Translations under genes and position numbers: made by a program
Notes under the pieces: model-generated
Told to the model about the DNA's origin: nothing
The model's input: only the letters and a program-made list of their open reading frames with translations
The model's database searches: none
Shown: one piece after another, positions 1-49,305 of the stretch
How positions within the stretch are numbered: the first letter of the stretch is position 1
Layout of the letters: each line of letters starts with the position of its first letter
Origin: a virus
Reading direction: 5' to 3' (one strand)
IMG/VR virus record: IMGVR_UViG_3300023091_000003
Location: 1 to 49,305 of that record
Length of the DNA: 49,305 nucleotides

Positions 1-1
1 C

Positions 2-349
2 ATCCTTTGTGCATTAGAAGTATGCAAGAATATAACATTTGTGCAGTGGGCTGCAAACTGGCTTGATGGGACTGATAGATCTAAGAAGGCCGCTGATGCT
101 GCTGCTGCTGCTAGGGCTGATGCTGCTAGGGATGCTGCTTGGGCTGCTGCTAGGGCTGCTACTTGGGCTGCTGATGCTGCTGCTGCTGCTAGGGCTGCTG
201 ATGCTGCTGCTAGGGATGCTACTTGGGCTGCTGCTGCTGCTGCTGCTGCTAGGGCTGCTGATGCTGCTGCTGCTGCTAGGGCTGCTAGAGCCGCTGAAAT
301 TAAAGATATTGACTTGATTGCAATTGCTAAAAAGGCTATGAACGAATAG
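2..349 (+). CDS. Alanine-rich repeat protein, C-terminal part (cut by left edge)
   Basis: The frame is open from base 2, so the gene starts outside the window. The visible residues begin ILCALEV, then FVQWAANWLDGTDRS, then about 70 residues of Ala/Arg/Asp/Trp repeats (AADAAAAARAADAAA type), ending in DIDLIAIAKKAMNE. The same flanking blocks frame the repeat of the minus-strand gene at 12697-13248, so the two are paralogues. The DNA is a run of GCT/GAT/AGG codons that is probably prone to slippage. Ala/Trp repeats after a WLxGxDRS block resemble proteins annotated as putative immunity (Imm5-like) proteins; this is from memory of the family and no function is shown. GTG at 41 could be read as a start, but the paralogue shows the frame continues upstream. 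Confidence 0.75.
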   Translation: MLCALEVCKNITFVQWAANWLDGTDRSKKAADAAAAARADAARDAAWAAARAATWAADAAAAARAADAAARDATWAAAAAAAARAADAAAAARAARAAEIKDIDLIAIAKKAMNE

Positions 350-378
350 TATTTGGATTTGACAACTAGGAGTACAAA

Positions 379-570
379 ATGACACCAGTAATTATTTCAG
401 TATTTGATAAGAAACTACACAACAGAGGGACAACTGTAATTGACTATGGCCAACTAGAAGAGACTATTACTAAAATTAAAGAAGCCTGTCAAAAAAACCA
501 ATGGACGTATACCCAATATGTCCCACCAACTTTAGACCTTTTTATTAAAAACATCAACGAAAGTACATAA
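379..570 (+). CDS. Hypothetical protein, 63 aa
   Basis: I do not recognise this protein. A good ribosome binding site (AGGAG, about 7 bases before the ATG) supports the start. It lies 29 bases after the alanine-rich gene and 2 bases before the next small gene, so the three probably share a transcript. It is rich in Thr, Lys and Ile, with no Cys pairs or membrane segment. Confidence 0.6.
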   Translation: MTPVIISVFDKKLHNRGTTVIDYGQLEETITKIKEACQKNQWTYTQYVPPTLDLFIKNINEST

Positions 571-572
571 AC

Positions 573-752
573 ATGTGGAAAAAATACTTAAATAGAGACG
601 AAAAATTTATCAAAGGCCCTTGGAAGGATGAGTGGGTTGCAGATGTTGCATCAGAAGTGCCTGACTACTTAGAGTTTTTGCTAAGCGAAAAAGAGCTTTG
701 CTTTGATGAAGAAAAAGCAATTAGAGATGCCTTGGAAGAGAATAACCCTTGA
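573..752 (+). CDS. Hypothetical acidic protein, 59 aa
   Basis: A short frame starts MWKKYLNRDEKFIKGPWKDE and ends EENNP-stop. It sits 2 bases after the previous stop and is acidic in its C-terminal half. No clear ribosome binding site precedes it, so translation may be coupled to the upstream gene. It matches the spacing and codon use of its neighbours, but I recognise no family. Confidence 0.5.
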   Translation: MWKKYLNRDEKFIKGPWKDEWVADVASEVPDYLEFLLSEKELCFDEEKAIRDALEENNP

Positions 753-784
753 CAACAGACACAAAGACGTGATATCCACTAATC

Positions 785-1153
785 ATGAAGAAGTGGGTTG
801 TAAATCAAACGATAGAAACGGCTAAGACCAGTTCTTATCCAGTTTTTAGACATGGTGCAGTTTTTGAGAGCGGTGGTAGAATCATCTTTAAAAGCACCAA
901 TGTAAAGAAAAGTGTTACACCAGACGCAAGCATGTCAGTTCATGCAGAAGTTGCAGGACTTAAGGCTGTTTTGAGTAAATCTAGACTTAAAAGGAAGATG
1001 AAAGTAGATCTTTATGTATGCAGAGTGTCACCAAATGATAAAGTAATGCTGTCTAGGCCTTGTGAGAAGTGCTTAACTGCAATTAAACAAAGTGGAATAG
1101 TAAATCAGATATTTTATTCAACAAACTATGGATGGGAAGAAGCTAGAATATGA
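785..1153 (+). CDS. Cytidine/deoxycytidylate deaminase-like zinc protein
   Basis: The 122-residue protein has the zinc-site signature of the cytidine deaminase superfamily: HAEV (His ligand and catalytic Glu) near residue 54 and PCEKC (two Cys ligands) near residue 93. Members deaminate cytosine- or deazaguanine-type substrates; in phages dCMP deaminase feeds dTTP synthesis. It is shorter than typical dCMP deaminases and lacks an obvious allosteric domain, so the substrate is open. Upstream lie a TTGACA (749-754) and a weak -10 about 7 bases before the ATG, and there is no ribosome binding site. The stop overlaps the next start as ATGA. Confidence 0.75.
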   Translation: MKKWVVNQTIETAKTSSYPVFRHGAVFESGGRIIFKSTNVKKSVTPDASMSVHAEVAGLKAVLSKSRLKRKMKVDLYVCRVSPNDKVMLSRPCEKCLTAIKQSGIVNQIFYSTNYGWEEARI

Positions 1154-1437
1154 CAATTTGGAAGTTTACAAAAGACAATAATAAAATTAAAGTCGCTAGA
1201 TCTAATGACGACAACAAAAGCTACAGTTTAGGCGAGGTAAATGACAGTGTGTTAAATGCATTAAGGTCTGTAGCCTTATGGGTTCAGCCAAATGATATTA
1301 TTGATTTGGGCGGAATTGAAGAAACTATTGTATTTAAGTACAAAACAGGAGTTTTAGAAAAGAAAAAGACCCAAACGTTTATTTGGAATCACATCCCTGT
1401 ACTAATGGGTGGGATTCAAGGATTGCCGAGGAATTAA
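1150..1437 (+). CDS. Hypothetical protein, 95 aa
   Basis: The start overlaps the deaminase-like stop by 4 bases (ATGA), indicating translational coupling. The sequence is mixed and soluble, Lys/Asn-rich at the N-terminus, ending near GGIQGLPRN. I recognise no family. The next ATG follows its TAA directly. Confidence 0.6.
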   Translation: MTIWKFTKDNNKIKVARSNDDNKSYSLGEVNDSVLNALRSVALWVQPNDIIDLGGIEETIVFKYKTGVLEKKKTQTFIWNHIPVLMGGIQGLPRN

Positions 1438-1533
1438 ATGAGGGACTTCGTTTTCTTTATCGCTGGGGGAGTTTCTGTAATGTTAGGGATCATCATTGGA
1501 AAATGGGTTGAAAATTATGCTAACCTTCATTAA
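1438..1533 (+). CDS. Small single-pass membrane peptide, 31 aa
   Basis: The peptide starts MRDFVFFIAGGVSVMLGIII and ends GKWVENYANLH. About 18 consecutive hydrophobic residues form one plausible transmembrane helix. The ATG abuts the TAA of the previous gene, so coupling is likely. Short membrane peptides are common in phages; no specific role can be given. Confidence 0.45.
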   Translation: MRDFVFFIAGGVSVMLGIIIGKWVENYANLH

Positions 1534-1879
1534 AAAGCTATTAAAAATCAAGTCATTTGAAGAAAAATGCAAAGAGTACAACCTCCCATTGCCAAACGAT
1601 CCTAGGTGGATAAAAGACCCTTACTGAGATCGTACTTTTATAATCGAAAACCTACATCTCGATTACCGTATTTTTTATCAAGACATACTGGGGAAAATTG
1701 TTCACGTAACTTTTTCGTATGATTGCGAAAATCTTGATCTTCCCCAATCGTTAATGAATCAATACGCCACAAGAATGGAAAAGTTGGTTCAAGAAAAAGA
1801 ACGCATCAGGCGGCTAGAAACCCTTCTCAAGGCTAAAGAAAAATTAAAGAAGCTATGTAACCCTAATAAGGTCAGTTAA
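1517..1879 (+). pseudogene. 121-codon frame interrupted by an in-frame TGA
   Basis: From ATG 1517 the frame gives 36 residues (MLTFIKKLLKIKSFEEKC... to DPRWIKDPY), then TGA at 1625-1627. The same frame continues for 83 sense codons to TAA at 1877-1879, encoding DRTFIIENLHLDYRIFYQDI and then a Lys/Glu-rich coiled-coil-like C-terminus. No ATG, GTG or TTG occurs after the TGA until ATG 1754, deep inside the second part. This looks like one gene broken by a nonsense change, for example TGG to TGA, or read by stop-codon suppression. The short first part (1517-1627) may still be made; its start overlaps the preceding peptide by 17 bases. Confidence 0.55.
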
Positions 1880-1880
1880 C

Positions 1881-2663
1881 TTAACTGTGTTGCTCTTTGT
1901 AAACGTCAAAACCAGGATCAATATATTTTATCTGCCCGCCAACAAACCCAAAACCAGGCATCATAGTTGACATTGCGTGCCTGCAAAATTTATGAAGCCC
2001 TGACGTACAAGGGCACTCAGCCCCATGCTTCCCATACCCCGATTTTAACTCTGACATCTTCCAGACCCTTGGCGTTATACCATCTTCTAAATAATAAAGT
2101 CTTTTGCAGTCCTTGCAGGTATACTTATCGTTTGGACCAATAAAAACAATAGTAGGATCTCCAATCCCAACTACCGCATTTGCTTTACTAATAGCATCTA
2201 AAGTGCTTAGATTCTTTGCCCTACCAAGTTCATTATCCACAACCCCAGTAACATCCTCTGTTACCTTTTTCATAACAACATTGAGTTCCTTTTTAAGAAC
2301 CCTTTCAATGTTGATATCTTCTTGTGCAGCCTCTGCATCGCTTAAAGCCGTCTGCACAGCGTTCCTGACCTTCGCCTTGGCAAGTTCTTGATGTGCATCT
2401 AGGTATTGCTCTATTCCACCCACAACAGCCTCCTGCAGCTTCCTATTAGGCTTAAAGCCTTCGGCCCTAGCTGCCTCTTCAAACAAATCAGGCATAGATA
2501 AATCAGGCCTGTACTGCACTGGCTTATCAAATCCAGTTACAGAAAACCTAATAGCTTTAGGTTCGTATTTTTTACCTAAAAATCGAGCCTTCATTCTATT
2601 AAAAAGTGCATTAATTGCAGCATCAATTGCTTTGATGCCAGTTTTTGAAATAAAGAACTGCAA
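1881..2663 (-). CDS. Mu gpF-like minor head / head morphogenesis protein
   Basis: The 260-residue protein lies directly downstream of the portal gene, the usual place for the Mu gpF/SPP1 gp7-like minor head protein. The N-terminal 150 residues are helical and Lys/Ala/Glu-rich. The C-terminal third has clustered zinc-type residues (CKDC near residue 184, CPC near 217, HKFCRH near 224), as seen in several MuF-type proteins. Expected role: a portal-associated head protein, sometimes ejected with the DNA. It is the last gene of the leftward block and converges on the plus-strand gene with one base between the two stop codons; both stops lie inside a 15-bp palindrome (1873-1887). Confidence 0.65.
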   Translation of the reverse strand: MQFFISKTGIKAIDAAINALFNRMKARFLGKKYEPKAIRFSVTGFDKPVQYRPDLSMPDLFEEAARAEGFKPNRKLQEAVVGGIEQYLDAHQELAKAKVRNAVQTALSDAEAAQEDINIERVLKKELNVVMKKVTEDVTGVVDNELGRAKNLSTLDAISKANAVVGIGDPTIVFIGPNDKYTCKDCKRLYYLEDGITPRVWKMSELKSGYGKHGAECPCTSGLHKFCRHAMSTMMPGFGFVGGQIKYIDPGFDVYKEQHS

Positions 2664-2676
2664 AATGCAACCTCAG

Positions 2677-4680
2677 TTACTTCTTTGGCGCAGCCTGTTT
2701 GGCAACTTCTAGAATCTCTTTAACTGCATCATTTACATCGTCTTCAAACCCAGCCCTAAGCCACTTAATAGTCCTCTGCTGCTTATGCAATAACTTGCGC
2801 TTCTCAGGAGACATGTTAGATTCAGATTTGCTCATTAACTCATAAGCCTGATCAATACTTCTAGAGAGATCAGCAGGTCCTGTTGCCTGTTCTTGGTTGG
2901 CTTGATCAGGAGTAGGGTTGTTTGGGTCTTGCTGATTAGGATCAGGTTGCTGAGGCTGTTGTTGTGCCTGTTGCTGCATTTGTTGTTGACCCATCCGCAA
3001 TTGCACATTTTGGAAGTACATAGGATCTCTACGATACTGCAAAGCAGGATCTTTGGATGCATCTTTACGACCACACCAAAACTCTAAAATCTCTCCTACA
3101 GTAAAATATGCATCAAGTAGTTTTCCAAAAGAAGGATTTAATGGTAACTCGCCGCCAAATTCCTTCGGAATTAACTTGCGCTCTACCTTTTCTAGAATGT
3201 CATTGTAAGACATCCAGACTTGAGAATTTTGCTGAATGTTTACAATTTCTTTTTCAGGAGAATCAGCGTCCAAACCAGCAAATACGAGTCTGCAGATCTT
3301 GCATAGTTCTGGATCGATAAGGGGAAATAATTCAGCGTTTACGAATTCTTCTAGATTTGCCAGCAGAGGCCTGATACCAACGTCGCGCCCTGCCTCTATG
3401 CGGAATTCGTTATTTCCCTCTGACAAAGCCTGACTGTTTGTGCCTCTTGACAAATAAGACCAGCCAGGAAGTTCATCAGGGCTTGTCATGAACGCTGTAA
3501 GAATTTCACGAGCATTTAAGTCAGTGAGATATTGAAACTCCATGTCCCGAGAGCCAGAATTGTCAATAGGTTTCCAATCAACCTCTGCATCTGAATTGAA
3601 GCCTAGGACTGGGCACCGCCATGCCGCCGAACTCCCATTAATACTCGCATTGAAGCTTTGCTTTATATTATGGATCAAAGTGGGGTTTACATCATCGCTC
3701 TTGATGATAAGCATCCCCCTAGTAGCCCTACCATTCTGAAAATAAACCTTATTGTGTGTAGTAATATTCAAGTGCGTTGTAATCGCACTAATAACAGTAT
3801 CAATAGGAGTTACAGGAAATCCATCAAGTTCTACGTTTCCAACTGGATAGAAATTCTTACATTTCATTTCCTGTGTAGTAAAAACTTCAAAAGGCCTTCC
3901 ATCAATCACCTGCACCCAAACATACTTATTGTCTTTGTTCCAATTTTCTTTAACTAAATCTTTTCTACCAGTGACAGTTTGAATTAACTGAAAGGCCTCG
4001 TCACGAATAGCCTGCTTTGCACTTTCATTATCTACTGCAGCAGGGTAGATGGTTCCTGCATCAGTATGGCAAAAATAGCCAAATCTCTTTTCATTTGTTC
4101 TCACATCGTCAATATGAACAATTTCAGTAGCAAGCCTTCCTACCACCTGACTGTCTCTTGTAGTTAAAGACAGGTACTCAGAAAAGGTCTTTTGGCAATG
4201 ATCCTTAACGCCCTCAGTGTGACCGCAAGTATTAAAAAGAGAAATAGCCCTTTGAATCTTTTTTGCTAATTCAACCTTCTCTTCATCGTTCATTCCATCG
4301 GTAACACCAGCATTGGGTCTAATAATATAACCTGTGCTAAACCTGTCAGGCCTTGGGCGACCGAATGCAGAAACGTGATTCTGCCTAGCTCTTACAATGT
4401 TAGAAACCAACGAATCCTGAATCGCAATTCTCTTAAGAACCGCATCAGGCAAAAGTCGCATTTTTTGCTTGTAAATACCTGCATAGGTATTATACTGCGT
4501 GGGATCAGTTTCAAAGGCTAAGCGCTCTATTTCTTGATCTGGCCCATTAAGAACATTTAGAATAGACTTGCTGAGAGAATTTTCACCTTTAACTTTTACA
4601 ATGGATTTATAATAGGCATCCTCTTCTGGAGTAACACCATAAACAAAGTTAATCTTCTCTTCTTTAGCTTTTTTTAACAT
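2677..4680 (-). CDS. Portal protein
   Basis: The 667-residue protein is in the portal position: after the large terminase, before the MuF-like head protein. The N-terminus carries segments typical of large-phage portals, such as IAIQDSLVSNIVRARQNHV and the later NALSEGNNEFR-type helix region. The portal is the dodecameric ring at one capsid vertex through which DNA is packaged and ejected. The C-terminal 100 residues are very rich in Gln/Pro/Asn (QMQQQAQQQPQQPDPNQQ), a disordered tail often seen in portals. The start overlaps the end of the upstream gene by one base, indicating coupled translation. Confidence 0.85.
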   Translation of the reverse strand: MLKKAKEEKINFVYGVTPEEDAYYKSIVKVKGENSLSKSILNVLNGPDQEIERLAFETDPTQYNTYAGIYKQKMRLLPDAVLKRIAIQDSLVSNIVRARQNHVSAFGRPRPDRFSTGYIIRPNAGVTDGMNDEEKVELAKKIQRAISLFNTCGHTEGVKDHCQKTFSEYLSLTTRDSQVVGRLATEIVHIDDVRTNEKRFGYFCHTDAGTIYPAAVDNESAKQAIRDEAFQLIQTVTGRKDLVKENWNKDNKYVWVQVIDGRPFEVFTTQEMKCKNFYPVGNVELDGFPVTPIDTVISAITTHLNITTHNKVYFQNGRATRGMLIIKSDDVNPTLIHNIKQSFNASINGSSAAWRCPVLGFNSDAEVDWKPIDNSGSRDMEFQYLTDLNAREILTAFMTSPDELPGWSYLSRGTNSQALSEGNNEFRIEAGRDVGIRPLLANLEEFVNAELFPLIDPELCKICRLVFAGLDADSPEKEIVNIQQNSQVWMSYNDILEKVERKLIPKEFGGELPLNPSFGKLLDAYFTVGEILEFWCGRKDASKDPALQYRRDPMYFQNVQLRMGQQQMQQQAQQQPQQPDPNQQDPNNPTPDQANQEQATGPADLSRSIDQAYELMSKSESNMSPEKRKLLHKQQRTIKWLRAGFEDDVNDAVKEILEVAKQAAPKK

Positions 4681-5651
4681 TATTCAGCCGAAATGACCCT
4701 TACTCGGGCCTGTTGAGTAGAATTATTAGTAATTGCCATTGAATAAACAATTGAAGAAGACATCCAGGGGCCTATCTTGCCATCATCCCCTGCTAAAAAT
4801 GGAATAATTGAAGGAAGTGTAATTCCATTAATAGTAAGTGCAACCTCTTGGTTGGTTTCAATATAAACAAAGCGCTTCGCCTCATCGTAAATTACAATAG
4901 ATCCAATACCAGAATAGACATCCTGATTGGGAAGTGGAGCAGTTGATGTAAACTCAAGAAATTTATAGGTAACCTCTACAAGCTCATAACTATGCAATAA
5001 TGTTGGGGAAAATCCAGAAATCAACTGAATAACATCGTCAATTTGGACACCGTTAGACGAATAAACCATAAACTGATCATTGTCTGTAATTGCAACAAGC
5101 TCACTTATGCCACTAAAAACAGTACCAGTCTCCCTAGTAAGGGTTAGTTGGGTATCAGAAGCGTCTAGAACAACCCAATGCCCCTCATTCAAGGTATTAA
5201 AAGTAGAAGTATCTCCTGTAGTTACACCTGGAATAAAAACATCGTCTCCTACTTGAACACCACTAAAGGGTAATGAGAGAGAACTAGTAACAATTGCAGT
5301 AAGGTTCTGCTGGACGCTAATGATAATGTTACCACCAGTTAACGAAAGACTTCTATCAGTTCTAAAAACAGGATCTTTGCCAGATTTCCAAGTAAGTCGA
5401 TATCTATTATTGTTTAGCGGAGAAAGGGCAACGGTAAACTCAGTGCTTGCATCATAACTTAAAGTCCTAGTACCATCAAAAATGGTCTTAGAGCTTAAGG
5501 AAGACAAGTAATATTCATTATTTGCAGGAGCCTCTACAGGAAGTCCTTGCAAAGTGTCCCTGTTCCAGTTAATCGCCTGCAATTTGGGCTGGTTAGTCTG
5601 GTTAGTATCGTCAAAGGCTACTATTTTAATAAAAGAAGATAGGGTGGGCAT
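4680..5651 (-). CDS. Putative virion structural protein, beta-rich
   Basis: The 323-residue protein between large terminase and portal is rich in Thr, Ser, Ile and Val with many short beta-strand-like runs and few charged clusters, as in head or tail accessory proteins. It has no Cys, no signal peptide and no membrane segment. The context (packaging/head operon, one-base overlap with the portal gene) argues for a virion component or connector-associated protein. I do not recognise a named family. Confidence 0.55.
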   Translation of the reverse strand: MPTLSSFIKIVAFDDTNQTNQPKLQAINWNRDTLQGLPVEAPANNEYYLSSLSSKTIFDGTRTLSYDASTEFTVALSPLNNNRYRLTWKSGKDPVFRTDRSLSLTGGNIIISVQQNLTAIVTSSLSLPFSGVQVGDDVFIPGVTTGDTSTFNTLNEGHWVVLDASDTQLTLTRETGTVFSGISELVAITDNDQFMVYSSNGVQIDDVIQLISGFSPTLLHSYELVEVTYKFLEFTSTAPLPNQDVYSGIGSIVIYDEAKRFVYIETNQEVALTINGITLPSIIPFLAGDDGKIGPWMSSSIVYSMAITNNSTQQARVRVISAE

Positions 5652-5666
5652 TTCTATAAAGATTGA

Positions 5667-7718
5667 CTACGAAAAATCATAAAGGATACCGCCTACTTTG
5701 TTGGATTTCGGAGACTTTTCCATAGGTTTAGGTTGGTTTTCATCACCATAATAGTCAAAGACAAGGTGTTTGCCATCTAAAGACGAAATTTCCATTCTTC
5801 TAGCCTTTGGCTTACCAATAAAGTCTTCTCCTGTAAGTTCTGCAATTTTCTGTGACATCCAGGTATTAACATGGTACTGAACCCCAGTTTCATCAACATG
5901 AGGCCTGGTGTCTGGTGGTTCTGAATTGTCTGAAACGGTTTTGCCCTTATAGGGGAAAACATTCATTATGCAGTATCTTAGAGCGTCTGGTAAGTCTTTA
6001 TTATCATCGGAGATGATATCAGTAGGCTTATTTGCTGCATCTAGTTTCCAGTGGTGCTCCCTAGTGTATTTGACTAGAAGATCCATCCCAGGGTCTTCTC
6101 CAACCTCCCTGACAAAAAGGAGTTCAGGATCTGCACCCAAGGTAGGTGTCAATTTTACCTGGACACAAGAGATACCGCCAATTACAGTGCCCTTGATCTT
6201 TTTCCACTTAACCATCCTGAAACCATTGGTCTTAAACACGCGAATTAATTGAGCGTTTTCGGGATCTGCAAAAATTGCAGGATTATCAAGTTTAAACTGT
6301 TTCATCAATTCAAGCTGCTGATCTGGCTCTAGTTCTGGAACACCAACTGCATGGGTAACGAAAAATTTAGAAAGGTCTTTAAATCCATGAACATAGGCAA
6401 AAAGGTGAGAATAGCCGAAGTCCATTCCACCTGCAAAAGGAATCTCCCTAGTTTTTGCAAAAGCTACAAGTTCCTTTTTAGTCATATTAGGACCTTGAAC
6501 AGGGGCTTCGCCTACTATTTTGTAATAGGCAACTGCAGGGGTTATTACATGTTTTTCTTCATCAAAGCGGGGATAAACAAGACCTGTGGTGTCTGGGCGA
6601 AGACAAAGTAACTGCGCCTTCGCCATGCCAAGAGTGTTGTTTCTAAACTGATTCTGTACGTGTGCGATTTTCTTAAGGAACTTGGATTGGCATGTTTGTT
6701 TAGTAGCAAGTCTTCCTTTACAAGCACCAAATAGTTTGCACCTACTTAAACACCCATTATAACCTTCGTCCTTTACATATTTTTCTTGATCTTTAGGAGA
6801 TAAATTGTTATAATCAGTTTCGTTTAACGCAGTAAGAAGATCGTCTGATCTATAAATAGGTATCTTTGGCAAATCGGGTCTATGTCTAGAAGCTGGACAT
6901 GCCTCTGTGACATCTAAAATGTTCCAGTGCTTAATAACAAGCCCAGTAGTTTTTGCAGCATTTATTTCATTCTGAACAAGACCGAAAGCTGTTTTTCTAG
7001 TAGAAGTTAGAATCGTAAGAGGGAGTCTCACATCCCCTTTTTTATCATAGGAAGATGATGGAATGTTAACAGACTCTTGATATGCCGCAACCGCTTCCTC
7101 ACCAAGCATAACGTCAATTTCATCTAACACAAGCATTCCATGTTTCCCATTACAGGACTGCACAGTTGCTACAATTACTTCTACGTTATTATTAACAAGG
7201 TCATACTGATCTTGTTCATCTTGAGGTAAAGACTTCCACTCAATGCTAGATAAATTAGGAAAAGTAGGATCTTTAGGACAATAGAAATAGATACCAGTGA
7301 GAGTCTTCGAGTCGCCTTCAACAAAGGGCCTTAACATAGGGCGGCTTAAAAACTTCTTAATATATCTTTGAACTGTAATAGACTGTTCTTTAATTGCTGC
7401 AAGGTGAAAGATGTTATTCCTGGCATGCAAAAGAAGCATTACTTCAATTACAGATTCTGAAAGCGACTTGCCACCTTCACGAGCTGAATAATAAAGAACC
7501 CTAGAAACATTTTCATCTGCACAACCATGGATTTGGTGTGTGTAACAATCCCACACCATATCAAGAGGAGATGAGTTAGAATCTTCATCCACCTGAGTTC
7601 CTGGGAGGTCAAGATCTAAGAAAAACTCTACCCAATCATGCAATTCTTCCCTAGTTTTGCAAGGCTCAAAGAGAAGCTGCCGGATCTTAAGATCGTCTGG
7701 GCTAAAGGCGAAAGGCAT
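5667..7718 (-). CDS. terL: Terminase large subunit
   Basis: At 683 residues this is a packaging motor ATPase plus nuclease. Visible motifs: Walker A-like SAREGGKS at 78-85, Walker B MLVLDEID at about 195-202, and the RNase H-like nuclease start GGMDFGYSH at about 430-438 with a later acidic patch in DDNKDLPDALRY. It would translocate DNA into the prohead and cut concatemers. Between ATPase and nuclease lies a Cys-rich segment (Cys 274, 323, 327, 333, 343, around GCLSRCKLFGACKGRLA) suggesting a metal or Fe-S site. The start overlaps the preceding stop by one base. Confidence 0.92.
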   Translation of the reverse strand: MPFAFSPDDLKIRQLLFEPCKTREELHDWVEFFLDLDLPGTQVDEDSNSSPLDMVWDCYTHQIHGCADENVSRVLYYSAREGGKSLSESVIEVMLLLHARNNIFHLAAIKEQSITVQRYIKKFLSRPMLRPFVEGDSKTLTGIYFYCPKDPTFPNLSSIEWKSLPQDEQDQYDLVNNNVEVIVATVQSCNGKHGMLVLDEIDVMLGEEAVAAYQESVNIPSSSYDKKGDVRLPLTILTSTRKTAFGLVQNEINAAKTTGLVIKHWNILDVTEACPASRHRPDLPKIPIYRSDDLLTALNETDYNNLSPKDQEKYVKDEGYNGCLSRCKLFGACKGRLATKQTCQSKFLKKIAHVQNQFRNNTLGMAKAQLLCLRPDTTGLVYPRFDEEKHVITPAVAYYKIVGEAPVQGPNMTKKELVAFAKTREIPFAGGMDFGYSHLFAYVHGFKDLSKFFVTHAVGVPELEPDQQLELMKQFKLDNPAIFADPENAQLIRVFKTNGFRMVKWKKIKGTVIGGISCVQVKLTPTLGADPELLFVREVGEDPGMDLLVKYTREHHWKLDAANKPTDIISDDNKDLPDALRYCIMNVFPYKGKTVSDNSEPPDTRPHVDETGVQYHVNTWMSQKIAELTGEDFIGKPKARRMEISSLDGKHLVFDYYGDENQPKPMEKSPKSNKVGGILYDFS

Positions 7719-8452
7719 TACTTATCCTTTTCCGTGCCCTTTTCAACCCTTTTTAGAGCCGCCAGATGACTAATGCTAGTGGCCAAAGAAATAGGTGTAG
7801 GCTCTGGCTCTTTAGGTGTAGGTGGCGTTTCTGTATGGGTAACTTCCCCCGTAACCTGAACCCTCTTGATAGAGTCCTGGCCGGTCAACTTCATAAGAAC
7901 CTCAACACCCTCCCTGTAGGACCTAAGAGAGTCGATGGTCATACAGTCTGTCAGATCTTTGGGATCTTCAGTCTGCAAGAACCTCTTTAGCTTTTGACCG
8001 TGCTTCTTATGTGCAGCAGACAGCAGCGTTGCAACGAAACTTGCACCCTCTGCAACAACCTGCACTGCCCTATCTTTAGCTCTACTATAAAGCTCTTCGA
8101 GATATTGTTTACGCTTGAGGTTCCATGAACCTTCTAAAGCACTATTAACAATAGTACCTAAACCGACTTCAGGGTTTAGATCTGATATCTCTGTAATAGT
8201 AGATCCATCAAGGAAAAGAGAATAGAGCTGCAGAGACTTAGTTGTATTAAGGGGGTACGTTTCAGCCCCACCCTTTTTATAATTATCTTTAAATCTTGCT
8301 AATGCAGCCTTTTCATTCTCGGTAAGCCAAGATTTTTCATCAAGAACGACAATTTCAGCGTCTACGACTCCGTTTGGAGCTTCGTTTTTGCTTTCTATTG
8401 CATTTTTTTGCAGCTCTTGGGGCTGGTTTTGCTGAGGAAGTGATGCAGTCAT
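7718..8452 (-). CDS. Putative terminase small subunit
   Basis: The 244-residue protein is encoded immediately upstream of terL with a one-base overlap, the classic small-terminase position. The middle region (about 65-125) reads like an HTH: LNTTKSLQLYSLFLDGSTI, then EISDLNPEV and a following basic helix, fitting DNA recognition of the packaging site. N- and C-terminal tails are polar and Pro/Glu-rich. The ATG lies 98 bases inside the upstream gene, no good ribosome binding site is seen, and no alternative start exists before residue 45. Small terminases diverge quickly, so the call rests mainly on position. Confidence 0.6.
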   Translation of the reverse strand: MTASLPQQNQPQELQKNAIESKNEAPNGVVDAEIVVLDEKSWLTENEKAALARFKDNYKKGGAETYPLNTTKSLQLYSLFLDGSTITEISDLNPEVGLGTIVNSALEGSWNLKRKQYLEELYSRAKDRAVQVVAEGASFVATLLSAAHKKHGQKLKRFLQTEDPKDLTDCMTIDSLRSYREGVEVLMKLTGQDSIKRVQVTGEVTHTETPPTPKEPEPTPISLATSISHLAALKRVEKGTEKDK

Positions 8453-8777
8453 CTAAGCTAAAGATTGTTTCACCGTTATACAGAATTTGTATCTTCCAGT
8501 CATCTCCTAGCAAAAATTTAACCATTTTTAATAGCTCTTTAAGCCTGTAAACATACTTAGTGTCAATTTTAGGAAACTTCGGGGCCTTCCAAGTAAAGGA
8601 AACTACCTGATTCTCCATGTCAACTTCAGCCTCAGAATCTTCTAGGGTGGTATCTACTGCATAGGGCCAATACTTCAGTTGAGTTATCTGCAGTTCATGC
8701 AGTACCCCGAACTGCTGAAAAAGCGATCTTAACCCAATGAGTTGAGTCTCAGTACTTATTTTTTTATTATCCGGCAA
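8355..8777 (-). CDS. Hypothetical protein with basic tail, 140 aa
   Basis: I do not recognise this protein. The first 115 residues look folded and mixed; the last 25 are extremely basic (KPAPRAAKKCNRKQKRSSK). That tail is encoded entirely within the 98-base overlap with the small terminase gene, so it may be a by-product of dual coding or a nucleic-acid-binding tail. The start overlaps the SbcD-like gene by 11 bases. Confidence 0.55.
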   Translation of the reverse strand: MPDNKKISTETQLIGLRSLFQQFGVLHELQITQLKYWPYAVDTTLEDSEAEVDMENQVVSFTWKAPKFPKIDTKYVYRLKELLKMVKFLLGDDWKIQILYNGETIFSLDDCITSSAKPAPRAAKKCNRKQKRSSKRSRRR

Positions 8778-9762
8778 GTCGTTCTCCTGCAGTCCTTACT
8801 AAAAGATTCAGATCCGTTCCTTTCGGTGGAATGAAGCTAGTTGAAAATTTATTAAAAGAAACTGCAATTCCGTCAGCCTCTGATACTTTAGATTGCTTAG
8901 CTCTAGTAGGAAATGTTCGACATTTAGCGTTCCACGCTGCCTTATATTCTAATACCCTTTTGGAGCAATACTCCTGGCTGCCATATATATCAATTCTAAC
9001 ATCCGCACCTTGAGGAACATGAATATTAGTAAACTCAATCCCTTCTTGATCTGTAAACTTTACTATTTTTTTGCAGGCAGGAGATGTAGGGATTGACTCT
9101 AGAGTCTTATAGTTGCCAACATCATCAAACTCTACAATATAAATAAATCTATCTTGATTTGCATCAGACAAGGTACGCCATCTAGGGGCTCCTGGGTACC
9201 AAACCTTGCTAAAAGCATGTGGAGTATGAACGTGACCTGAAATGATATTATCAAAAGGAACGGCAACCGGATTTACTGCATCCTTTGCATAAAATCCATC
9301 AGTAAACTTAGCTCCATCAAACGTCTGATGGCAAATAAGGGTTTTACAGTTAGTGTTACTGCAGGCTTCCATGAACTTAACAGGATCGTGATAATAAGGA
9401 AGGCCTACAACTCCAGGGAAGATGTCTGTAGGTTGATCTACTACTGTCAGTTTCTTCCATCCATTTTTTTGATGACAGATTAGGGCATGAGGATCTTTAA
9501 TTGTAGGAGAATACATATCATGGTTGCCAAGAAGACAAATGATATGTTTTACTTTTACTGCAATGTCCTCAAAAAACTCATTCCAGTAATCTACACAGAC
9601 AGTAGAGAGGATTGAGTGAGAATGATAGAGATCCCCTGTAATGATGACAGCATCAAGCTTGTTTTTTGTTAAGGTTTCAAGCACAAGTGTTTTAAGAGCT
9701 AGACAATCATCTAACTCTTGTGGAACGACATGAGGATCGCCTATGAGGAGGACTTTAGTCAA
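8767..9762 (-). CDS. sbcD: SbcD/Mre11/T4 gp47-like nuclease subunit
   Basis: The 331-residue calcineurin-like metallophosphoesterase carries all signature motifs: GDPHV (8-12), GDLYHSH (43-49), GNHDM (79-83) and GHVHTPH near residue 175. These ligate two metals in SbcD/Mre11/gp47 nucleases, which process DNA ends with an SbcC/Rad50/gp46 ATPase; that partner is encoded on the other strand at 22963-25284. The start is TTG at 9762, preceded by AGGAGATAAGAAGG, overlapping the stop of the GroES-like gene. It is shorter than bacterial SbcD, as expected for phage versions. Confidence 0.85.
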   Translation of the reverse strand: MTKVLLIGDPHVVPQELDDCLALKTLVLETLTKNKLDAVIITGDLYHSHSILSTVCVDYWNEFFEDIAVKVKHIICLLGNHDMYSPTIKDPHALICHQKNGWKKLTVVDQPTDIFPGVVGLPYYHDPVKFMEACSNTNCKTLICHQTFDGAKFTDGFYAKDAVNPVAVPFDNIISGHVHTPHAFSKVWYPGAPRWRTLSDANQDRFIYIVEFDDVGNYKTLESIPTSPACKKIVKFTDQEGIEFTNIHVPQGADVRIDIYGSQEYCSKRVLEYKAAWNAKCRTFPTRAKQSKVSEADGIAVSFNKFSTSFIPPKGTDLNLLVRTAGERLAG

Positions 9763-10108
9763 CCTTCTTATCTCCTACTGCAATAACTTCACTAAATGGA
9801 ACCACAATAAACTCAACCGATTTCTTGACTTCTTTTCCATCAACCTGCTCTGTGGTAAATAAAAAGTCTAGACTGGTACATCTATCCCTACCCCAAGCTG
9901 ATGCATACCTATCAGCTCTAACATAGACAAGCTGCCCAGCCTTTACCTCAGCTTCATAATCACCATCAACAATATGAGCATCAATTAAGACTTCAAGACC
10001 TTCTAATACACTGCCAGTCTTAATAGTTTGGACCCTACCTTTTGCAATAGGCTCATTGTGGGGTTTAGCAAAAGGCTTACAGATAATTTGTTTGTTAATT
10101 GTTTTCAT
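9755..10108 (-). CDS. Putative GroES-like co-chaperonin
   Basis: The 117-residue protein resembles GroES/T4 gp31 in layout: an N-terminal strand (IICKPFAKPHNEP), a central GLEVLIDAHI segment, GQLVYVRADRYAS where GroES has its VGDxVLF strand, and an end (EFIVVPFSEVIAVG) like the terminal GroES strand ending in DILAVV. GroES caps the GroEL chamber through a mobile loop; residues 18-30 could be that loop. A GroEL homologue encoded in this window (20030-21850) makes the call more attractive. Sequence similarity is weak, so this is an inference. AGGA precedes the ATG. Confidence 0.5.
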   Translation of the reverse strand: MKTINKQIICKPFAKPHNEPIAKGRVQTIKTGSVLEGLEVLIDAHIVDGDYEAEVKAGQLVYVRADRYASAWGRDRCTSLDFLFTTEQVDGKEVKKSVEFIVVPFSEVIAVGDKKVD

Positions 10109-10114
10109 TTTATC

Positions 10115-10345
10115 CTATTCAATCGTATTCTTAAACGTCTTAAAATATTCATCAACTGTCAGTTTTCTTGCAGCAGCCAAAGCTACGATAGATCTGTAAA
10201 CAACCCCTGCATCCAACTGCAACACGTTTCCCATAGTATCAGAAATGGCTACCTTGTCAAGCAGATTCGGCCTATCCCCAAAAGACTTGGTTGCAATTTC
10301 CTTAACCCCATCAATAGAAAGGTATGCATTTATAATAGTTTTCAT
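10115..10345 (-). CDS. Hypothetical protein, 76 aa
   Basis: A small soluble protein between the NAMPT-like and GroES-like genes, with an Ala/Leu/Val-rich helical C-terminus (VALAAARKLTVDEYFKTF). I recognise no family. ATG at 10345 is preferred; an in-frame TTG at 10351 would overlap the upstream stop. The operon context suggests co-expression with the NAD genes but does not show a shared role. Confidence 0.5.
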   Translation of the reverse strand: MKTIINAYLSIDGVKEIATKSFGDRPNLLDKVAISDTMGNVLQLDAGVVYRSIVALAAARKLTVDEYFKTFKNTIE

Positions 10346-10347
10346 TT

Positions 10348-11811
10348 TCAACCCATTGAATTCATTGAAGTTTCTCTAACGTCCTTGAAGTTGTACTCTA
10401 CCAAGAGTTTACCATCTTTCCACACAGGAATCAAGTAACTACTAGCCTCTTGTGCTTCTGTTGCCTGATTGATAAGTTCAAACTTCCCATTCAAATCTTT
10501 TAGAACAGCTAGCCTTCCCTTTGCACTATTCTTAAATCCACTGTCAGTCTTAGGTTTCTTGAAAATATCAATCCCCTTACCATTAATTTCAACCCAAGTT
10601 GCCTTCATAGCAAATCCAAAGGTATCCCTAGTAACAAACTGATAGGTATAAGACCCAATCCCAAAAACAATATTACCCGAAGCAAACCCCTTCTTCTTAA
10701 GCCCATCCACAATTGCAGTCGCTCTTTCCCGATTGATACTGTCCCCATAAATTGTTCCAATGTGACTATCCAGCAGCTTAAACCCCTTTGGAGTAACTGT
10801 GCCTCCAAAAAGATTCCACAACAATTCAACAACACCTTTTGATTCTGGAGTCCCTGCTGGAGCATTTGGATCTCCACAGATAATCAAAACAGGATCTCCA
10901 CTGTCAGGCCTAATAACAACCTTACCCTCCCTACTCATAATACGATCCTTTAGGGCTGGTAGAATCTCGGTGAGAACCTTCCACAGGTCCCAAGTATCTG
11001 AAACTACACTGAAAATACCAGATGGATAGAGATCCAAAAGCCTACTAAAGGTAGTAAGTTCCGATTCCTCACCACCAGCACACATTACACTATGTTCAGT
11101 AGCAGCAACGCTTCCCCCAATAAAGTAGTTAGGATCAAGATCTTTACCATAATACTCTTCAATTAAATCAATTGCAGGAATTGTATCGGTCCCAGTAAAG
11201 AAAACAAGATGTCCTGCACCGCTTAAAGCAGCAGATTCAACGCCAGCCATACCTCTAAAGCTAAAATCATGTCCCTGCCACTGACACAATTCTGGAATAG
11301 AACCAGTATCGTCTGCAGCCTTGTTAATAATTTTTCTCATAATAGATGCAGTTGTTGCAGAAGTACAAGGCATCCAAAGCTCAGATGACATAATCGTTTC
11401 AAAATAATTGACCAACCAAGCAAAATCTGGATGAGTATTTTCAACAGTCAACATCGGAACTCTAAGAGGAACAAAGGTTCCTTCTGGTACCGCCCTAAAC
11501 TCAAGTGGCAAATAGCCAAGTCTGTGCAAAGCAGAAATGTGCTCAACGCCTACCTTATTAGGCCCTAAATAGCCATTGATCCTTTTTGCATATTTTTGAC
11601 AAACATAATGCTCATCCTCTCTAAAGAAGTTTTCAAATTCTTCCATAAGATACTTCTTAAGAAAATACTGTAAACCAAAGAAAACTACTCGGTCTTGGCC
11701 TTCAATTCGACTCATGCGGGGAGTCCAGTTACTATATACCTTGGTGGTCCCAGTGGGGTACTGCCGCCTGTGGTCAATCTTATATCCGTCAATCAGTGTC
11801 ATTGGGTTCAT
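10348..11811 (-). CDS. nadV: Nicotinamide phosphoribosyltransferase-like enzyme (NAMPT/NadV or Namat)
   Basis: The 487-residue protein is a full-length NAMPT homologue. Motifs include DFSFRGM (182-188), GTDT (207-210), ATEHS with the active-site His at 240, SDTWD (271-275) and RPDSGDP (301-307). NAMPT joins nicotinamide to PRPP to make NMN. In phages, homologues next to a Prs-like gene can instead be Namat, which joins nicotinamide to ADP-ribose pyrophosphate to give NAD+ directly (NARP1 pathway). The Prs-like gene lies just upstream (11827-12672). A strong AAGGAGGA site precedes the ATG. The family is certain; the exact substrate cannot be read from motifs alone. Confidence 0.9.
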   Translation of the reverse strand: MNPMTLIDGYKIDHRRQYPTGTTKVYSNWTPRMSRIEGQDRVVFFGLQYFLKKYLMEEFENFFREDEHYVCQKYAKRINGYLGPNKVGVEHISALHRLGYLPLEFRAVPEGTFVPLRVPMLTVENTHPDFAWLVNYFETIMSSELWMPCTSATTASIMRKIINKAADDTGSIPELCQWQGHDFSFRGMAGVESAALSGAGHLVFFTGTDTIPAIDLIEEYYGKDLDPNYFIGGSVAATEHSVMCAGGEESELTTFSRLLDLYPSGIFSVVSDTWDLWKVLTEILPALKDRIMSREGKVVIRPDSGDPVLIICGDPNAPAGTPESKGVVELLWNLFGGTVTPKGFKLLDSHIGTIYGDSINRERATAIVDGLKKKGFASGNIVFGIGSYTYQFVTRDTFGFAMKATWVEINGKGIDIFKKPKTDSGFKNSAKGRLAVLKDLNGKFELINQATEAQEASSYLIPVWKDGKLLVEYNFKDVRETSMNSMG

Positions 11812-11826
11812 TTTATTCCTCCTTAG

Positions 11827-12672
11827 TTATAACAGTTTTTCACAAATATTGATAACATTAACACCTTTTGAAGTCAAAGCTTGCAACATTGAATCAGTAC
11901 AAAAGATGTTATTAAATGAAGAAAGCAAATCTTTAGTTCCCTTGCTAAAAAGGCCGTGTGTTACAAAAAGATCACATTTTGAAAAAGGAGAGATCTCTTT
12001 AATGGTTGCAGATAACCCAGCGAATGTTCCACCACCATCACAAATATCATCAACAACAAGCGCGCTCTTATAATCTCGAATAGAAGGCTCAATCCCAAAA
12101 CCCGAAAGGAAACCATCCTTAATATTCCTGTGCTTCCAAGCATGAATAAGAGGAAGACCCAACATTCTAGCAACTCCACCAGATCTCTTTTCAGCACCAG
12201 CATCAGGGGAGATGATGCAATCATATTTCATAGATTCAAGCCTTTTAATAATATCTTGACTGTCATAAATATGACAAACAAGGCACTTGTTAATAAGAGC
12301 AGGAGAGACCTCAGAGTGAGGATCTAACACCGTAACCTGTTTAAAATGCCTCACGTTAATTTCTTTGGCAATACTTTTTGCCGTAAACAGATAATCCCCC
12401 ATTGAATTAAGACGATCTTGTCTAGCACCGGGAATAGCTGGTAGAACTAGAGACAGCCTTTTACCAGTTCTTTCCCTATAAGCATCAACCCAAAACATAG
12501 CTGCCATAAACTCAGTAAGGGTAAGTGGCCTTACTACAATAGTACTAGCTTCTTTAAAATTTATATCTAACAATTTAGATGTGACAATTGGCATATTGTC
12601 TGGATAAACAGATACTGACATATCAATAGGTCGAGAATATGAATCAAAAACAATGATTGGTGTGTTATTCAT
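11827..12672 (-). CDS. prs: Ribose-phosphate pyrophosphokinase-like (Prs; possible ADP-ribose pyrophosphate synthetase)
   Basis: The 281-residue Prs-fold protein has GARQDR (82-87, canonical YARQDR), VLDPHS (115-120, canonical DLHA), SPDAGAEKR (155-163) and the PRPP loop VVDDICDGGGT (206-216). Cellular Prs transfers pyrophosphate from ATP to ribose-5-phosphate and is about 315 residues long. This one is shorter and altered at several conserved positions, consistent with a different acceptor such as ADP-ribose (Adps of NARP1) or simply with phage divergence. It is 15 bases upstream of the NAMPT-like gene, with AAGGAA before its ATG, so the two form an operon. Confidence 0.88.
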   Translation of the reverse strand: MNNTPIIVFDSYSRPIDMSVSVYPDNMPIVTSKLLDINFKEASTIVVRPLTLTEFMAAMFWVDAYRERTGKRLSLVLPAIPGARQDRLNSMGDYLFTAKSIAKEINVRHFKQVTVLDPHSEVSPALINKCLVCHIYDSQDIIKRLESMKYDCIISPDAGAEKRSGGVARMLGLPLIHAWKHRNIKDGFLSGFGIEPSIRDYKSALVVDDICDGGGTFAGLSATIKEISPFSKCDLFVTHGLFSKGTKDLLSSFNNIFCTDSMLQALTSKGVNVINICEKLL

Positions 12673-12696
12673 GGTATTCCTTCCGTTTTTATAATT

Positions 12697-13248
12697 TTAC
12701 TCCATAGCTTTTTTAGCAATTGCAATCAAGTCGATATCCTTCACTTCAGCGGCTCTAGCAGCAGCATTAGCAGCCCAAGCAGCAGCAGCAGCATCAACAG
12801 CCCAAGCAGCAGCAGCATTAGCAGCCCAAGCGGCCTTTTCAGATCTATCCGTCCCATCAAGCCAGTTTGCAGCCCACTGCACAAACTTTGCACCATCATA
12901 GACTTCTAATGCACAAAGAATGCCAAACTTAACTCGTTGTTCCATGGTAACTGCAGGCATTTCAAGCTCTTTAACTAACCGCATTTTAGTGCAGCCCAGC
13001 TTAAGCCCATGATCTTCCAGGACTTTTGCATCTTCCGCAACCTCCACTTGAAACAACCTAGGGGCTGCAAAATCTGCATGAATTGGGTTTAAGAATGCTG
13101 CAAGGAGTGGATCACTATAATAATGCAACCACCCTGGGCTGCATAGTTCACCCTCCCCATTTGTTTCTTTCCATTGCTGCAGTTCCCATTGGTAACCACA
13201 ATAAGTCTGCATCTTCTCGTTAGTTAGTTTGTAGCCGATGTTTGTCAT
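12697..13248 (-). CDS. Alanine/tryptophan-repeat protein, full-length paralogue
   Basis: The 183-residue protein has an N-terminal domain (about 1-125) with CSPGWLHYYSDPL and LFQVEV blocks, as in small phage/bacterial proteins of the DUF7666 type. A WLDGTDRS linker follows, then 45 residues of Ala/Trp repeats and the tail VKDIDLIAIAKKAME. The C-terminal 75 residues match the left-edge gene (2-349). Ala/Trp repeats of this kind occur in putative Imm5-like immunity proteins; function is unknown. TTGACA (13279-13284) and TAAGGT (13256-13261) place a transcription start close to the ATG, and there is no ribosome binding site. Confidence 0.7.
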   Translation of the reverse strand: MTNIGYKLTNEKMQTYCGYQWELQQWKETNGEGELCSPGWLHYYSDPLLAAFLNPIHADFAAPRLFQVEVAEDAKVLEDHGLKLGCTKMRLVKELEMPAVTMEQRVKFGILCALEVYDGAKFVQWAANWLDGTDRSEKAAWAANAAAAWAVDAAAAAWAANAAARAAEVKDIDLIAIAKKAME

Positions 13249-13255
13249 GAACAGG

Positions 13256-13284
13256 ACCTTATCTCATCCAAACACCCTTGTCAA
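13256..13284 (-). promoter_or_regulatory. Probable promoter of the alanine-rich gene
   Basis: TTGACA (13284-13279), 17 bp, TAAGGT (13261-13256). The -10 is weak, but ATG 13248 lies 7 bases downstream, the same geometry as the strong promoter at 26560. Confidence 0.45.
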
Positions 13285-13289
13285 GCATT

Positions 13290-14336
13290 TTATACAGCAA
13301 TCTCAAACTCTATTCCCTTTAACCTTAAAATCTTCTGATCCTCCAAAGGCAGCTTCCTGATATTCCTAATCATCATCTGCAAACTCTCATCCAATTCAAA
13401 TGCACAATCAGGTCTACTCTCATCAGGCGCTGCAATCCTAACAACATTCTCATCCCCATCTTTTTCATCATTTAATGTAGGCCTAACGTCTACAGATACC
13501 ACACCAGCTGCTTGAAGCAGATTCCTCATAATATCAATATCTGCTTTCTTATCGTCATCACTATCTACGTTTACTAAATCTAAAAGCTCCTGCTCATTAA
13601 TCTCTTCCTTAGAGTGTCTAGCCAGATATTTATTAGCCCGATAAAGACGCTTGCGATCTTCTGGATAAAAGTGTAAAACAGTCTGACTGAAATTTTGAAT
13701 CAAATCCCCTGTACACCTACCTATAACTACACCTCTCCACACTTTCTGATATTTTCCAGCATACTTATCAATAGCAGAAAGAAGGCCCCCTACGCCAATT
13801 TGCACAAAATCCATAAAGCTAAGGTGGCTCTTAGGAGTCCTACTATAGAAAATTCTAGCACGACTAATAATAAGAGGAAGGTTCATAAGAACCAAATCTC
13901 TACGTAACTGCTTAATTTTACTAGCTACTTCAAGTACCTTCTTATTTTTACTAAAATCAAGCTTTTTAACAACTAGGTCTACAAAATGAAAGTTAATATG
14001 ATATTTAACAGTTAAACTATGATCTCTATTTTTAATAGAAGTCATAATCCCAGTAGCAAAAGCAGTAGCCCTTTCACGAAAAAAGGGTCTTGCGGAGAGA
14101 AGGTTTTTCTTTTCTAAAAGAACGTAATCATAAAAACAATCAAAAGCTTCCTTTAGTCTTCCACATCGATCTAAGGCTTCAATAAAATCAAGCTCAAGCT
14201 GAGAAAGACCATCTACCTGTTCTCGTTGCTTCTCTAGAAGCTGATCCTTGTTCATTTCTCCATATCTTGCGATTGCTTCCTTAACCTGTTCTGCAAAAAA
14301 TTGAAAATGATGACTGTCGTTTGAATCTAGAATCAT
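13290..14336 (-). CDS. Sigma-70-family-like factor lacking a full region 4
   Basis: In this 348-residue protein, residues about 143-240 fit sigma-70 region 2: RRDLVLMNLPLIISRAR, then FMDFVQIGVGGLLSAIDKYA (canonical DLIQEGNIGLMRAVDKF), then a helix ending before YPEDRKRLYRA. Region 2 contacts the core RNA polymerase clamp and the -10 element. The last 20 residues (KLPLEDQKILRLKGIEFEIA) look like the first helix of region 4, but the protein stops before the DNA-binding HTH. It may redirect host polymerase without -35 recognition, need a partner, or be a degenerate sigma. A strong promoter and AGGAG precede it. Confidence 0.7.
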   Translation of the reverse strand: MILDSNDSHHFQFFAEQVKEAIARYGEMNKDQLLEKQREQVDGLSQLELDFIEALDRCGRLKEAFDCFYDYVLLEKKNLLSARPFFRERATAFATGIMTSIKNRDHSLTVKYHINFHFVDLVVKKLDFSKNKKVLEVASKIKQLRRDLVLMNLPLIISRARIFYSRTPKSHLSFMDFVQIGVGGLLSAIDKYAGKYQKVWRGVVIGRCTGDLIQNFSQTVLHFYPEDRKRLYRANKYLARHSKEEINEQELLDLVNVDSDDDKKADIDIMRNLLQAAGVVSVDVRPTLNDEKDGDENVVRIAAPDESRPDCAFELDESLQMMIRNIRKLPLEDQKILRLKGIEFEIAV

Positions 14337-14355
14337 ATAAAACTCCTATGATTCT

Positions 14356-14383
14356 ATTATAGCAGTTTTTTGCAGAAAGTCAA
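14356..14383 (-). promoter_or_regulatory. Strong promoter of the sigma-like gene
   Basis: TTGACT (14383-14378), 16 bp, TATAAT (14361-14356), reading on the minus strand; twin of the promoter at 33547-33574. Here AGGAG follows before ATG 14336, giving a leader of about 12 bases. Confidence 0.8.
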
Positions 14384-14391
14384 GAACTATT

Positions 14392-15087
14392 TTAACTAAG
14401 CTTACCAAAAGCCCTAGCTGTACTTAACTCTACAGATTTAACTAATCCCGCTGCTTTTAAAAGCTCTGACATATAGGGAAGACTAAAAATCCAATTGCAA
14501 ATAGAAGTATTATAGAGTACTGAAATAAACTTCCACTCATCTAAACGATGATCTTTTCGCTGTCTAAAGATATTCAAGCACGTCTCATAGTTCATACAAA
14601 AATCAGATCTTTGCAAAAATGACTCAGGGAGGTTAGCTTTCATTAATTTAACAAGACTATAATCCTTTTTATCGCCTTCGCGATATTTTTTACCCAAATC
14701 ATTCAAATAATCGAGAACTGCAGGCAATGGAGGCAATTGAAAATCATCATTTGTTAATTCGGTATGACCCAGCTTATGCATTGTTGAGCAACTCATGCGA
14801 TCACAGCCAACTTTATAGGTATCTAGTTCAGTTAAGACGTACCTAGGAAGGGTCATAGTAACCCATACTTTAATAAAACGAAGAACCTTACGGTGTTCAG
14901 AGCCTGCAGCAGTAAGATTTGTCAACAATTTCAAGTCATTTGGGCCAATAATGGTATTTTCTGCAGACACGCCAGACCAATAATCTCCTGGTTGGCTGTC
15001 TGACTTATCCCAACTGTCCTTTGGGTTTCTCATAGCTCTTAAAGCTGCATTAAATCCAAAGACTTCTGTATTTTCAATTTTTATCAC
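14392..15087 (-). CDS. ThyX-like (flavin-dependent thymidylate synthase fold) protein
   Basis: The 231-residue protein looks like ThyX in outline: an N-terminal AGSEHRKVLRF block, then MTLPRYVLTELDTYKVG where ThyX has its PRFVxxQLxRHR segment, then DRMSCSTMHKLG, and a C-terminal FRQRKDHRLDEWKFIS block like the ThyX R..HAQ.EIR helix. The ThyX signature RHRxxSxNExSxRY is not intact. ThyX methylates dUMP using folate and FADH2. With the motif altered it could be a divergent enzyme or a repurposed homologue. The start is GTG overlapping the upstream stop by 4 bases. Confidence 0.5.
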   Translation of the reverse strand: MIKIENTEVFGFNAALRAMRNPKDSWDKSDSQPGDYWSGVSAENTIIGPNDLKLLTNLTAAGSEHRKVLRFIKVWVTMTLPRYVLTELDTYKVGCDRMSCSTMHKLGHTELTNDDFQLPPLPAVLDYLNDLGKKYREGDKKDYSLVKLMKANLPESFLQRSDFCMNYETCLNIFRQRKDHRLDEWKFISVLYNTSICNWIFSLPYMSELLKAAGLVKSVELSTARAFGKLS

Positions 15088-15278
15088 ACTTCGCTTTCAA
15101 ACTCCCAACACTCACAGTTACCTACCATACATTCTCCATCATAAACGCTATGGTCTTTGCAAGAATGTCCACACTGACATAGTTCTTCACATTCGTCAGA
15201 TTCATTCCAGTGTTGACAAAACTGTTCTGCATAATCATCATAGTTGTCATCTACAAAATCTTCTTCATCGTCAATCAT
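15084..15278 (-). CDS. Small acidic Cys-rich protein, 64 aa
   Basis: Very acidic N-terminus (DDEEDFVDDNYDDYAEQ) followed by eight Cys and several His in CxCGHSCxDH and CxxxNCECW arrangements, suggesting one or two zinc sites. No family recognised. It overlaps both neighbours by a few bases, so it belongs to the helicase/ThyX-like operon. Confidence 0.6.
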   Translation of the reverse strand: MIDDEEDFVDDNYDDYAEQFCQHWNESDECEELCQCGHSCKDHSVYDGECMVGNCECWEFESEV

Positions 15279-15450
15279 CGTATTTCTCCTCTGCTTCTAA
15301 AAATCCCTTGTTGTAACCTTCTCTGTAACAGGTACTACCAAACTCATCTACACACTTTCTAAACCGTTTCAAATCCTCATCTGTCCCATTATAATGAGTG
15401 AACTCCCAAGCCTCTTCTTCTATTTTTGATTTTGCTTCCTCTTTAGTCAT
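15271..15450 (-). CDS. Hypothetical protein, 59 aa
   Basis: The frame reads MTKEEAKSKIEEEAWEFTHY and ends LEAEEKYDD-stop. It overlaps the helicase end by 4 bases and the next gene start by 8 bases, as expected for a translationally coupled gene. It is charged and probably helical. Function unknown. Confidence 0.55.
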   Translation of the reverse strand: MTKEEAKSKIEEEAWEFTHYNGTDEDLKRFRKCVDEFGSTCYREGYNKGFLEAEEKYDD

Positions 15451-16985
15451 TTTGCCTCCAATACAGTGCAGCTTCCATAAATACTATTAAAAATCTTTCT
15501 TCGTTTTGCAGCATGTCTCTTCATTTTATCAATATTTGTAACACAATAATCATTATAAACACAATTCTCTTTACCTGGGAAAAGACGAGTTCCCCTACCA
15601 ACCCTTTGTCTTACTGCAATTTCAGAAGTAAGTCCAGCAAGATCTACTATGCAATCAACCGATCTAATATCAGTCCCTATTGTTAAACAACTAGTAGCTA
15701 CCAAAACAGGGAACTCACCCTTATCAAATCTAGCTACCAAATCACTATTTTTACTTTTATGAAAGTTTTGTGGAATTTCCTTTTTCTGTTCAGGCTTTAA
15801 ACTCTCACCATGGGCAAACCGAATGTCAAGATCTAAAATCCCCGCCTTTTTAAGATAAATGAATTGATCTACCTCAGCTAACATAACCATAACCCTACGC
15901 CCCTTATTGACAGCAGCTTTAATTAGCTTTACAGCATGTTTATTAACATTAGAACTAGAATGCAGATGTCTTCTATTCATTTCGATAACATCGTCAGTGT
16001 CATATTTACTTTCACTAGTTGTTTCCCATTGATAAAAGACAGGTTTTGAAAGGAATCCCTGGTCTACCCCTTCCTCTACAGACATTTCAAGAACAACGTC
16101 TCCAATAATTCCATCCAAAAGTAATTCAAGCCCATCCTGCCTAATCTGAGTCCCAGAGAAGAAATAACGATAGGGAATATCACCCAAAAGGTTAACAGCT
16201 AACTTTGAAAGAGTCTCAGCCGGGACTTGATGACTTTCGTCTACTAAAAGAACTTTCTTACCTATTAAATTGAAGTAATGTTCATCTCCCTCAACAACAT
16301 TCATCAAAGATTTTGAAATAGCAACTGTAATAAATTTACTGGAGTTTTTCTTGCTATCAAAAAACTGCCCCACTTTTAAAGATCCAAAAAAACGAGTCAT
16401 ATCAGATAACATTTGTTCTGCAATTGATTTAGTAGGGACAACAATTACAGTAGAAAGGCCAATTCTTTTAATAAGAAGGGCCATTATAAACGTCTTGCCT
16501 AAACCAGTGCCAATTTCTACAGCCCCATGGTTTCTACTACCATCTTCAGGAGCTAAAAGATCTACGCTTTTAGTCTGATACCATCTAGGCTCCATGTCTG
16601 GTTTATGTTCCCATGGAATATTACCAAACTCAGGAAGTTCATATCCTCTTTTAATTGCAGTATTGCCAAATAATTTCTTACAAAAACCTGAATAAGTCCA
16701 ATATCCCTTTTCATCCTTAAAGAGCAAAGACTTATATCTTTGATTATAGAGATCCTTGATTTTAGCATCAAGGGATTCTCTAGTATTTCTATTAAAATAC
16801 CAGTGCCTGTGACCCTGCATGCCATTTTGCAGATATGTATTATCTTGAGTTTGAATTTTCTTCCATTTTAACCACTCAAGAGTTACCTTCTTTTCTTCAT
16901 AGGTAAGAGTGTCACCTACACCTGCAGCAACTGCATCAGGCAGCCTTAATTTAATGGGATTTTCAAGAATGGGCTCTAAGAACAC
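15447..16985 (-). CDS. Superfamily II DNA/RNA helicase (UvsW-like)
   Basis: In this 512-residue protein helicase motif I is IGTGLGKTF (158-166), motif II is VDESH near residue 247, motif III is FFSGTQI, and motif VI is AVRQRVGRGTRL near the C-terminus. The DESH box and the layout with an N-terminal accessory domain (1-130) resemble T4 UvsW/RadD-type helicases that remodel replication forks and recombination intermediates. It stands in the leftward early operon with replication-organiser-like genes. All motifs look intact, so it should be active. Confidence 0.85.
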   Translation of the reverse strand: MFLEPILENPIKLRLPDAVAAGVGDTLTYEEKKVTLEWLKWKKIQTQDNTYLQNGMQGHRHWYFNRNTRESLDAKIKDLYNQRYKSLLFKDEKGYWTYSGFCKKLFGNTAIKRGYELPEFGNIPWEHKPDMEPRWYQTKSVDLLAPEDGSRNHGAVEIGTGLGKTFIMALLIKRIGLSTVIVVPTKSIAEQMLSDMTRFFGSLKVGQFFDSKKNSSKFITVAISKSLMNVVEGDEHYFNLIGKKVLLVDESHQVPAETLSKLAVNLLGDIPYRYFFSGTQIRQDGLELLLDGIIGDVVLEMSVEEGVDQGFLSKPVFYQWETTSESKYDTDDVIEMNRRHLHSSSNVNKHAVKLIKAAVNKGRRVMVMLAEVDQFIYLKKAGILDLDIRFAHGESLKPEQKKEIPQNFHKSKNSDLVARFDKGEFPVLVATSCLTIGTDIRSVDCIVDLAGLTSEIAVRQRVGRGTRLFPGKENCVYNDYCVTNIDKMKRHAAKRRKIFNSIYGSCTVLEAK

Positions 16986-17587
16986 GGCTTCCCCAAATTC
17001 CCAACACAGTTGTTTGTGTCAACACTAGACCCTAGGCATTTGGGACAGCAAATTTGTGTTCCTACTGGGTCATCACCAATACGATCTATTGTAATTTCAC
17101 CAACCCCATTACAACGATCACATACCTCATTGTTTACTTGAATCAATCCATTATTCCCATTAAAGAAACACTCTACGTAATGAATTTTTTCTTTACAATT
17201 ACACTTCACGGGTTTTAACACTAAACCATAATCGCTCCACTCTTTTTCCATTTTCAAGTCTTTAGGGGTTAGTTTGTTCTCCTCTCTCCACTTACTCCAG
17301 CTAGGATCTACCATTTTAAAGTAAGTCCATTTCAAAAGATCCGGCTTGGGAGAAAACGATTTTCTACGCTTGACACATCTTTTACAAAGCTGACCGTGCT
17401 TCCCACCATGAAAGATGTGTTTGTCACAAAAATATAAACCACAACCACCATCGCTATTTATATTTCCACAGCGATAACTTAGCCCCCTATCTATCTCCTC
17501 ATTGCAACCAGGATAATCGCATAGTGCAGGAACACCATATCCTATGTCCCTATTATTTTCGCTATCCCAACCAATTGACCAACCCAT
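16976..17587 (-). CDS. Zinc-finger protein of a common phage family
   Basis: The 203-residue protein begins MGWSIGWDSENNRDIGYGVP, followed by CDYPGCNEEIDRG, RCG, CGLYFCDKH and CKRC, a treble-clef or RING-like pattern of at least eight Cys/His ligands. Proteins with this opening are widespread in phages and carried without assigned function. The C-terminal half adds further CxC and CxxC pairs (CNCKE, CDRCNGVG, CCPKC) like DnaJ-type zinc ribbons. GAGGG precedes the ATG. It overlaps the helicase start by 10 bases. Confidence 0.65.
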   Translation of the reverse strand: MGWSIGWDSENNRDIGYGVPALCDYPGCNEEIDRGLSYRCGNINSDGGCGLYFCDKHIFHGGKHGQLCKRCVKRRKSFSPKPDLLKWTYFKMVDPSWSKWREENKLTPKDLKMEKEWSDYGLVLKPVKCNCKEKIHYVECFFNGNNGLIQVNNEVCDRCNGVGEITIDRIGDDPVGTQICCPKCLGSSVDTNNCVGNLGKPCS

Positions 17588-17965
17588 TTATAAACCCTCA
17601 ATAATTTTTCTCTTGCGTCTTAGTAATAACTCAAGATATCGTTTTCTTCTTCTAACATTTGATTTGATATCAAGCTTTCTTTGTAGTCTTCTCTTGTACT
17701 TAAAAGAAAGAAGCTTCTTTATCCTTCCCCTAAATTCTTTTTCTGACATATTAAGAATACTGTGAATATCTATATATTTTCTAACACTTGGTAAACCAAT
17801 TGCACTATATCTATATACATCCAATTCTATTTCGTCCCAAAGTTTTATTTCAAAGGGCTTAAGTGGAAATTTCAAATCTTCATATTTAAACACCTCCCTT
17901 TGAAGAACAACAGTATCGTCCGGTAGATATGGATTTACCTCTATTTTAATCTCACCTAAATCCAT
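17588..17965 (-). CDS. Hypothetical basic protein, 125 aa
   Basis: The N-terminal half is mixed (VNPYLPDDTVVLQREVFKYE); the C-terminal 45 residues are strongly basic (KKLLSFKYKRRLQRKLDIK, then RRRKRYLELLLRRKRK), suggesting nucleic acid binding. A GGAGG site precedes the ATG, and the start overlaps the end of the three-repeat gene by 10 bases. No family recognised. Confidence 0.55.
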   Translation of the reverse strand: MDLGEIKIEVNPYLPDDTVVLQREVFKYEDLKFPLKPFEIKLWDEIELDVYRYSAIGLPSVRKYIDIHSILNMSEKEFRGRIKKLLSFKYKRRLQRKLDIKSNVRRRKRYLELLLRRKRKIIEGL

Positions 17966-19200
17966 TCTTTTTCCTCCACAGGCATTTCTAATAGTTTGAC
18001 AGCCAATATCCGTTGATATACCTTTTCAGTCAACACAACTGCGTCATACCCTTCCATCTGCTTCTTTGCAAGATCTGCATCTTTAATTTTTAGAATAAAA
18101 TCAGTCGCCTTTAATTTCTGTTCAACAACTTCAGGAGCCTTTTTTAATAATTCCAAAATTGCTTCTTTAATACTTAACTCTAATGAAAACATATACTTAA
18201 GAGCCATATTGCTAAAAAATGGCCCATCATCCCACCCCCAAATATTTACTACATCAAGCCCATTGTCAGTTAATTCTTGAACCAAAAAGTCACCTAACAT
18301 ATCATGTTTAGCTTCTAATAGTTCCCTATTACTATAAATGCCAGTCTTTACTGCATCCTTCCATTCGGTAACAAAAGCATTAAATCCCTTGGTATAGGTT
18401 GCAATTGCTTCCCTGCTCATCTCCCCATTCTCTGAACGCCAAGTAGACTTTCTCTTCTGCTTATAACACCTGCAGGCCGCCATAAAGTCTAGTCGATCTT
18501 CTTTTTTAATAAACCTCCAGTACTGAACCCAGGAAGCCTCCTTTACCTTTGGAGTCTTTTTATTAGTAAAATCTGGATACCAAGCATAGGTACTTTCAAA
18601 AACAGTTTTGTTGTCCTTATTCCTACTTTTATTATTAAAAATTTCTATATAATATTCAACCATTTCTTTGTCAGAAACAAAGTTTTTGAGAGACTTGGAA
18701 TATACACCATTGCTAGACCCGTCATTAAACGAATCGGCGTAAGCCCTGCACGACGTTTCAAGGTCTGTTAGGGGAAAGACCCTAGCGGCAGAAACAAATG
18801 CGTCTAATGCAGGCTGGCGACGTTCTACGAATTCAGGATTTCTAGGCCAGATATCCCAGATTGTTAAAAACAACTTTTCTGCATCTTTTTTATTATCTTG
18901 AGTTTTATTAAAAACCGGCTCAAGAGGCTGCTGATACTCTTGAACAGAAAGAGTCTCTTTAGGCTGTTCTTTTTTATTAAATAGAGGTGCAATAAAACCA
19001 ACTAAATTAGGCAGTTTGTTATTATTGCCATCTTCAATTTTAACTTCAATTGAATTTTTTGCAAATTGAAAATCTTCTTCTGTTTTAATAAAACCTTCTA
19101 AAATTTTCTGTTCACCAGCCTTGAACTCTCTGTCCCTTTTCTTAGGCCAGAGTTCAATAAGTTCTTCGATTTTAGAATCTAAGTCAAAATCCATAGGCAT
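17956..19200 (-). CDS. Putative replication organiser with three W/YP-type repeats
   Basis: In the 414-residue protein three segments share the pattern aromatic-W/YP, basic patch, helix and aromatic, ending in a W/F-rich helix: about 14-71 (ELWPKKRDREFKAGEQ), 112-188 (DIWPRNPEFVERRQPALDAF) and 201-295 (AWYPDFTNKKTPKVKEASW). Similar single modules (FWxxYPxKxxKxxAxxxW) occur in the C-terminal part of phage replisome-organiser and DnaD-like proteins. The next gene upstream encodes an HTH protein beside a palindrome array, the arrangement expected of a replication initiator. A mixed helical C-terminus follows. Function is inferred from motif and context only. Confidence 0.45.
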   Translation of the reverse strand: MPMDFDLDSKIEELIELWPKKRDREFKAGEQKILEGFIKTEEDFQFAKNSIEVKIEDGNNNKLPNLVGFIAPLFNKKEQPKETLSVQEYQQPLEPVFNKTQDNKKDAEKLFLTIWDIWPRNPEFVERRQPALDAFVSAARVFPLTDLETSCRAYADSFNDGSSNGVYSKSLKNFVSDKEMVEYYIEIFNNKSRNKDNKTVFESTYAWYPDFTNKKTPKVKEASWVQYWRFIKKEDRLDFMAACRCYKQKRKSTWRSENGEMSREAIATYTKGFNAFVTEWKDAVKTGIYSNRELLEAKHDMLGDFLVQELTDNGLDVVNIWGWDDGPFFSNMALKYMFSLELSIKEAILELLKKAPEVVEQKLKATDFILKIKDADLAKKQMEGYDAVVLTEKVYQRILAVKLLEMPVEEKEWI

Positions 19201-19206
19201 ATGGTA

Positions 19207-19515
19207 TCATCCTTTGTCAGAATTGTCAATAGTTTTCTCTAGAGTCCCTAGGGTTGTTAAAAACTTACTGAAATCATATCTTCCACCATTTTTAATAACT
19301 CCAAAGGTTTTTAATTTTGTCATAGTTCTCATAACAGTCCTATGACTGATTATTAGTATTTTTGCAATTTCAGTTTCGGTAAGTACTAAACAGTTTGCTT
19401 GGTCTAGAGAAGATAACATAAAACCTATCGTTAGGAAGTCTATGTGTAGAAATCCAAGCACACTTAGACTTTTAATAAGTTTTGTGTTTATTATAATTTC
19501 TGTTGCAGAAGTCAT
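19207..19515 (-). CDS. Winged-HTH DNA-binding protein, candidate array-binding initiator/repressor
   Basis: Residues about 44-73 read LTETEIAKILIISHRTVMRT then MTKLKTFGVI, a clear winged helix-turn-helix like those in replication-initiator and Crp/MarR-type proteins. The N-terminal helices (KLIKSLSVLGFLHIDFLTIG) fit an initiator WH domain. I chose ATG 19515 (102 aa). An in-frame TTG at 19554 is possible, but those bases form a consensus -35 (TTGACA) with a -10 (19526-19531), so transcription should begin after it. The gene points away from six 17-bp palindromes, the nearest one 7 bp from the -35; it probably binds them. Confidence 0.65.
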   Translation of the reverse strand: MTSATEIIINTKLIKSLSVLGFLHIDFLTIGFMLSSLDQANCLVLTETEIAKILIISHRTVMRTMTKLKTFGVIKNGGRYDFSKFLTTLGTLEKTIDNSDKG

Positions 19516-19525
19516 TAGGGAGAAA

Positions 19526-19554
19526 ATGATACTCTTATTTATTTTAGTTGTCAA
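19526..19554 (-). promoter_or_regulatory. Leftward promoter of the HTH gene
   Basis: TTGACA (19554-19549), 17-bp spacer, TATCAT (19531-19526). The two hexamers and the spacing are identical to the rightward groEL promoter. The -10 ends 10 bases before ATG 19515, giving a leader of only a few bases. Confidence 0.65.
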
Positions 19555-19560
19555 GTACTA

Positions 19561-19800
19561 TGTGACTATTGGTCATGTGACTATTAGTCACATCCCTTAT
19601 ATTATTAAGATCTGATTAAGAGAAGAAGAATACTACCCTATATAACTGATGTGACTATTGGTCACATTGCAAATACAAAGTGAATGATTTCAACTAGTTA
19701 ACTATGTGACTATTGGTCACATCAAAAAACATTAATGATTTCAGGTAGTTACCTATGTGACTATTAGTCACATAGGAGGTCCACATGACTAATAGTCACC
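19561..19800. repeat. Array of six 17-bp palindromes (iterons or operators)
   Basis: The copies start at 19561, 19576, 19650, 19705, 19756 and 19784. The consensus is TGTGACTATTrGTCACA. Copies 2 and 5 are perfect palindromes (8-bp arms, one central base); copies 3 and 4 carry TTGG in one arm; copy 1 is fused to copy 2, and copy 6 is reversed with altered ends. Copies 4 and 5 lie within a 40-bp direct repeat with a 51-bp period (19683-19722, 19734-19773). A half-site pair TCACATGTGG lies at 19841-19850. Irregular spacing and palindromy argue for protein-binding sites, not CRISPR. Confidence 0.9.
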
Positions 19801-19980
19801 TGCAGTTTCTGCACTTTTGTTAAATAAGTGTAGCAAAAAGTCACATGTGGCAATTTTGCAGTTAATATTAAATTAACAATAACTCGTTTTATGTTAAAGC
19901 CAATTATCAATAAAAGTAAACTGATAATAATATAAGTAAACTAATAGTAAACTGCAATTATTAATATTTTCAAAAAGTTC

Positions 19981-20009
19981 TTGACACAGCAACTCTTTTA
20001 GTGTATCAT
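19981..20009 (+). promoter_or_regulatory. Rightward promoter of the groEL-like gene
   Basis: TTGACA (19981-19986), 17-bp spacer, TATCAT (20004-20009). AAGGAG at 20018-20023 lies 6 bases before ATG 20030, so this transcript has a short leader with a good ribosome binding site. Confidence 0.8.
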
Positions 20010-20029
20010 AATAAACCAAGGAGTAAAGA

Positions 20030-21850
20030 ATGCAGACCTTAAAGGCCCACTCAGCTTATAAAAAAGTAGTCACCCGCTCCCCTCAACTCTCTAGCATGAT
20101 CTTGGATACGATGTCAAAGATTTCTAAGATCGTAGGTGGCACATTAGGCCCTGGAGGGCACCCTGTTTTAATAGAAAGACCTGAACCTGATTTGCCTCCA
20201 ATTGTTACTAAAGATGGAGTTACCGTTTATCGTGCCCTTGGGTTTGAAGATTCAGTAGAACAGAACATCCTAGAGGCTAGTAGAGATGCTAGCGTTAGAA
20301 CTGCACAGGAAGCCGGGGATGGAACTACTACTGCTACTATCCTAGCAGAAGCTTTCGTTAGATGCACCCATGAATTTTGTGAAAACAACCCCTCTATTCC
20401 TCCTATCCAAGTTATTAAAATCATTCAGGATGTTTATAAAAACAAGCTAGAACCCCTTATCAATAAAAATGCAATTAAGTGCAGTCTTGATAAAAAAGGC
20501 AGTAAGGTGCTGCACTCAGTTGCAAAGCTATCGGCCAATGGAGACGCTGCGTTAGCTGATGCAGTAATGGAATGCTTTAAGATTTGCGGTGACGAAGGAA
20601 ATGTTACTATTATTGATAGCAGTGGGCCAAGTGGCTATGAAGTAGAAAAACTTGAAGGATTTCCAGTATCTATGGGCTATGAGGAATCCTGTGCAAAATA
20701 CTTCCCTATGTTTATAAATGACCAGGGAACACAAAGAATTGTAGCTGAGAAGCCTATGTTTCTTTTATATTTTGGTAGAATTACTGACATTCAAACGTTG
20801 ATTCCTATTATTAGTAAACTAACTGAAGGTTGGGCTAACGATAACCCCTGGATTGTTCCTCATAACCTAGTAGTTGTTGCAGTTGGTTTTAGTGAAACTG
20901 TGCTAGGTCAAATGGCTTTTTGGACAGCTAACCCAACCCAGCTTAATGTATATCCTTTAGTTGTTCCCCAGTCAATGCTGATGAACGGTCAAAGGTGTTT
21001 CCTTGACGATCTGGCTGCAGTCACTGGGGCTACTGTCTATGATCAGCTTACAACCCCTATTGAAACCTGTGAACTTAACCCTGAAATAGGTAAAACTGGT
21101 ATTGGGAACCTAGAACTTAATGAAAATAGTGTGTGGGTTACACGTGGAGTTAGGTCTTTTGAATGCAGTAGGTATCGTTCCACGATAGTAGGGTGGTGTA
21201 GTGAAGATGCAGTTATTGCACGTCAAGAAGAGGTAATGGAGCAGGCTAAATCTTCTGAATCTAAGCTTGAAAAGGATTTAATATTAGAAAGGGCTGCAAA
21301 GTTAACTGGAAGTATTGCTAAACTGAAGGTTATTGGTAGTTCTAATGGTGAACTGAAAGAGCGAAGGGATAGAGCAGAGGATGCAGTTTGTGCAGTCCGT
21401 GGGGCTTTGAAAGACGGGGCTTTGATAGGTGGGGGATGGATGCTTGCAAAGCTAATTGACAGTTTAGATAGTAAGAGTGCTGTAGAGAGTTTAATTATAG
21501 CTCCTGCTTTATGGGAACCGATTGTTACTCTTTATAGCAATGCTGGGTTAGATTTAGGGGAGATGAAGAATGATTTTGATTTTAGTAAAAATTTGAAGCA
21601 AAGTGAGGTAATTGTTAGGGATATTAGTAGTAATACCATGGTAAAGGCTTTAGAGGCGGGGATTTTAGATTCCTTACCTGCTGTTAAGGAAGCTTTGAAG
21701 AATGCAATCAGTATTGCAACGCTTTTGGGGACTTTAGGTGGGTGTGTAGTATCTCCTCGTGATAAAGAAGTTGACAAGATGGAAACTAAGGACTATAACG
21801 AGTTTGTGAGGAATGCTAATTTTAACCCAGCAGATGAAAGGGCAATGTAA
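20030..21850 (+). CDS. groEL: GroEL-like chaperonin
   Basis: At 606 residues it is longer than bacterial GroEL (about 548). Chaperonin signatures are intact: TLGPGG (38-43), KDGVTV (61-66), AGDGTTTA (95-102, nucleotide binding and catalytic Asp), and a C-terminal ERRDRAEDAVCAVRGALK segment followed by GALIGGG. The usual GGM-rich tail is absent; the end reads NPADERAM. The apical domain is much diverged. Phage chaperonins (for example in phage EL) fold phage proteins and may act without host GroES. A GroES-like candidate is encoded at 9755-10108. This is the first gene of the rightward operon, with its own promoter. Confidence 0.92.
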   Translation: MQTLKAHSAYKKVVTRSPQLSSMILDTMSKISKIVGGTLGPGGHPVLIERPEPDLPPIVTKDGVTVYRALGFEDSVEQNILEASRDASVRTAQEAGDGTTTATILAEAFVRCTHEFCENNPSIPPIQVIKIIQDVYKNKLEPLINKNAIKCSLDKKGSKVLHSVAKLSANGDAALADAVMECFKICGDEGNVTIIDSSGPSGYEVEKLEGFPVSMGYEESCAKYFPMFINDQGTQRIVAEKPMFLLYFGRITDIQTLIPIISKLTEGWANDNPWIVPHNLVVVAVGFSETVLGQMAFWTANPTQLNVYPLVVPQSMLMNGQRCFLDDLAAVTGATVYDQLTTPIETCELNPEIGKTGIGNLELNENSVWVTRGVRSFECSRYRSTIVGWCSEDAVIARQEEVMEQAKSSESKLEKDLILERAAKLTGSIAKLKVIGSSNGELKERRDRAEDAVCAVRGALKDGALIGGGWMLAKLIDSLDSKSAVESLIIAPALWEPIVTLYSNAGLDLGEMKNDFDFSKNLKQSEVIVRDISSNTMVKALEAGILDSLPAVKEALKNAISIATLLGTLGGCVVSPRDKEVDKMETKDYNEFVRNANFNPADERAM

Positions 21851-21856
21851 TATAGC

Positions 21857-22132
21857 ATGCCCCTCTTTTATGGAAAATGCAGTAACTGCGGTTCAAGAAA
21901 AAAGTTCTTGACAGATGAAGGTGATTGGGATAGCATCTCAGAATCAAAACTTAGATGCAGTTGTTCTGGAAAATATATAAGAGATGCTAGGGGGCCATTT
22001 AGTTCTGTTAAAGAGATTTTAGATAATGGGGCTATGCCTAGGGCAGTTGAACGATTTGAAGACATAGAAGAATTAAAAAGAGATAGATTGTCAAAAGCAG
22101 ATTCTAATGCAGGAAGAAAAAACAGATCATAG
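21857..22132 (+). CDS. Zinc-ribbon protein, 91 aa
   Basis: An N-terminal FYGKCSNCGSRKKFL and a later LRCSCSGK give a four-Cys zinc ribbon like the FmdB/regulatory type; the rest is charged and helical. It lies 6 bases after groEL and 11 bases before the next gene. Possible nucleic acid or protein adaptor; no defined role. Confidence 0.6.
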   Translation: MPLFYGKCSNCGSRKKFLTDEGDWDSISESKLRCSCSGKYIRDARGPFSSVKEILDNGAMPRAVERFEDIEELKRDRLSKADSNAGRKNRS

Positions 22133-22143
22133 GAGGAATAAAA

Positions 22144-22950
22144 ATGAGCAAACAAACGGAAAAGAAGTGCATTTGGTGTGGAGACGCAATTGAAGACAAT
22201 GGTCTTTGTGTATGTATTTTTTGTTTTAAGTATGTTCCCGGCGGACTTATCCATAATAAGAAAGATGGAGAAAAACTAAATGTTGTTTGTTTAAAAGCCT
22301 ATTGGAAAACTCTAAGAGATGAAATTAGGAGTTTTATCCCAGCAGATGAAACTAGTGGGGAGTGTGATAATTGCGGGGAGTGTGATAATTGCGGGGAGTG
22401 TGATAATTGCGGGGATCTGGCAGCCCTTCGTTCTCACCCCTATCCAGACTATACACGTGGTCCATATATGCAGTTGAACGATATGAATTTGTGTGGGTTG
22501 TGCTATGAATATTCCACCTCAACATTATGTGAGTGGAGCTGCAACAATAATCTAGGTGTTAAGCAAAATAATGAGATTGATCTTGAATTTCATTATCTAT
22601 CGACTGTAAGGAGACTGGAAGGATTTTTAAAGAGACTTTTGAAAGAGTCTGAAGCGAAAGATTCTAATAAGCCATCTGTACCATCTCCTGATCCTGTTGG
22701 CCAAGTAGATTATCTTAATCGAAGGGTTTTGGAACTTGAAGCTATTGTGGCTGGACAAAAAGAGCAAATTACTCAACAAAACTGTGAACTGCTGGAACAG
22801 GATAAGCTGCTAGAAGAAAATGACAAGAAGATCATCGACCTTTTGAATAAGAAGGCAGATTTGGAAAACAGAGTCTTTACTCAATGCGAAACAATTAAAA
22901 CGCTGTTAAAACGCTGGGGAAAGAGCTTGAAGCTTCCTATAATAATCTAA
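22144..22950 (+). CDS. Cys-rich protein with triplicated CDNCGE motif and coiled-coil tail
   Basis: The 268-residue protein opens with CIWCGD and CVCIFC pairs (zinc ribbon). Residues about 75-90 contain GECDNC three times, encoded by an 18-bp unit repeated in tandem at 22359-22412. A further CGLC and a C-terminal coiled coil follow (about 190-260, with heptads such as LEAIVAGQKEQITQQ). The layout suggests a metal-binding head on a rod. A strong AGGAGG precedes the ATG. The SbcC-like gene follows. Family not recognised. Confidence 0.6.
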   Translation: MSKQTEKKCIWCGDAIEDNGLCVCIFCFKYVPGGLIHNKKDGEKLNVVCLKAYWKTLRDEIRSFIPADETSGECDNCGECDNCGECDNCGDLAALRSHPYPDYTRGPYMQLNDMNLCGLCYEYSTSTLCEWSCNNNLGVKQNNEIDLEFHYLSTVRRLEGFLKRLLKESEAKDSNKPSVPSPDPVGQVDYLNRRVLELEAIVAGQKEQITQQNCELLEQDKLLEENDKKIIDLLNKKADLENRVFTQCETIKTLLKRWGKSLKLPIII

Positions 22951-22962
22951 AACCAGTAAGTA

Positions 22963-25284
22963 ATGTTTACTCAAAGAATCAAAGACCTTTCTCTTTCCAA
23001 CTTTGGTCCATTTGTTGGTAGCCACAGTATCAGCCTACCAACAAATGGCCTCCTTTTGATCAAGGGGGCCTCTGGTTCGGGAAAGTCATATCTACTCAAC
23101 TCAATCCCCTATGTCCTAGGGGGGTGCCCCTTTGCTTCTACAGAACTTCAAAGTTGGTTTACAGATGACCCACCAGAAGTAAAACTCTCCCTAGAAACCC
23201 AAAAAGGTCTCATTGATGTCATTAGGAAGAAAGGTCTCACACTAAAGGGCAACCAATTAAAGGAAGTTTACAAGGGTAAAGCGGCAGACCCAGAGCTAGA
23301 CGCTCTCTTTGGAATGGACTCTAAGGTAAGAGCCCAAGTGACCTACAGAGGTCAGAAGAAACCCGGCCTATTCCTTTCTATGTCAGATTCGGACAAGAAG
23401 TCTTTTCTTACTAAACTGCTTGACCTTGGAAAGTACGAAAAAGTTGAAAAGGCCGCAAAAGATGCAATCGACTCCCTTGAAAAAGACCTACTAGGTAAGC
23501 AGGCCTCTCTGGATACCTATCAAGCTCTTTTTGATATTGCAAAAGATAATTGCAGTAATATCAGTTATGATAAAACAACACTAAGCAATCTCCTGTCAAA
23601 CAAAAGATTAATTGAAGATGATATTCTTACGAAACAGTCATCTCAAATTGAAATCAATTCTTCAATTGAAGCTATTAGAAAACAACACCAAGAGGGACTT
23701 GATGTAGACTATAGAAAATTTGATGCAGAGATAATGGAGATCTCTAATAGAGACAAACCTGCTGAGATTATAAAAATTAAAGAAGATATCAAAAAGCAAC
23801 AAGAAAGACTTGAGAAATGCCGTAAGTACGATAGTGATAAACGGCTAGAGACTGCTAATAAAATTGCTGCAATTAATGAAGAAATTAAAGACATTGTAGT
23901 AAAATATAACAATTTAGGATCAGCTTATAGAAATAATTGCAGATCTGAATTGGATAAGCAGAAATTTTTATTGACTCAAGATCTTAATACTTCAACTGCT
24001 CAATTAAAAGAACAAGAGAATAAACTAAAGGCCACCCTAAAGACTCGTCAAGATGTCAAGAATGAACTTGTCTCTGTTGCCAATGACATAGAAGATCTAA
24101 AGCAACAGAATTGCCCTACATGTAAGCAAACATGGCAGGAATCTCTTAGGATCTTAAATGAAAAACTGCAAAGGCAAAAAGATTTATTGCAGTTTATTGC
24201 AGACACTGCAGATGTTGACACCTCTTTAATTAAAATTCAAGAAGAAATTAACAAGGGTCAAGTTGAATATAAAACTTCACTAGATAAAATTACAGAAGGC
24301 TTAACAGAAGAGTGCAGTATCAATGTAAGTAGAGCGGAAGTTGAAAAAACTGCAGCAATTGCAGTAAAACAGCAAGAACTTAATGAGACTAAGGTGCCAG
24401 AACCTCATCCTGCAGGTATCCAGGTGTTGGCAAAAATAAAAGAACTTGAAGCAAATATTGAATCTGCTGAACTACAGTATAAAAACCTAAAAGAAGCTGA
24501 TATTTCTATATTAAACAGAAAAAAACAGGAGTTTAAGAAGACTGCAGATCTGAGGCTTGTTGAGAAAGTTACAGGAAAACAATTACAGTTGGATGAAATT
24601 AATAAAAAATTAGAAAATCTAAGAAATCAGTTTAATACAATTAATAATCAAATTGCAGAACAAAAGACCCTTGAATCTCTTTCCAATGAGCGTCAGAAGG
24701 CCCTTGAGAAGGCCGCCATTGATTTAGAACAGGCTAAGGCTACCAAGGGCCAGACCGAAGCTAAACTTGCTTTAGAGAGTGATCTGGTTGCCTTGGTAGG
24801 GTATAAAGGATTCCTTGGGGCTATCTTTGGTGATATCCTTGCAGAAATTGCAGCTCAAACCAATGACATTATTGGTCAGGTAGCCAACGTTAAACATCTA
24901 ACTATTGATTTTGAAACAGAAAAAGAGGCGGTTGCTACTGGGAATGTAACTTCTAGGATTACTCCTGTGGTTTATAATAGAGGTAGAAGAGTTAGTTTTG
25001 ATGCAGGGATTTCTGGAGGGCAGCAGACCTCTGTTGAATTAGCTATCGACTTAGCCGTAAGTAACGTAGTAAGTTCTAGAAGGGGTGTTTATCCTAACTT
25101 CTTAATACTTGATGAGTCTTTGCATGGTTTAGGTGGGGTTGATAAGGAAAGTTGCATCGAAATGCTTCAGAGTGTGGCAGGTGAGAGACTTGTTTTAGTG
25201 GTAGATCATAGCCCTGAGTTTTGCAATCTATTTAGTCAGGTAATTGAAGTCATTCAAGAAGATGGACAAAGCAGGATCCTATGA
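22963..25284 (+). CDS. sbcC: SbcC/Rad50/T4 gp46-like ATPase
   Basis: The 773-residue SMC-like protein has Walker A GASGSGKS at 35-42, two coiled-coil arms around a zinc hook CPTC at 384-387, an ABC signature SGGQQ near 685, and Walker B LILDES with Asp near 717. With an SbcD-type nuclease (8767-9762) it would form the end-processing complex used in recombination-dependent replication. It is shorter than bacterial SbcC (over 1000 residues) but close to phage gp46 proteins. The stop overlaps the next start (ATGA). Confidence 0.92.
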   Translation: MFTQRIKDLSLSNFGPFVGSHSISLPTNGLLLIKGASGSGKSYLLNSIPYVLGGCPFASTELQSWFTDDPPEVKLSLETQKGLIDVIRKKGLTLKGNQLKEVYKGKAADPELDALFGMDSKVRAQVTYRGQKKPGLFLSMSDSDKKSFLTKLLDLGKYEKVEKAAKDAIDSLEKDLLGKQASLDTYQALFDIAKDNCSNISYDKTTLSNLLSNKRLIEDDILTKQSSQIEINSSIEAIRKQHQEGLDVDYRKFDAEIMEISNRDKPAEIIKIKEDIKKQQERLEKCRKYDSDKRLETANKIAAINEEIKDIVVKYNNLGSAYRNNCRSELDKQKFLLTQDLNTSTAQLKEQENKLKATLKTRQDVKNELVSVANDIEDLKQQNCPTCKQTWQESLRILNEKLQRQKDLLQFIADTADVDTSLIKIQEEINKGQVEYKTSLDKITEGLTEECSINVSRAEVEKTAAIAVKQQELNETKVPEPHPAGIQVLAKIKELEANIESAELQYKNLKEADISILNRKKQEFKKTADLRLVEKVTGKQLQLDEINKKLENLRNQFNTINNQIAEQKTLESLSNERQKALEKAAIDLEQAKATKGQTEAKLALESDLVALVGYKGFLGAIFGDILAEIAAQTNDIIGQVANVKHLTIDFETEKEAVATGNVTSRITPVVYNRGRRVSFDAGISGGQQTSVELAIDLAVSNVVSSRRGVYPNFLILDESLHGLGGVDKESCIEMLQSVAGERLVLVVDHSPEFCNLFSQVIEVIQEDGQSRIL

Positions 25285-25637
25285 TTGAAATTAAAGTTAA
25301 AAATAGTAATAGAATTGAAGCCTTAAAAGGTAAAAAGGTGGTTGGCTATATTCTTTTTGACTACGCTAGAGATGAGTCCAAGAAGCGTAATATTGAAATT
25401 GAATATATCTATGTAAAACCAAAGCATAGAGGCCAGGGGATTGCTTCTGATTTGATTCAATATTTAATTGCAGTCTTTCCTAACGTTGTGTGGTTTAGCC
25501 TTTGGACTGGTAAAGAAATTGAAGAAAATGAGGGAACAGCCTTGTATACTAAGAATGGCTTTGAGTTGCTTGGATATCAAAAAGATTTCTATGGAGAAGG
25601 TGTTGGGGTCTCTTTATTTGGATTGAAACAAAAATGA
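25281..25637 (+). CDS. GNAT-family N-acetyltransferase
   Basis: The 118-residue protein has the acetyl-CoA-binding motif A, VKPKHRGQGIASDLIQYLI (R/Q-x-x-G-x-G/A), at about residues 48-66 and a C-terminal ALYTKNGFELLGYQKDFYG block, typical of GNAT motif B. Substrate unknown; it may modify a host or phage protein. It overlaps both neighbours by 4 bases. Confidence 0.8.
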   Translation: MIEIKVKNSNRIEALKGKKVVGYILFDYARDESKKRNIEIEYIYVKPKHRGQGIASDLIQYLIAVFPNVVWFSLWTGKEIEENEGTALYTKNGFELLGYQKDFYGEGVGVSLFGLKQK

Positions 25638-25975
25638 ACTATTCAAAAATGGGCACCGCAACAGATTTGAAAATTCTTAATGAAATTGCACTTGAAATTA
25701 AAGAATATCGGACGACTGGGTTACCCGGATCATTAAGAAAACTCATTTCTACTAAACGTGGTGAGTTTGTTGCAAAAGTACTGGAGGAAACTGCAGAATC
25801 TGCACTTAGAATGGAGTGGGTGTTAAATGAAAAGATTAGAAAACTGCAGACGGAGGTTAGTGGTCTTAGAGATGAAAATCAGCAGCTGACTGAATTGGTT
25901 GAAAAACTGGAAAAAGATGTGGATAAGACATTAGATTTTGTATCTCAAAAAGGGGCAATCTTTAAACCAAGTTGA
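25634..25975 (+). CDS. Hypothetical coiled-coil protein, 113 aa
   Basis: Mostly helical; residues about 70-100 (EKIRKLQTEVSGLRDENQQL) form a clear heptad coiled coil. No catalytic motif. Its start overlaps the GNAT gene by 4 bases, and its TGA overlaps the TTG start of the next gene. Confidence 0.6.
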   Translation: MNYSKMGTATDLKILNEIALEIKEYRTTGLPGSLRKLISTKRGEFVAKVLEETAESALRMEWVLNEKIRKLQTEVSGLRDENQQLTELVEKLEKDVDKTLDFVSQKGAIFKPS

Positions 25976-26553
25976 GTGACAAAAAATACGAGATTACAAA
26001 TATTAAATATCAACATTTTGAATTTACATTATATAGAATTAGAGCTTTAAAAACATTTGCAGACATTAAAATTGGCGATTTAGGCGGGTATATCCAAGGT
26101 TATCATAATCTAAGCCAAGAAGACACCTGTTGGGTCTATAATGATGCAAAAGTTTATCTAAATGCAACATTAAAAAATCAAGCTAAGGCCAAAAATCAGT
26201 GTTGGATCTGGAATAGAGCAACTTTAAGACAAAAAGCAGTTGCCCAAGATGACTGCTTTCTATTTGATGATGTAGATGTTTTTGGAGAGGCTTCAATTAG
26301 AGATAGGGCTTCTTGTAGCGGTTTTTCCAAAATTTTTGACAAATGCATCGTAAGAGAATCAGCGGCTGTAAGCCATAAAGCCAAGTGCCACGGAAAATCT
26401 GAGTTATATGGATTCAGTATGGCTAGAGGAACCGTAGAACTAACCGGCACCTTTAAACTTAGAGGGAATGGGAAGTTATACGAGGGACTTTATGATTCTG
26501 GCTGTATTGAAAGTTGGTCGCCATATTCAGTTAATGTTGCAATTCACGGATAA
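25972..26553 (+). CDS. Beta-helix-type hexapeptide-repeat protein (YdcK-like)
   Basis: The 193-residue protein starts MSDKKYEITNIKYQHFEFTL and contains IGDLGGYIQGYHNLSQEDTC, then repeated six-residue turns of the type VYxNAx/LKNQAK/TLRQKAV, characteristic of left-handed beta-helix proteins found in many phages and in E. coli YdcK. Function in phages is unknown; the fold is used by acyltransferases and by structural proteins. The start is TTG overlapping the upstream TGA. Cys residues are spaced about one coil apart, which is unusual. Confidence 0.7.
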   Translation: MSDKKYEITNIKYQHFEFTLYRIRALKTFADIKIGDLGGYIQGYHNLSQEDTCWVYNDAKVYLNATLKNQAKAKNQCWIWNRATLRQKAVAQDDCFLFDDVDVFGEASIRDRASCSGFSKIFDKCIVRESAAVSHKAKCHGKSELYGFSMARGTVELTGTFKLRGNGKLYEGLYDSGCIESWSPYSVNVAIHG

Positions 26554-26559
26554 AAGTAG

Positions 26560-26588
26560 TTGACATCTCATGACAACTAGAGTATAAT
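26560..26588 (+). promoter_or_regulatory. Consensus sigma-70 promoter, leaderless geometry
   Basis: TTGACA (26560-26565), exactly 17 bp, TATAAT (26583-26588): a perfect consensus. The next ATG begins at 26595, the expected transcription start. No Shine-Dalgarno site can therefore lie on the mRNA. Confidence 0.85.
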
Positions 26589-26594
26589 TGAAGG

Positions 26595-27098
26595 ATGAAA
26601 AAGAATTACAAAACTGTTAAAATTTACCAAGACAGATTAAAGAACAACCCAGTAGATCACCCAGCACATTACACAAGCCATCCCAGCGGGATTGAAGCAA
26701 TTGAAGTATGTGGGGAGATGGGGTTTTGCCTTGGTAATGCTTTTAAATATCTTTTTAGAATGGAAAACAAGTGGAATCCTCTAGAAGACCTTAAAAAGGC
26801 TAGGTGGTATGTCGATAGAGAGGCTTTCCAGCGTGGTCATAAATTTAATGCCTCTGCAAAAGAACTTCTACATTGGGAGGAAAGATGGGTTGATTGGAGA
26901 GAAGACCCCAATTGCCTTATAAATCGAATTGTAGGCGCAACTCCTGGCAATATTGAAAAAGCCTTATCTTACATCTACGAGGCTGATATTTTTACGGGTT
27001 CCCCTTGTCCTAATTTGTCCTTAGCCCGCTATTATATTAACAGAGAAATCAAACGAAGAAGTAGAACAGAAAACAAACAAAAGAAAGGTTCCAAATGA
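26595..27098 (+). CDS. DUF3310 (SaV-like) protein
   Basis: The 167-residue protein contains VDHPAHYTSHPSGIEAIEV (residues about 16-34) and GNAFKYLFRMENKW then DLKKARWYVDR, the hallmark blocks of DUF3310, found in many phages beside nucleotide-metabolism genes. The biochemical role is not settled. An extra C-terminal half (95-167) repeats part of the pattern: INRIVGATPGNIEKALSYIY then LSLARYYINRE, suggesting a duplicated helix pair. It is probably translated from a leaderless mRNA. The stop overlaps the protease start. Confidence 0.8.
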   Translation: MKKNYKTVKIYQDRLKNNPVDHPAHYTSHPSGIEAIEVCGEMGFCLGNAFKYLFRMENKWNPLEDLKKARWYVDREAFQRGHKFNASAKELLHWEERWVDWREDPNCLINRIVGATPGNIEKALSYIYEADIFTGSPCPNLSLARYYINREIKRRSRTENKQKKGSK

Positions 27099-28297
27099 AA
27101 TTCAGATCACACATCAAGCGCCCTCACTTTAACAGCAGTGCAACCTCCACAAGCTACACCCCTAAACAATTAGCTAGTTTTTACGGCGTCCCCGCTAATG
27201 CCACTGGGGCTGGTAAAAATGTAGCCGTTATTGAACTTGGTGGAGGTTACGTCCAGTCAGACCTAGATGCCTATTTTAAGAGTTTGGGTTTTACAGTTGC
27301 CCCAGTTACTTTTCATAGTATTGATGGCGGAACTAACTCTCCTGGAGATCCTAATGGTGCAGATGCCGAAGTTATGCTAGATCTTTGTGTTATTGGTGGT
27401 ATGGCTCCTGGGGTTAAACTACACTGTTATATGGCCCCTAATACCGATCAAGGGTTTTTAGATGCAATCAATCAGGCTGTTGTAGATAAAATGGACGCTA
27501 TTTCTATTTCTTGGGGGGGGGCAGAAGATCAATGGGATGCTGCATCTTTAACTAGCTTTAATAATGCTTTTCAAAAAGCGGCTAATGCTGGAATTGCAGT
27601 AACTGTGGCTGCAGGAGATAATGGATCTTCTGATGGGGAAACCGGCAATCACGTAGATTTTCCTGCATCTTCTCCCTTTGTTACCGCTTGTGGAGGGACG
27701 TCTTTGCCTTCTTTGAGCGTCGCAAAGGAAGTTGTCTGGAATGATGGGACTGCTGGTGGAGCTACTGGTGGTGGAGTTAGTACCCATTTCGCAATTCCTT
27801 CTTATCAAAGTGCGGTTGGTGTTCCCGGCAATAAGTACCGTGGGGTTCCAGATGTTGCAGGGAATGCAGATCCTAATAGCGGTTGGATTATTGCAGTCGA
27901 CGGCCAAAGTCTGGTGGTTGGCGGAACTTCTGCTGTAGCGCCTATGTATGCTGCAATTGCTGCAATTGTTGGACAGGTTACTGGTAAGAACGTTGGTTTG
28001 TTAAATACAGCGTTTTATGGCTTGCCCTCTGGCTGTTTTAGAGATATTGTGTCTGGAAACAATGGCACATATATTGCAAAGGCTGGTTGGGATTGTTGCA
28101 CTGGTCTAGGAGTACCTGTGGTTAACAAGATCATTGCGGCCTTAACTCCTGCACCAACTCCAGTGCCTCCTGCTCCTGGGCCAACTGGGCCAACTGGGCC
28201 AACTGGGCCAACTGGGCCTGCACCAACTACTATTACTAGAACCTTAGTTGTTTCTGGTGCTGGTTTAGTATTAACAGTTGATGGTAAGGCTGTTTAG
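27095..28297 (+). CDS. S53 family (sedolisin/kumamolisin) serine-carboxyl protease with collagen-like tail
   Basis: The 400-residue protein has catalytic residues in order: Glu92 and Asp96 (ADAEVMLDLCV), oxyanion Asp175 (AAGDNGSSDG) and nucleophile Ser279 (GGTSAVAP). FRDIVSGNNG and AGWDCCTGLG near 315-338 fit the calcium site. The domain starts at YTPKQLASFYGVP (21-33), where mature sedolisins begin, so the large inhibitory propeptide of secreted members is missing, as is a signal peptide. Residues 352-362 are Pro-rich, followed by about five GPT triplets (362-376) and a short beta-rich end. It may be virion-borne, lytic or directed at a host protein. The family call is firm, the role unknown. 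Confidence 0.9.
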   Translation: MKFRSHIKRPHFNSSATSTSYTPKQLASFYGVPANATGAGKNVAVIELGGGYVQSDLDAYFKSLGFTVAPVTFHSIDGGTNSPGDPNGADAEVMLDLCVIGGMAPGVKLHCYMAPNTDQGFLDAINQAVVDKMDAISISWGGAEDQWDAASLTSFNNAFQKAANAGIAVTVAAGDNGSSDGETGNHVDFPASSPFVTACGGTSLPSLSVAKEVVWNDGTAGGATGGGVSTHFAIPSYQSAVGVPGNKYRGVPDVAGNADPNSGWIIAVDGQSLVVGGTSAVAPMYAAIAAIVGQVTGKNVGLLNTAFYGLPSGCFRDIVSGNNGTYIAKAGWDCCTGLGVPVVNKIIAALTPAPTPVPPAPGPTGPTGPTGPTGPAPTTITRTLVVSGAGLVLTVDGKAV

Positions 28298-28314
28298 TAA
28301 TTAAGATAACTACA

Positions 28315-28374
28315 ATAGCGGAATATACGGCATTAGAAAAAAGAAAAGCTTGCATTTGCCGTATATTCCGCTAT
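28315..28374. promoter_or_regulatory. Perfect 18-bp inverted repeat overlapping a promoter
   Basis: Arms 28315-28332 and 28357-28374 are exact reverse complements (TAGCGGAATATACGGCA core), with a 24-base loop. The right arm fills the spacer of a promoter: TTGCAT (28350-28355), 16 bp, TATAAT (28372-28377). No T-run follows, so a simple terminator is unlikely. It may be an operator, or a hairpin that ends or shields the upstream protease mRNA. Confidence 0.7.
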
Positions 28375-28414
28375 AATGTTTTGTAGGTATTTGATTCTAA
28401 CAAAAGGAGATAAA

Positions 28415-28768
28415 ATGAGCGTTGAAGAAGATTCCAAGAAGAAGCAGTATAAGAAGTTTCAGAAGCTAGATGAGGCTTGGCGAACAGACATGATGGCGCT
28501 GGATACTCCAAGCGTTTATAAGAAGATTCAGGAGGTTGCAATTAACGATGTGCAACTTACGATGGCCAAGAACTTTGATGAGGATTTGAAGAAGCTTAAG
28601 GAACAGGTTAAGGTTGCAAATGAGCCATACAGCCAAGGGGCGAAGGAGAACAAGATCAGACTTGAGTATCTTCTTGAGACCCTTCGATCTCGGGGTGAGG
28701 ACGTGCCCTCTGTTTCCGATTTTATTAAGGAAGCAGCTAATGGCGAATTAAATGAAAGTGAGGGATAA
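28415..28768 (+). CDS. Hypothetical charged helical protein, 117 aa
   Basis: Lys/Glu-rich helices throughout (KKLKEQVKVANEPYSQGAKE); no Cys or membrane segment. I chose ATG 28415 because AAAGGAGAT precedes it; an ATG at 28376 lies inside the -10 of the promoter. The stop overlaps the next ATG by one base. No family recognised. Confidence 0.65.
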   Translation: MSVEEDSKKKQYKKFQKLDEAWRTDMMALDTPSVYKKIQEVAINDVQLTMAKNFDEDLKKLKEQVKVANEPYSQGAKENKIRLEYLLETLRSRGEDVPSVSDFIKEAANGELNESEG

Positions 28769-28980
28769 TGTCAAAGAAGAAGGATAGTAAAGAGGAATTT
28801 TTCGTCTTCGATCTGAACGATGCGCTTGAGTATAGCAATATTTCTTTAGAACAAGTTTGCAAATCTGCTGTCCAAAACAATGATATAGGTGATGGCAACT
28901 ATATTGTAGTAAAGAAATCGGCAGATGGTAGTCTTAAGGTTGGCAAACTAATTGTAGATCCAACTGTTAAGTGGGAATAG
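28768..28980 (+). CDS. Hypothetical protein, 70 aa
   Basis: It begins MSKKKDSKEEFFVFDLNDAL and ends GKLIVDPTVKWE. It is coupled to the previous gene by a one-base overlap (TAATG). Small, soluble, no motif recognised. Confidence 0.6.
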   Translation: MSKKKDSKEEFFVFDLNDALEYSNISLEQVCKSAVQNNDIGDGNYIVVKKSADGSLKVGKLIVDPTVKWE

Positions 28981-28986
28981 GGTTTT

Positions 28987-29190
28987 ATGAAGAGTACAAT
29001 TGAAGATTTTCTAAAAGGTGGCAATTTATTTGAGTTAGATGACTCTATTTGTCTTTGTGAGGCGGCAGAGGGGGTTGAAGGAAGTATTGACAATGGTGTC
29101 TGTAATTTCTTTGATAAAAACGCTAATGAAGACTGGTGGTTAATTGAAGTTTTAGGTGATGGAACTGCCATTACATACTGCTTAGACTAA
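28987..29190 (+). CDS. Small acidic protein, paralogue of 48283-48492
   Basis: The 67 residues start MKSTIEDFLKGGNLFELDD and end in WWLIEVLGDGTAITYCLD. The gene at 48283-48492 has the same start pattern (LxxFLxxxxLF) and the same end (DVLDDGTAVTYCLSV), so they are paralogues or share a domain. Function unknown. No strong ribosome binding site. Confidence 0.6.
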   Translation: MKSTIEDFLKGGNLFELDDSICLCEAAEGVEGSIDNGVCNFFDKNANEDWWLIEVLGDGTAITYCLD

Positions 29191-29207
29191 TCCAATCTTT
29201 CTAGTTC

Positions 29208-29555
29208 ATGCCAGTTCAAACTCCTACAAAAAGCACGCTTGCTCGTTATGGATTAACGGAAGAAGCGTGGAGGAAAATGTTAGATGAACAAGACGGTAAA
29301 TGTTTTGTTTGCGAAAAAGAGCCTAAAAAGGGAAGGCTTTGTATAGATCATTTTCACGTAAAGAACTGGAAGAAAATGACTCCCTCATGTAGGGTGATGT
29401 GGGTTAGGGGTTTGCTATGTTGGTATTGCAACAATAAATTTTTATCACGAGGAATTGATGTTAAAAAGGCTAAGAGAATTGTAGAATATTTAGAGAACTT
29501 TGAAAAGAAAATTAAAGAACACGAAGCTAAAACTATGCCAAGTAGCGTATTATAG
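29208..29555 (+). CDS. Recombination endonuclease VII-like (HNH) nuclease
   Basis: The 115-residue protein has CFVCEK (residues 33-38), CIDHFH (45-50, with the HNH-type Asp-His) and VRGLLCWYCNNKFL (about 65-78), the pattern of T4 endonuclease VII and its relatives: two CxxC zinc pairs around a beta-beta-alpha metal active site. Such enzymes resolve branched DNA before packaging. It is shorter than T4 endonuclease VII (157), lacking the C-terminal dimer extension, so it may be a nicking HNH variant. Confidence 0.82.
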   Translation: MPVQTPTKSTLARYGLTEEAWRKMLDEQDGKCFVCEKEPKKGRLCIDHFHVKNWKKMTPSCRVMWVRGLLCWYCNNKFLSRGIDVKKAKRIVEYLENFEKKIKEHEAKTMPSSVL

Positions 29556-29569
29556 GAGATGAAGGTAGA

Positions 29570-31213
29570 ATGCCCAATCAGATGTCACAGTTTGCAACAA
29601 ACATTATGAATCAGAAATATGCTCACGATCTTCCAGAAGGCAAAAAAGAAACGTGGCCAGAAATAGCACACAGAGTTGCCAAACATGTAATGAAAGCTGT
29701 TGACGCTCCTAAAGACTTGGTTAAAGAAATAGAAACTGCAATTACTAACAAAGAGTTTATTCCTGGTGGCAGATATTTATACGCCACTGGGAGAGCTTTC
29801 CACCAAACGCAAAATTGCTTGCTTCTCAGAGCGGAAGATAGTAGAGAAGGATGGTCCGATTTACTACAAAAAGCAAGCATGGCTCTAATGACTGGCGCCG
29901 GTATCGGGATTAACTATTCGGCCCTAAGAGCCAAGGGCAAACCTATTCGTAAAACTGGAGGGATTGCGTCGGGTCCCGTATCATTGATGCAAATGGTTAA
30001 TGAATGTGCTAGGTTTATTATCCAGGGTGGATCTAGGAGGGCAGCAGTTTGGGCTGGCTTAAGTTGGAAGCATCCTGATGTTCACGAATTTCTTCATATG
30101 AAAGACTGGTCTGATTTAATTAAGCAGGCAAAAACGGAAGATTACAATTTCCCAGCCCCCTTAGATAGTACAAATATTAGTGTTTGTTTGGATGATGAAT
30201 TTTTTGAAGCGTATAGCAATGAAAAGCATTCGCTGCATTCTACAGCATATTCTATTTATTGGGACTGCATTAAGCAGATGCTTATGACGGGGGAGCCAGG
30301 GTTTTCTGTTGACACTGGAAAGAATGAAGGTGAAGATCTTCGTAATGCTTGCACAGAGATAAGTTCGCGAGATGATTCAGATATTTGCAATTTAGGGTCC
30401 ATCAATATTTCAAGAGTTAAAGATCTTGAACACATGAAAAGGCTAGTTGAGATTGGAACAGCCTTTTTAGTTGCAGGAAGTGTTTATAGTGACGTACCAT
30501 ACGCTGCAGTTGATCGGTGTAGAACTAGGAATCGACGCATTGGGCTTGGCTTGATGGGGCTTCATGAGTGGCTATTAAAGCATGGTAAGAAATATGGAGA
30601 AGATTCTGAATTAGAAGAGTATTTAAAAATCTATGCTACAAATATAAAATATGCAAAGACTTATGCCAAGCAGTGGGATCTAACTGTTCCTATCGCTGGG
30701 AGAGCAATCGCTCCTACTGGAACTATTGGAATTGTAGCTGAAACTTCTACTGGAATTGAGCCTGTTTTTTGTGTTGCCTATAAACGTAGATATCTAAAGG
30801 GAGACGTTGTTCATTATCAGTACGTAATTGATCCTGTGGCCCAAAGGCTTATTAGTAGTGGGATTTCAGAAGAACATATTGAAGACGCCTATTCTCTTGC
30901 CCAAGATGTTGAGAGGCGAGTTAAATTCCAAGAATGGATTCAAAAGTACGTAGATCATGGAGTAAGTAGCACGATAAACCTTCCTCAGTGGGGAAGTGAA
31001 TTTAATAATAGTAATAATGTCTCTAGCTTTGGGAACATGTTGATAAAATATCTTCCAAAATTAAGAGGTATTACTTGTTATCCAGATGGAGCCAGAGGTG
31101 GCCAGCCATTAACTCCAGTTGCCTATAAGACTGCTATTAAACATGTTGGAGAAGTGTTTGTTGAGCAGGCAGATGTTTGCAGTATCTCTAATAGAGGATC
31201 TTGTGGCGCTTAG
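29570..31213 (+). CDS. nrdJ: Ribonucleotide reductase, probably class II (adenosylcobalamin-dependent)
   Basis: The 547-residue protein has PGGRYLYATG near 66, QNCLLL (redox Cys), MTGAGIGINYS, the finger-loop NACTEI (Asn-Cys-Glu, thiyl radical Cys), DICNLGSIN (partner Cys), and a Cys-containing C-terminus (VCSISNRGSCGA). No ATP-cone precedes the catalytic domain, and no small radical-generating subunit (NrdB) is in the window. Length and the PGGR opening fit monomeric class II enzymes, which make dNTPs from NTPs using B12. A class I subunit with a distant NrdB is the alternative. AGGAG precedes the ATG. Confidence 0.85.
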   Translation: MPNQMSQFATNIMNQKYAHDLPEGKKETWPEIAHRVAKHVMKAVDAPKDLVKEIETAITNKEFIPGGRYLYATGRAFHQTQNCLLLRAEDSREGWSDLLQKASMALMTGAGIGINYSALRAKGKPIRKTGGIASGPVSLMQMVNECARFIIQGGSRRAAVWAGLSWKHPDVHEFLHMKDWSDLIKQAKTEDYNFPAPLDSTNISVCLDDEFFEAYSNEKHSLHSTAYSIYWDCIKQMLMTGEPGFSVDTGKNEGEDLRNACTEISSRDDSDICNLGSINISRVKDLEHMKRLVEIGTAFLVAGSVYSDVPYAAVDRCRTRNRRIGLGLMGLHEWLLKHGKKYGEDSELEEYLKIYATNIKYAKTYAKQWDLTVPIAGRAIAPTGTIGIVAETSTGIEPVFCVAYKRRYLKGDVVHYQYVIDPVAQRLISSGISEEHIEDAYSLAQDVERRVKFQEWIQKYVDHGVSSTINLPQWGSEFNNSNNVSSFGNMLIKYLPKLRGITCYPDGARGGQPLTPVAYKTAIKHVGEVFVEQADVCSISNRGSCGA

Positions 31214-31216
31214 CCC

Positions 31217-31245
31217 TTGACACCACTGCCATTTAATGGTACTAT
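31217..31245 (+). promoter_or_regulatory. Promoter left of the tnpB insertion
   Basis: TTGACA (31217-31222), 17 bp, TACTAT (31240-31245), starting 4 bases after the RNR stop. It faces the insertion. Before insertion it probably served the small membrane protein gene now at 32388, leaving very few bases between -10 and ATG. Confidence 0.65.
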
Positions 31246-31249
31246 ACAT

Positions 31250-32380
31250 GCTTATCCGGTTGATGCCCACAGAACCCAAATGATTATCACCTACAAATAC
31301 CGTCTCAAAGGATCTCGCGTTGCGAGAACGTTGAGGCACCATGCATGGGCAGTCAACCAAGTGTGGAATTTCTGCACGGCATCCCAACGGAAAGCTCAGG
31401 AAATCTACCGTCTGGGTTCCACTAGTAAGTGGCCGTCTCGGTACGCTTTACAGGGTCTAGCCAAAGGCACTTCCAAAGAACTCGGGGTACACGCCCAGAC
31501 CGTTCAAGGTGCCTGTGAGCGCTTCGCGCGTAGCCGCGACCAACACAAGAAGTGTCCTAAGTTTCGTCGCTCTTCGGGATCGAAACGATCTCTAGGCTGG
31601 GTTCCCTTTCAAGAACAGTCCCGTCAAATCACGCCTTCTTCGGTAACCTACCTAGGACGCACTTACCGATTCTTCGGAGCAAAGCGGCGTCCGCTTCCGG
31701 CCAACGCAAAGGGCGGTTGCTTCGTCGAGGATTCTTCCGGGAAGTGGTACGCGTGTTTTCATGTTGAGGTTTCGTTCCTTCCTACCGGCACCGGCCAGGT
31801 CGGAATCGACCTTGGGCTGAAAACCCTCGCCACGACTAGCGACGGGGAGAAGATAGCGCATCCGGCTTTCTTCCGTGCTACCGAAGAGAATCTCGCAATC
31901 GCCCAAAGGGCTCACAACACTTCCAGAGTCAAAGCACTTCATGCGAAGGTTAAGAATCAACGAAAGGACTACCTACACAAAGTATCGGCGAAGCTCGCCG
32001 ACGCAAACCGTTTGATCGTAGTTGGCAACGTGTCGGCATCAAAACTGGCGAAGACAAGCATGGCAAAGTCCGTACTTGATGCCGGTTGGAGTATGCTGAG
32101 AGGGTTTCTTGCTTATAAAGCCAGTAGGCATCAAGCGACCTTCATCGAAGTCAATGAAGCATTTACGACCCAAACCTGTTCCGCTTGTGGGGATCGATCC
32201 TCCGAGGGGAGGCCGAAAGGTATCGCAGGGCTTGGAATAAGAGAGTGGAGATGTTCAGCTTGTGGGGTGACCCACGACCGTGATCGTAACGCGGCCCTGA
32301 ATATCTTGAATCTCGGGCTGAGTGCTCAGCCTCGTGTTGACGAAAGCCGGGCCGCCTAATGGGCGTCAACCGGATAGGCA
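31250..32380 (+). mobile_element. IS605-group element carrying only tnpB
   Basis: The block is clearly richer in GC than the surrounding phage DNA. Its ends carry an imperfect inverted repeat: TTATCCGGTTGATGCCCA near 31253-31270 and the complement of CTATCCGGTTGACGCCCA near 32361-32378. The right end folds: GGCTGA/TCAGCC (32316-32331) and GTTGACG/CGTCAAC (32336-32370), as expected of the 3-prime omega-RNA/right-end structure of such elements. There is no tnpA, so movement would need a transposase in trans. Exact borders are approximate. Confidence 0.75.
31280..32359 (+). CDS. tnpB: TnpB, RNA-guided nuclease of IS605-type elements
   Basis: The 359-residue protein has a RuvC-like nuclease split over GIDLGLKTLA (Asp177) and HDRDRNAALNIL (Asp near 335), with a zinc ribbon CSAC (300-303) and CSAC (325-328). 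Where most TnpBs have the second catalytic Glu (IVxEDL), this reads IVVGNVSASKLAKT; a Glu appears later in FIEVNEAFTTQTC (290/293), the rearranged-site arrangement described for some TnpB/Fanzor groups. ATG 31280 is chosen because MIITYKYRLK is the normal TnpB start. Related sequences are common in Pseudomonadota. Confidence 0.92.
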   Translation: MIITYKYRLKGSRVARTLRHHAWAVNQVWNFCTASQRKAQEIYRLGSTSKWPSRYALQGLAKGTSKELGVHAQTVQGACERFARSRDQHKKCPKFRRSSGSKRSLGWVPFQEQSRQITPSSVTYLGRTYRFFGAKRRPLPANAKGGCFVEDSSGKWYACFHVEVSFLPTGTGQVGIDLGLKTLATTSDGEKIAHPAFFRATEENLAIAQRAHNTSRVKALHAKVKNQRKDYLHKVSAKLADANRLIVVGNVSASKLAKTSMAKSVLDAGWSMLRGFLAYKASRHQATFIEVNEAFTTQTCSACGDRSSEGRPKGIAGLGIREWRCSACGVTHDRDRNAALNILNLGLSAQPRVDESRAA

Positions 32381-32387
32381 CGCCTCC

Positions 32388-32678
32388 ATGATGATCCCAG
32401 ATGTTGTCAACGGTCTTTTTGAATTTGGCGGCGGTGTATTTATTTTAAACCATTGCAGAACTCTTTTAAAAGATAAAAGGGTTGCAGGGGTTTCAATTTT
32501 AAGCACCGTGTTTTTTGCAATGTGGGGCGGCTGGAATATTTTCTATTATAGGCATCTAGAACAATTTGCTTCTTTTTCAGCAGGTTTGTTAGTATTATTT
32601 GCAAATAGTTTATGGATAGCGTTGATGTGTTATTATAAGAAGCATCCGGGAGGAAAACTTGCTTTACTTAAAGAATAG
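32388..32678 (+). CDS. Small phage membrane protein, 96 aa
   Basis: About three hydrophobic segments: VVNGLFEFGGGVFIL, STVFFAMWGGWNIFYY and FSAGLLVLFANSLWIALM. The pattern GGG..N...L..DK.V.GVS..... FFA.WG.WN.YYY matches a membrane protein often seen in phages of unknown role. ATG 32388 is followed directly by a second ATG. The insertion element ends only a few bases upstream, so its original promoter region is displaced. Confidence 0.7.
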   Translation: MMIPDVVNGLFEFGGGVFILNHCRTLLKDKRVAGVSILSTVFFAMWGGWNIFYYRHLEQFASFSAGLLVLFANSLWIALMCYYKKHPGGKLALLKE

Positions 32679-32750
32679 CATTTTCTATGTTTCTTGTTTT
32701 GCAGTACTTGCAGCAGTCTGCATTTATGATGAAATAATTAGAGGATGAAA

Positions 32751-32840
32751 ATGCACACGTTTTTAGTAATTGCAATGTGGTTGGATATTGTTGTAGGTGT
32801 GGCTATAGTGGTATTACTTTTTAGAAGTTTACTTCGTTAA
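32751..32840 (+). CDS. Single-pass membrane peptide, 29 aa
   Basis: Reads MHTFLVIAMWLDIVVGVAIV, then VLLFRSLLR: one transmembrane helix with a basic end. AGAGG lies 6 bases before ATG 32751 (an in-frame ATG at 32745 directly abuts it). Too small for a functional call; position among phage genes and the ribosome binding site support translation. Confidence 0.45.
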   Translation: MHTFLVIAMWLDIVVGVAIVVLLFRSLLR

Positions 32841-32851
32841 TTGGAGATAAA

Positions 32852-33052
32852 ATGGCAAAACAAGCAAGAGTTAGACCTAGTTGGAAAAAGAATACTGCAA
32901 GAAGTATTAAGAGATCTCTTGAACTATTGCGAAGACTCTTCAATAAAAGAATTGGTGAAATTATTGATAGAAATGGCACCGGATCGACAGCCAGCTTTGA
33001 AGGACACTCAAGAGAGATTAAACCAAATGAATATTATTTAAGGGTGGTATAA
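32852..33052 (+). CDS. Small basic protein, 66 aa
   Basis: Highly basic N-terminal half (MAKQARVRPSWKKNTARSIK), possibly nucleic-acid-binding. GGAG lies 7 bases before the ATG, and the TAATG overlap with the next gene supports this frame. A second open frame of equal length (32841-33041, TTG start, helical Leu/Glu-rich product) covers the same DNA but has no ribosome binding site. Confidence 0.55.
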   Translation: MAKQARVRPSWKKNTARSIKRSLELLRRLFNKRIGEIIDRNGTGSTASFEGHSREIKPNEYYLRVV

Positions 33053-33540
33053 TGGGATGCGCTGTGCTTAAAAATGGAGAAGTTGTTGTAGACGGTGATA
33101 TTAGATATAAGATAAAGTGGGTGGAGAAGGCCCTTCAAGGTGTCTCGCAAACAGATGAAACAATTACTGTAATTGTCCCTGGATGGAAAGAAGAAGAGCA
33201 TGTTTTTATACCATCGGGTATCTATGAATTTATGAAAGATTGGCCCGAACCAGAAAAGGCCGCGCATCGAGATCCTCAAGAGTTTAAATTGAAACGTGGG
33301 GAATTTTTTGTTGACTATCTTGGTCGAAATTGGTACAGAGATCTTGATGGTAGGGTTTATATCATTATCAAGAGTCAAATCTTAGAATCCGCAAAATATG
33401 AAGATGGTAAAGTAGAATGGAAGGACTTGCCACTTAAGGAAGTTGAAACTGATGATCATAAAAACTTGGTAAATCTAGCAAAATGCCTATATACTATGGC
33501 ACATCGAGTTGAGTGTCCAGAACCTGATTATTTACCATAA
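33052..33540 (+). CDS. Hypothetical protein, 162 aa, with KNGE...KIKW motif
   Basis: The N-terminus LKNGEVVVDGDIRYKIKWVE resembles KDGEQVEEGGKKYEIKW in the protein at 33583-34584, so the two may share a small beta domain. The remainder is mixed, with FFVDYLGRNWYRDLDGRVY. No family recognised. Coupled to the upstream gene by TAATG. Confidence 0.6.
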   Translation: MGCAVLKNGEVVVDGDIRYKIKWVEKALQGVSQTDETITVIVPGWKEEEHVFIPSGIYEFMKDWPEPEKAAHRDPQEFKLKRGEFFVDYLGRNWYRDLDGRVYIIIKSQILESAKYEDGKVEWKDLPLKEVETDDHKNLVNLAKCLYTMAHRVECPEPDYLP

Positions 33541-33546
33541 AAACAC

Positions 33547-33574
33547 TTGACTTTCTGCAAAAATCTGCTATAAT
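33547..33574 (+). promoter_or_regulatory. Strong promoter, leaderless geometry, conserved spacer
   Basis: TTGACT (33547-33552), 16 bp, TATAAT (33569-33574). ATG 33583 lies 8 bases after the -10, at the expected start of transcription. From -35 to -10 the sequence is identical, except for one base, to the minus-strand promoter at 14356-14383. Confidence 0.8.
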
Positions 33575-33582
33575 GGTTGAAA

Positions 33583-34584
33583 ATGTCAGAATTTCTTGAG
33601 CAATTAGGAATCGAAAAGATAGACCCAATGGGCAAAGATGAGGAAGCCCCTATCTTTATTGGAGACGATTCAAACCCAGAAGATGCCCCAGTTGCCGTCT
33701 ATCAAGAAAATGAAGTGTCAGAAGAAGTTAATACTGCAATTGTTGAGATGTCAGAAGTAGAAAAAAGACTGCAAAAAGCTGTTCTCTACCAACAGTGGGC
33801 GTCTGGCAATTTATATGACCAAAAGACCCCTTCTACAATTGAAGTTGAAGCGGAGTTTAGAGAATTTGCTCTAAGTCAATTAAATAAGCTAATTGGCATT
33901 AAACAACAAGAACCTGAAGTAAAATCTAGTTTCGATGAGCAAGAAATTGTAGCATTAAAAACCCTTGCTCAAATGGTTATCAATAACCCTTCTTTATTGG
34001 GTGGTAAAAAGCAAGTTAAAGAGCCTGCAAGAGTGCAGCAAACTGCAGTTAAGCAGGCTGTCACTAAACCTAGATCTGAACCAGTTAAGCCTGCTGCTAA
34101 ACCCGTAGGAAGACCAAAGTTAATAAAGCAAGAGGTTCCACAAGAAATAGTTGTTAAGCCTGCACCAATTGCTCAACCTGCACAGATAAGACAATCGCCT
34201 CAACCACAACAAACAAGGCCTGTTTCTAACCAACCTGCTAAAAGGGGGCCTCAGTTTTATAAAGACGGGGAACAGGTTGAAGAGGGTGGCAAGAAATATG
34301 AAATAAAATGGTCCCTAACGCGTGCAGGGGCTTATGGTCCTGCAGAAGAAATTAGACTTAATAATATGCCTCAAAAAACATGCCTTTTACTAAAAGACGG
34401 TATGACTGTTTATAAAACAGAAGGGGATCAAATCTTCAAGGTTATAAAGATGGATAAGACTCCTAAACTTAGACCTGAAGAGGCTGTGCCATTTCCAAGG
34501 AATATGACGATTGCAACAATTGCAGCTGCTGAGGCTGGGGCTAACGCTGCTAATAATAGATTTGTAAATGAAACAAGGAGATAG
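33583..34584 (+). CDS. Hypothetical protein with disordered Pro/Gln/Lys centre
   Basis: The 333-residue protein has an acidic helical N-terminal region (1-150), a long low-complexity linker (about 150-220) with an AT-hook-like KPVGRPKLIK, then a folded C-terminal domain starting QFYKDGEQVEEGGKKYEIKW and ending in an Ala-rich helix. The linker suggests a DNA- or protein-bridging role. ATG 33583 is preferred over TTG 33577, which would lie before the transcript start. Confidence 0.6.
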   Translation: MSEFLEQLGIEKIDPMGKDEEAPIFIGDDSNPEDAPVAVYQENEVSEEVNTAIVEMSEVEKRLQKAVLYQQWASGNLYDQKTPSTIEVEAEFREFALSQLNKLIGIKQQEPEVKSSFDEQEIVALKTLAQMVINNPSLLGGKKQVKEPARVQQTAVKQAVTKPRSEPVKPAAKPVGRPKLIKQEVPQEIVVKPAPIAQPAQIRQSPQPQQTRPVSNQPAKRGPQFYKDGEQVEEGGKKYEIKWSLTRAGAYGPAEEIRLNNMPQKTCLLLKDGMTVYKTEGDQIFKVIKMDKTPKLRPEEAVPFPRNMTIATIAAAEAGANAANNRFVNETRR

Positions 34585-34590
34585 ATAAAG

Positions 34591-35199
34591 ATGACCAAGG
34601 AATCAAAGAAAATGAACAAAAAGACTGATGGATTAGGTAATAACGCTAAGCGAGAAGATGCCCTTAATAGAATTGGTAACCTTGAAAAGGCCTTTCAACA
34701 GCTCGTTCCTGCTCTAGAGAAGTCCTTTAAGAAGGCTCAGGAAGATAACAATGAAATGTCAGGAGCTATTGATAACCTTGACCGAGTTTTAACAGCTTTA
34801 ATTGAAGTGGTTGGTAAGAGGCTTGGTGGTTCAGATGAACCTTCTTTACTTGATCAGGTAAAAGAAGTTGTTAAAAATAACAGGATTAAGGAAATTGAAT
34901 CTGAGGCTGCACAGTCTGATGCAAACCTTAAAGTTGCCGTTGCAGAAGGTAAGCTGATTGCTGCAGAGGCTGTTAAAAATGAAAACGACATTCTTGTAAC
35001 TACTCAAACTAACGATAAGGGGGAAGTCTTACATCCTACTAGAGCGTTTTTGACCTTGGGACAGTTTAATCCTGGTGTCAAGGAGCTTTTGGTTGATAAG
35101 AAGTGTGGCGATGTGATTACTTTACCTACAGGTGGCAGTGTCACTATTTTAGAGATTTACAATATTGTTAATCAAGCTGAGACGGCAAAGACGGAGTAG
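34591..35199 (+). CDS. Hypothetical coiled-coil protein with GreA-like C-terminal strand
   Basis: The 202-residue protein has a helical coiled-coil N-terminal two thirds (NRIGNLEKAFQQLVPALEKS, DNLDRVLTALIEVV). The end, GVKELLVDKKCGDVITLPTG then GSVTILEIYNI, resembles the C-terminal beta domain of GreA-type transcript cleavage factors (GxxGDxVxxxTxxGxxxYxIxxI). A coiled-coil arm plus such a domain is the Gre layout, but the similarity is short and the order only loosely fits. AAGGAGATAGATAAAG precedes the gene. Confidence 0.5.
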   Translation: MTKESKKMNKKTDGLGNNAKREDALNRIGNLEKAFQQLVPALEKSFKKAQEDNNEMSGAIDNLDRVLTALIEVVGKRLGGSDEPSLLDQVKEVVKNNRIKEIESEAAQSDANLKVAVAEGKLIAAEAVKNENDILVTTQTNDKGEVLHPTRAFLTLGQFNPGVKELLVDKKCGDVITLPTGGSVTILEIYNIVNQAETAKTE

Positions 35200-35216
35200 T
35201 TTAATAAAAGGGCTTT

Positions 35217-36326
35217 ATGTCAAAATCCGCAGAGTCTGACAACTTAATACACGAATGCCTAAAAGAAAAAGCAGAAACTCTTAAATCTGCTAATAAAGCT
35301 AGTATTGATAAAAAAGTTGCAGTTTCTGCAGTCAGAGATTTAATTGTAGTAGAAGAACTAGACAAGACTCTTTCAAAGGTGTTTAGTAAGGGCTGGTGCA
35401 GCCCTCCTAAGTATTCAGGTAAACGTAAGCATGCCCCATATAAGAGGATCGTCAATAGTATTCTAAGTGATTTGCACTTCGGATCTCATCTAGACCCTGC
35501 AGAATGTCCTTTGGAGTATGGTGTTGTTCAAGAGTCAAGACGGTTAGGCAAGGTAGCGCAAGAGGTTGCAGATTATAAGGAACAATACAGAGATGAAACA
35601 AAGTTAATTATTCATCTTATTGGTGACTGCATGCAGGGGCAGTTACACGATCTAAGAGATGGAGAACCACTAGCCCTGCAGTTTGCTGCAGCGACTCATT
35701 ACCTTACTCAGTATATCATGCTTCTTTGTGGCTGCTACCCTTCTGTTGAAATTTATACAAACCCTGGAAACCATGGAAGGAATCTGCAAAGACATCCTGA
35801 AAGGGCAGTGCATCAAAAGTTTGACAGTATTGAAAATATGATGTATTATGCAGTTAAAAAGGCTGTCTTAAACTCAGGTGTCAAAAATTGTCAGTTTAAC
35901 ATCCCTAAGACACCCTATTATATTGCACCTCTTTTTAATAATAAGTTGTTTGGTACTCATGGGGATACGGTTCTCAAACCAGGATACCCAGGTAAATCAA
36001 TCAATATGGCCAGTCTAGCGCAGCAGATTTACAAATGGAATGCTGCAGGGGATATTGGAGGCCCATTTAGGGTGTTTGCAGTGGGCCATCTACATATTGC
36101 AGGAATGACAGAGCTGCCTGGGAAGGTTACAATGATTACCAATGGAGCCCTTGTTCCTAGTGATGCTTACAGTCTTAGTATCGGTAGCCCCGATTTAACC
36201 TGTGGCCAATGGATTTTTGAATCAGTTGAGAAGCATCCTGTAGGAGATCGTAGGTTTATTGAAGTTAACGGGGCAGAAAATGACAGTAACTACAACTCTA
36301 TCATTACTCCATTTGAGGGATTTTAA
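35217..36326 (+). CDS. Calcineurin-like metallophosphoesterase
   Basis: The 369-residue protein has SDLHFGS near 84, GDCMQG near 140, NPGNHGR near 183, FGTHGD near 243 and a C-terminal GHLH, the full set of metal ligands for this superfamily. The N-terminal 80 residues are helical and family-specific. Phage homologues of this size are carried beside replication genes; the substrate (nucleic acid, nucleotide or protein phosphate) cannot be told. It differs from the SbcD-like protein in spacing and in lacking a capping domain. Confidence 0.8.
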   Translation: MSKSAESDNLIHECLKEKAETLKSANKASIDKKVAVSAVRDLIVVEELDKTLSKVFSKGWCSPPKYSGKRKHAPYKRIVNSILSDLHFGSHLDPAECPLEYGVVQESRRLGKVAQEVADYKEQYRDETKLIIHLIGDCMQGQLHDLRDGEPLALQFAAATHYLTQYIMLLCGCYPSVEIYTNPGNHGRNLQRHPERAVHQKFDSIENMMYYAVKKAVLNSGVKNCQFNIPKTPYYIAPLFNNKLFGTHGDTVLKPGYPGKSINMASLAQQIYKWNAAGDIGGPFRVFAVGHLHIAGMTELPGKVTMITNGALVPSDAYSLSIGSPDLTCGQWIFESVEKHPVGDRRFIEVNGAENDSNYNSIITPFEGF

Positions 36327-36713
36327 TTGACTTATAACAAACTGCAATTACAACTACAAGAACTATTTAATGCTTTATCTGCAGCGTCAAATGAACTTGC
36401 AAAATCTAAGGAAAAATTATTGAAAGCTGAACAGGGACTTGTAAAGTTAAAAGAAGATTTAGAAGTTGCAGAAAAAAACAGGAAAAAGATTAAAAAGAAC
36501 AAGGTTGTAAATTTGAATAGTTTTTCTGTTATTAAACACGCAAAGGAAGATGCTCATCTTAACCTTACAAAGGGTAAGTTAGATTTCTTTGCTGCTAAAA
36601 AAGAAGTAGAAGTTGGGCAGAAGCAGATTGCTGCAATTAAGCAACAGTATGAAAACATTGAGAAATTAGCTAAAAAAGCTTTAGGGAATATTGAAAGGTT
36701 TAATAATGCTTAA
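36327..36713 (+). CDS. Hypothetical coiled-coil protein, 128 aa
   Basis: Almost entirely helical and rich in Lys, Glu, Leu and Ala (LAKSKEKLLKAEQGLVKLKE). The start is TTG one base after the upstream TAA, with GAGGGA a few bases before. Overlaps the next gene by 8 bases. No family recognised. Confidence 0.6.
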   Translation: MTYNKLQLQLQELFNALSAASNELAKSKEKLLKAEQGLVKLKEDLEVAEKNRKKIKKNKVVNLNSFSVIKHAKEDAHLNLTKGKLDFFAAKKEVEVGQKQIAAIKQQYENIEKLAKKALGNIERFNNA

Positions 36714-36921
36714 TGATATTGACGGCCCTAATAAGATAAGAACTGATCCTGATTTTGTTTATATGAACAGATATCACAATTCTATTAAGGAGTTACTGGA
36801 TAGATATCCTGATGGGTGTCCAGATCATATTATAGCTTCGGCCTTTGAAATTACTGAAGAAGAGCTAGAGGAAAGATTTCAGAGACTTATCCTTGACTTG
36901 AAGGTTAGAATGGGTGTATAG
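36706..36921 (+). CDS. Hypothetical protein, 71 aa
   Basis: It starts MLNDIDGPNKIRTDPDFVYM; the C-terminal half (PDHIIASAFEITEEELEERF) looks like a small HTH of the kind found in phage regulators. ATG 36706 gives a normal 8-base overlap. The assignment as HTH is tentative. Confidence 0.5.
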   Translation: MLNDIDGPNKIRTDPDFVYMNRYHNSIKELLDRYPDGCPDHIIASAFEITEEELEERFQRLILDLKVRMGV

Positions 36922-37870
36922 TGTCTCTATTATGAGGCACTCACTCTATTGGGACGACTTTAACAAAAGAATAGAAGAGACATCTGATTATCTAAATGGT
37001 AAGTCAAATGTCTTGCCAGTAAGACGGGTTGCCGTTTTTGTTACGGATAAGTGCAACTTCAAATGCAGGTACTGTAATGTTAAGGATACTGGCGAAACAA
37101 TGGAGAAGTCTACTTTTCTAACCATTTTGGAAAAGTATGGCAAAGAAGCAATAATCCATCTTACTGGAGGAGAACCTTCTATGGTCCCTTGGTTGTTTCC
37201 TACTATTATGGAATTGGGAGATAAATACCGATTTCATCTCAATACAAATGGGTATAGAACTCCACCTTATAAGTGTGTAAAAAGATTGAAGATTTCTCTT
37301 GATTCTTGTGATCCCGTTTACTGGAATGCTTTGGTGGGTAGAAAGAATGCATTTGAAGTGGTCGTTGACAATATCAAAGAAAGCATCCCGCACACCGTAG
37401 TTTCTATTACTTTCACCCTCAGCAAGAATAATTATAAACAAGCCATAGACTTTGCTAGGTTTGCTAGAAATGAATTCACTGGACTTTACGCCTTATTCTT
37501 TTCCGTTTATAAAGGATGTCAGCCCGATTTTGAGATATCTAAGGAAGACGCAAATGATATCTTTGATAATGTTCTCCCAGAGCTTTCAAGAGAGTTGTCT
37601 GAGGAGTCATTAGCTCTTTTAAGGGAAACTATTGATGAAAAGAGGCGGTTAATTCAAGGCATTAGGTTTGAACAGGATTTAAACAAGGCCTGTTATATTT
37701 CTATGAGTGAACGGGTTTTTTCTCCAGATGGTACGGAATCTTGTTGCTCTCACCTATATCGAGATGGTATAATGTCTCAAATTTCGGCAAAGCATGAAAA
37801 ATGTAAATATGGATGCAACCAAAGGCTTGTGCAGTTTAATAGGGAAGTAGAAAACAGGATTAATAAGTAA
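36914..37870 (+). CDS. Radical SAM enzyme with C-terminal Cys cluster
   Basis: The 318-residue protein has CNFKCRYC near residues 47-54, the CxxxCxxC [4Fe-4S] motif, followed by LTGGEP (SAM-binding GGE) near 85. The C-terminal 60 residues hold further Cys (ACYIS, CCSHLYRDG, KCKYGC) like a SPASM or twitch auxiliary cluster. Such enzymes modify peptides, sugars or nucleotides. The gene abuts a Dam-like methyltransferase homologue. The start may be GTG 36914 or ATG 36932; GTG is listed because of its 8-base overlap with the previous gene. Confidence 0.85.
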   Translation: MYSVSIMRHSLYWDDFNKRIEETSDYLNGKSNVLPVRRVAVFVTDKCNFKCRYCNVKDTGETMEKSTFLTILEKYGKEAIIHLTGGEPSMVPWLFPTIMELGDKYRFHLNTNGYRTPPYKCVKRLKISLDSCDPVYWNALVGRKNAFEVVVDNIKESIPHTVVSITFTLSKNNYKQAIDFARFARNEFTGLYALFFSVYKGCQPDFEISKEDANDIFDNVLPELSRELSEESLALLRETIDEKRRLIQGIRFEQDLNKACYISMSERVFSPDGTESCCSHLYRDGIMSQISAKHEKCKYGCNQRLVQFNREVENRINK

Positions 37871-38451
37871 TGGCACGAATTAGTACTGGTAAAAATAGCA
37901 AGCAAGACTATCAGACACCAAAGGCTTTAATAGAATCTGTTGAAAAGAGGTTTGGTAAAATCACGCTTGACCTGGCTGCAAGAAGCTATAACAAGGTCTG
38001 CGATAATTATTTAGCCCCTTGCACTGGTCCAGAAGGCCCTTTGTCTCTTGATAAGGAGGCTTATGGCATTGATTCTTTTGATCATGACTGGGCAGAATTA
38101 TATAAAAAGCTAGGTGGAAATTTCTGGCTTAATTGTGAGTTTGGTGATATAGGTAAGTGGAGCGCCAGATGTGCTTTAGAAGCAAATAAAGGTGCTCAAA
38201 TTTTACTTTTAATTCCTTATGGGACAACAAAAGCTTTTATGGCTAACGTTGTTGGTAAAGCCAATCTATACCTGTTAGAAGGAAGACTGCAGTTTATTGC
38301 AGGTGAAAGTTTTCCAAAGGATTGCGTGATTGCTCATTATGGGCCAGCACCAGATGGGGGTATTTGTTTTTGGGATTGGAAGAATGATAAGATCACACAT
38401 GTATTTAACTACAATTATTGGTATTTGTATCCGTTAGGAAGCAAGGATTAA
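37870..38451 (+). CDS. Phage N6-adenine methyltransferase (Dam-type) homologue with altered catalytic motif
   Basis: The 193-residue protein matches the phage DNA_N6_adenine family in layout: an N-terminal QDYQTPKALIESVEKRFG, then LDLAARSYNKVCDNY, and a C-terminal PDGGICFWDW. In active members the strand after the cofactor site reads FxNPPYS. Here it is WLNCEFGDIGKW, so the D/NPPY motif that flips and methylates adenine is replaced by NCEF. It may be inactive, have another substrate, or have a DNA-binding or decoy role. It overlaps the radical SAM gene by one base. Confidence 0.75.
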   Translation: MARISTGKNSKQDYQTPKALIESVEKRFGKITLDLAARSYNKVCDNYLAPCTGPEGPLSLDKEAYGIDSFDHDWAELYKKLGGNFWLNCEFGDIGKWSARCALEANKGAQILLLIPYGTTKAFMANVVGKANLYLLEGRLQFIAGESFPKDCVIAHYGPAPDGGICFWDWKNDKITHVFNYNYWYLYPLGSKD

Positions 38452-38452
38452 A

Positions 38453-38674
38453 ATGGCAATGAATAAAGAGACACCAGTTACATTTGAAGAGATGTTTCGT
38501 CTATTAAAAGACCGCGATAGGTTTATAGCTCAGAAAGAAGAGGCTGTTAGTAAACTGCAGCAACTTACTACTGAAGTAGATAAAACAAAGCTGCAATTAA
38601 AAACCCATGTCGAAAATATTTCTGCAGTTGAATGCAAAATTAGGGCGCTTGGGGTGGAATTGGGGAAGGTGTAA
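38453..38674 (+). CDS. Hypothetical coiled-coil protein, 73 aa
   Basis: Helical, with heptads EEAVSKLQQLTTEVDKTKLQ. It sits directly against the polymerase gene (stop TAA, then ATG). Possibly a small accessory or adaptor; no evidence beyond position. Confidence 0.55.
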   Translation: MAMNKETPVTFEEMFRLLKDRDRFIAQKEEAVSKLQQLTTEVDKTKLQLKTHVENISAVECKIRALGVELGKV

Positions 38675-40456
38675 ATGCGAAATTATTCCAGCCCCCACTG
38701 CCATCTTCAAAGTTTAGATTCCGCATCTACTCCTGAAGCCTTTGCCGAAAGAGAGGTAGAATTAGACAGCGGCAGCCTTTGCGTGACAGATCACGGATCC
38801 CTTGGCGCAGTGTTTAAAACCTATCAGCTAGCTAAAAAGAACGGTTTGACATTCTGTGGAGGATTGGAAGGGTATTACAGAGACGATGATTGTCCAATTT
38901 TACTAGCCCATGATATCCCAAGAACAAGCTTCATTCCCAAGGGGTCTGATAAAACAAAATGGGCGGCAGAACATCCTAATGGTTCTTTTTGTGAGTATAT
39001 TAAATATCAGCATTTTACTCTTGGATTTAGAGATTTCAAAGCATATAAAGCTACTGTAAGGTTGCTATCAAAAGCAGATGCTAATAGTGAACTGCATGGT
39101 CAAGAAAGAAAGCCTCTTTTCTCATGGAATCAGCTCGAAGAGCTAGCTTCATATAATACAACTCTAGGGTCTAGTTGTGTTATTGGAATGGTTTCAAGAC
39201 ACTTGCTTAATGAAAAAATCCCACAAGAGACAAGGTTTAGTATCGCCAAGGCTTATTTTGAAAGACTCCACTATTTGTTCAAAGATCGCTTTTTTGTTGA
39301 GGTCTTTCCCCACGTCTGCAATATGAATTTTATTAAGGGTGTGTTTATTGAAGTTGAAAAAGAGGGTATTAAAGAAACTCTAAAATATTACTTCGATAAG
39401 AACCTAAAGACTAACGACGGCACAATTACAGCAGAAAAGCTTGCAGACAATTACGATAAAGATAAACATCTGCAATTAATTGGGGCTTGTAATTATAGAG
39501 TTTGGACAGATTTTGACACTCCTTATAAGATATTAAAGGTAGAAAAGAAGAACGATTTTTATCAAAATGAGTGCAGTCCCTGGTCTCCTAATGGGGATAT
39601 TCAATTTGGAGCAAATCTACTTGCGATGGGGCTAGCTAAAAAATACAAGGTGCCTATTCTATGTTCCTGTGACGCTCACTTTTGCAAGCCATCTCAAAAG
39701 GTTATTCAAGACGTTAGATTGAGTCAGATGGGCGATTGGAAATTTTATAGTTCTTACCATAGGCAGTCTTCTGAAGAGGCTTTTTCCCATTTTAACAAAA
39801 CACATGGGACCGATCTAAAAACTTTTGAACAATGGATAGACAATAGCAAGCAGTGGGTTGAAGGATTTAAAGGATTTGAGTTTGATAATAAGCCTCAACT
39901 GCCTACCAAGTTCTTTCCATCTTTAACGCTTGAGTATACTAAAAAGCTCATTCAAAAACATGGGAGAATGCCAAAAAACAATCCGATTTATGTAGAAAGG
40001 CTCAAGAAAGAAATTGACATCTTACATAAGAATGGTAAAATAGATTTATTGCCGTATTTTTTTATTGATGAAGAGGTTTGTAGAGTTTATCAAAATCAAG
40101 GACAGTTAACTTCTCCAGGCCGTGGCAGTGGTGCTGGACTTCTTCTTAATTACCTTCTAGGTATAACATCGGTAGATCCGATTAAAAACGATCTGTCTTT
40201 AGAAAGGTTTATTAACAGCGCTAGAATAGAATCGGGCAGTCTGCCTGACGTCGATCAAGATTTAGCGTCTCGTGATTTGCTTGTGGGGTATGACACAGAT
40301 GTTGTAGAGTTTGAATGTGAAGATGGAACCAAGCACACTCTTCCCAAAGACTTTAAAATTGAAACAAACTTAGGGCTTTTAACAGCACAAGAAACCTTTG
40401 AAAAGAATGCAGATATTGATCAATGGTGGGTAAATGAAAATCAAAACAATAACTAG
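38675..40456 (+). CDS. dnaE: DNA polymerase III alpha, N-terminal part (PHP and first palm half)
   Basis: The 593-residue protein begins with a PHP domain (YSSPHCHLQSLDS; VTDHGSLGAVFK; later CSCDAHF). GRGSGAGLLLNYLLGIT near 482-498 and LPDVDQD near 523-529 are DnaE palm motifs; Asp525 and Asp527 match the first two catalytic aspartates. From about 538 it leaves the DnaE pattern: DTDVVEFECEDGTKHTLPKD then FKIETNLGLLTAQETFEKNA, which resembles the second half of the DnaE split-intein N-fragment (Hint fold) without the initial Cys block. It stops at 593. The rest of the polymerase is in the overlapping gene 40434-42764. Confidence 0.88.
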   Translation: MRNYSSPHCHLQSLDSASTPEAFAEREVELDSGSLCVTDHGSLGAVFKTYQLAKKNGLTFCGGLEGYYRDDDCPILLAHDIPRTSFIPKGSDKTKWAAEHPNGSFCEYIKYQHFTLGFRDFKAYKATVRLLSKADANSELHGQERKPLFSWNQLEELASYNTTLGSSCVIGMVSRHLLNEKIPQETRFSIAKAYFERLHYLFKDRFFVEVFPHVCNMNFIKGVFIEVEKEGIKETLKYYFDKNLKTNDGTITAEKLADNYDKDKHLQLIGACNYRVWTDFDTPYKILKVEKKNDFYQNECSPWSPNGDIQFGANLLAMGLAKKYKVPILCSCDAHFCKPSQKVIQDVRLSQMGDWKFYSSYHRQSSEEAFSHFNKTHGTDLKTFEQWIDNSKQWVEGFKGFEFDNKPQLPTKFFPSLTLEYTKKLIQKHGRMPKNNPIYVERLKKEIDILHKNGKIDLLPYFFIDEEVCRVYQNQGQLTSPGRGSGAGLLLNYLLGITSVDPIKNDLSLERFINSARIESGSLPDVDQDLASRDLLVGYDTDVVEFECEDGTKHTLPKDFKIETNLGLLTAQETFEKNADIDQWWVNENQNNN

Positions 40457-42764
40457 GACTTCTGAAAAAGGTGATTTGCCTACCTATTTTGATGGATGGC
40501 TCCAGGAACGCTTTCCAGACCACTTTGCTCAAATAGGGACTCTTAACACACTAAAATTAAAGAACGCGGTCAGAGACGTTGCTAGAGCCCTTCTAGGCAG
40601 CGTCCCTCCAGATATTGAGAGACTAGCTAAGGGATTTGTTGTCCCGCCTCAAGGGGTAAATGATAAGAAATTTATTTTAGGATATGATACAGACGAAGGG
40701 TTTGTTCCTGGGAGTATTGAAACTGATAGAAACTTGCAAGAATATGTTAGAAAGTATCCCGATCATTGGACTTTGGTGCTAGATTCATTAAGCTTATGGA
40801 GGTCCAAGGGGCGTCACGCCGCAGGATATGTAATTAGCAACGAACCAATTGATGAGTTTATTCCAACTACAACCACTTCTGGCGTTAAAGTTCTTGATTT
40901 CTCTGGGCCTGACGCTGAAGCTTGTGGTGCAATTAAGATGGACTTCTTGACAGTTAATTGTCTTAAGGACGTTCAAGAAGCTACTAAGCTTATTCAAAAA
41001 CGGGTGTTTGGGGACTATCCAAAGGATACTGTTATAAACGGGCTAAAGGTTCCTGGTATTCGAGTGATCCCAGACAAAAAGGGCAATAAATACGATTTGT
41101 GGGATCTCCCACAAGATAAAGAAGTTTTTAATGATATTTATTTAGGTGAGGTTGAAACCGTTTTTCAGTTAGATTCGTCTTCTGCCAGGAAATGGCTGCA
41201 TTACTTCAAAGATCTTTTCAATTCTGAAGAGGATTTGTCATTATTTACCGCCCTAGACAGGCCTGGTCCTCTTGAATATTTTGTTACCAATCCAGATTGT
41301 CCATCTGTGAAACATAATATGTTGGTTGAGTATTCCAGAAGAGCTAGTGGTCTAAAAGGAAGTGATGATGTAGTAAAAGAACTTGACACACTATGTGCAG
41401 AAACAAAGGGCATCATGGTTTATCAAGAGTCTTTAATGAAAGTTTATCGGTATTTTACGGACTGCACAGCTGTCGAGGCGGAAGAATTTAGAAGAATGGT
41501 GGGGAAGAAAAAAAGGGATCGAATAGAAAAGGCTTATCTAGACTTCATTAAAAAGGCCGCTGAAAAGGTTGGAGAAAAAGCTGCACAAGCTGTATGGGAT
41601 AGTATAACTACGTGGAGCGCCTACGGGTTTTGTCATGCACACAGTTTTAGCTACGGTAAGCTAGCTTACACTTGTTTGTGGCTAAAACATTATTATCCTC
41701 TTGAATGGTGGGTTGCAGTTCTCCGGGGATCTTCCAAAGACGAACTAAACGACAAATTCTGGATGCATTGCAGTCATCTAGTGCTGCTGCCCGATATTAA
41801 ACTATCAAAAGGTGATTGGGAAATTGAAGGTGATAAAATTAGAGCACCTATCTCTATCCTCAAAGGCGTCGGTGATACGGCGCACAAACAGCTATCGCAA
41901 TCAGCGCCGTATACCGATCTAAAACACTTTTGTCAGGCTATTATTGACTATCAAAAGAACAATCCTATTCTTAAGGACAAAGAGGATAAAGACGGTTCAG
42001 TCAAAAAAGTAAAAGTTTGGGGTAGAAATGCTCTTGACATTGGCAAGATATATGCTATGATATCTGCTGGTTGTCTTGATTCATTTTTTGATAAAGATGC
42101 AACAATTGCAGTTAAAGTTGATTCTTATCATTCCATGATGAAAGAGCTTTATAGTCTTGAAGGTAAGAAATATAAGAAGCCCAAGAAAGAACTGCCTGTT
42201 TTGGATACCCTTAGTAGATATCAAGCAAAGAAAGCTGTTTTGCCTCTTTATGGAGAGGATTTAAGGCCATCAGTAATTGCAGTTGGGTTACCAGAATTCT
42301 TAAACAGTGATGGTACTTCAATTAGAATTAGGAACAAGGTTTATAGTAAAGATGCTCATCAAGAGATTGATACATACGATCCTGTAATTGGGGCTAAAGA
42401 GCTGCTTGAGTTAGAGGCTAGCCAGGGGTTTGAGGGTAGGTATATCAGATCTGGGATTATATGCTATCTAGAAGACAAGGAGAAGTTTAATTGGGGTCCA
42501 GACAAGGGGAAGGAGGCTTATAAGTTCTTCGTTGAGTTTGGTGGAATGAAGAGGGAACTTGTCATGTGGCCTGACTTTAATGATAATATTCCTTTGATTG
42601 CTAAAGAGATTGAAAAGGGTAGTATAATTGCAGTAATCGTTAATAAGAGTGCAGGGAAGAAAGATTTTGCAATCAGGGGGATTGAGGTTATTAGGAAGCC
42701 TTTGGATGAAAAAACAATTAATTGCAGCGAAGAAAATGTTGACAAGGCAGCAGAAGAAGAGTAA
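40434..42764 (+). CDS. dnaE: DNA polymerase III alpha, C-terminal part (palm, thumb, fingers, OB)
   Basis: The 776-residue protein, in the +1 frame relative to the first part, overlaps it by 23 bases. After a short start (MKIKTITRTSEKGDLP), DnaE homology resumes at DGWLQERFPDHFAQIGTLNT. IKMDFL with Asp170 matches the third catalytic Asp. The usual FCHAHSFSYGKLAY block and an OB-type C-terminus (RSGIICYLEDKEKF) are present. The first 10 residues recall the start of split-intein C-fragments, but the final His-Asn is missing. GGTGGG lies 4 bases before the ATG, so it can be translated separately. Confidence 0.88.
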   Translation: MKIKTITRTSEKGDLPTYFDGWLQERFPDHFAQIGTLNTLKLKNAVRDVARALLGSVPPDIERLAKGFVVPPQGVNDKKFILGYDTDEGFVPGSIETDRNLQEYVRKYPDHWTLVLDSLSLWRSKGRHAAGYVISNEPIDEFIPTTTTSGVKVLDFSGPDAEACGAIKMDFLTVNCLKDVQEATKLIQKRVFGDYPKDTVINGLKVPGIRVIPDKKGNKYDLWDLPQDKEVFNDIYLGEVETVFQLDSSSARKWLHYFKDLFNSEEDLSLFTALDRPGPLEYFVTNPDCPSVKHNMLVEYSRRASGLKGSDDVVKELDTLCAETKGIMVYQESLMKVYRYFTDCTAVEAEEFRRMVGKKKRDRIEKAYLDFIKKAAEKVGEKAAQAVWDSITTWSAYGFCHAHSFSYGKLAYTCLWLKHYYPLEWWVAVLRGSSKDELNDKFWMHCSHLVLLPDIKLSKGDWEIEGDKIRAPISILKGVGDTAHKQLSQSAPYTDLKHFCQAIIDYQKNNPILKDKEDKDGSVKKVKVWGRNALDIGKIYAMISAGCLDSFFDKDATIAVKVDSYHSMMKELYSLEGKKYKKPKKELPVLDTLSRYQAKKAVLPLYGEDLRPSVIAVGLPEFLNSDGTSIRIRNKVYSKDAHQEIDTYDPVIGAKELLELEASQGFEGRYIRSGIICYLEDKEKFNWGPDKGKEAYKFFVEFGGMKRELVMWPDFNDNIPLIAKEIEKGSIIAVIVNKSAGKKDFAIRGIEVIRKPLDEKTINCSEENVDKAAEEE

Positions 42765-42787
42765 ACTATAAGGGAAAGGTTGAAGAG

Positions 42788-43150
42788 ATGTCAGAAGAAA
42801 AAAGTCCGGGTACTTTGGATGGATATGGCAAATGTCTTGATATGGCATGCCCTTGTCACACATCAAAGCACCATATAGTAGCGCCAGCGCCGTTTAATCC
42901 CGATGCTGAAAGATATCGCCACGCCCCTGAAAAAGATAAAGACAAGAAGCCTTTAATCCCAATTGAAATTGCTTATAGCAAGCCAGACGCCAATGGTAAC
43001 AAAAAGGTAGTAGGCCTTTATAGGATAGACTGTGGTGATATTTATGAGTGTACCTGTGAAGATCTTAAGGATTACAAGTGTGTCCAGGTTCTAGATGGTA
43101 AAGTTGTAGCTATATTTAAAAAGAATGAAGTGTTTTTTGTTGAGGGATAA
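42788..43150 (+). CDS. Hypothetical Cys-containing protein, 120 aa
   Basis: CLDMACPCHTSKHH near residue 16 and CGDIYECTCEDLKDYKC near 82 could hold metal. The rest is Pro/Lys-rich. AAGGTTGAAGAG precedes the ATG. No family recognised. Confidence 0.55.
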   Translation: MSEEKSPGTLDGYGKCLDMACPCHTSKHHIVAPAPFNPDAERYRHAPEKDKDKKPLIPIEIAYSKPDANGNKKVVGLYRIDCGDIYECTCEDLKDYKCVQVLDGKVVAIFKKNEVFFVEG

Positions 43151-43151
43151 A

Positions 43152-43202
43152 ATGTCAAAATCAAAGAACGAAATTATTAAACAAAAAGGAAGGGTATCAT
43201 AA
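43152..43202 (+). CDS. Possible 16-residue leader peptide
   Basis: ATG one base after the previous stop encodes MSKSKNEIIKQKGRVS, and its TAA is immediately followed by the next ATG. AAAGGAAGGG, the ribosome binding site of the next gene, lies inside it. May be a coupling peptide or chance. Confidence 0.25.
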   Translation: MSKSKNEIIKQKGRVS

Positions 43203-43715
43203 ATGACTGACGTAGTTCAAACAGTAGAAAATGTAGTATCAGAAGCAAAAACAGAGGCAAAATCCGTAGTGGAAACAGCAGTTGCAAACATTATTCCTCC
43301 AGTAGATGCTGCAGAAACTGCAGTTCAAGGCAAGGTTGTAGAAGTCTCTAAGGTGGTTGATGCAGAAGTTGTTTCTCCAGTGAAGACAGCGGCTGAATTG
43401 GCTGTAGATGAAATTAACAAAGCTGCGTTGGTGTTATATCAAGCTAAGCAGTCAGCTTTAATTATTGCAAATGGTCTAAAGAAAGATCTTCAAACTAAAA
43501 AGGACCAAGTAAATTCTGAACTTGCAAAGCTTGGGTTAGACATTGTGCAAGATGCTCAAATTGTTGAGCAAACCACTAAAGATGTTGAACAAAAGGTTGA
43601 AGCTCTGCCAGTTGAACTTGAAAATAGTGTCAAAGAACACTCAACTGTAGCCGTCATCATCTCTTTTATTATTGGGTTTGTTGTTGGTGGTCTTGTTGTT
43701 TGGTTTGTGAAGTAG
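43203..43715 (+). CDS. Amphipathic helical protein with C-terminal membrane anchor
   Basis: The 170-residue protein has about 140 residues of Val/Ala/Glu/Lys amphipathic helix repeats (VVETAVANIIPPVDAAETAV), followed by a single hydrophobic segment at the very end (VAVIISFIIGFVVGGLVVWF). The topology is tail-anchored, with the bulk in the cytoplasm. Similar proteins may remodel membranes or anchor phage machinery. AAAGGAAGGG precedes the ATG. Confidence 0.6.
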   Translation: MTDVVQTVENVVSEAKTEAKSVVETAVANIIPPVDAAETAVQGKVVEVSKVVDAEVVSPVKTAAELAVDEINKAALVLYQAKQSALIIANGLKKDLQTKKDQVNSELAKLGLDIVQDAQIVEQTTKDVEQKVEALPVELENSVKEHSTVAVIISFIIGFVVGGLVVWFVK

Positions 43716-43729
43716 TTAGGATAAGTATA

Positions 43730-43969
43730 ATGAATTGTAACGTTCACAATCAGGTTGTTTTTGAGTATGTACAAAAACATAGGCCTAGTATTAGCAATTG
43801 TAGTGTTGCCTACACATATGATGAAAAGATAATCCAAGATCTAAAAAATCAAATTAAAAACCTTGAAGAATCATTAGAAGATGTAATTGCAGAGAATGAA
43901 GATTTAGTAGAGTATAATAAAGCATTACAAACTATCGTTGGAAAACTATTAAAGGATGAAAATGAGTAG
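43730..43969 (+). CDS. Hypothetical coiled-coil protein, 79 aa
   Basis: The N-terminus MNCNVHNQVVFEYVQKHRPS is followed by a C-terminal coiled coil (QDLKNQIKNLEESLEDVIAE). ATG 43730 is preferred to an in-frame TTG at 43700 that overlaps the previous gene. Function unknown. Confidence 0.55.
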   Translation: MNCNVHNQVVFEYVQKHRPSISNCSVAYTYDEKIIQDLKNQIKNLEESLEDVIAENEDLVEYNKALQTIVGKLLKDENE

Positions 43970-44720
43970 AGAATTAAAGGACATTATTAAAGATATTCGG
44001 GAAACTGAAAAGCTTGCCTGTACTAAAGAAGCTGATGTCCCCTATAAGAATAGACCGGGAATGGGAATTGCAATTAGAACCGCTTGCGAAAGACTACCTA
44101 CGCTAATTGAAGAGTTAAAGGCTACTGCAATTCCCTCAAGGCTTTCTGCAGTCTATGCAACAGGAGATGCTGCAGTAATTGCAGAAGCTGCAGCATTTTT
44201 AGAAAAGAATGGGGGTATCGTAATTAATGCAAACGAAATTTATAATAAGATTTGTGCAGACATTGAGCCAGCTTATGATAGGTCCCGTAGCTTTAATACA
44301 ACACAGCATAACATCATGCTGCGGGGGATTCGAGAGATTGCACAGGCTTTAGAGTATGATAATCTGCCTGCACCACCTTATAAAGAGACTCTTTGTAAGA
44401 ACGATCTTGAGACTTTAGCACATATTCGTAAGGTTATTAGAAGTAGCATTGGGGATGAATTTAGTAAAAAGTATCTAACGAAGGCGCTTGTCAATGCCAT
44501 TTTGAAGCTTGGGGTTGATGTACCAAGAATCCCAATCTTAGTGTTGGATGTACAATCTCCAGAAGAGAAAGTAAATCTAAATACTCTTTTTACTACAAAT
44601 ATTGACTACAAGTTCCCACCTAACTTTATTATTACTTCCAAAACTTTAAGCAAAATTTACAAAAATTCCCAAAACGGCAATTCCGCCACAACTGGGGAAG
44701 AAAACAAAGAAGGAGAATAG
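43962..44720 (+). CDS. Hypothetical protein, 252 aa
   Basis: A helical, soluble protein with an Ala-rich middle (GDAAVIAEAAAFLEKNGGIV) and an acidic, Gly/Asn-rich end. It lies directly upstream of the SSB gene. ATG 43962 is chosen because AAAGG sits 8 bases before it; ATG 43956 directly abuts that site. No family recognised. Confidence 0.6.
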   Translation: MSRELKDIIKDIRETEKLACTKEADVPYKNRPGMGIAIRTACERLPTLIEELKATAIPSRLSAVYATGDAAVIAEAAAFLEKNGGIVINANEIYNKICADIEPAYDRSRSFNTTQHNIMLRGIREIAQALEYDNLPAPPYKETLCKNDLETLAHIRKVIRSSIGDEFSKKYLTKALVNAILKLGVDVPRIPILVLDVQSPEEKVNLNTLFTTNIDYKFPPNFIITSKTLSKIYKNSQNGNSATTGEENKEGE

Positions 44721-44723
44721 AAA

Positions 44724-45902
44724 ATGGATACCAATTTAGATGAACTGACGTTACCTAGTGGATTCGGAGCCCCCTCAAGCAGTGGAGTTAAGTTTGAATA
44801 CTTCAAGCTTAAGCAGGAAGATGATAGTATGTGTCTTAGAATCCTGCCTTCCATGAAGGGTTTATTGAATCGCCGCGATGTAGGCATTTTTAGGAAGTTG
44901 CACTACGGGTGGCAGGGAAGAAACCCCAACGATCCTGGCAAGACCAGCCATCGACCGTTCCTTTGCATTGAAGAGAAGCGAAATGGCATGATTGTCAAGG
45001 AATGCCCTGCTTGTAAGCTTCGTAATGAGTATTTTAAGAAGTTTGAAGCTGTTAAAGCTCAAAAGGTTGCTGAGGCTGATAGGGTTAAGGCTGCTGCAAA
45101 GACTCAGGGAGTTGTTGACGAAAACAAGATTTCTGCGGCAATTGCAAAGAAAACTGAGACCTTTGATACTCAGATGAAGCCTATTACGGAATGGCTTAAG
45201 ACTCATGGCGTTGATGGGAAGTTTACTTTCTATGCAATCAACAAGACTGGCCAGTTGGGAATTGGGATGATCCCTTACGGCCTCAAGAAGAAGCTGACCG
45301 ATGTAATTAAGCAAATTGAGGCTAAGCCTTATCCAGCTTCTATTACCAAGGGGCGAGAGATCCCTACACAGGCAAATGGTAAAGTCGGAATTTATTTTGA
45401 CTTTATTCGTAGCGGCAAGGCGTCTTCTACTTCTGACACCGTTTCAGTGCATATGGTTCCTTTTGGGGACGAGGGTGGAATGAAGGTTGATTACCATATT
45501 GTTAGCAATGACGTGCTGAAACAGGCTTATGATGTCCTTCCTTGTTTAGTTGAAGAGGTTGAAAGCCTTAGACTTAGCGATGACAAGGTAGAAAAGCTTG
45601 TAAAGCATTGCATTGAATTCGGTGGAAGCTGCGATCCTGATACAGTGGATGAGATTATGGGATCTCGTAATAGAACAGCACCAGCGGTTGAAGTCCCCTT
45701 GGCAAATGAAGCGGTAGTTGCAACCGGCCCCTTTACTAGACCAACAGTCCCTGCAGAACCCTCTGTGGCAATTTTTAAAGCAGAAGAGGTTCAGGTAGTT
45801 AAGACTTCTCCGGTTGGTCCTGTCCCCCAAAAGGCACCTGCACCAGCGGTTGAAAATTGTGCAGACGCTACAGATGAACAGTTTGAAGCTCTGTTTGGCT
45901 AA
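44724..45902 (+). CDS. Single-stranded DNA-binding protein, T4 gp32-like
   Basis: In the 392-residue protein a zinc-type set HRPFLC...KECPACK near 73-95 lies inside an OB-like N-terminal domain (FEYFKLKQEDDSMCLRILP, FYAINKTGQLGIG), as in gp32-like proteins of large phages. A disordered Pro/Val-rich linker leads to an acidic tail ATDEQFEALFG, the protein-docking tip typical of SSBs. Neighbours are polymerase and UvsX, consistent with a recombination-replication role. Confidence 0.78.
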   Translation: MDTNLDELTLPSGFGAPSSSGVKFEYFKLKQEDDSMCLRILPSMKGLLNRRDVGIFRKLHYGWQGRNPNDPGKTSHRPFLCIEEKRNGMIVKECPACKLRNEYFKKFEAVKAQKVAEADRVKAAAKTQGVVDENKISAAIAKKTETFDTQMKPITEWLKTHGVDGKFTFYAINKTGQLGIGMIPYGLKKKLTDVIKQIEAKPYPASITKGREIPTQANGKVGIYFDFIRSGKASSTSDTVSVHMVPFGDEGGMKVDYHIVSNDVLKQAYDVLPCLVEEVESLRLSDDKVEKLVKHCIEFGGSCDPDTVDEIMGSRNRTAPAVEVPLANEAVVATGPFTRPTVPAEPSVAIFKAEEVQVVKTSPVGPVPQKAPAPAVENCADATDEQFEALFG

Positions 45903-45996
45903 TTAATAGAGATGTCCTGGGTTTGCCTGAGTCATGGCGGGCAATTTAGAGTTTTCCTCCACTCACCAGGACACTTTCTTTTCTAAAGATGTTTAA
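45903..45996 (+). other. Structured intergenic element
   Basis: Arms TGTCCTGG (45913-45920) and CCAGGACA (45966-45973) can close a stem around 45 bases that contain a second small stem TTGCC/GGCAA. The leader lies between the SSB gene and the next gene, whose GTG start has no clear ribosome binding site. Could be an RNA switch, a processing site or a weak terminator. Confidence 0.4.
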
Positions 45997-46587
45997 GTGG
46001 TTGATTTATCTCAAACTACCTATCTCGTTCCTTGCGTTAGCGATCCTGGAAAATCAATAGGTATTGATATTTCAGAAATTGTAAAGGCGGAAACTAGGCT
46101 TGAAGATGTTGCAATTGTAAACATCCAAACAGCCCCAGAATTGTTAACAACTTTTAACAAAAACTGGTTAGACCTGCATCGAATGGTAAGCATCCTTGGG
46201 TATGAAAAAAACAAAGCTGAGAACCTATTAAAAAGAACTAAAGCGTTAGCGTTATTGGACTGCAATGATGCTGCAGTTAAAGCTAGGGGGCATTCTAAAG
46301 CTTCTGCAGACTTAAGAGACGCTTTAACAGAGCTAGATCCTCAAGTTATAGAGGCCAAGGATAGATTAGAGGAATTGACTGTTCTAGTTCTTTATCTAAA
46401 GGGGAAGCAAGACGCTTTTCAAAAAGGATATGAAAGTGTCAAAAAACTAGTGGGAAGTGGACAACTGGCCCCTGCTAGACATGGAGAAATCAGACAACAA
46501 CCTTTTACTCAGACTAAACAAACTACTTATACAACAAAAACTGAAACACAAGAAGACGAATTTTCTTTACCGTTAGGATTTAAATAA
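45997..46587 (+). CDS. Hypothetical helical protein, 196 aa
   Basis: The start is GTG (no ATG in frame nearby). Residues about 50-150 are helical and charged; the end is Gln/Thr-rich (RQQPFTQTKQTTYTTKTETQ) and finishes EFSLPLGFK. It overlaps the UvsX-like gene by one base and follows the SSB gene, so a recombination mediator (UvsY-like by position) is conceivable but unproven. Confidence 0.55.
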   Translation: MVDLSQTTYLVPCVSDPGKSIGIDISEIVKAETRLEDVAIVNIQTAPELLTTFNKNWLDLHRMVSILGYEKNKAENLLKRTKALALLDCNDAAVKARGHSKASADLRDALTELDPQVIEAKDRLEELTVLVLYLKGKQDAFQKGYESVKKLVGSGQLAPARHGEIRQQPFTQTKQTTYTTKTETQEDEFSLPLGFK

Positions 46588-47696
46588 TGAACAAATTTGC
46601 TGCAAAATTAAGAAAAATTGAAGGTGCCGTAATAGAAAGAACAGACCCATTTGCTACTGAAAACTTGTTAAAATGGAGTAGCCCTGGAGTTAACTGGATC
46701 TTTGGAAGAAATCATGGAATGCCATTTGGATACAGTACCTTACTTTGGGGTGAAAAGAAGTCTGGGAAGTCGTTTTTGTTCTATGATGCTGCTGGGACTC
46801 TTCATCGGAGCGATCCCGATGCCATTGTCATTAAATTTGACACAGAAATGAGGGATGAGGGACAGCTAACCCCTGAAATGATTAAGATTTTTGGCATTGA
46901 CACTGATAGATTTGTTGTGTATTATGTCAATCGTCCAGAACAAATTTTTGATGTTATTAAGAATGACGTAAAGAGTCTTATTGATGATGGAGCAAAGATT
47001 AAGCTAATTGGCATTGACTCTATTTCTGATATGATGGGTAGACGTGAAGCGGAACAGGAATCGGTTACCCAGCATCAAATCGGAGACCATGCAGTAACTT
47101 TGCAGGTCGGTTTGAAGTCTATTATTGCCACTCAAAGGCTTAAGAAAATTGCACTTATTATGACTGCTCATGCCAGGGATGAAATGGATCCTTGGGAGAT
47201 TAAACGGGGCAATAAAAAGAAGCCCGCTGCGGCAAATGCGGTTTTGCATCACTGTGAATTCTTTATTAATGTTGACAAAAATAAGACAGCCAGTGGTAAA
47301 GTAGATGCTCTAGAGCGTCAATTTGTTGATGAAAATCGTAAAGATATGACAGATGACGGGGAACAGACTGGGCATAAAGTAAGAGTTTGGATGGAAAACT
47401 CAAGCATGGGTGCTGTTGGCAGGATTGCAGAATTTACGATTGACTATCACCGTGGCATTATTAATCAGCATGAAGAGGTTTTTCGCCTTGGATTGAACTG
47501 GAAAGTTATTGACAGGCCGTCAAAGGGACAGTATATTATCGGTGACAAGAAGTTCATTGGGAAGCCAAATTTGCTAGATGCTTTGTCAAAAGATGTTAAT
47601 TTACAGCAAGAGGTAATGTCAAAAATCTTAGAGATGGAAAAAATAGGAGGAGTTTATACATTAAATGCCGCAAATGACGGAGAACCAGAAGAGTAG
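46587..47696 (+). CDS. uvsX: RecA/UvsX-family recombinase
   Basis: In the 369-residue protein Walker A is GEKKSGKS (55-62), Walker B is IKLIGIDSISD near 136-146, and the RecA-like core extends to about residue 240, with IALIMTAHARDEM (motif 4-like) near 190. UvsX-type proteins pair strands and drive recombination-dependent replication. It is in the same cluster as SSB and primase. No C-terminal acidic RecA regulatory tail apart from NDGEPEE. Confidence 0.85.
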   Translation: MNKFAAKLRKIEGAVIERTDPFATENLLKWSSPGVNWIFGRNHGMPFGYSTLLWGEKKSGKSFLFYDAAGTLHRSDPDAIVIKFDTEMRDEGQLTPEMIKIFGIDTDRFVVYYVNRPEQIFDVIKNDVKSLIDDGAKIKLIGIDSISDMMGRREAEQESVTQHQIGDHAVTLQVGLKSIIATQRLKKIALIMTAHARDEMDPWEIKRGNKKKPAAANAVLHHCEFFINVDKNKTASGKVDALERQFVDENRKDMTDDGEQTGHKVRVWMENSSMGAVGRIAEFTIDYHRGIINQHEEVFRLGLNWKVIDRPSKGQYIIGDKKFIGKPNLLDALSKDVNLQQEVMSKILEMEKIGGVYTLNAANDGEPEE

Positions 47697-47823
47697 GCAA
47701 ACCGTTTGCGTGTGCCCTATCTGCAAGGGATGTGGGAGGATTTTAATTGACAGCGGATGGGGCACAAGGTATGCTGGGTGTGTACCTTGTTCTAGCAGTG
47801 GAATTATTATAATTTGGAGATGA
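47665..47823 (+). CDS. Small zinc-ribbon protein, 52 aa
   Basis: The frame begins MPQMTENQKSRQTVCVCPIC, continues KGCGRI and later AGCVPCSSSG: two CxxC pairs in DnaJ-type C-x-x-C-x-G-x-G spacing. It overlaps the end of the UvsX gene by 32 bases; an inner ATG at 47674 is an alternative start. The Cys spacing suggests it is real. Confidence 0.5.
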   Translation: MPQMTENQKSRQTVCVCPICKGCGRILIDSGWGTRYAGCVPCSSSGIIIIWR

Positions 47824-47824
47824 A

Positions 47825-48286
47825 ATGAGTGTTGAGTTAGTAGATAAAAATAGTTTCTATGACGAAAAGAACATTAAAGGCTTCTTTGGTGGTTATAGGT
47901 GGTTGAGCAATTATCACATTTGTCCAGTTGTTTTTGAAGGTGATACCTACCCCTCTTCTGAAAACGCTTATCAGGCAGCAAAGGCTCTTTGGTGTGATAG
48001 GAGTTTGTTTTGGAAATGCACCCCCAGTGAAGCTAAAAAGCATGGGCAAGGAACTAAATTGCCTGCAGATTGGTTTAGTAGGAACTTTGATATTATGGAG
48101 GCTATTCTTTTTGATAAGTTTACGAGAAACCTAGATCTTAAACAAAAGCTTATTGAAACAGGCGACAAGTACCTAGAAGAGACTAATTGGTGGAATGATC
48201 AGTTTTGGGGAGTCTGCGATAATAAGGGTGAAAATAATCTTGGTAAACTGTTAATGAAAGTAAGGGAAAGGATTAAGGGGTTATGA
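47825..48286 (+). CDS. NADAR-family protein (YbiA-like)
   Basis: In the 153-residue protein FGGYRWLSNYHICPVVFEG (21-39), YPSSENAYQAAKA (42-54) and a C-terminal NNLGKLLMKVRERI are the family blocks; Glu46 corresponds to the conserved catalytic Glu. NADAR proteins hydrolyse N-glycosidic bonds and some remove ADP-ribose from guanine in nucleic acid, countering DarT-type toxins; YbiA acts on riboflavin intermediates. In a phage that also carries an NAD-making pair, the de-ADP-ribosylation role is attractive. TTTGGAGATGAA precedes the ATG. Confidence 0.88.
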   Translation: MSVELVDKNSFYDEKNIKGFFGGYRWLSNYHICPVVFEGDTYPSSENAYQAAKALWCDRSLFWKCTPSEAKKHGQGTKLPADWFSRNFDIMEAILFDKFTRNLDLKQKLIETGDKYLEETNWWNDQFWGVCDNKGENNLGKLLMKVRERIKGL

Positions 48287-48492
48287 CCAGTTCATTAAAG
48301 ACGTTTCTTGAAGATGAAGACCTTTTGTTTCACAGATCCGGTGTTCTTACTGGGGCAAAAACGTTAAGTAGGGCTACCGGATATTTTGAAGAAGACAAAT
48401 ATCTAATGCCTTATTTTGACACTTCTGGAGAGTTTTGGGCCACGGATGTTTTAGACGATGGTACTGCAGTTACCTATTGTCTTAGTGTATGA
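48283..48492 (+). CDS. Small protein, paralogue of 28987-29190
   Basis: The 69 residues begin MTSSLKTFLEDEDLLFHRSG and end FWATDVLDDGTAVTYCLSV. The closing block matches the protein at 28987-29190. The gene overlaps NADAR by 4 bases and the primase start by 4 bases. Function unknown. Confidence 0.6.
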   Translation: MTSSLKTFLEDEDLLFHRSGVLTGAKTLSRATGYFEEDKYLMPYFDTSGEFWATDVLDDGTAVTYCLSV

Positions 48493-49305
48493 TGTTAGAT
48501 CCAATTAGGCTATCTAAGTTTATCAAAGACGCAGGACTTTCATTTAAACAAAACAGCAAAAGTTTCATTTTCACTTGTCCTCTTTGTAGCGGTAAAGAAA
48601 AACTCTATATCAGAAAATCTGATGGTAGATTTGCCTGCTGGCGCTGTAGAGAAACAGAAGGGTTTCAAGGCTCTCCAGAATATGCTTTAGCTGAGTTGAC
48701 TAGCCAACCCGTTCTTGTTGTTAAAAAAAGTCTCTATGGACATCTATCTAAAGATGCTAGTATTTTTATTGATGTAAAATTTAATGATTTGGTAGATGAA
48801 GATGAGTTTATTGAAGTAGATGTTGAACCTGACCTACCTTCTCTTACCTTTCCCTACCATTTTCTTAAAATAGATCATAAAGGATCTGCAAAAGGTCTTA
48901 AGTATCTTGAATCTCGAAATATTTCATTAGATACTGCTATAAAGTATGATATAAGATACAGTCCAGAAAAACAAGCAATCATATTCCCTATTTATGTTAA
49001 TGACGGTTTAGTAGGTTGGCAGTTTAGAACAATTGAAAAGACCAAATATCTACTAAGCAATAACACTGTAATTAATAAGCCAAAGGCATGGTCTTCTGAT
49101 AACATTCCCCGAGATCGTGTTTTAATGTTTCAAAATAACCTTCTTACTTCAAAACATGCAGTCCTCTGCGAAGGCCCCATAGATGCTATTGTAGCGAACG
49201 AGGCTTGCGGTGGTGGCGTTGCTTCAATGGGTAAGGCAGTTAGCCAGGCCCAAGCTGGAACTCTCTGTAGAAGCGGGATAGAGAGGTTATACGTTGCATT
49301 AGATC
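48489..49305 (+). CDS. DnaG-like primase (cut by right edge)
   Basis: The 272 visible residues start MMLDPIRLSKFIKDAGLSFK. A zinc ribbon CPLCSG (30-35) and CWRC (50-53) is followed by a linker and a catalytic core: FLKIDHKGSAKGLKYLESRN, then the TOPRIM start VLCEGPIDAIVANEACG near 235 with Glu and the following Asp. This is the DnaG/T7-gp4-N-type primase layout. The frame is still open at the last base; a helicase domain may follow outside the window. Confidence 0.85.
   Translation, partial: MMLDPIRLSKFIKDAGLSFKQNSKSFIFTCPLCSGKEKLYIRKSDGRFACWRCRETEGFQGSPEYALAELTSQPVLVVKKSLYGHLSKDASIFIDVKFNDLVDEDEFIEVDVEPDLPSLTFPYHFLKIDHKGSAKGLKYLESRNISLDTAIKYDIRYSPEKQAIIFPIYVNDGLVGWQFRTIEKTKYLLSNNTVINKPKAWSSDNIPRDRVLMFQNNLLTSKHAVLCEGPIDAIVANEACGGGVASMGKAVSQAQAGTLCRSGIERLYVALD

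What the first reader, a model, noticed from the sequence alone, without database searches (positions are those of the whole stretch)
40210..40500. Replicative polymerase split at its active site with an intein-like remnant
The two DnaE parts overlap by 23 bases in different frames. The break falls just after the first two catalytic aspartates, while the third is in the second protein. About 56 residues at the end of part one (EFECEDGTKHTLPKDFKIET) resemble the C-terminal half of cyanobacterial DnaE split-intein N-fragments, and part two starts with MKIKTITRTSEKG, like an intein C-fragment opening, but the splice-site Cys and His-Asn are missing. It could be a decayed intein, a novel Hint-like assembly domain, or a frameshift-joined protein.
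Basis: partly seen in the sequence, partly recalled or inferred. Interest (0 to 1): 0.8.

Follow-up and report, generated by a model that had tools for sequence, protein, structure and literature searches.

The report
Split phage polymerase with dead intein clasp
This phage makes its DNA-copying enzyme as two proteins, and at the break each carries part of an old self-splicing element that has lost its cutting chemistry but probably still clasps the halves together.

Summary
DnaE is encoded by two overlapping genes (38675-40456 and 40434-42764, 23-nt overlap, different frames). The break lies after catalytic Asp525/Asp527; Asp170 is in part two. It is neither a sequencing error nor a frameshift product. 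A near-identical second contig has the same frames, and 15 of 73 non-redundant related phage dnaE genes are split at this site, the halves lying from 29 nt overlapping to about 1.2 kb apart. The other 58 are continuous with no insert. All 15 carry homologous extra ends. A profile of these ends hits only cyanobacterial DnaE split inteins in the PDB above background (14 best hits, E 1.3e-4 to 2.4e-3), aligned to the second lobe of the N-intein. The AlphaFold model's first 32 PDB matches are all inteins or Hint proteins, Npu DnaE first. The splicing Cys, TxxH His and terminal His-Asn are missing, yet the ends are under purifying selection (dN/dS about 0.08-0.11) and acidic versus basic, as in split-intein capture. 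Four split relatives have an endonuclease VII-type HNH gene between the halves. Best reading: an intein/homing-endonuclease insertion whose splicing-dead half-Hint persists as a non-covalent clasp. Assembly itself is inferred, not shown.

The parts
38675..40456 (+). DnaE part one: PHP domain plus first part of the palm with two catalytic Asp (nt 40247-40249 and 40253-40255)
   Evidence: Pfam PHP 1e-14 and DNA_pol3_alpha 7.9e-21; coordinates
40283..40453 (+). C-terminal tail of part one (57 aa, net charge -9), half-Hint segment; best-conserved core VVEFECEDGTKHTLPKDFKIETNLGLLTAQETFEKNADIDQWW (nt 40301-40429)
   Evidence: Absent in 58 continuous relatives; profile of 15 tails+heads hits DnaE split inteins; AF2/Foldseek
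40434..42764 (+). DnaE part two: rest of palm (third Asp, nt 40941-40943), fingers, HhH and C-terminal region
   Evidence: Pfam DNA_pol3_finger 1.8e-20, DNA_pol3_alpha 7.6e-16, HHH_6 6.5e-7; Asp coordinate
40434..40493 (+). N-terminal head of part two (MKIKTITRTSEKGDLPTYFD); MKIKTITRT is predicted as a beta strand completing the tail's fold
   Evidence: Conserved [ML][KR][IF] opening in all 15 split relatives; AF2 strand 73-81
40434..40456 (+). 23-nt overlap of the two genes in different frames
40425..40430 (+). GGTGGG, a possible ribosome-binding site before the ATG of part two, overlapping the codons of the conserved Trp-Trp of the tail
   Evidence: read from sequence; not tested for function
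39335..39550 (+). Insert within the PHP domain with a similar sequence pattern; a lead only, not counted as part of the clasp
   Evidence: hhalign A5 vs A9 probability 82% over 31 columns; no intein hit in PDB

Best explanation
The dnaE gene was split at a loop of the palm by a mobile element of the split-intein plus homing-endonuclease kind. What remains at the break is half of a Hint (intein) fold: the tail of part one corresponds to the second (N2) lobe of a DnaE-type N-intein, and the head of part two supplies the first strand of the C-intein. The first lobe and all splicing residues are gone. The acidic tail and the basic-to-neutral head are proposed to find each other as in the 'capture' step of split inteins and to fold into a small beta clasp, which holds the two polymerase chains together and brings the third catalytic Asp to the other two without joining the backbone. 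Shown: split, conserved site, homology and fold resemblance, missing splicing residues, purifying selection, HNH genes at the site in relatives. Inferred: binding of the ends, an active two-chain polymerase, order of evolutionary events.
For: Fifteen split vs 58 continuous dnaE genes, all splits at one site with homologous ends. Profile of the ends vs 177,635 PDB sequences: the 14 best hits are all cyanobacterial DnaE inteins, E 1.3e-4 to 2.4e-3, next non-intein 0.048. Fold: module pLDDT 81-91; the first 32 Foldseek PDB hits are all inteins or Hint proteins, Npu DnaE first (probability 1.00), and Npu IntN alone aligns over 42 residues at 1.6 A, 36% identity. The same profile run on 29,002 ORFs of the loci finds, after the split genes themselves, a real DnaE intein in L004 (E 7e-4). 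dN/dS of tail+head 0.11 (L062/L095) and 0.08 (L084/L085), close to the polymerase core. Tail net charge -4 to -13 in 15/15, first 12 head residues 0 to +4; no 57-aa stretch of the window polymerase body is as acidic as the tail. In Npu DnaE the capture charges lie in the N2 lobe and IntC (PMC11923092). Endonuclease VII/HNH genes between the halves in L022, L021 (short), L032 and L058. Split genes are not one clade (p-AU 1.6e-5).
Against: No biochemical evidence that the halves bind or are active. The fused model forces proximity of the two ends, so the tail-head pairing in it is not independent evidence. Homology of the short head to IntC is not significant by sequence. Foldseek E-values are modest (best 0.013) because the module is about 60 residues. 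The window itself has no endonuclease gene at the break. The two palm halves could also find each other through the polymerase interface alone.
Confidence: 0.75

Rival explanations
1. Inert, decaying intein remnant with no function; the polymerase halves assemble through their own interface.
For: Splicing residues are gone; tail ends vary in length (47-66 aa); divergence of tail and head is higher than that of the core in some pairs, e.g. L014/L063 tail 45% vs core 81% identity.
Against: dN/dS about 0.08-0.11 in the two pairs where it can be measured well; acidic tail in all 15; the module is kept even where the halves are about 1.2 kb apart.
Confidence: 0.13
2. Programmed frameshift or stop readthrough joins the two parts into one polymerase.
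For: Overlapping frames in the window; L014 halves lie in one frame with a single TAG between them.
Against: Geometry differs between lineages: overlaps of 29, 23, 14 and 4 nt, small gaps, and gaps of about 0.24-1.2 kb with other genes inside; part two has its own conserved start.
Confidence: 0.03
3. Active split intein that trans-splices the halves by unusual chemistry.
For: Intein homology and fold; L057/L058 happen to have a Cys after RDLL.
Against: No conserved residue-1 nucleophile, His of TxxH replaced in all 15, no His-Asn before the C-extein, N1 lobe and the C-terminal part of IntC absent.
Confidence: 0.03
4. The ends are not intein-derived: they descend from the similar insert inside the PHP domain, or from the endonuclease cassette as in Aeh1 NrdA, and resemble Hint by convergence; they may still act as a clasp.
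For: The PHP insert has a similar pattern (hhalign probability 82% over 31 columns) and is weakly hit by the module profile.
Against: The PHP insert profile has no PDB hit at all, while the junction module hits only inteins above background and the fold matches inteins; Aeh1 ORFs give no hit to the module profile.
Confidence: 0.06

Closest known systems
Aeromonas phage Aeh1 NrdA split by MobE (Crona et al. 2011, Nucleic Acids Res 39:1381, known here through its title and the summary in PMC3267527; reviewed in PMC2988022)
   Same: Essential enzyme cut in two at a functionally critical region by a free-standing HNH homing endonuclease; extra ends on the halves; by its title those protein interaction domains derive from the mobile element and assemble the enzyme.
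   Different: Different gene; Aeh1 ORFs do not match the DnaE module profile; here the ends look like half of an intein fold; most split members, including the window, have no endonuclease at the break.
Cyanobacterial DnaE split inteins (Npu, Ssp)
   Same: Homologous to the second lobe of IntN; similar acidic/basic division; also in a DnaE gene.
   Different: Inserted at another DnaE site (from memory, before the SHSxAY segment); N1 lobe, nucleophile, TxxH His and His-Asn are absent here, so no splicing is expected; about 60 instead of about 137 residues.
Fractured genes with split inteins and a free-standing endonuclease between the halves (Dassa et al. 2009, Nucleic Acids Res 37:2560; cited in PMC3653736, text not held)
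   Same: Host gene broken at a conserved site, intein pieces at the ends, endonuclease gene between.
   Different: Those are split inteins taken to splice; these ends lack the splicing residues.

Membership tests
Split intein (protein trans-splicing) | Hint fold formed by both fragments | tested here: inconclusive
   Half of the fold only (second IntN lobe plus one IntC strand): profile hits; Foldseek
Split intein (protein trans-splicing) | Residue-1 nucleophile at the N-extein junction | tested here: not met
   Residue after RDLL is V in the window and V, E, A, C or T in relatives
Split intein (protein trans-splicing) | Block B TxxH | tested here: not met
   Npu TKDH aligns with PKDF (window) or PEDF; no His at this position in any of 15
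Split intein (protein trans-splicing) | C-terminal His-Asn followed by Cys/Ser/Thr | tested here: not met
   Heads of the split genes run into the GWL/GWF/PWL segment of the palm without it
Homing-endonuclease-fragmented gene with assembly tails (Aeh1 NrdA type) | Gene split where relatives are continuous | tested here: met
   15 split, 58 continuous
Homing-endonuclease-fragmented gene with assembly tails (Aeh1 NrdA type) | Free-standing endonuclease gene at the break | tested here: inconclusive
   Not in the window; endonuclease VII/HNH genes in L022, L021 (short), L032, L058
Homing-endonuclease-fragmented gene with assembly tails (Aeh1 NrdA type) | Extra ends on both halves that bind each other | not testable with these tools
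   Ends present and conserved; binding needs an experiment
C-family DNA polymerase (DnaE) | PHP, palm with Asp triad, fingers, HhH | tested here: met
   Pfam PHP, DNA_pol3_alpha, DNA_pol3_finger, HHH_6; Asp525, Asp527, Asp170

The most novel reading that the evidence does not exclude
Splicing-dead half-Hint pieces are a recurrent domesticated docking domain in phages: a selfish split intein turned into a permanent non-covalent clasp that keeps a replicative polymerase active as two chains, with the PHP insert of the same enzymes as a second, in-chain copy of the same fold.
Probability: 0.3. Interest if true: 0.8.

Novelty: new variant of a known kind. Interest (0 to 1): 0.62.

Why it matters
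It offers a natural case in which a mobile self-splicing element has apparently lost splicing but kept its fragment-recognition half, holding together an essential enzyme cut through its active site. If true it shows a route from selfish element to assembly domain, gives compact natural dimerisation tags, and provides 15 distinct pairs in which the capture step of split inteins can be studied without splicing.

Tried and rejected
Pfam, NCBIfam and PHROGs scans of single module sequences found no family. tblastn of the module in 50,697 phage records found nothing relevant. Sequencing error rejected: twin contig L001 differs at 4 of 12,328 positions, none at the junction. Frameshift or readthrough rejected by gene geometry in relatives. 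An intact intein at this site was looked for in 73 non-redundant loci and not found. The Aeh1 NrdA break was fetched for comparison; its ORFs gave no hit to the module profile. The first structural alignment (A6) was discarded because continuous genes were misaligned onto the insert. The PHP insert as an intein relative was tested and not supported in the PDB. A module search for non-DnaE hosts in viral contigs returned only DnaE loci. Crona 2011 and Dassa 2009 are not held as text. A resemblance of the tail's first residues (VGYDTDVV) to intein block A (Npu CLSYDTEIL, from memory) was considered; it is not kept across the relatives (GQDD, GWQT, GGDG, EEHD) and is left as a lead.

Full report
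Observation. The window (a 49,305-base virus record) encodes DnaE in two genes, 38675-40456 and 40434-42764, which overlap by 23 nt in different frames. Pfam finds PHP and the start of the palm in the first, the rest of the palm, fingers and HhH in the second. Catalytic Asp525 and Asp527 (PDVDQD) are in part one, Asp170 (KMDFL) in part two. A second contig, IMGVR 3300048581_000059, is identical across the junction and differs at 4 of 12,328 positions elsewhere, so a sequencing error is unlikely.

The break is an insertion. In Myxococcus phage Mx1 the dnaE gene is continuous and passes from query residue 541 of part one directly to residue 21 of part two. Scans of viral contigs with part one, the module and part two gave a set that reduces to 73 non-redundant dnaE genes; 58 are continuous with only a short variable loop (RDLL...GWL) at this place and 15 are split there. 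Each of the 15 carries a tail of 47-66 residues (window: VGYDTDVVEFECEDGTKHTLPKDFKIETNLGLLTAQETFEKNADIDQWWVNENQNNN) and a head beginning [ML][KR][IF].

Not a frameshift. Relative to the first base of the stop codon of part one, part two starts at -26 (L015), -20 (window), -11 (L111), -1 (L062, L095, L057, L063), +3 (L014, same frame, after TAG), +4 (L010), +241 (L085), +384 (L075), +421 (L084), +430 (L060), +676 (L058) and +1,247 (L012, with other ORFs between). Separate translation, with re-initiation where the genes overlap, is the simplest reading; the Trp-Trp of several tails is written TGGTGG(G), a possible ribosome-binding site before the start of part two (inference).

What the ends are. 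Single sequences match no family. A profile of the 15 joined ends, run against 177,635 PDB sequences, gives 14 cyanobacterial DnaE intein chains as the best hits, E 1.3e-4 to 2.4e-3, all at intein residues about 52-106 (94-138 in some constructs), and the next non-intein at 0.048 (with 10 sequences the same family led, but more weakly). In the alignment the Npu TKDH of block B corresponds to PEDF/PKDF. Run on 29,002 ORFs of the fetched loci, the best non-self hit is a genuine intein in the DnaE of L004 (E 7e-4). AlphaFold2 on the window's joined ends (frame joined by reading GTAA as one residue) gives pLDDT 81-91 for the module, with five strands and one helix; the last strand, 73-81, is the head of part two. 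The L014 model has the same elements. Foldseek against the PDB lists only inteins and a Hedgehog Hint domain in the first 32 places; the Npu DnaE intein is first (E 0.013, probability 1.00), and the isolated Npu N-intein aligns over 42 residues at 1.6 A with 36% identity. Because the ends were fused for the model, the pairing of tail and head is not independent evidence.

What is missing. There is no conserved residue-1 nucleophile, no His of TxxH in any of the 15, and no His-Asn before the downstream palm; the first lobe of IntN and most of IntC are absent. Splicing is therefore not expected.

Why it is probably functional. dN/dS of tail plus head is 0.111 (L062/L095) and 0.076 (L084/L085), like the polymerase core; other pairs are saturated at synonymous sites. 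Tails carry net charge -4 to -13 in all 15 and the first 12 head residues 0 to +4; no 57-residue stretch of the window polymerase body is as acidic as its tail. In Npu DnaE the charges that drive fragment capture lie in the N2 lobe of IntN and in IntC, and association is electrostatic before folding (PMC11923092; PMC11766414). The parts kept here are the N2 lobe and the opening strand of IntC. The proposal that they clasp the two polymerase chains follows from this; it is an inference.

Origin. L022, L032 and, shortened, L021 have an endonuclease VII (HNH) gene between the halves, and L058 one on the opposite strand. The split genes are not one clade (p-AU 1.6e-5; 0.005 without L032), L032 is sister to the continuous L031, and the continuous L011 lies inside a split group. 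Homologous ends at one site in separate branches mean lateral spread, repeated loss, or both; endonuclease identity (60%) is not clearly above polymerase identity (56%) between L022 and L032, so I do not decide between them.

Comparison with what is known. The closest working analogue is the Aeh1 NrdA split by MobE, where interaction domains derived from the mobile element assemble the enzyme (title and summary in PMC3267527; phage homing-endonuclease review PMC2988022). It works like that system by inference; sequence kinship was tested with the module profile on the Aeh1 locus and not found. It is not a functional split intein: three defining features were tested and not met. Searches of the held paper library found no report of a non-splicing split-intein remnant used as an assembly domain in a DnaE, but that library lacks many papers.

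Noticed in passing
window 39335-39550 (part one aa 221-292) and the same place in L002-L008, L031, L036 and others: An insert inside the PHP domain of the clade with a pattern like the junction module (VFITLEDGTK...KT..GEI.AEDLA...KI.KVE); hhalign probability 82% but no intein hit in the PDB.
   Followed up: partly
L004/L082 (GRHA|CFPGG...VHN|CAF), L005/L095 (GFNQ|SIDGDT...TSN|SHAV), L050/L057 (SSRG|CLEGDA...AVHN|SAGG): Apparently intact inteins at other DnaE sites of the relatives; the L005 one is near the cyanobacterial DnaE split-intein position (from memory).
   Followed up: partly
L014, L060, L063 part two, about aa 55-85: A CxxC...CxxC-like insert (zinc-ribbon-like by eye) in the palm region of these split polymerases.
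   Followed up: no
Foldseek viral hits to Campylobacter phage proteins (PhoH H6SU60, MobE H6SUG1, terminase, RNR): Predicted structures of several Campylobacter phage proteins contain stretches similar to the module, perhaps further cases of intein-derived pieces in phage genes.
   Followed up: no
L012 7738-8984: The ~1.2-kb gap between the dnaE halves holds ORFs with no family match (e.g. MPRPNKIKKLQLDFEKGPY...), i.e. other genes settled between the halves.
   Followed up: partly
window 36914-37870: Protein with CNFKCRYC near its start, read by eye as radical-SAM-like, upstream of the polymerase genes.
   Followed up: no
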